Source: Bermanella sp. 47_1433_sub80_T6 (GTDB lineage Bacteria > Pseudomonadota > Gammaproteobacteria > Pseudomonadales > Oceanobacteraceae). From it: DNA of 32,143 bases. A program made the position numbers and the translations under genes. Where the stretch lies: the NCBI GenBank assembly GCA_002162985.1, contig MAAD01000229.1, forward strand, positions 1-32,143, given 5' to 3'. Positions 1 to 32,143 of this stretch are shown here, piece by piece; position 1 is the first letter of the stretch; every line of letters begins with the position of its first letter. The notes beneath the pieces were generated by a model, which made no database searches, was not told where the DNA came from, and was given only the letters and a program-made list of their open reading frames with translations.

Positions 1-309
1 CAGCACCACAAACCCCAGGTACTGGCCAATGGATTTCAATAACTCTAGCTGATAGATAATATCTTCGGTGGGTAAGGCTCGATTGGCTTTGTATTGCGGG
101 TTAATCTCGTGACGAAAACCACTGCCCAGACTTTCATCAAAGGCCAATACCACCACACCGGCTTCGAAAAACTCTTTTTTGCACAACCAGCGTGTGGTGG
201 CCAACAGCGCTGACACATCCCAACCGTCATCATTAATGACGGCAGGAAGTTTTGAGAAGTAATAACGAAAAAATACCGAACAAACATCCACTAATTGAGC
301 TGTTTTCAT
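1..309 (-). CDS. 5'-3' exonuclease family protein, N-terminal part (3' end runs off the window)
   Basis: Minus-strand reading from ATG at 309 gives MKTAQLVDVCSVFFRYYFSKLPAVINDDGWDVSALLATTRWLCKKEFFEAGVVVLAFDESLGSGFRHEINPQYKANRALPTEDIIYQLELLKSIGQYLGFVVL. The AFDE..FRHE..P.YKANR..P motif is typical of the N-terminal domain of 5'-3' exonucleases. The listed ORF 45..287 is a shadow frame. Confidence 0.85.
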   Translation of the reverse strand, partial: MKTAQLVDVCSVFFRYYFSKLPAVINDDGWDVSALLATTRWLCKKEFFEAGVVVLAFDESLGSGFRHEINPQYKANRALPTEDIIYQLELLKSIGQYLGFVVL

Positions 310-315
310 TATGGA

Positions 316-735
316 TTAATTAATCTGTTTGTCAGTCTCATAAAAAGGCACCACAGTATTGCCAATGGTGATGCTGGGGGGCGGCGCAGGCCATAAATAT
401 ACATCCTTAACACCAGCCCCTTGCGGAAATATTAAATAGCCGGCATCAAATTTGGCGGGAAATTCATAAGCAGGATAATACCAACCCAGTAATTTCTCGC
501 CATTAAAAATCAATAACCAGCGAATGGGCAGATAGTCCTCCCCCACTCGCTCCAAACCCACGATGGAAGTGTCCGCACTGTGACCAAAGTAATAGAGGCT
601 CACCAGCTGACTGCCATCACCCAGCAAATCAGGTTTTTGTTGTTTAATTAATTCATGGGCCTGCTGGGCATCCAGGCCATGAGAAAATTGACCTGCAAAT
701 AAAACCGCCAGCAGCAATAGCGTCCTTGCCATCAC
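316..735 (-). CDS. hypothetical exported protein, 139 aa, N-terminal signal peptide
   Basis: ORF with hydrophobic N-terminus MMARTLLLLAVLFAGQFSHG; lies 4 nt after the rhlB stop and 6 nt before the exonuclease start. Confidence 0.75.
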   Translation of the reverse strand: MMARTLLLLAVLFAGQFSHGLDAQQAHELIKQQKPDLLGDGSQLVSLYYFGHSADTSIVGLERVGEDYLPIRWLLIFNGEKLLGWYYPAYEFPAKFDAGYLIFPQGAGVKDVYLWPAPPPSITIGNTVVPFYETDKQIN

Positions 736-739
736 GGGC

Positions 740-2083
740 TTACTCCTGGGGAGGTAATTCGGTAGTGATCTTTTTACCCAAATATTTTTCCAGGTCCATC
801 AAACCATAGGCTTCATATTCATCAACAAAGGTAATGGCAGTGCCCTCTGCTCCGGCACGACCGGTGCGACCAATACGGTGAACATAATCTTCCGGGTCAT
901 CGGGTAGATTGTAGTTAAACACATGACTCACGCCATCAACGTGAATGCCGCGCCCCGCCACGTCGGTGGCCACCAAGATAGTATTATCCAGTCTCTTAAA
1001 ACGCTCCAGGGTCGCAGTACGTTTGTTTTGCGCCACCTCACCGCTGAGTAACATGGCATTCAGGCCCATGCGATTTAGCCTAGCCGCTAAATCACGGGTG
1101 GTATCTCGACGATTGGCAAAAATAATGGCGCGCCCTACCTGATCAGACTTTAAAATTCCCGCCAGTATTTTATCTTTTTCAGTTTCCTGAATAATGTAGA
1201 ATTTTTGATCCACGGTATCTGTGGCCACCGACTCGGGCTCAATTTCCACTTGGCGAGGTTTGTGAGTCCAGCTTTCACTTAATGCAATCACATCAAATGG
1301 ATAGGTGGCGCTAAATAATTGAGTTTGACGCAGGTTTTTTTCCGGAGTGGCCCGAATAATACGTTTAAGGTCGGGAATAAAACCCATGTCCAACATGCGA
1401 TCCGCTTCATCTATAACCAGCATCTCCACCTGATCGAGGAACACTACTTTTTGCATTAAAAAGTCCAGTAAGCGACCTGGGGTAGCTACCACTATATCTA
1501 TGACCTCGTTAGTCAACTGCACTTTTTGTTTCTCATAGTCCATACCGCCTAATACGGTCATGACCTTCAAACCTGTGTACTTACCCAAACTCTTGGCATC
1601 TTGTGCTATTTGCATGGCCAGTTCACGGGTGGGTGCCACTACGAGCGCCCTGGGTTCGCTAGCGAAGCGCTCACTTGGGGTGGTAGATAATAATTTTTGC
1701 ATGACGGTAATCAAAAAGGCCGCAGTCTTGCCAGTACCGGTTTGTGCTTTACCTATGATGTCGTGTCCCGCCAGGGTAATAGGCAGGGATTCTGCTTGAA
1801 TAGGACTGGCGTATTCAAAACCCAAATCATAGATGCCGTGCATGATGCGCTCATCTATATTTAAGTCATGGAAACGAGTTTTGCCCTCTTGTGGCGCCAC
1901 TGTAAATTTGGATGCATCCCATTTCACCGCCTCTTTCTTGGCAGCCGGCTTGGGTTTATTGGTATTGCTTTTGGCTTTGATATTTTTATCGGCTGTATTT
2001 TTAGCAGTGGCTTTTTTAGCGACTGGTTTTTCTGGCGCTTTTTCCTTTGATGGAAACAAGCGCTTAATCAATCCAATTGGCAT
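740..2083 (-). CDS. rhlB: DEAD-box ATP-dependent RNA helicase, RhlB-like, with Lys/Ala-rich N-terminal extension
   Basis: Motifs AQTGTGKTAAF, PTRELA, VATPGRLLD, DEADRMLDMGF, SAT and HRIGRTGRAG; N-terminus rich in K/A/P. Confidence 0.9.
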   Translation of the reverse strand: MPIGLIKRLFPSKEKAPEKPVAKKATAKNTADKNIKAKSNTNKPKPAAKKEAVKWDASKFTVAPQEGKTRFHDLNIDERIMHGIYDLGFEYASPIQAESLPITLAGHDIIGKAQTGTGKTAAFLITVMQKLLSTTPSERFASEPRALVVAPTRELAMQIAQDAKSLGKYTGLKVMTVLGGMDYEKQKVQLTNEVIDIVVATPGRLLDFLMQKVVFLDQVEMLVIDEADRMLDMGFIPDLKRIIRATPEKNLRQTQLFSATYPFDVIALSESWTHKPRQVEIEPESVATDTVDQKFYIIQETEKDKILAGILKSDQVGRAIIFANRRDTTRDLAARLNRMGLNAMLLSGEVAQNKRTATLERFKRLDNTILVATDVAGRGIHVDGVSHVFNYNLPDDPEDYVHRIGRTGRAGAEGTAITFVDEYEAYGLMDLEKYLGKKITTELPPQE

Positions 2084-2644
2084 TTATAATTCTTCCCGGT
2101 TAAATTCGCTCAAGTCCAGTGGCTCATGGGGGCGATATTTCGCAATCAAGGCATCACTGAACATCTTTGCTCTTTTAGGCAGACCTTGCAATAAATACTG
2201 CTGCACTTGAGCGTATATCTCATCTTTAAAAATAGCGGCCGATTGTGCCTGGTCGCTGATCTCACCGTGTAGGTTATCCAAACTGACTCTAAACTTGAAT
2301 TTGGCAGATTGACTTAAGATCCATTCCAGCGCCTGGGGCTTTATTTCGACCTTGGCAAACTCTTGTTGTTGTTTTTCATTGCGACCATCCGGATTATACC
2401 AGTAACCAAAATCGAGCAATTTGCGTCGCTCAACGCCGGCGATACTCCAATGACTTATTTCATGCAGCGCACTGGCATAATAGCCGTGAGCAAACACCAG
2501 CCTATCCCAAGGATAATACTGACTACGGGGGATATAGATGGGCTCATGACCGCCACGCACCAATTCTGTTTGCAAGTCATCTTTAAAACACTGATTAAAT
2601 ACCGAAATGACCTGCGTAAAACTGTGCATATCTACCTTCAACAA
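2084..2644 (-). CDS. epmC: elongation factor P hydroxylase (EpmC/YfcM family)
   Basis: Protein contains YIPRSQYYPWDRLVFAHGYYASALHEISHWSIAGVERRKLLDFGYWYNPDGRN...QQEFAKVEIKPQALEWI, typical of EpmC. TAA stop abuts the rhlB ATG (TAAATG). Confidence 0.87.
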   Translation of the reverse strand: MLKVDMHSFTQVISVFNQCFKDDLQTELVRGGHEPIYIPRSQYYPWDRLVFAHGYYASALHEISHWSIAGVERRKLLDFGYWYNPDGRNEKQQQEFAKVEIKPQALEWILSQSAKFKFRVSLDNLHGEISDQAQSAAIFKDEIYAQVQQYLLQGLPKRAKMFSDALIAKYRPHEPLDLSEFNREEL

Positions 2645-2765
2645 CTGAGCTGGGCTGCTTTATACCAGTTCTAAGGGCAGGCTACCAGCCTCTCCAGGGG
2701 CTATTGTAATATGAAGTAAAGTCACCATACTGTGGCGCTTTTTATACGCTATCTATTGAGGCTCC

Positions 2766-4115
2766 ATGGCAGGCACTTTTATTAAACATGCAAAGCCACT
2801 GCTGGCCCTCACGTTACCCATAATGGGTACCCAACTGGCACAAACCGGCATGGGGGTGGTGGACACTATTATCGCTGGCCTAGCCAGCACTCTGGATCTG
2901 GCATCCATTGCCGTGGGCAGCAGTATTTGGGTGCCGTTAGTGATGTTAGTGTCTGGCATCATGGTAGCGTTAAGCCCGCTGGTGGCGCAGGCCAAGGGGG
3001 CGAAGGACAAAGCACAATCCGCCAGAATACTGCAGCAGGGAATTTATCTATCACTGCTGATTGGCCTTATGGCCATGGTATTGCTGCTGTTCTTAACTAC
3101 GCCGCTTATGCAGATAATGGGGGTTACCCAGGATATACAGGTCACTACCGGCGAATATTTAACCTATATAGCCTACGGATTACCGGCCGTGGCAGTCCAC
3201 CAGGCATTGCGCTCTTACAGCGAGGCTATCAATTTAACCCAACCAGTAACCGTCATTGCTGTCTTTGGCCTGCTACTGAATATACCTTTAAATCTGCTAT
3301 TTGTTTTTGGCTATGGCCCCATCGAAGCCATGGGTGGACCGGGTTGCGGCTTGGCCAGCTGTATTATTTTTTACTTATTGGCGATTTTGTTGGGCCTGTA
3401 TACATTGTTTAGTCGTTATCACCAGTCGGTAAAACCGTTAAAGAATTTCGGCAAACCCCATGGTAAAACCCAGCTAACCATCCTGGCACTGGGGCTGCCT
3501 ATCGGATTGGCAATTTTTGTAGAAGTAAGCCTGTTTTGCATCATTGCTTTGTTTATTGCTCGCTTAGGCCCTAATGTGGTGGCCGCCCACCAGATCACTC
3601 TCAACATTTCATCCCTGCTCTTTATGGTACCGCTCAGCCTGGCGCTGGCTTTAACGGTAAGGGTGGGTCAAGAATTGGGGCGGGGCAACGTAGCAAGAGC
3701 CCGCTTAACCTGGATAACCGGCTTAAAAATCAACCTGATGTTTTCCCTTTTGAATGCCTGTGTGCTGTGGTTTTTGGGGCACTCCATCGTATCCCTGTAC
3801 AGTGACGATACCAATGTAGTCAATTTGGCAAGCTTCCTACTCTTGTATGCCGCTCTATTCCAGCTTAGTGATGGCCTGCAAGTGGCAGCTGCGGGCGCAT
3901 TACGTGGCTACAAGGACACTCTTGTGACTCTGGTCATCACCATCACCTCATTCTGGCTATTGGCATTGCCCTTGGGTTATTACCTGGGGTTAAGTGGCAA
4001 CTCACCATTAGGGGCCGAAGGTTTTTGGATTGGGCTAGTGGTTGGCCTGAGCATTAACGCTCTCTTGCTGTTAACACGCCTCAAAAAGGTAAGCGCAAAC
4101 AGCCTGGCCAGTTAA
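2766..4115 (+). CDS. MATE family multidrug efflux transporter
   Basis: 449 aa, about 12 hydrophobic segments; N-terminal LTLPIMGTQLAQTGMGVVDTIIAG and internal MGGPGCGLAS typical of NorM-like MATE proteins. Confidence 0.92.
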   Translation: MAGTFIKHAKPLLALTLPIMGTQLAQTGMGVVDTIIAGLASTLDLASIAVGSSIWVPLVMLVSGIMVALSPLVAQAKGAKDKAQSARILQQGIYLSLLIGLMAMVLLLFLTTPLMQIMGVTQDIQVTTGEYLTYIAYGLPAVAVHQALRSYSEAINLTQPVTVIAVFGLLLNIPLNLLFVFGYGPIEAMGGPGCGLASCIIFYLLAILLGLYTLFSRYHQSVKPLKNFGKPHGKTQLTILALGLPIGLAIFVEVSLFCIIALFIARLGPNVVAAHQITLNISSLLFMVPLSLALALTVRVGQELGRGNVARARLTWITGLKINLMFSLLNACVLWFLGHSIVSLYSDDTNVVNLASFLLLYAALFQLSDGLQVAAAGALRGYKDTLVTLVITITSFWLLALPLGYYLGLSGNSPLGAEGFWIGLVVGLSINALLLLTRLKKVSANSLAS

Positions 4116-4269
4116 AATTTACCCTAAACAACAAGTTTGCCTCCCTGCTCCATGAGGCCAGGCTATTAAGGGCCTAATAGTTATTCAAATCTAGTCATAG
4201 CCCCCAGGAAATTGTGCCTATACTAAGAGTATGTGCAGGAAGCAGTCGCTACATAGCCTTGGAGTTTTT

Positions 4270-4938
4270 ATGGCCAAACCAGCCGATGTTATAGATTTTA
4301 GGCAACACAAACTTAACGTTAAACCCACCATTCGCCGCCTCATTCCCGAGCTCGATGGCTTGGAAATGCTCTACACCAATGACAGTTCCGAGCAAATTTT
4401 CAACTTGAAAATACTCTGCTGGGCCATCTGGAGCGACGGCCACATCGATGCCATGGTGCCCTGGATAAACAAGCTAGTGCCCTGTCGCAGCTTAAAGGAC
4501 CCATTGAATGGTCACTGGGAAGGCTACCTTGACCCCGCTAGCGACCAGATCCTGTTTGAGGCCCCTAAATTTAAGGCCCAATACCTAATTGATAGCGCCC
4601 AGTATTATCTGCAGGATGACTTAGATCACAGCCTGGCCATTCAGGAAATACCCGACATCATTGGCAGCCATGCCGTGTTTTCCCACGACCAGTTTGAAAG
4701 TTTTAATATCCAGGAAATTCACAGTTGGCGCCTTTACGCAGATGGCACCCTGCTGGCCATGGCCATTGAAGCCGATCATGTTCACGACACCCCGGTATTG
4801 CCTGGGGATGATTGCCTATACAGTGTGCTGCACCGCAAAGACTTCCATTATTTTTTTCAAAACAACATTGCCAATAAGATAAAAGCCAAAGACCCGGATG
4901 CATTAGCCGCCATGGCCCACCTGTCTGAACACAAATAA
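4270..4938 (+). CDS. conserved hypothetical protein
   Basis: ORF 4231..4938; start trimmed to ATG 4270 because ggag lies just upstream (ccttggagtttttATG). No recognised domain. Confidence 0.65.
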   Translation: MAKPADVIDFRQHKLNVKPTIRRLIPELDGLEMLYTNDSSEQIFNLKILCWAIWSDGHIDAMVPWINKLVPCRSLKDPLNGHWEGYLDPASDQILFEAPKFKAQYLIDSAQYYLQDDLDHSLAIQEIPDIIGSHAVFSHDQFESFNIQEIHSWRLYADGTLLAMAIEADHVHDTPVLPGDDCLYSVLHRKDFHYFFQNNIANKIKAKDPDALAAMAHLSEHK

Positions 4939-5034
4939 ACGTCTACTGCTTTCAAAGTAGCACTGTAAGGCCTTAACTGGCCTAGCGGTGTAATTTAGGT
5001 TAGTTTTATTGCTTTCATAGTTCGGTTGCATGCC

Positions 5035-5892
5035 ATGTTTCACATTAAGGATGAAATAATAAAAGACCTTGAGGTCAATCCTTGGCTGCGCCTGCGTAAT
5101 CGTTTCATACGACTCATCCTTAGCCCGTATAAACTGCTAAAAAGCATTTTAATGATCACCGGCGCGCTGGTTTGGTTAGGCACAGCTTTGATTGCCTTTG
5201 CCACTTTCACCCTCCTGGAAAGCCTGCCTCACTTTGATCAACTGGGCATGGAAGGTGCAAAAAAAGATGCAGTGCAACGCATTGAAGTACGCTTAAGCGA
5301 TGTCGAGAACCCAAAACCCTTCTCTTGGACCAAACTTGAAAAAGTTAACCGCGAACTGCTCTATGCCATTGTAATGAGTGAAGATGGCGAGTTTTTTACC
5401 CACCAGGGCATAGATTACGATGCACTCATTAATGCCATAGGCGAGAACATCAAACGCCGTGAATGGAGTTTTGGTGCCAGCACTATCAGTCAGCAAACCA
5501 TTAAAAATATCTATTTTAGTAACAACAAGACTCTGTATCGCAAATTAAAAGAAGTGATTGCCACCAACAGATTGGAAAGGAACCTCACCAAAAATGAGAT
5601 TCTGGAACTGTATTTAAACCTGGTGGAATTTGGCCCAGACATCTACGGCATCGACGCCGCGGCACACTATTATTTTAATGCTTCCGCCGCGCAGCTAAAT
5701 GCCGCCCAGGGGGCTTTTCTCGCTATATTAATGCCCAGCCCGCGCAAATATCATTTTACGATTTTTCAGAATAAACACTTGGCAAAGCGCCATCGAAAAA
5801 AGTACCGTCGTATTTTGCAGGACCTGCGCTACAAGGAATACATTAGCCCCAAGCAGTATCAAACATATATAAAGTGGTCATTCTTTAAATAA
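5035..5892 (+). CDS. mtgA: monofunctional biosynthetic peptidoglycan transglycosylase (GT51)
   Basis: N-terminal TM segment; MSEDGEFFTHQGIDYDAL, GASTISQQTIKN, NEILELYLNLVEFGPDIYGIDAAAHYYF. Start may be TTG 5026 or ATG 5035. Confidence 0.88.
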   Translation: MFHIKDEIIKDLEVNPWLRLRNRFIRLILSPYKLLKSILMITGALVWLGTALIAFATFTLLESLPHFDQLGMEGAKKDAVQRIEVRLSDVENPKPFSWTKLEKVNRELLYAIVMSEDGEFFTHQGIDYDALINAIGENIKRREWSFGASTISQQTIKNIYFSNNKTLYRKLKEVIATNRLERNLTKNEILELYLNLVEFGPDIYGIDAAAHYYFNASAAQLNAAQGAFLAILMPSPRKYHFTIFQNKHLAKRHRKKYRRILQDLRYKEYISPKQYQTYIKWSFFK

Positions 5893-6003
5893 CCAGAGAC
5901 CCTGGCAGTCCTTTAGCGCCAATTTTACCGTTTATTGATGTAACGACTTGCAGCACTGGGGGCCAAGGGTACACTCGCGGCCATAATTATTAGAGGGCCC
6001 GCT

Positions 6004-6807
6004 ATGACTCGCCATATAAAAAACTTACTGCTAATTTCAATTGTCATCAGCCTATGGGGCTGTGTATCCAGCACTCCTATGGTGCTGGTTGGCGCCGGCA
6101 ACCATCAGTTACTTAAACATCAGCAGAGCATACGCCTTAGAGCGGCCGCCGCACTGGATGAAGAACCCGACTTGTTAACCTATTCCGTTAAAGGCATTAG
6201 CGAGAACCGCAGTTCAGAAATCATAAACACTTACCTGTTAGGTTATGGCAAAGCGGATTATAGCCAGGACATGAAAAGCATTGCCCTGTATCAGGTGGGG
6301 ATTATTTACATGAATCGTCTAAATGAACAAAGAGACGATGCAAAAGCAAAACTGTATTTTCACCGCCACCTAATTGAATTTCCATATAGCATCTTACAGA
6401 AACGGGTGCAGGAGCATTTGCAAGTCATTGCCAAGCGTAAATCACATACCCTACAGCTGACCCCAAACCAAATACTAAGCCAGCTGGATAGCCAGGCTTT
6501 ACTGAGCAAGCGCCTGGTGACTTTTGATGAAGAACTTACCCCAATGAGCCAACGGGCCATTGAAGAAGATCGCCTGGAAGATGCTAACGGTGTTTACATT
6601 ACTGTGTATGAAAATCCAGGGTCCAGCGATACAATTAAGGCCAAATCCCTTTATCAACTGGGACTTATCTACATGAGCCCCAATAACCAGCAAGCCAGCA
6701 TCAATAAATCGTCTTACTTCTTTCGCAAGATCATTGCAGAGTTTCCCAATAGCAGATTGGCCAAAAAAGCACAAAAGCGCATTAGCCATTTAGTAAACCA
6801 AGACTAG
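6004..6807 (+). CDS. lipoprotein with two TPR/Sel1-like internal repeats
   Basis: N-terminal hydrophobic segment with LWGC lipobox-like site; two similar blocks around IALYQVGIIYM... and KSLYQLGLIYM.... Confidence 0.7.
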   Translation: MTRHIKNLLLISIVISLWGCVSSTPMVLVGAGNHQLLKHQQSIRLRAAAALDEEPDLLTYSVKGISENRSSEIINTYLLGYGKADYSQDMKSIALYQVGIIYMNRLNEQRDDAKAKLYFHRHLIEFPYSILQKRVQEHLQVIAKRKSHTLQLTPNQILSQLDSQALLSKRLVTFDEELTPMSQRAIEEDRLEDANGVYITVYENPGSSDTIKAKSLYQLGLIYMSPNNQQASINKSSYFFRKIIAEFPNSRLAKKAQKRISHLVNQD

Positions 6808-6908
6808 TGCCTCCAAAATGACCAGGCTGAGGCACCACCCCAATAGAGTCATACAGCGCAAAGGCTCACCCGTTGTGCCAAACGTTGCTACTGTTTAGAC
6901 ATTAATTT

Positions 6909-6950
6909 AGCCACAAAAAAGCCAGAGTAAACTCTGGCTTTTTTGTGGCT
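6909..6950. terminator. bidirectional intrinsic terminator-like hairpin between convergent genes
   Basis: agccacaaaaaagccagagt-aa-actctggcttttttgtggct: 20-bp perfect inverted repeat with A/T runs inside the arms. Confidence 0.85.
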
Positions 6951-7028
6951 CCTATCTCGAGATGCCAATGGTAGCAAGGCTACCCTAAATTTTATTCCCT
7001 ATAATTCTAGCAAACAGGTAGTCTTGAT

Positions 7029-7736
7029 CTAGTTCTGAATTTTACAATTGCGCCATTCACAGCGAACTAACATAAAGGTTTTATCGCTGCATACCGCTTC
7101 CAAAATTTCGTTGGGCCCATCGGCCTTTAAGGAGCGAACTTTTGGATTTACACAGCCTTCGCGTTTCACCATGCGCTCAACTACGTACGCACTGCGTGAA
7201 TATTTCTTGGCTTTTTTACGCTCAATACGACTAATTTTCAGTAGATGATCAGCGCCTTGAATTTCCTGGGACTGCTGTAGCTTCACCAGTATTTCAAACA
7301 ACTCGGTGTCTTCGCTTAAATCCATTTCCCCGTCTCGATACTCTGTCATCATATCCAGGCAGGTATCTTCTTTATCGCCGTCGCTCAATAAGTCGGCCAC
7401 TCTTTGTTCAGCCTCAGCTACGATATCAAAGGTTAACCCCATGGCGTAGCGAGCGCCGGTTTCAAGACGGTCGTTGGTTAAGGTCACCAGGTTATAACTT
7501 AGACCGTAATCGGCCGCCTCTACCAGGTTACCATTACGCTTCCACCAGCTTCTGTAGCCACGTAATGCCGCTTGTTTGGCTGCCACACTCACTTTAGTGC
7601 ACTGGTCGGTTAATTTACGTACCGCCACATCGTTAACCAAAGCATAACTAATGGCTTGTTCCTGAGGCGAACGAGATACACCGCTGCAGGCAGCCAGTGC
7701 CAATAAACTTATAATAATCACCACGCGCTGAATCAC
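7029..7736 (-). CDS. hypothetical lipoprotein
   Basis: N-terminal MIQRVVIIISLLALAAC|SG lipobox; no recognised domain. Confidence 0.7.
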   Translation of the reverse strand: MIQRVVIIISLLALAACSGVSRSPQEQAISYALVNDVAVRKLTDQCTKVSVAAKQAALRGYRSWWKRNGNLVEAADYGLSYNLVTLTNDRLETGARYAMGLTFDIVAEAEQRVADLLSDGDKEDTCLDMMTEYRDGEMDLSEDTELFEILVKLQQSQEIQGADHLLKISRIERKKAKKYSRSAYVVERMVKREGCVNPKVRSLKADGPNEILEAVCSDKTFMLVRCEWRNCKIQN

Positions 7737-7798
7737 AAAATACTCCTACTATTTAATTAGAAACCAATAATTACAATTTTAAGGGGGTTTGTCAGCAA

Positions 7799-8035
7799 TT
7801 ACAGGGATTTAGACCAAGCAAAAAGCTGCTCTTCGTCAAATGGCCAAAAGAGTTCCTGGCCAGAGTCACTACGCAACACGGGAATCACCATGCCATATTG
7901 CTCCACCAGTGCATCACTACTGGCGATATCCAGTTTTTCAAACTTAAAACCAAGATCCGGCGCCATACGGCGCACTATTTTTTCAGCCACATCACATAAA
8001 TGACAGCCAGCAGTGCCTAACAACTGAATATTCAC
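7799..8035 (-). CDS. glutaredoxin family protein (DUF836-like)
   Basis: 78 aa, N-terminal IQLLGTAGCHLCDVAE CxxC motif and ...VIPVLRSDSG.EL.WPFDEEQL. Confidence 0.8.
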   Translation of the reverse strand: MNIQLLGTAGCHLCDVAEKIVRRMAPDLGFKFEKLDIASSDALVEQYGMVIPVLRSDSGQELFWPFDEEQLFAWSKSL

Positions 8036-8086
8036 AATTAACCAAATTTAATGAAAGTGGCGCAAGACTAACATGTTCCAAGGCCA

Positions 8087-9244
8087 CTATGCCGCCATTT
8101 TATCCAGCATGGGCCTTAACATATCGTGCAGCTTGGGGTTATCGTCCATCTGTTTAAATAACTCCTGCAGCAATTGCTTGGGCTGTTGAAATTGGTCGGC
8201 GGTCTCCCTTGCCTGTTGCAAACCAGACGCAAATTGCCCCAAGGGCTGCATCAACCCTCTGGGTAAGGCATCTTGATTACCATAATCCCTGGCTCCGGTG
8301 AATTGATAGGCGCTTACCTGTTGTTGTTGCATGTTTAAACTGAACTGGGCGATTTGCTCACCATCACTGTCCAATTCCAATGCCATATCAAACGCGGTGG
8401 CCAAATCTCCGTCATAAAACTCATCGGCCAGATTGTTAACCTGCCCTAACAAGTCTTGGATGGCGGTCATCTCTGCCTCGTTTAAATCCCCTTGCACACT
8501 AAAGGCATAACCGGAACTGGCATTTTCGCTGAAACCATAAGCATTAACCGAGCCCTGCTCATTTTCAAGATTAAGAGACTGCTCATATAATTCATAATCA
8601 CTCACCGCGCTAATAGTGACCTTGTCCCCTTCCTGAGTCACCAGATCAAATGAAAAACTGTTTTTTTGCCGCTGATAACTCTGCTCGTATTGCAGGGCAT
8701 TAGTGGCAGAAGCTGGCACGTTGTCTTCCTCAGCTGAATCCAAAGGGGCGAATAACGCTTCCTCAAGTTTATCGATACCCTGATAAATGCCCTCTTCGGC
8801 AAGGTCAATTTTTTCGCCCAACTCATCACTGAGTTTACCCACGCTCTCTATTTGCTCACGAGCCTGAGCAAAGCCGGTTTCCACCCCGGAACGGGCCGCA
8901 TTTAGCATGCCTTCTAGTTCTTCATCTGACGCGCCATTGGCGGCGGCATGTTCGATTCTCTTATTCACATGTTTGAGCACCGTGTCCATCACCGCATCCG
9001 CATCAAACATGGTTTCCTTAACCGTTTGTTCCGGGCGTAAATCCAGCCCCATATTTTCTTTAAGGCTTTGCATTAGGCTGCTACTGGCCGATTGCTCAGC
9101 GCCCGAGCCATTATTGCCTTTTAACAGTGAATTAATGGCAGGCTCACGTTCAGAGCGAAAATAAGATTGAAACAGGGATGCAGAAACCGTGATCATGGCG
9201 ACATACTCTGGGCATTTGTCATAAACATCGGCTGATATGGGCAT
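8087..9244 (-). CDS. DUF5610-like hypothetical protein
   Basis: 385-aa acidic protein; VMDTVLKHVNKRIEHAAANGASDEELEGMLNAARSGVETGFAQAREQIE resembles DUF5610 as I recall it. Start may instead be ATG 9196. Confidence 0.6.
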   Translation of the reverse strand: MPISADVYDKCPEYVAMITVSASLFQSYFRSEREPAINSLLKGNNGSGAEQSASSSLMQSLKENMGLDLRPEQTVKETMFDADAVMDTVLKHVNKRIEHAAANGASDEELEGMLNAARSGVETGFAQAREQIESVGKLSDELGEKIDLAEEGIYQGIDKLEEALFAPLDSAEEDNVPASATNALQYEQSYQRQKNSFSFDLVTQEGDKVTISAVSDYELYEQSLNLENEQGSVNAYGFSENASSGYAFSVQGDLNEAEMTAIQDLLGQVNNLADEFYDGDLATAFDMALELDSDGEQIAQFSLNMQQQQVSAYQFTGARDYGNQDALPRGLMQPLGQFASGLQQARETADQFQQPKQLLQELFKQMDDNPKLHDMLRPMLDKMAA

Positions 9245-9331
9245 TACTTTAGGCTTTTACTGGCTCTTTTTTCTGCAACATTAACCACCTGAAACGACTG
9301 TCCTACAATCCAATTATCACCAAAATATTAA

Positions 9332-9347
9332 TGTGACATAGATCACA
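9332..9347. promoter_or_regulatory. CRP/Vfr-type palindromic binding site candidate
   Basis: TGTGA-CATAGA-TCACA, matching the consensus TGTGA-N6-TCACA exactly; located between divergent genes. Confidence 0.65.
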
Positions 9348-9435
9348 CTTTAACTGCTGACGCCCCTATTTGTAGCTGCTATATTCGCTTCCAGTTACAT
9401 TTAATTACGTAAACTTACAATAAAAAGAAAAAGTT

Positions 9436-10476
9436 ATGGATAATCTGAGAAGCACAGACGAACAACAAATAAAGAACATTCAATCGGCGGTGCGCCTGGC
9501 GGACGCCAGGTGGAAGAGTCGATTCCCCCTGTTAAATCATCAAGACGCTCTGGGCATGATCATCTTGCTGGTGTCCCTGGCAGGCATGGTCAGTTCCGGC
9601 CTGGCTTATTTGGCTGACCTCATACCCGCCTGGAGCTGCATCCTTATTACCGCCTTTTTCGCCGGTGTGTCTCACGAACTGGAACACGACCTCATTCACC
9701 GCCTTTACTTCCGTAAAAATGCTCTGGTTCATAATTTTATGATGTTAACGGTCTGGATCATGCGCCCCAACACCGTTAACCCTTGGTACCGTCGTGGCAT
9801 TCATTTTAATCACCACAAGGTATCCGGCACTGCGGAAGACATCGAAGAGCGTGTATTGGGCAACGGCATGAAATTCGGCTGGAAACGCATCATTACCTCC
9901 CTGGATGGATTTTTATCCATATCAGTGCGTCGCAAAGAGCTTACGGAAATGAAGTTATTTAACTACATTCCCTTTGTACTCAAGGGCGCCCCCCTTGCTC
10001 ATATTTATATCGTGTCTTTGTACGCGTTGCTGGCCATTCACGGCTTTCAAATGGTTGCCCAGTTTATGGATTTTCAATACACCTACCCAGCCTGGATATC
10101 ACAGATCATTGACGGCCTAAACATACTGGCGGTGGTATGGGTATTACCCAATACCCTGCGTGCCTTTAGTCTGCACACGGTGACTTCCATGCTGCATTAT
10201 TATGGCGACGTAGACAGCCTGATTAAGCAATGTCAGGTCATGAACCACTGGGCCCTGGCACCTCTAAATTTATTCTGCTTTAACTTTGGCAGCACCCATG
10301 TCATACATCACCTGGTAGTGTCTCAACCATTTTACTTACGCCAATTAGTGGCCAAAGAGATACATCAGGTCATGAAAGAGAATGGTATTCGCTTTAATGA
10401 CTTTGGATCCGTTTTACGGGCCAACCGCTACAACAAGATCCCAGCCGTGGAGCCCTTGATGGCCAAGACAGTTTAA
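9436..10476 (+). CDS. membrane fatty acid desaturase family protein
   Basis: Histidine boxes HELEHDLIH, HFNHH, HVIHH plus hydrophobic segments. Confidence 0.82.
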   Translation: MDNLRSTDEQQIKNIQSAVRLADARWKSRFPLLNHQDALGMIILLVSLAGMVSSGLAYLADLIPAWSCILITAFFAGVSHELEHDLIHRLYFRKNALVHNFMMLTVWIMRPNTVNPWYRRGIHFNHHKVSGTAEDIEERVLGNGMKFGWKRIITSLDGFLSISVRRKELTEMKLFNYIPFVLKGAPLAHIYIVSLYALLAIHGFQMVAQFMDFQYTYPAWISQIIDGLNILAVVWVLPNTLRAFSLHTVTSMLHYYGDVDSLIKQCQVMNHWALAPLNLFCFNFGSTHVIHHLVVSQPFYLRQLVAKEIHQVMKENGIRFNDFGSVLRANRYNKIPAVEPLMAKTV

Positions 10477-10490
10477 GTTAAACCTTCATA

Positions 10491-10529
10491 AAAAAGGCCG
10501 GTTATCACTCAGAATAACCGGCCTTTTTT
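10491..10529 (+). terminator. intrinsic terminator after desaturase
   Basis: aaaaaggccggttat-cactcaga-ataaccggccttttttat. Confidence 0.88.
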
Positions 10530-10624
10530 ATGCCTACTACTTTGCTTACTGGCATAAATACTATTGGCATTATTGACCCTACGGGTTACTGTGGCGAACA
10601 TTAAAACAATCAAGAGACAACCAC

Positions 10625-11197
10625 ATGAGCACAGAAAACTGGGTCATTTTAGGGGTCGCCATTGCCATCGTTCTATATTTTATAACCTTGTATAACGGCC
10701 TGGTATCCCTTAAACACAATGTCACTAAGGCATGGGCCAACATCGACGTTTTGCTTAAGCAGCGTCACGACGAACTGCCCAAGTTAGTGGCCGCCTGCAA
10801 AGAAGTCATGAAATTTGAACAGGACACATTGGAAAAGGTCATTCGCGCGCGCTCCGGCGTGGCCACTGCCAGACAAAGCGGCAATGTTAAGGCCGTGGGA
10901 CGAGCAGAAACCACTTTGCGTGCCGGACTGGGCAATCTGTTTGCGCTGGCCGAGTCTTACCCCGAACTCAAAAGTAATGAGTCGTTTCAACAACTGCAAA
11001 GCCGCATCAGCTCCCTGGAGAACACCATCGCCGATCGCCGTGAACTGTATAATGAAACCGTGAACAACAATAACGTGCGCATCGAGCAGTTTCCCGATGT
11101 ATTGATCGCCTCGCGCTTTAATTTTAAGGCCGCCGACTTATTAGAATTTGAAGAGGCTGAATTAAAAGACGTTAATATTTCCAAGCTGTTCAATTAA
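10625..11197 (+). CDS. lemA: LemA family protein
   Basis: N-terminal TM, then YNGLVSLKHNVTKAWANIDVLLKQRHDELPKLV and LYNETVNNNNVRIEQFPDVLIA, typical of LemA. Confidence 0.92.
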   Translation: MSTENWVILGVAIAIVLYFITLYNGLVSLKHNVTKAWANIDVLLKQRHDELPKLVAACKEVMKFEQDTLEKVIRARSGVATARQSGNVKAVGRAETTLRAGLGNLFALAESYPELKSNESFQQLQSRISSLENTIADRRELYNETVNNNNVRIEQFPDVLIASRFNFKAADLLEFEEAELKDVNISKLFN

Positions 11198-11206
11198 GCC
11201 CGCCAT

Positions 11207-12133
11207 ATGAAAATTGATCTAAACAATATTGGACAATTAAGCCCCGGAGAATTCTGGGGCTTTTTAATTTTTCCTGCGGCCATAACCCTGTTTTGTCTAT
11301 GGGCGTTTGTCCGGTACTTGAGATTTGCCCGTTTAATTGAAGACACCCCCACTTCCAAGATTCGTTCGGCCGCGCAAGGCTTTACCGAACTGGAAGGACG
11401 TGCCGTACTGGTGGCCAAATCGATACTGGCCTCACCATTATCCGGCAAGGCCTGTATCTGGTATCGCTTCAAGGTGGAACGCAAAATAGATACCGGAAAA
11501 AGTACCTCCTGGCGCACCGTGCAATCAGGTAGCAGTGCCCACCCTATTCGCCTGGACGATACCACGGGGCATTGCCTGTTGAGCCAAAAGGGGGCATCCA
11601 TACATACCCACCTTAAAAAAACCTGGTATGGCATGTCGTCAAGCCCGTCCCTTAAGAGTGTTGAACGCAGTGACAGCTTTTTGCAGTATGGCAACTATCG
11701 CTACACCGAAGAACTCATCACAGAAAACACGCCCCTGTATGCCCTGGGACACTTCAAGACGGTACGCTCAACAGATAACTTCCAGCTTCGAAAGGCCGTG
11801 GCCAACATCATTAGTGACTGGAAAGCCGACTACCAACAACTGTTGGCCAGGTTCGATAGAAACAACGACGGCACCTTAGATGAAAAAGAATGGAAGCTAG
11901 TACGCCTGGCCGCCAAACTGGAAGCCGACGATCTAAATAAAGAATTGTTAAACGAACCGGAAATTCATACCATGGAAAAACCGGTTAAAGGGCTGCCCTA
12001 CCTCATCAGCACCGGCGAGCAGGACAGCTTTGCCAACAAATTCAAATGGTATAGCCGCCTGGCTTTTATTGCCTTTGTGGCCACCAGCTACTGCACTGTT
12101 TGGCTGTTACAGGCGCGCCTCAACCTTCATTGA
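11207..12133 (+). CDS. GIDE-domain (MUL1-like, 'E3 ubiquitin ligase family') membrane protein with an EF-hand loop
   Basis: Two terminal TM segments; GRAVLVAKSILASPLSGKACIWYRFKVE region resembles GIDE; FDRNNDGTLDEKEW matches an EF-hand loop; follows lemA. Confidence 0.75.
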   Translation: MKIDLNNIGQLSPGEFWGFLIFPAAITLFCLWAFVRYLRFARLIEDTPTSKIRSAAQGFTELEGRAVLVAKSILASPLSGKACIWYRFKVERKIDTGKSTSWRTVQSGSSAHPIRLDDTTGHCLLSQKGASIHTHLKKTWYGMSSSPSLKSVERSDSFLQYGNYRYTEELITENTPLYALGHFKTVRSTDNFQLRKAVANIISDWKADYQQLLARFDRNNDGTLDEKEWKLVRLAAKLEADDLNKELLNEPEIHTMEKPVKGLPYLISTGEQDSFANKFKWYSRLAFIAFVATSYCTVWLLQARLNLH

Positions 12134-13621
12134 TTAAAGCGCCTTAACATCCGCCAGCGTGCCTAAGCTGGCCAGCAGATATTGCCAAAACTTTTGCACA
12201 CTGGAGATGCTCACACGCTCATCCGGTGAATGGGCGCCCCGGATCATAGGCCCAAAGGAAATCATCTGCCAATGGGGATAAGTGGCCCCTAGAATACCGC
12301 ACTCTAGCCCGGCATGAATCACCTGAATCTTGGCGGGCTCGCCAAAACATTGTCCATGCACACGCTGCATGAGCGTCATGATGGGAGATTCTTTAATGGG
12401 CGCCCAACCTGGATACGCATTCATTACTTCCACCCGGGCACCGGCCAATTCAAACACCGCACGAATGGCGGCCACCTGAGCATCACGGGCCGAATCCATA
12501 AGGGATCTGGGCAGGCAACAAATCGTTAACTCAGTTTCGCTTTGCACCAGCGTGGCCAGATTATTGGACGTTTCCACCACCCCATCAAACTGATCACTCA
12601 TACGGCGCACACCGTGAGGGCAAGCCAATAAAGCGGCCACCACTTTTTGAGAAAATTCATGGCACCATACCTTGGCAGGTGCGGCCACTTCCTCAATGGT
12701 GATATCCAGATGGGTTTCATAACCTGAAAACTCTACAGCCATTGCTTCACTCAATTTATTAAGCGCTTGCAACGCGGAATTTTCAGTGCCGGCGGCAATC
12801 AATATGGTTGCACCGGCATCTCGGCAGATGGCGTTGCGCAAGGTACCGCCAGACACTTGCAATATTTTAGTGCCCTGCTGCAGGCAACTTTCCAATAAAC
12901 GCGCTAATAATTGATTGCCATTGGCCAAAGGTTTATGAATCTCTATACCCGAATGCCCGCCCTGCAGCCCCGAAATTTTAATTTCATAAGCCAGGCAATC
13001 ATCCTGCGCCGCTTCCAGCTGCAATTGGAAATGTGCATTTACATCCACCCCTCCTGCGCAGCCCACATAAAGCTCACCCTCTTCTTCCGTATCCAAATTT
13101 AATAATACTTTACCTGCTAACACATCACCTGCCAGCCCAGCCGCCCCCGACATGCCGGCCTCTTCATCTACGGTCAGCAAGGCTTCAATGGGACCATGCA
13201 CCAGCGTGGCATCCCCCAGCACAGCTAAGATAGCCGCCACCCCTATGCCGTTGTCGGCGCCCAAGGTCGTGCCGGTGGCTTTTACCCAGTCACCCTGTAC
13301 CTGAGGGATGATAGAGTCTGTGAAAAAGTCATGAGAACTTTCATTGGTTTTCTGCGACACCATATCCAGGTGGGATTGCAAAACCACAGGCAAGGCATCT
13401 TGTTTGCCTTTGGAAGCGGGTTTGCTGAGAATTAAATTACCCACTTCATCCTGGCGGGCATTTATATTATTTTTGCCACACCAATCAGTTATCTCTTTTA
13501 TCAAAACGGCTTCGTGTTTAGAGGGGCGCGGAATATCGCACAGGGTTTGAAAATGCTGCCATAAAGGCTTTGGGGTTAGAGCGGATAAGGGCACCAGGTT
13601 TTCCTTGCTAAAACGTTTCAT
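12134..13621 (-). CDS. pepD: aminoacyl-histidine dipeptidase (cytosol nonspecific dipeptidase, M20 family)
   Basis: LVPLSALTPKPLWQHFQTLCDIPRPSKHE, LQSHLDMV, TTLGADNGIGVAA, LLTVDEEAGMSGA, GLQGGHSGIEI, HAGLECG. Start trimmed from ORF 13741 to ATG 13621, where homologous-looking sequence begins. Confidence 0.92.
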   Translation of the reverse strand: MKRFSKENLVPLSALTPKPLWQHFQTLCDIPRPSKHEAVLIKEITDWCGKNNINARQDEVGNLILSKPASKGKQDALPVVLQSHLDMVSQKTNESSHDFFTDSIIPQVQGDWVKATGTTLGADNGIGVAAILAVLGDATLVHGPIEALLTVDEEAGMSGAAGLAGDVLAGKVLLNLDTEEEGELYVGCAGGVDVNAHFQLQLEAAQDDCLAYEIKISGLQGGHSGIEIHKPLANGNQLLARLLESCLQQGTKILQVSGGTLRNAICRDAGATILIAAGTENSALQALNKLSEAMAVEFSGYETHLDITIEEVAAPAKVWCHEFSQKVVAALLACPHGVRRMSDQFDGVVETSNNLATLVQSETELTICCLPRSLMDSARDAQVAAIRAVFELAGARVEVMNAYPGWAPIKESPIMTLMQRVHGQCFGEPAKIQVIHAGLECGILGATYPHWQMISFGPMIRGAHSPDERVSISSVQKFWQYLLASLGTLADVKAL

Positions 13622-13700
13622 GTAGCCAGCAAGAATGCAACACAGGATAGATTTTGTATAGCCAGTTTTGGCAGAGGAAAAAAGATGATTGTGCAGAAAT

Positions 13701-13741
13701 TTGAATGCGCCGTCTTGCCAGTTGCAAGACGGCGCATTCAA
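13701..13741 (-). terminator. 18-bp perfect hairpin downstream of amt (terminator or attenuator)
   Basis: ttgaatgcgccgtcttgc-cagtt-gcaagacggcgcattcaa; lies 10 nt beyond the amt stop and between amt and pepD; the U-tract following it on the minus strand is weak. Confidence 0.6.
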
Positions 13742-13751
13742 GGGTTAAACC

Positions 13752-14963
13752 CTAGTCATCCGAGGTGGATGCAATTTTATGGATGGCCAAGTCGGCCCCC
13801 AGGTATTCGTCTTCTTCACTCATGCGCAAACCAGACACCACCTTAACCAAACCGTACACGGCAAAGCCGCCGATTAAGGCCACCGCCACACCGGTCAACG
13901 AACCCACTAGCTGAGACATGAAGGTTACGCCGCCCATGCCGCCAAAGGATTCCAGACCAAAGATGCCGGCAGAAATACCGCCCCACACACCACACAAACC
14001 GTGTAGCGGCCAAACACCCAACACATCATCTATGCCAGGGAATTTATTTTGGAAATAGGTAAAGGTATATACAAACAAAGCACCGGCAATACCACCTACA
14101 AACAGAGCGCCCACGGGATGAAACAAATCAGAGCCAGCGCATACGGCCACTAGACCGGCTAACGGGCCATTGTGAATAAAGCCTGGATCATTTTTACCCA
14201 TAACCATAGCCACCAACGTGCCGCCCACCATGGCCATCAAGGAGTTTACTGCTACCAGGCCACTGATGCCGTCCATAGTTTGCGCAGACATCACATTAAA
14301 TCCAAACCAACCTATGGTTAGGATCCAGGCACCCAATCCTAAAAATGGGATACTGGAAGGAGCAAAGGCCACTGGACGACCTTCACGGTAACGACCGCTA
14401 CGGGCACCCAACAAGATGATAGCCGCCAACGCTAACCAGCCGCCCATACCATGCACCACCACAGAGCCGGCAAAATCATGAAACTGGGCACCAAAGGTAT
14501 TTTCAAGCCAATCCTGGTATCCGTAATTACCATTCCAAATCATGCCTTCAAAGAATGGGTAGACCAGTGCCACGATTAAGGCCGATGCAATTAAAAAAGG
14601 ATAAAACTTGGCACGCTCAGCAATACCACCGGACACGATGGCGGGAATGGCGGCGGCGAAGGTTAACAGGAAGAAGAACTTAACCAGTTCGTAACCATTG
14701 GCCTGACTTAACTCGCTGGCACCGCTGAAAAAATCGGCTCCATAAGCCACGCTGTAACCCACAAAAAAGTAAGCGATGGTAGAGATGGCAAAATCGGTGA
14801 TGATTTTTACCAAGGCATTCACCTGGTTCTTCTTGCGCACCGTGCCCACTTCCAGAAAAGCAAAACCGGCGTGCATGAAAAACACCATGATGGCGCCCAT
14901 GAGAATAAAGAATGTATTTGAGCTGCTAACCAGCGCCTCTACGGCACTATTCATATTGTCCAC
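13752..14963 (-). CDS. amt: ammonium transporter, Amt family
   Basis: 403 aa polytopic; FFMHAGFAFLEVGTVRKKN, DFAGSVVVHGMGGWLALAA, VWPLHGLCGVWGGI. Confidence 0.93.
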   Translation of the reverse strand: MDNMNSAVEALVSSSNTFFILMGAIMVFFMHAGFAFLEVGTVRKKNQVNALVKIITDFAISTIAYFFVGYSVAYGADFFSGASELSQANGYELVKFFFLLTFAAAIPAIVSGGIAERAKFYPFLIASALIVALVYPFFEGMIWNGNYGYQDWLENTFGAQFHDFAGSVVVHGMGGWLALAAIILLGARSGRYREGRPVAFAPSSIPFLGLGAWILTIGWFGFNVMSAQTMDGISGLVAVNSLMAMVGGTLVAMVMGKNDPGFIHNGPLAGLVAVCAGSDLFHPVGALFVGGIAGALFVYTFTYFQNKFPGIDDVLGVWPLHGLCGVWGGISAGIFGLESFGGMGGVTFMSQLVGSLTGVAVALIGGFAVYGLVKVVSGLRMSEEDEYLGADLAIHKIASTSDD

Positions 14964-15163
14964 TGCGTTCCCCTTCGATCGGACGTTTTGCGTGCCCAGC
15001 TCAATTTAGGCCTGGGTTTGCCGTCTCTTTGATCGGATATCTTATTTTAAATAATGATTAAACCGAGATAGGTAAGATCATTGCCTTATATACGAACCAG
15101 GTTAATGCATTAATTACGCCACACGCATCAAAATGAGGCGAAAAAGAAAGAGGGGGATTTAAA

Positions 15164-15197
15164 AGAATAAGACCTGCATCACTACAGGCCTTATATT
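15164..15197 (-). terminator. weak terminator-like hairpin downstream of rlmKL
   Basis: aataagacctg...caggccttatatt: near-perfect inverted repeat with one G-U type mismatch. Confidence 0.4.
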
Positions 15198-15208
15198 ACG
15201 GGGGATTA

Positions 15209-17410
15209 TTAAGCTTTATCAATAATATAGCACTGATGAATTTTGCTGTTGCGGGCAAAATCCTTAGGTAAACTTTTTGCACTAATATCTTCTATTGCGA
15301 ACTCATTTAGTGCGTCACGCTCCATTTTGAAGCGCCGGTAGTTAGTTGAAAAGATTAACTGCCCACCAGGGCGCAACAAAGACATGCACTGTTTGATCAG
15401 ATCCACATGGTCGCGCTGCACATCCAGAACCCCATCCATGCGCTTTGAGTTGGAAAAACTTGGCGGATCCATGAAGATAATATCGAAACGCTGCGAGGAT
15501 TTTTGCGCCCCCTTTAGCCACTGCAGGCAATCTGCCTGAATGAATTCATGATTCTTTTCGGGCAAACCATTTAAGGTGAGGTTTTTTCGACCCCAGTTTA
15601 AATAGGTGGTAGACATGTCCACACTAACGGTACTGCGCGCACCACCCATAGCAGCATGCACACTGGCGGTGCAGGTATAGCTAAATAGATTCAAGAAATC
15701 TTTGTCTTTTGCCAGGGTTTCTATGTCGGTACGAATGGGCCTGTGATCCAAAAACAAACCGGTATCCAAATAATCCTTTAGGTTTACATAGAAACGACAA
15801 GTACCCTCTTGCACCGCAAACATCTGCTGCTGCTGATCCTGTTTCTCATATTGCTTGCGACCCTTTTGCATCATGCGCTGCTTAAGGACCACCTTTTCTC
15901 TGTCCATCTTAAGCGCCACCGGCACCGCATCCAACACCTCGCGTAATCGATTTTGCGCTTTTTCAGGGTCCACCGTCTTAGGCGGCGCGTATTCCTGAAT
16001 GTGCACCCAGTCATCGTAGATATCTATGGCCACCGAATATTCAGGCATGTCGGCATCGTAGAGTCGATAACAATTAATACCTTGTTTTTTCGCCCAGGGT
16101 TTTAATTTACGCAGATTTTTTTGCAAACGGTTGCACACCATTTGCGCACCGTCATTTAACTTAATGACTTCGGTTTGGGACTGCACTTGCTGCTGCACTT
16201 TTTCCGAGGAAACTGCCGACACCTTATAAATAAATAACTTGGAAGCGATGGCACCATTATATAGTTGGTATTGCTTATCGCTGCGCATCTTAAATTGATA
16301 CGCCTGCTGCGGATTACCGGTAAAAATGGCCACCGTCCAATTGGCAAAATGCTGCTTAATCTTGTGGCCCATGGCCGCGTACAAGGAGCCAATGGCCACC
16401 TCATCACTTAAGCGCTCACCATACGGCGGGTTACATAAAATAAGACCGGTATCCGGCAACCCCTTTTCTTTAGTTAGCTCACTTAAAGGCTGAGTCTTAA
16501 CGTGAATAAAATGCATCACACCGGCACGTCGTGCGTTGTCCTTGGCCTTGGCAATCACTTCACGATCCATATCGTAACCGGCCAGGGTTAATTCCAAGTC
16601 GCCTTGCTGGGCCTGTTCTTTACGTTGCTGTGCTTGAGCTCGAATCTCTTGCCATTCAGGGCTAAGGTGATTTTTTAATTTTTCAAAGGCAAATTGATTG
16701 CGCAGCAAACCCGGGGCAATATCGGCGGCCATAAGCGCCGCTTCAATTAACAAGGTACCCGAACCACACATGGGATCCAATAAAGCAGCGTCTGGTTTTT
16801 TCATGAGCTCGGGCCAACCCGCACGAATAAGTAAGGCCGCCGCCAGGTTCTCTTTTAATGGGGCCATGCCCTGGGATTGACGGTAACCACGGCGATGCAA
16901 AGATTCGCCGGCAAAGTCCAACGACACGGACACTTCATCACGATACAAACGAATATGAATGCCCACGTCGGGTTTGTCGCTCACATCCGGGCGATTACCG
17001 CTCACTTCACGAAAATAATCACAAATAGCATCTTTTACTTTTAATGCACCAAAGTGGGTATTACGAATCTCATCGTTGGAACCATTAAAATGCACACGGA
17101 AAGTTTGGCGGTCGCTAAAGTGCTCAATCCAGGGAATCTGCATGAGCTGCTCATACATATTCTCTGCATTTTCAACTGGGAATTTCGCCAACGGCCACAA
17201 CACCCGGCTGGCTAAACGTGACCATAAACAAATCTTATAGCCTACTAATTGATCTGGTTTACAACTCACATATGAAACCCCCAACTTCACTTGCTGCGCA
17301 CCCAGCTCGGTGATTTCGTCAGCCAACAATTGCTCTAACCCTTTTGGGCAGGTGATGGTCATGGCCTGTTCTGGGGCAGGTCGGGGTTGGGCGTCGTTTA
17401 ATTCGCTCAT
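15209..17410 (-). CDS. rlmKL: bifunctional 23S rRNA (guanine2445-N2)/(guanine2069-N7) methyltransferase
   Basis: 733 aa; THUMP-like N-terminus, DPMCGSGTLLIEAALMA, LILCNPPYGERL, and C-terminal methyltransferase FLNLFSYTCTASVHAAMGGA, DIIFMDPPSFSNSKRM. Confidence 0.95.
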   Translation of the reverse strand: MSELNDAQPRPAPEQAMTITCPKGLEQLLADEITELGAQQVKLGVSYVSCKPDQLVGYKICLWSRLASRVLWPLAKFPVENAENMYEQLMQIPWIEHFSDRQTFRVHFNGSNDEIRNTHFGALKVKDAICDYFREVSGNRPDVSDKPDVGIHIRLYRDEVSVSLDFAGESLHRRGYRQSQGMAPLKENLAAALLIRAGWPELMKKPDAALLDPMCGSGTLLIEAALMAADIAPGLLRNQFAFEKLKNHLSPEWQEIRAQAQQRKEQAQQGDLELTLAGYDMDREVIAKAKDNARRAGVMHFIHVKTQPLSELTKEKGLPDTGLILCNPPYGERLSDEVAIGSLYAAMGHKIKQHFANWTVAIFTGNPQQAYQFKMRSDKQYQLYNGAIASKLFIYKVSAVSSEKVQQQVQSQTEVIKLNDGAQMVCNRLQKNLRKLKPWAKKQGINCYRLYDADMPEYSVAIDIYDDWVHIQEYAPPKTVDPEKAQNRLREVLDAVPVALKMDREKVVLKQRMMQKGRKQYEKQDQQQQMFAVQEGTCRFYVNLKDYLDTGLFLDHRPIRTDIETLAKDKDFLNLFSYTCTASVHAAMGGARSTVSVDMSTTYLNWGRKNLTLNGLPEKNHEFIQADCLQWLKGAQKSSQRFDIIFMDPPSFSNSKRMDGVLDVQRDHVDLIKQCMSLLRPGGQLIFSTNYRRFKMERDALNEFAIEDISAKSLPKDFARNSKIHQCYIIDKA

Positions 17411-17685
17411 AATTTAATCAACTTTTAATATCTACTTTTTATATAACTGATGCCGACTATAAGCTTAGTAAAAACTGTGACGGCGTTTTTAAATTCTACA
17501 AACAAAACTATTAAGGAAATCATAGGCTTATAAACCTAATAACTTTTAAGTCTAAAGATGACAATTAAAAGAATAATTTAATCATTAACAAGCGGCCCAA
17601 CTCTCACCATACTGAAATTCGTGGTTTTAGATTTTCATTATTTATCACCACTTTTACTGATCTTCAATATAGAGGCAAACTACTT

Positions 17686-17880
17686 ATGAGAAGACAGAAG
17701 CGCGATATGGATCGCCGAGCATTCAGAAAAGGCTTCATGGCAGGTGTACAGGGGCGTTCTAAAGATTTATGCCCCGATGGTGCTGCCCACTTTAATTGGA
17801 TGAACGGATGGCGTGAAGGCCGCTGTGATCATTGGGATGGTTATTCCGGTGTGGCCGGAGTCCATAAAATACCTCTTTAA
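17686..17880 (+). CDS. rmf: ribosome modulation factor
   Basis: MRRQKRDMDRRAFRKGFMAGVQGRSKDLCP...WMNGWREGRCDHW, RMF-like. Confidence 0.92.
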   Translation: MRRQKRDMDRRAFRKGFMAGVQGRSKDLCPDGAAHFNWMNGWREGRCDHWDGYSGVAGVHKIPL

Positions 17881-17892
17881 CACCAACAATCT

Positions 17893-17913
17893 GGGCCCCT
17901 AAGGGCCCTTTTT
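17893..17913 (+). terminator. intrinsic terminator after rmf
   Basis: gggccc-ctaa-gggcccttttt, 13 nt after the stop codon. Confidence 0.8.
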
Positions 17914-17933
17914 AATGCCTGGTTAATTCCCTG

Positions 17934-18956
17934 TTAATTCTTTACCGCCGCAATGGCCTCATTGGCATCGCCAATCAGTTTAGGGCCTTTGTAAATAAAG
18001 CCGCTGTAAACCTGCACTAATGCTGCGCCAGCCTCTACCTTAGTAGCGGCACTGGCACCATCTAGAATGCCACCCACGCCAATGATGGGCATTTTGCCAT
18101 TCAGAGCCTGGCTTAACCATTTAATCACCTGATCGGAGCGCTCGTGAACGGGAGCCCCGGATAAACCACCGGCTTCGCCAGCAAACTCATGACCTGCCAC
18201 CGCGTCACGATCCAGGGTGGTATTGGTGGCGATTACGCCGTCCATTTCACTCTCTAATAATGAGTTAGCCACCATGATGGTTTCATCTTGATCCATGTCC
18301 GGGGCAATTTTCACTAAGATAGGCGTGTATTTACCATGTTGCTCTTGCAGGCGTAACTGAGCCTTTTTAAGAGTGCTGAGCAAAGACTTAAGGGAATCAC
18401 CAAATTGCAGGGTACGCAGCCCTGGCGTGTTGGGGCTGGAAATATTCACGGTAACGTAATCGGCATGTTCATAGACTTTTTCAAGGCAGATTTCATAGTC
18501 GCGATCGGCGTCTTCTACCGCGGTATCAAAATTTTTGCCAATGTTAATCCCCAGCACACCCTTGTATTTGCTCTTTTTCACCTGGGTCACCAGGTGATCC
18601 ACCCCTTTATTGTTAAACCCCATGCGATTGATGATGGCATTGTGTTCAGGCAAACGGAACAATCTGGGTTTAGGGTTGCCGTCCTGTGGACGCGGGGTAA
18701 TGGTGCCGATTTCAATAAAGCCAAAACCCAGGCTGCCCAAAGCATCGATATAGTCGCCATTTTTATCCAACCCCGCTGCCAGTCCCACCGAATTAGGAAA
18801 GGTTAAGCCCAATAATTTTACCGGCTGATCGGCCACTTTTGGAGCAAACAGACCCAACAAACCCAAACGCTTGGCGGCACCTAATAAATCAAGGGTCAGC
18901 TCGTGAGAGGTTTCAGCGTTTAGTTTGAACAAGAGTTTCAGGATTAAATCGTACAC
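17934..18956 (-). CDS. pyrD: quinone-dependent dihydroorotate dehydrogenase
   Basis: 340 aa; [74 protein letters not shown] start. Confidence 0.95.
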
Positions 18957-18979
18957 TGGCAGGCCCTATTGAAAAATGC

Positions 18980-19096
18980 GGCGCTTATTATATAGAAATT
19001 GAGGGTTAAAAAATGCATTTGCTAAATAAAAACACTAATTTATTAGCAAACCAAAATTAGCGTTTTTAACTTGCCCACTTAACCCTCAATAGCGCC
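18980..19096. repeat. nested inverted-repeat region upstream of pyrD
   Basis: Outer perfect 12-bp arms attgagggttaa (18998-19009)/ttaaccctcaat (19079-19090), flanked by ggcgct (18980-18985)/agcgcc (19091-19096). Inner arms tttgctaa (19018-19025)/ttagcaaa (19043-19050) and aaaaacactaattt (19028-19041)/aaattagcgttttt (19054-19067, one mismatch). Confidence 0.75.
18987..18992 (-). promoter_or_regulatory. candidate pyrD -10 box (TATAAT)
   Basis: Minus strand reads tctaTATAATaagcgcc, about 30 nt upstream of the GTG start; no clear -35. Confidence 0.4.
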
Positions 19097-19184
19097 AACG
19101 TTTGGGTTGCAGAGCATGAACAGCGACCACCTATAATTTTTTAGCAGGGTTGTTTGGCAGGATCACAGTCAAAGGCGACTTTTT

Positions 19185-19433
19185 TTAAGCAATCCGCACC
19201 ACAGATTCAAACTTATTGTGTTGACCAAAGTGAATCAAAAACCGCCCATGGATGCCATCATGGCCAATAAATGACCACAAAATACGCACAGGGAAGCGGA
19301 TGCTGCGTCCATCTGTGGCTTGCGCGTATACGAACTCTACCCCCTCATACGCTCTTTGCACCTCTTCTTGCGAGATGTGAATGTCCACCTCAATGCTCGA
19401 ACTTGTCATCACGTTTGCTTGGTAGCACCCCAT
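19185..19433 (-). CDS. DUF2835 family protein
   Basis: VDIHISQEEVQRAYEGVEFVYAQATDGRSIRFPVRILWSFIGHDGIHGRFLIHFGQHNKFESV; matches my recollection of DUF2835. Start may be 19409. Confidence 0.78.
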   Translation of the reverse strand: MGCYQANVMTSSSIEVDIHISQEEVQRAYEGVEFVYAQATDGRSIRFPVRILWSFIGHDGIHGRFLIHFGQHNKFESVVRIA

Positions 19434-19501
19434 AAGGCAACCTCTTTTTACACGTTACAGGCCTACCTCTGAATGGACACTGTATTATTTAATATTTTAA
19501 G

Positions 19502-22500
19502 TTAACTGCCGCTGGCCAGTCGACTGGCTTGCGCCAGATCCAGCAACTCCCGAAGCGCCACCGAAAACACCGAAAAATCATCAATCTGACTCTCGCGTAA
19601 TTCCGCCACCATGTTACGCCAGCGTGTGATCATGGGCTCACTGAGTTTTAACCAGGTTTCCATGCGAGCCTTAATATCTCCATCCGGCATAGTATTAATC
19701 ACACTTACGGTGAGGGTACGCTGCTGCCAATCCAGGTCATCCCGATAAGTTTCCCGTGCCAATGCTTGCCAATGACTGAGCACCGGCATGGCATTAAGTT
19801 GCTCCAGGAACCATTCCAAATCCAGGTTGCAACCCACTTTATAATAGGTGGCCGCCACGTCTTCGGCGCTGCGCTGGGTTTGCTCGGCTCCTTCTATGAT
19901 GCTTAGGGCCGAAAACATATTATTGGTGCCGGCCACTGTGCTGGCCAACTCTTTGGGCACACCGGCCTTTATGAGTTGATCGTAATATTTTTGCCACACT
20001 TGTTTGCCTTCCCCGGCCAATAATTCCCCCAGGTGAGCGCTGATATCGGCGGCACGATCACGGAAACGGAGCACCTCGTCGGGCACAATAATTTCACGAC
20101 GCCGATTGCGTAAAAACCAGCGACTGCCGCGGCGCACCAGACGCATTAAGCTGGACATCATTTTTTCCTGAATCTCCGAACTCACTTTATAATCCAGGGC
20201 CTCTATTTGGTGCCACAAATCATTCATGCGAAACACATCACGAGCGGCGGCGTAGGCCTTCACTATGGTACTGATATCGGCCCCGGTACTGTCACGCATG
20301 CGATTCACGTAGGTAATACCCATGCGATTTACCATTTCGTTGGCCAGTTGAGTGGCGACAATTTCGCTGCGCAGCTGGTGATCGTAAAGCGCCTTGGGAA
20401 AACGCTTCACCAAAGCTTCGGGGAAGGCACTCTCTATGCTTTTGGCCAGGTATTCATTTTGTGAAATATCCGGCTCGTTAAGCTGCTCTTTTAAGTCGCC
20501 CTTAATGTAACTAATGAGCACCGACAGTTCTGGACGGGTGAGCCCCTGCTGCTGGGATTTGCGCTCGGCTAATTCGTCTTCACTGGGCAAAAATTCCATT
20601 TCACGGTTGAGCTTGCCCTGCTCCTCCAGATCATTCATTAAACGTCGATATTCATTGGTGCGAGTCTTGGCCTCTCGATAAGCCAGCGCGATGGCCTGGG
20701 TTTGCCGATAGTTATTCATCAGCACCTGTTCAGAGACTTGCTCGGTCATCTGCTCTAAAAATTCATTACGCTGCTTAACCGTGAGATCCCCGGCATTCAC
20801 CAAACTGTTCAACAAAATTTTAATGTTTACCTCATGATCCGAACAATCCACGCCCGCCGCATTATCTATAAAGTCTGTAAACGACGCGCCATCCTTAGCC
20901 AGGGCAAATTCAATACGTGCTCTTTGGGTAATGCCCAGATTACCTCCCTCCCCTATAACCTTGGCCTGTAATTGCTTGCCGTTAATGCGCAAACTGTCGT
21001 TGGCCTTGTCACCGGCGTCAGTGTGATTTTCGCTGCTGGCCTTCACGTAGGTACCAATGCCACCGTTCCAAATAAGGTCCACCGGCGCTTTTAAAAGTGC
21101 GGTAATTAAGTCATTGGGAGACAGTTTATCGGCCTGTATATGAAAACATTCTTTCATTTGCGGACTAATCTCAATGGATTTGGCCGAGCGCTTAAAAATA
21201 GCCCCACCCTGAGAGATCAAAGACGAGTCATAGTCGGTCCATGCACTGCGCGGTAATTCAAATAACCGTTGGCGTTCTTTAAAGCTGGCCGCCACATCTT
21301 GTGGCGCCGGGTCTATAAATATGTGCATGTGATTAAACGCCGCCACCAGTTTTATATGTTCGGAACACAGCATGCCGTTACCAAACACATCACCGGCCAT
21401 GTCGCCAATGGCAATGACGCTAAATTCATCGTTTTGAACATCCACACCTCTTTCGCGGAAATGCCGCTGCACCGACACCCAGGCACCCTTAGCGGTAATG
21501 CCCATTTTTTTATGGTCGTAGCCCACGCTGCCGCCACTGGCAAAGGCATCCCCTAACCAAAATCCACGTTCGATGGCGATGCCGTTGGAAATATCTGAAA
21601 AGGTGGCGGTGCCCTTGTCGGCGGCCACCACTAAATAGGGATCGTCTTCATCGTGACGAATCACCTGTTGTGGGGGTATTACCTCGCCCTCCAGCAGGTT
21701 ATCGGTAATATCCAGCAACCCGGAGATAAAAGTTTTATAACAAGCTATGCCCTCAGCCAAGAAAGCATCGCGATCCCCATCCGGTAAACACTTGGCAATG
21801 AAGCCGCCCTTGGCCCCCACCGGTACAATCACCGAATTTTTTACCTGTTGGGCCTTTACCAGCCCCAACACTTCGGTACGAAAATCTTCGAAACGATCCG
21901 ACCAACGCAAGCCGCCACGGGCTACCTTGCCGCCCCTTAAATGCACACCCTCGACTCTTGGGCTGTAAACAAAAATTTCAAACATGGGTTTGGGCAAGGG
22001 CATGTCGGAAATATCATGAGGGCTTAATTTAAAGGAGAAATAGCGTTTAAGCTCATTATCTTGCGTTCTTTGGAAAAAGTTGGTGCGTAAGGTCGCACCC
22101 ATAATTTCATGATAACGACGATAAATTCTGTCCTCGTTAATGCTTTCCACTTGATCGAGTACTTCTGAAAACTGAGCATCGAGTTTTTTCATTGATTTTT
22201 GGCGGACATCAATGTTGCTACTATTGGTATCGAAACGTGCCTGAAAATAACGCACCATGAACGAGGTTAAATCCGGGTATTTACACAGAGTATCTGCGAT
22301 AAAGGATTCGGAAAAACCAAAGCGTATTTGCTTCATGTAGCGAGCATAGGCGCGCAATAAGGCGACCTCACGCCAATCAATTTTAGCCCCCAATAACAGG
22401 CGATTAAAGCTGTCGTTCTCGGCCTTACCAAACCAGATGGCACGAAACGCATCCTGAAACTGCTCCTTACTTTCATGCAGATCTATGTTGTCGCTAAAGG

Positions 22501-24352
22501 TATAGATTAAAGTGAAGTCGTGAATCCAGTATTGCTTGCCATCGGTGCGGGTTAAGCCGTAAGGGTTCTCTCCGATAACCCTTAATCCCAGGTTTTCCAG
22601 TATGGGAATCACATCCGACAGGGGCAAAAGATCATTGGGTTTATATAATTTAAATTTGAAAAAACTGCCACTGTCCGCCACGTTCCGATACAAGCTCATG
22701 GCGATGTCCTGATCATCTTTTATGGTGGAGATGTGCTGCACGTCTACCACTGCAGTGCGCGATGAAAAGGTCTCACGGTAACTGGCACCAAAGGCATTGC
22801 GATACGACTGAAAATACTGATTGCCTTTTTCTTCACCCACCCCGTCTACCAGGGCAGACATAAGGTCATCTTGCCAAGAGCGTGCCACCGCCTGAATGTC
22901 TTTCTCGATGCGTTTGCTGTCAAACTCTATGGGTTTGTCGGGGTCCAGGCGCAGGCTAAAGTGAGTACGAGCCAATATAGACTCGGAAAAGAAAGTGGTA
23001 AATTCCACATCCTTGGGTGCAAACGCCTCCACTAAAATGGCCTGCATGCGCTGGCGTAATTCGGTGCTGTACAAATCTCTGGGCACATAGGCTACGCAAG
23101 ACAAAAACTTGTTGAGTGGATCGCAACGTATAAATATTTGAGTACGCCTGCGCTCCTGAATATTCAGTATGCCCACTGCGGTTTCGGTGAGTTGAGTGAC
23201 GTCGGTATGAAATAACTCATCTCGCGGGTACACCTCCAGAATGTGGCGCAACTCTTTGCCTTTATGACTTATGGTCTCCAGACCGCTGCGCTTAATGACC
23301 GAACTAGCCTTATTACGCACGATGGGGATATTAAACGGTGATTCACTGTAAACATTAGAGGTAAACAAACCCAGAAAACGGCGCCCCCCTATTACCAGGC
23401 CATTTTTATCTATATGTTTGACAATGATGTAATCCGGATAGGCCGGGCGGTGAATACGCGAACGCCGGCCGGACTTGCTCAGAGTGACAAGCTGCGGCGA
23501 CATGACTAACAATTGCACACTCTCGGGCTGCTCTTCCAATACCACTTCATCCGGGCCGTGCAGATCATGTTTGAAGATGCCACTGACGGTCTTGCTATCG
23601 CGAGTAATCAAGTTTTTTTCACCCTGCTTGCTCACCACAAAATCTTCACAGGCCAGGAAGGTAAAATGGTCGTCGATTAACCACTCCATAAAGGCCACCG
23701 CTTCACTGGTGTCTTTTTTGGTAAAGGGCCCTGCACTGTCCTTAATCCAGGGCAAGGTCTGCTGCGCCTTATCCTTAAACACCTGATAATCATCCACCAG
23801 CAGACAGATTTCATTGAGGATTTCTTGCAAGGATTGGGTTAAATCACTGAGTACTTTTTCATCGGTATGCAAATCCACTTCAATGTAGATGACCGCCTCT
23901 TCGCCTTGCGCGTCCGCACCAAAGCAATTGGCCAGGTCCAGACTGCCAGACTTGTCGCGAGATATGGGCAACACCGCATGATTAATGAAATGAATGGACA
24001 TCTCGCGGCGATTTAATTCCATGCGAATGGAGTCCACCAGGAAAGGCATATCAGGGTGTACGATTTCCACTATGGTGTGGGTGGATTGCCAGCCATGCTC
24101 TTCAAAATCCGGGTTAAACACCCGTATTTTGCTGGAGCCGTTAGACTTCTGCAAAAAGCTCCAGCACGCCAGTGTCGCGCCATACAGGTCATCAACCTTG
24201 CGGCTATCCAGTTCCTGAGTCGGCGTGGCGGCATAATAAATATGGGTAAATTGCTCGATGGCACGCACTTGGTCTTTAGCAGCGGTCTGGGTTAAACGCT
24301 CAATTAGCTTAACGACCTGAGGGTGCACGTCCTTGTTAGCGGGTGTATTCAT
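19502..24352 (-). CDS. gdhB: NAD-specific glutamate dehydrogenase, large GDH-180 type
   Basis: About 1616 aa from ATG 24352 (MNTPANKDVHPQVVKLIERL); GGLRWSDRFEDFRTEVLGLVKAQQVKNSVIVPVGAKGGF, GDMAGDVFGNGML, LIWNGGIGTYVKAS, VIGEGGNLGITQRARIEFA. ORF start at 24442 is probably over-extended. Confidence 0.93.
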   Translation of the reverse strand: MNTPANKDVHPQVVKLIERLTQTAAKDQVRAIEQFTHIYYAATPTQELDSRKVDDLYGATLACWSFLQKSNGSSKIRVFNPDFEEHGWQSTHTIVEIVHPDMPFLVDSIRMELNRREMSIHFINHAVLPISRDKSGSLDLANCFGADAQGEEAVIYIEVDLHTDEKVLSDLTQSLQEILNEICLLVDDYQVFKDKAQQTLPWIKDSAGPFTKKDTSEAVAFMEWLIDDHFTFLACEDFVVSKQGEKNLITRDSKTVSGIFKHDLHGPDEVVLEEQPESVQLLVMSPQLVTLSKSGRRSRIHRPAYPDYIIVKHIDKNGLVIGGRRFLGLFTSNVYSESPFNIPIVRNKASSVIKRSGLETISHKGKELRHILEVYPRDELFHTDVTQLTETAVGILNIQERRRTQIFIRCDPLNKFLSCVAYVPRDLYSTELRQRMQAILVEAFAPKDVEFTTFFSESILARTHFSLRLDPDKPIEFDSKRIEKDIQAVARSWQDDLMSALVDGVGEEKGNQYFQSYRNAFGASYRETFSSRTAVVDVQHISTIKDDQDIAMSLYRNVADSGSFFKFKLYKPNDLLPLSDVIPILENLGLRVIGENPYGLTRTDGKQYWIHDFTLIYTFSDNIDLHESKEQFQDAFRAIWFGKAENDSFNRLLLGAKIDWREVALLRAYARYMKQIRFGFSESFIADTLCKYPDLTSFMVRYFQARFDTNSSNIDVRQKSMKKLDAQFSEVLDQVESINEDRIYRRYHEIMGATLRTNFFQRTQDNELKRYFSFKLSPHDISDMPLPKPMFEIFVYSPRVEGVHLRGGKVARGGLRWSDRFEDFRTEVLGLVKAQQVKNSVIVPVGAKGGFIAKCLPDGDRDAFLAEGIACYKTFISGLLDITDNLLEGEVIPPQQVIRHDEDDPYLVVAADKGTATFSDISNGIAIERGFWLGDAFASGGSVGYDHKKMGITAKGAWVSVQRHFRERGVDVQNDEFSVIAIGDMAGDVFGNGMLCSEHIKLVAAFNHMHIFIDPAPQDVAASFKERQRLFELPRSAWTDYDSSLISQGGAIFKRSAKSIEISPQMKECFHIQADKLSPNDLITALLKAPVDLIWNGGIGTYVKASSENHTDAGDKANDSLRINGKQLQAKVIGEGGNLGITQRARIEFALAKDGASFTDFIDNAAGVDCSDHEVNIKILLNSLVNAGDLTVKQRNEFLEQMTEQVSEQVLMNNYRQTQAIALAYREAKTRTNEYRRLMNDLEEQGKLNREMEFLPSEDELAERKSQQQGLTRPELSVLISYIKGDLKEQLNEPDISQNEYLAKSIESAFPEALVKRFPKALYDHQLRSEIVATQLANEMVNRMGITYVNRMRDSTGADISTIVKAYAAARDVFRMNDLWHQIEALDYKVSSEIQEKMMSSLMRLVRRGSRWFLRNRRREIIVPDEVLRFRDRAADISAHLGELLAGEGKQVWQKYYDQLIKAGVPKELASTVAGTNNMFSALSIIEGAEQTQRSAEDVAATYYKVGCNLDLEWFLEQLNAMPVLSHWQALARETYRDDLDWQQRTLTVSVINTMPDGDIKARMETWLKLSEPMITRWRNMVAELRESQIDDFSVFSVALRELLDLAQASRLASGS

Positions 24353-24502
24353 GGCTCTCTCTATATATCTTAATCCCTTATAGCTAAATGATAGTGTAAA
24401 GCCTGAGATTCGCCTGCCCTTCACCCATATCTGTTTTTTCAAGGTTTATAGGTCTTATTACGAAACTCTTGGCTCATTCAAGACTCAAATACCTCCTAAC
24501 CC

Positions 24503-24530
24503 TTGACCCAAGCCGGAATGCTTTTAAAAT
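24503..24530 (+). promoter_or_regulatory. sigma70-like promoter upstream of moxR
   Basis: TTGACC (24503-24508)-16 nt-TAAAAT (24525-24530). Confidence 0.5.
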
Positions 24531-24540
24531 GCACGGCAAA

Positions 24541-24738
24541 GCCCAACAAAAACAAGAACTTGGAAACCCTGCCATGAGCAACAGCGAACATCTTGACCCC
24601 CCTGCCATGAGCAACAGTGAACTCTCTGGAACCCCTGCTATGACCAATCATGAACACCATGGAACCCCAGCTACGAGCGAAAATGAACAACTGGCTGCCC
24701 CTGTCATGAGCAATCGTGAACACATAGCTGCGCTACAG
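24541..24738 (+). repeat. 33-bp tandem repeat array spanning the moxR translation start region (six units, outer ones degenerate)
   Basis: Units start at 24541, 24574, 24607, 24640, 24673, 24706. Encoded: AQQKQELGNPA/MSNSEHLDPPA/MSNSELSGTPA/MTNHEHHGTPA/TSENEQLAAPV/MSNREHIAALQ. Confidence 0.88.
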
Positions 24739-25668
24739 GCCAGCCTTCAAGAACAGATTATTGGCCAGCCCGATCTGGTCAATGCACTATTAATTGCTAT
24801 TTTGGCCGACGGACACCTGTTGGTGGAAGGCGCGCCCGGCTTGGCCAAGACCAAGGCCATTAAAACCCTGGCCGACAATATCGAAGCCGATTACCAACGC
24901 ATGCAATTTACGCCGGATCTATTGCCGGCAGACATTACCGGCTCTGAAATCTATCGCGCGCAAAGCGGCGAATTTGTTTTCCAGAAGGGCCCTATTTTTA
25001 ATAATTTGGTGCTGGCCGATGAGATCAACCGTGCCCCGGCCAAGGTACAATCAGCATTATTGGAAGCCATGGCTGAACGCCAGGTGAGTGTGGCGGGCAG
25101 CACCTACCCGTTGGATGATTTATTCCTGGTGATGGCCACTCAAAACCCCATCGAACAGGAAGGCACCTACCCGTTACCGGAAGCCCAACTAGACCGCTTT
25201 CTAATGCATGTGCGCGTCGATTACCCGGATGCTCAGGCCGAAACCGATATCTTGCGTTTGGCCCGTGGTGAAGCTCAGGCGGGACAAAGCCCCATGCCCG
25301 AAACCAAACTCAGCGCCGCCAGCATCTTTGCGGCGCGCCAGGAAGTATTGGCCATTCATTTAAGCGAGCGTGTGGAGGAGTACATCATTCAATTAATCAT
25401 GGCCACCCGTAAACCCCAAGGTTATGGCGATGATATGGCCAGTTGGCTGGAATATGGCTCCAGCCCCCGTGGCACCATCGCGCTGGATCGCTGTGCTCGT
25501 GCCCATGCCTGGCTTGCGGGGCGCGATTATGTGAGTCCGGACGATGTGCAGGCTGTCTTGCATCCGGTATTACGCCATCGCCTGTTGGTGAGCTTTGACG
25601 CGGAAGCCTCCGGCATGAACACCGATCGCATCATTAACGAGCTTATTTTACGCGTGGCTGTGCCTTAA
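24574..25668 (+). CDS. moxR: MoxR-family AAA+ ATPase (start uncertain: 24574, 24607, 24640 or 24706)
   Basis: LVEGAPGLAKTKAIKTLA (Walker A), LLADEINRAPAKVQSALLEAM (Walker B), MATQNPIEQEGTYPLPEAQLDRF. Start at 24706 gives about 320 aa, the usual MoxR length. Confidence 0.93.
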   Translation: MSNSEHLDPPAMSNSELSGTPAMTNHEHHGTPATSENEQLAAPVMSNREHIAALQASLQEQIIGQPDLVNALLIAILADGHLLVEGAPGLAKTKAIKTLADNIEADYQRMQFTPDLLPADITGSEIYRAQSGEFVFQKGPIFNNLVLADEINRAPAKVQSALLEAMAERQVSVAGSTYPLDDLFLVMATQNPIEQEGTYPLPEAQLDRFLMHVRVDYPDAQAETDILRLARGEAQAGQSPMPETKLSAASIFAARQEVLAIHLSERVEEYIIQLIMATRKPQGYGDDMASWLEYGSSPRGTIALDRCARAHAWLAGRDYVSPDDVQAVLHPVLRHRLLVSFDAEASGMNTDRIINELILRVAVP

Positions 25669-25675
25669 GCCTCAT

Positions 25676-26656
25676 ATGACGACCTCAACTTCCATCACCG
25701 ACCCTCAGCATTACTTGCATGGCTTTTTTGTGCCCAGCGCCAAGACCGATGAGCATCAGCTGACGCAGTTGCGCATGCTGGCCAAACGCCTGCGCCTGGC
25801 CAGCCTGCCCCAGTTAAATGGTTTGTTGGCGGGCTCCCACATGAGCCGTCAAAAAGGCCGTGGCCTGGATTTAGATCAGCTTAGAATTTACCAGCCCGGG
25901 GATGACATTCGCAGCATCGACTGGCGCGTCACTGCGCGCACTCAAAAACCCCATACCCGTGTTTATAAAGAAGAACGGGAACGGCCGGTGATGATCTTGT
26001 GTGATCAACGCAGTCCCATGTTTTTTGGCAGTCAACGTAGTTTTAAATCAGTAGTGGCCGCTCAGTGCAGTGCGCTGATTGCCTGGGCCGCATTAGACCA
26101 CGGAGATCGCGTTGGGGCCGTGGTATTAGGCGACCAAAAAGAAACCGATTTTCGCCCCAAGCAGCGCGTAAGCCATGTATTAAATATTTTAAAAACCATC
26201 AATGAATTTAATCATGAGCTTACACAGCCATCAGACGTTCATGCAGAAAAGCCAAAAACTTCCCTAACCGACAGCCTTAATCACCTCAAGCAAAGCCTCA
26301 AGCCTGGTACCACCTTGTACTTAATTAGCGATTTTTATGATCTAAGTGAACAGGACAAGGCCACCTTGTTTTCACTAAAACGTCACAACCACATAGTGGC
26401 GCTGCAGGTTTTTGATCCATTGGAACGTACCGCCCCTCCCAGTGGATTATATGCAGTGACGGATGGCGACAATCAGGGATTTTTAGACACACAGAATAAA
26501 CAGGCCATGCATGCTTATAGCGAAGCGGTCAGTGTATTTCAGCAAGGCATTGAAAATACATTTAAATCCTTGGGCATTCATCACCAGCAAATTAATGCCG
26601 GCGAGATTCCCTACGCCGCCATTAAATTAGCCCTTGAGCAAAGGGGAGCCAGATGA
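25676..26656 (+). CDS. DUF58 domain-containing protein
   Basis: GRGLDLDQLRIYQPGDDIRSIDWRVTARTQKPHTRVYKEERERPVMILCDQR. Confidence 0.93.
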   Translation: MTTSTSITDPQHYLHGFFVPSAKTDEHQLTQLRMLAKRLRLASLPQLNGLLAGSHMSRQKGRGLDLDQLRIYQPGDDIRSIDWRVTARTQKPHTRVYKEERERPVMILCDQRSPMFFGSQRSFKSVVAAQCSALIAWAALDHGDRVGAVVLGDQKETDFRPKQRVSHVLNILKTINEFNHELTQPSDVHAEKPKTSLTDSLNHLKQSLKPGTTLYLISDFYDLSEQDKATLFSLKRHNHIVALQVFDPLERTAPPSGLYAVTDGDNQGFLDTQNKQAMHAYSEAVSVFQQGIENTFKSLGIHHQQINAGEIPYAAIKLALEQRGAR

Positions 26657-27087
26657 ATCCTCTTGATCAGTTAAAAGATATTCACCTGCCCGCCGACGTA
26701 TCCTTGTGGCCCCTGGCCTGGCCCTGGTGGATACTCATAATATTGTTGGTGGCATTGCCCACTTTGGCTGTTTATCTAAGACGAAAAAATCGCTGGCGCA
26801 GACAAGCGTTACAACAATTAAACAATATTGAAATAGCCAATAAAAATATTTGCATTCAACAATGCAATCGCTTGTTAAAGCAGGTGGCGCTGTATCGTTT
26901 TGGCCAGCCTTGTGCGGCATTAAGTGGTGAGCCCTGGCTTGAATTTTTAGACAGTAAAGTAAACAACGCCCTATTTATGCCAGAGCATGTGGAATTTGCC
27001 AGCGCCGTGGATCGGCCGGATTCATCCATTGACCCCCAGACACTTAAACGTGCGGTGGCCACCTGGATAAGGAAACACAAATGTTAA
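26653..27087 (+). CDS. DUF4381 domain-containing protein
   Basis: LKDIHLPADVSLWPLAWPWWILIILL..., position between DUF58 and BatA; overlaps both neighbours by a few nt. Confidence 0.85.
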   Translation: MNPLDQLKDIHLPADVSLWPLAWPWWILIILLVALPTLAVYLRRKNRWRRQALQQLNNIEIANKNICIQQCNRLLKQVALYRFGQPCAALSGEPWLEFLDSKVNNALFMPEHVEFASAVDRPDSSIDPQTLKRAVATWIRKHKC

Positions 27088-28109
27088 GTCTTCAATGGCC
27101 ACTATTGTTGCTGGCGCTGCCGTTACCCTGGCTGGTATATCGTTTTGCCCCGGCCTATAAAACCGAGCAAAGCCAGGTCTTTGCTCCCAGCCTCATGATG
27201 CTGGCGGAACAAAAAGAAATGCAAACCGCCAAACCTCATATTAGCTTATGGGTGATGGCTGCGGCTGCCTGGTTATGTTTGGTATTGGCCGCCACCCGCC
27301 CTACGTTTGTGGGTGAACCTCAAGCCATTACCAGCAGTGATCGCAATATGATGCTGGCGGTGGATTTATCGGACAGTATGAAAGAAGAAGACATGGCTTT
27401 TCAGGGACGCCTGGTGAACCGCTTACAAGCCGTAAAGGCGGTACTTACCGAATTTATAGCGAAGCGTCAGGGAGACAGACTGGGGCTCATATTATTTGGC
27501 TCCAAAGCCTATGTGCAAACACCGCTCACCTTCGACTTAGAAACCTTGCAAATTCTATTGGATGAAGCCACCTTTGGTTTGGCCGGTCGCAAGACTGCCA
27601 TCGGCGATGCCATTGGCTTATCAGTGAAACGCTTATTGGATTTACCCGAGTCAAATCGTGTGCTGATTATTCTCACCGACGGGCAAAATACCGCCGGTGA
27701 AATTGAGCCCTTGCAGGCGGCCAAATTAGCAGCCCAGGCGGGGGTTAAAATTTATACAATCGGCATTGGGGCAGATGAATTAGTGATACAAGGATTTTTT
27801 GGTCCCAAGCGCATCAACCCCAGCCGTGATTTGGATGAGGTGACCCTCACCACCATCGCCCAGGATACCGGTGGCCAATATTATCGCGCCCGCAACCTGG
27901 CCGAGCTGGAACAAATTTATTCGGTGCTGGATGCCCTGGAAACCATAGAAATGGAAGAGCAATCCATTCGCCCGGAAAAATCACTATTTCATTATCCTTT
28001 GGGCTTGGCTTTGTTACTGGCAAGCTGCCTGTATTTAATGCAATTGCCTGCTTTTTCCACTCTGGTTAATCGTGTTAAAAACATCAACAAGGGGAAGGCC
28101 CATGTCTGA
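27081..28109 (+). CDS. batA: VWA domain-containing protein, BatA-like
   Basis: MMLAVDLSDSMKEEDM (MIDAS DxSxS), LIILTDGQNTAGE; TM segments at both ends. Confidence 0.88.
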   Translation: MLSLQWPLLLLALPLPWLVYRFAPAYKTEQSQVFAPSLMMLAEQKEMQTAKPHISLWVMAAAAWLCLVLAATRPTFVGEPQAITSSDRNMMLAVDLSDSMKEEDMAFQGRLVNRLQAVKAVLTEFIAKRQGDRLGLILFGSKAYVQTPLTFDLETLQILLDEATFGLAGRKTAIGDAIGLSVKRLLDLPESNRVLIILTDGQNTAGEIEPLQAAKLAAQAGVKIYTIGIGADELVIQGFFGPKRINPSRDLDEVTLTTIAQDTGGQYYRARNLAELEQIYSVLDALETIEMEEQSIRPEKSLFHYPLGLALLLASCLYLMQLPAFSTLVNRVKNINKGKAHV

Positions 28110-29979
28110 CTTTCACCTGTTACGCCCGGAGTGGTTATGGGCATTATTACCCTTATTATTAACGCTGATTTTTCAGCGCCGCCAAAAAGCATTGAGTGGT
28201 CAATGGAAAAACATCATTGCCCCGCAATTACAAGAATACTTACTTAAAAAAACCGCCCATTCCTCCCGCAATAATAGTTTATTTGTGGGCGGATTATGGA
28301 TAGCGGCGATATTGACCATAGTAGCGTTAACGGGTCCCAGCTGGCAGAAACAACCGTCCCTGGTTTATTCAAGCCAAGGGGGTTTAGTGATTGCCCTGGA
28401 CCTATCCTTGTCCATGACAAGCCAGGATCTAAGTCCATCCCGATTACAACGGGCCAAATATAAAATTACCGATATATTAAAACAAACCGGACAAGATAAT
28501 ATCGCTTTGATTGCCTACGCAGGGGACGCCCATGTGGCGAGTCCGCTCACCCGGGATATCAAGACCATACTCAACATGTTGCCGGTACTGAGCCCCTATA
28601 TAATGCCCACCCCGGGCAGCAACCTGGTATCTCTGGTGAGGGAAGCCAGCGCCCTGTTTGAACAGGGTAAAAGCTCCCCCAGAAAATTATTACTGGTCAC
28701 CGACGGGGTTGAGCCCCAGGACATTCAGGAGGTCAGCCAGTTACTTAAAAAAGCGAAAATCGAGTTGAGCATTTTAGCCGTGGGAACGGAACAAGGCGCC
28801 CCCATTATGAAACCCGATGGACACTTCTTTAAAGACAGTCAGGGGCAAGTGATATTGCCGGTACTTGAGTGGGATAATTTACAACAGCTAAGCGATGCCA
28901 CCCAGGCGCGCATCACTAAAATAAGCAACGACGACAGCGACATCAACTACCTCATTAGCAATCATTCACTGCAACAAAGTTTTGAGCAAGAACAAAAAAG
29001 TCTGGAGTTTGATCAATGGCTCGACAGTGGTTACTGGTTAATTTTACCCATTTTATTGCTGTCCCTGACGTTGTTTCGCCGAGGTATATTGCTAGTGGCG
29101 GTGGTCGCCATTTTGAGTGCGCCACAAGAAAGCTGGGCCGACAATACGCTACCGGATTTTTTACTCAATAAAGACCAACAGGCCCACAAGCAATTTGAAA
29201 TAGACCCCAATCAAGCGGCGCAATTATTTGAAAATCAACAGTGGAAAGCCAGTAGCCTGTATAAAGCCAAAGACTATCAAGGTGCACTGGATATTTGGCA
29301 GCAGTACAACGATGCCCAAAGCCTTTACAATGCCGGCAACGCCCTGGCCCAATTGCAACGCCTGGATGATGCCATAGGCAATTATGAACAGGCTATGGAG
29401 TTGAATTCCAAACTACAGGATGCCAAGACCAACAAGGCGATTGTTGAAGCCCTAAAGAAACAACAAGAGCAACAACAAAAGCAGGAGGGTGAGCCGGGAG
29501 ACAAGGAACAATCGGATCAGGAATCATCGGATCAAAAATCGTCCGACCAAGAATCCTCGGAGCAGGAAAAATCCCAGCAATCGCAAGATGAACAACAACA
29601 ATCTTCCCAGCAGTCACAAGATGAATCGGGTCAAGATGGTGAAGACTCATCCAGCGACAACCCCACCGAACAAGGGGAACAAAAAGAAGCGCAAAATCCT
29701 ATGGCCCAACAGCAAACGGACGAAGAAAAACAAAAACAGCAAGAAGCCCAGGCTCAACAAGCTAAACAAGATGGCGAGCAAGCAGAAAATGACGAACAAA
29801 GCAGCGCTCAGGCCATGGTTAAAAGCACTCAACAATTAGAAAAAGAACAGGCTATGCAGCAATGGATAGAACGCATCCCGGATGACCCGGGTGGTTTATT
29901 ACGTAACAAGTTTTTATATCAGTACAAAAATCGAAACCAACAAAATAACAATCAAAATGGAGATAGGAAACCGTGGTAA
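28102..29979 (+). CDS. batB: VWA + TPR protein, BatB/BatC fusion-like, with Q/E/S-rich C-terminal region
   Basis: VIALDLSLSMTSQDLSPSRLQRAK, LLLVTDGVEPQD; TPR-like LYNAGNALAQLQRLDDAIGNYEQAMELN; start at 28102 preceded by ggggaagg. Confidence 0.85.
   Translation: MSDFHLLRPEWLWALLPLLLTLIFQRRQKALSGQWKNIIAPQLQEYLLKKTAHSSRNNSLFVGGLWIAAILTIVALTGPSWQKQPSLVYSSQGGLVIALDLSLSMTSQDLSPSRLQRAKYKITDILKQTGQDNIALIAYAGDAHVASPLTRDIKTILNMLPVLSPYIMPTPGSNLVSLVREASALFEQGKSSPRKLLLVTDGVEPQDIQEVSQLLKKAKIELSILAVGTEQGAPIMKPDGHFFKDSQGQVILPVLEWDNLQQLSDATQARITKISNDDSDINYLISNHSLQQSFEQEQKSLEFDQWLDSGYWLILPILLLSLTLFRRGILLVAVVAILSAPQESWADNTLPDFLLNKDQQAHKQFEIDPNQAAQLFENQQWKASSLYKAKDYQGALDIWQQYNDAQSLYNAGNALAQLQRLDDAIGNYEQAMELNSKLQDAKTNKAIVEALKKQQEQQQKQEGEPGDKEQSDQESSDQKSSDQESSEQEKSQQSQDEQQQSSQQSQDESGQDGEDSSSDNPTEQGEQKEAQNPMAQQQTDEEKQKQQEAQAQQAKQDGEQAENDEQSSAQAMVKSTQQLEKEQAMQQWIERIPDDPGGLLRNKFLYQYKNRNQQNNNQNGDRKPW
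29506..29625 (+). repeat. degenerate 15-bp coding minisatellite in batB/C
   Basis: gaacaatcggatcag/gaatcatcggatcaa/aaatcgtccgaccaa/gaatcctcggagcag/... encoding EQSDQ/ESSDQ/KSSDQ/ESSEQ/EKSQQ. Confidence 0.8.
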
Positions 29980-31649
29980 AAAAATCTTTATTATTTTTGT
30001 GTTTAATTTTATCCGTAACCAGCAGCTGGGCAGTAAAATTTGAAAGCTCGGTGGACCGTAGTCAAATTAGTGATGGAGAATCACTGGTACTCACCGTGCG
30101 TTATAACAATAACGTGTTAACCGGCAATCCTGACTTTAGCCCACTCAAACAACAATTTGAAATTATCAATCAGCAACGCAAGAGCAGCTTCCAGTTCATC
30201 AATGGCCAGAGTAATTCCTGGACCATCTGGACCCTGCATTTAATGCCTAAACGCTTGGGTAACCTGGTGATACCTTCCTTAAATTATAAAGGGGAAACCA
30301 GCAAGGTCATCCAAATTCAGGTTGAAAAATTATCCAACAGCATTACCAGCCAACAGCAGAAGGAAGTTTTCTTTCACACCGAAATTGATGTAAAAACCGC
30401 CTATGTGCAAGGGCAAATTTTATACTCAGAGAAACTGTATTTTTCTGTGCCTCTGGATAACAGCCACCTCAATGAGGTAGAGGTGGATGAAGCCGTGGTA
30501 CAAGCATTGGGTGAAACCAAAAATTACCGTACTCAGCTTAATGGCCGCACCTTTGATGTGTATGAACGCAACTATGTTATTTACCCCCAAGTAAGTGGCG
30601 AAATGATCATCCCAGGGCCCAGATACACAGGGGAAGTCAACAACGGTCGCTGGCGTCCCGGTCGCCCCATTCGCGTGAGCCAGCCCCCTTTAAAAATTCA
30701 GGTATTGCCTCAGCCCGCCAGCTACCCACAAGCCAGCTGGTTACCCGCGCAAGCCGTGACACTGGATTATGAATGGCGTGGCAATCCGCAAGCTTTATCT
30801 CTTGGCGAACCGTTAACCTTACAAATCGAATTTAAGGCAAAGGGGTTGAGTCAGGCGCAGTTGCCAGAAATCGTATTGGCACCCAGCAAGGGTTTTAAGT
30901 ATTACCCTGACCAGGCCAAGACCCAGGACGTGACCGGCGAAGACGGCATCATTGGCATTCGTAGTCAGAGCATTGCCATTGTGCCCACCGAAGTGGGTAG
31001 CCATACCCTGCCTGAAATTCGCATCCCCTGGTGGAATACCCAACATGGGCGCATCGAATACGCCGTGATTCCGGCCCAACGTTTAACCACCTTTAATAAC
31101 AATACTACTCAAGACAATGGCCCACTTAACCCAGAGCCAATCGTAGCGCCCTCTCAATCTGACCAATCCAGCACGGTAACAACGCCAGCAAGCGGTTCAC
31201 TATTATGGCCCTTGGTCAGTTTAGGTTTGTTGGTATTATGGCTAGCCACCTTGGGATTGTGGTGGACAAAGAGTCAAGCCACTAATAAGACACCCACCAC
31301 CCTCAATCAACCAACGCCCCTCAACCCGCGTTTAAAAGATGTTCGCCAGGCGTGTCGTGATAATGATGCCAGCCAGGCCCGAGCCAATATATTGAGCTGG
31401 GCAAGGTCACAATGGCAATTTGACGGTAACAGCCTAAGTAATTTGGCCAATCAAGTGGAAGAGCCGGCCTTAAAAGAAGCGCTTGTGCAGTTGGATAATT
31501 TTTTATATTCCCCGGTTAACGACAGCTGGCAGGGTGAATATTTATGGCAATTACTGCGTGCACATAAACCCGCTAAAACAGCTGAGCCAAAAGGCTCAGT
31601 ATTAACCACTTTATACCCAGATAACACAGCACAGGCCTCACATGGATAA
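29973..31649 (+). CDS. batD: BatD-like protein (oxygen tolerance family)
   Basis: Signal peptide, FESSVDRSQISDGESLVLTVRYNN, IPSLNYKGETSK.IQIQV, late TM segment; terminal position in the Bat operon. Confidence 0.88.
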   Translation: MVKKSLLFLCLILSVTSSWAVKFESSVDRSQISDGESLVLTVRYNNNVLTGNPDFSPLKQQFEIINQQRKSSFQFINGQSNSWTIWTLHLMPKRLGNLVIPSLNYKGETSKVIQIQVEKLSNSITSQQQKEVFFHTEIDVKTAYVQGQILYSEKLYFSVPLDNSHLNEVEVDEAVVQALGETKNYRTQLNGRTFDVYERNYVIYPQVSGEMIIPGPRYTGEVNNGRWRPGRPIRVSQPPLKIQVLPQPASYPQASWLPAQAVTLDYEWRGNPQALSLGEPLTLQIEFKAKGLSQAQLPEIVLAPSKGFKYYPDQAKTQDVTGEDGIIGIRSQSIAIVPTEVGSHTLPEIRIPWWNTQHGRIEYAVIPAQRLTTFNNNTTQDNGPLNPEPIVAPSQSDQSSTVTTPASGSLLWPLVSLGLLVLWLATLGLWWTKSQATNKTPTTLNQPTPLNPRLKDVRQACRDNDASQARANILSWARSQWQFDGNSLSNLANQVEEPALKEALVQLDNFLYSPVNDSWQGEYLWQLLRAHKPAKTAEPKGSVLTTLYPDNTAQASHG

Positions 31650-31815
31650 ACAAATCACCGATGAATTATGCCCCTGTGGCAGCGGCAAAAAATTTGAAGA
31701 TTGCTGTAAAAAAGAATACGACGCCATTAATTCCGCCCGTGATAAGTTAAAAGCCGCCATGAAGGACCCTATTAGGGCCAAGGAACTAAAAAAACTGCTA
31801 AAACAGCATAAATAG
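31642..31815 (+). CDS. SEC-C motif microprotein (57 aa)
   Basis: MDKQITDELCPCGSGKKFEDCCKKEYDAINSARDKLKAAMKDPIRAKELKKLLKQHK; CPCGSGKKFEDCC is a SEC-C zinc motif. Below the ORF-track length cut-off; overlaps the batD stop by 8 nt. Confidence 0.85.
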   Translation: MDKQITDELCPCGSGKKFEDCCKKEYDAINSARDKLKAAMKDPIRAKELKKLLKQHK

Positions 31816-31871
31816 CCCAAGGCGCTTTAGGCAAACTGTCTATACTCAAATTATTGGGCGAGAGACAGGTT

Positions 31872-32143
31872 ATGAAAAAAGCGGTTGTTATCGAAGACGA
31901 TACTATTTCCCAGAAATACATTCGTCGGGCTTTGAAAAGCGTGGTGGAACTACACTTTGCAGATAACGGCAAGGACGGCCTTGCGCTGATTTTCCGCCTG
32001 GAACCAGACATCATTATTCTGGATGTGGAACTGCCCGATGCCAACGGCTATGAGTTGTGCCACGAAATTCGCCACCACTCGCAGTTTTTGTTCACGCCTA
32101 TTTTATTTATCACCGGCCACACCTCCCTGGATGAACGCATTAA
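31872..32143 (+). CDS. response regulator receiver-domain protein (truncated by window end)
   Basis: MKKAVVIEDDTISQKYIRRALKSVVELHFADNGKDGLALIFRLEPDIIILDVELPDANGYELCHEIRHHSQFLFTPILFITGHTSLDERI; conserved EDD, phospho-acceptor D in ILDVELP, and T in FITGH. Confidence 0.9.
   Translation, partial: MKKAVVIEDDTISQKYIRRALKSVVELHFADNGKDGLALIFRLEPDIIILDVELPDANGYELCHEIRHHSQFLFTPILFITGHTSLDERI

Follow-up and report, generated by a model that had tools for sequence, protein, structure and literature searches.

The moxR gene in the 32,143-nt stretch of DNA analysed here (the window), which comes from an uncultured gammaproteobacterium, begins with a tandem array of five 33-nt units that repeat the gene's own translation start region. 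We consider it probable (about 75%) that the array is an ordinary lineage-specific duplication accident, with the main start at the first copy, a tolerated disordered tail and inner starts that are decaying relics.

The moxR start region is a five-unit tandem array

The gene was assigned to the MoxR family of AAA+ ATPases by its Pfam domains, AAA_3 (PF07726, E 3.7e-64) and AAA_lid_2 (PF17863, E 1.7e-22), together with its Walker motifs and its operon with DUF58, VWA and Bat-type genes. Among 38 homologues, the Walker A motif GAPGLAKT was invariant bar one position, and the Walker B region LADEINR was mostly invariant. A long divergent gene lies 5' of moxR on the opposite strand. The features are as follows.

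24503..24530, + strand: predicted sigma70-type promoter of the moxR operon, TTGACC-16-TAAAAT, a motif common to 7 of 8 congeners
24559..24591, + strand: unit 1, CTTGGAAACCCTGCC-ATG-AGCAACAGCGAACAT, with the ancestral Shine-Dalgarno (SD) sequence CTTGGAA, ATG 24574 and codons 2-6; predicted main translation start
24592..24624, + strand: unit 2, CTTGACCCCCCTGCC-ATG-AGCAACAGTGAACTC, with ATG 24607; SD lost (TTGACCCC)
24625..24657, + strand: unit 3, TCTGGAACCCCTGCT-ATG-ACCAATCATGAACAC, with ATG 24640; GGAA retained
24658..24690, + strand: unit 4, CATGGAACCCCAGCT-ACG-AGCGAAAATGAACAA, with ACG 24673 at the start-codon position; GGAA retained
24691..24723, + strand: unit 5, CTGGCTGCCCCTGTC-ATG-AGCAATCGTGAACAC, with ATG 24706, where the conserved core of MoxR begins; decayed SD (CTGGCTG)
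24574..25668, + strand: moxR-family AAA+ ATPase, predicted 364-aa long form including the 44-aa repeat tail
25676..31649, + strand: downstream operon of DUF58, DUF4381, VWA, VWA/low-complexity and BatD genes

Near its end (29434-29770), the second of the VWA genes has Q/S/E-rich low-complexity repeats of its own, with 12- and 15-bp periods.

The array itself is real. Its units follow a register that begins 15 nt 5' of each start codon and fill 24559-24723, slightly less than the 24541-24738 given by the first-pass annotation, which had otherwise described it correctly: four ATGs (24574, 24607, 24640 and 24706) and one ACG (24673) share the moxR frame and are spaced 33 nt apart, and GGAA stands 8 nt 5' of 24574, 24640 and 24673 only. 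TRF, a tandem-repeat check proposed at that stage, returned period 33 at 24559-24668 (score 114) and again at 24627-24689. Identity at lag 33 peaked at 93 of 132 bases in a 132-nt interval (mean across the whole stretch 35.5, SD 6.1), which was the strongest repeat signal among lags 12 to 119 in the window. The units show no indels relative to each other, and the moxR frame is free of stops through all five; with a period that is a multiple of three, the array is an in-frame coding tandem repeat. Successive neighbours match at 26/33, 22/33, 24/33 and 19/33 bases (58-79% identity), and the array thus lacks the near-identical units of a variable-number (polymorphic) tandem repeat.

Four extra units were inserted exactly at the start codon

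We compared the source genome (G000), a draft assembly in 350 contigs with 75% completeness, with nine congeners, one genome per species. A moxR orthologue was found in eight of the nine, with core identities of 80-95%. None of these eight orthologues carries the array, not even the one that is 95% identical. Each has CTTGGAA 5' of a single moxR ATG, and in seven of the eight a promoter TTGAC(C/G)-16-TAAAAT lies 32-48 nt before that ATG. In this genome ATG 24574 lies 43 nt from the promoter, exactly as far as the moxR ATG of the congener sequence L010 does from its own.

Ungapped comparison with L010 revealed an insertion footprint. The L010 start region from -30 to +3 matched unit 1 (28/33 bases at 24574) but none of the other units (15/33 at 24706), whereas positions +1 to +36 matched 31/36 bases at 24706 and 17/36 at 24574. 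The other congeners repeated this pattern, with 5' homology to 24574 and coding homology to 24706; it was faintest in the most distant one (L017). Since the upstream homology leads to the first ATG and the coding homology to the last, 132 nt, or four extra units, must have been inserted exactly at the start codon. The start codon of the array-free congeners is the homologue of ATG 24706, in agreement with the first-pass proposals that the MoxR core begins at the last unit and that the start region underwent in-frame tandem duplication. These alignments indicate that the 132 bp were gained by in-frame tandem duplication at the moxR start codon within this lineage.

The ninth congener, G007, is uninformative about the array, because its contig C147 (L140) reaches only to position 24555 of the window, falling four bases short of the array, and its bin lacks a moxR orthologue. 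It is 83% identical over the gene adjoining moxR, and the assembly may have broken there at a shared or similar array.

The mean synonymous difference among the units (pS 0.44) was lower than that of the MoxR core against L010 (pS 0.72), which is compatible with a duplication after the split from L010 and fits the absence of the array there. The array nevertheless looks old and decaying rather than like an actively varying copy-number tuner, because neighbouring units that are only 58-79% identical are too diverged for recent slippage-prone expansion.

A plausible course of events can be given. Slippage or unequal recombination would have copied a 33-nt stretch holding the SD, the spacer, the start codon and moxR codons 2-6, and copying would have ended at five units, with all of the added sequence in frame. 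Ribosomes would now start mainly at the promoter-proximal first copy, the keeper of the ancestral promoter spacing and SD. The resulting MoxR would carry four 11-residue repeats as a disordered tail that is tolerated, and the inner starts would be decaying relics that yield at most minor shorter forms.

Translation probably starts at the first copy

The first-pass annotation had noted that the usual MoxR length of about 320 aa matches initiation at the last unit. The signals at the individual sites argue against the last unit as the main start. SD pairing energies for units 1-5 were -3.3, +0.7, -3.3, -3.3 (on the ACG) and -1.5 kcal/mol, with -3.3 in the congeners. The predicted local fold (-35 to +35) was -5.5 at 24574 and became steadily stronger to -12.7 at 24706, while the congeners ranged from -4.4 to -10.0. 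In a longer whole-transcript fold, ATGs 24574, 24607 and 24706 were mostly paired; most ATGs, 24574 among them, being paired there, the folding evidence is taken as no more than supportive. A further in-frame ATG at 24529, absent from the first-pass annotation, overlaps the predicted -10 box and would therefore lie upstream of the predicted transcript. ATG 24574 combines the ancestral promoter distance and SD with the weakest local structure, whereas at ATG 24706 the SD is weak and the local structure the strongest in the array. We infer that 24574 is probably the site of initiation and that MoxR is then 364 aa long, its first 44 residues forming the tail. ATG 24706 opens the conserved protein yet seems poorly equipped for initiation, and the GGAA at unit 3 could still allow some internal initiation.

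The same features bear on the earlier proposal of a multi-start platform, in which several ATGs are used, yielding a ladder of MoxR isoforms or more total initiation, and the number of units tunes MoxR dosage. Three in-frame ATGs do precede 24706, two of them with GGAA at 8 nt, and N-terminal proteoform pairs from alternative in-frame starts have been documented in Salmonella (PMC11005335). However, unit 4 has no ATG, units 2 and 5 lack the GGAA SD, the units are too diverged to be freshly expanding or actively changing in copy number, and no second array was seen among 108 moxR start regions. We therefore regard the platform as unlikely. Its fuller version, that copying of the initiation region created several working starts and that gain or loss of units sets the MoxR level and the tail length relative to the Bat partners, is very unlikely. 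If inner starts did work, the array would be a simple evolvable dosage device. The moxR ATGs resemble the Salmonella pairs in that long and short forms could arise in frame, and differ from them in that the alternative starts come from tandem duplication and that use of the inner ones looks improbable.

The N-terminal tail is predicted to be disordered

An alignment-based AlphaFold model put most of the core above pLDDT 90 and almost every residue from 1 to 40 below 50; the low tail values are partly due to the alignment, which contained no tail homologues. The 44-aa tail is thus predicted to be disordered. Neutral simulations gave a mean pN/pS of about 1.0; the ratio among units was 0.61 (P = 0.105, with a wide null), and the MoxR core gave a pN of 0.029 against L010. 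A ratio somewhat under the neutral mean makes weak selection on the tail possible, and constraint on it would be at most weak. The open frame was rejected as proof of translation, as 64% of the neutral simulations were likewise stop-free.

These data also bear on a reading of the tail as a selected array of short linear motifs (consensus LGTPAMSNSEH) whose binding partner might be the MoxR ring or a Bat/VWA protein. All units share an unchanged GAA codon, the pN/pS ratio is below 1 and the frame and unit length have been maintained, and a functional cyanobacterial MoxR carries an N-terminal extension (PMC11432383). Nevertheless, the selection signal was not significant, the tail is absent from all eight moxR-bearing congeners and it is predicted to be disordered, which makes a selected motif array quite improbable. 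Tolerance of a tail without selected function is what we infer instead.

SyMRP, the cyanobacterial protein, is a MoxR AAA+ ATPase of Synechococcus whose extension was argued to be expressed since the second ATG has no ribosome binding site. As in the long form predicted here, the extension precedes the MoxR core. SyMRP differs in coming from another organism and probably another MoxR subfamily, and its extension is not known to be a start-codon repeat.

The units might instead be DNA or RNA regulatory repeats, an operator or leader, with translation from 24706 alone. The array lies directly 3' of the promoter, and 33 bp is close to three helical turns. Yet the ancestral SD at 24574 means that ribosomes would enter in frame there, 24706 has the poor initiation context described above, and there was no Rfam match up to E = 1; a regulatory role of this kind is highly improbable. 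An assembly artefact, which the draft state of the genome and the G007 contig end at the array edge might suggest, is scarcely credible, because collapse or duplication of reads would not create units that differ from one another at 7-14 of 33 bases, and the flanks are normal.

Start-region duplications elsewhere

The preferred reading, a duplication accident with the main start at the first copy, describes a way in which an N-terminal extension may be born: an in-frame duplication of the start puts the old start codon inside the protein, and the promoter-proximal copy takes over. A literature search on duplicated start codons or SDs found no paper on such an array. The array resembles in-frame coding minisatellites or VNTRs that arise by slippage in its head-to-tail units, its unit length in multiples of three, its lineage specificity and its presence, apparently tolerated, in a protein end predicted to be disordered. 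Unlike in these, the moxR unit holds an SD and a start codon, so that duplication copies the initiation signal too, and the units have diverged.

We surveyed 0.84 Mb of the source genome (661 open frames, each 150 codons or longer) for other start duplications and found one convincing case, in glnS. An in-frame 21-bp duplication (L157:203-244, contig C7; ATGTCTGAAGAAAAGGTCAAA-ATGACTGAAGAAAAGGCCAAA, 19/21 identical) encodes MSEEKVK-MTEEKAK. The congener G004 shares it (L206) and the other eight lack it; no start-region duplication was found in 0.4 Mb of the congener G005. Like the moxR array, the glnS duplication copies the first codons and their ATG in tandem and in frame; unlike the array, it has two copies of only 21 bp, has no SD within the unit and is shared with another species. 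As a second, independent case in the same genome, glnS suggests that such events are not rare, and that in-frame start duplications are recurrent and tolerated in this group.

No comparable repeat spans the start in any of the 108 moxR start regions, which came from relatives and public genomes. The sole strong match was in L055, a more distant gammaproteobacterial MAG, where a nearly perfect 19-bp direct repeat begins about 171 nt 5' of moxR. Weak 12-bp ATG repeats of two copies in L188 and L273, both in long frames, were set aside, since they look like chance or internal repeats. Two further weak two-copy 12-bp ATG repeats occur in short frames (L184 and L200).
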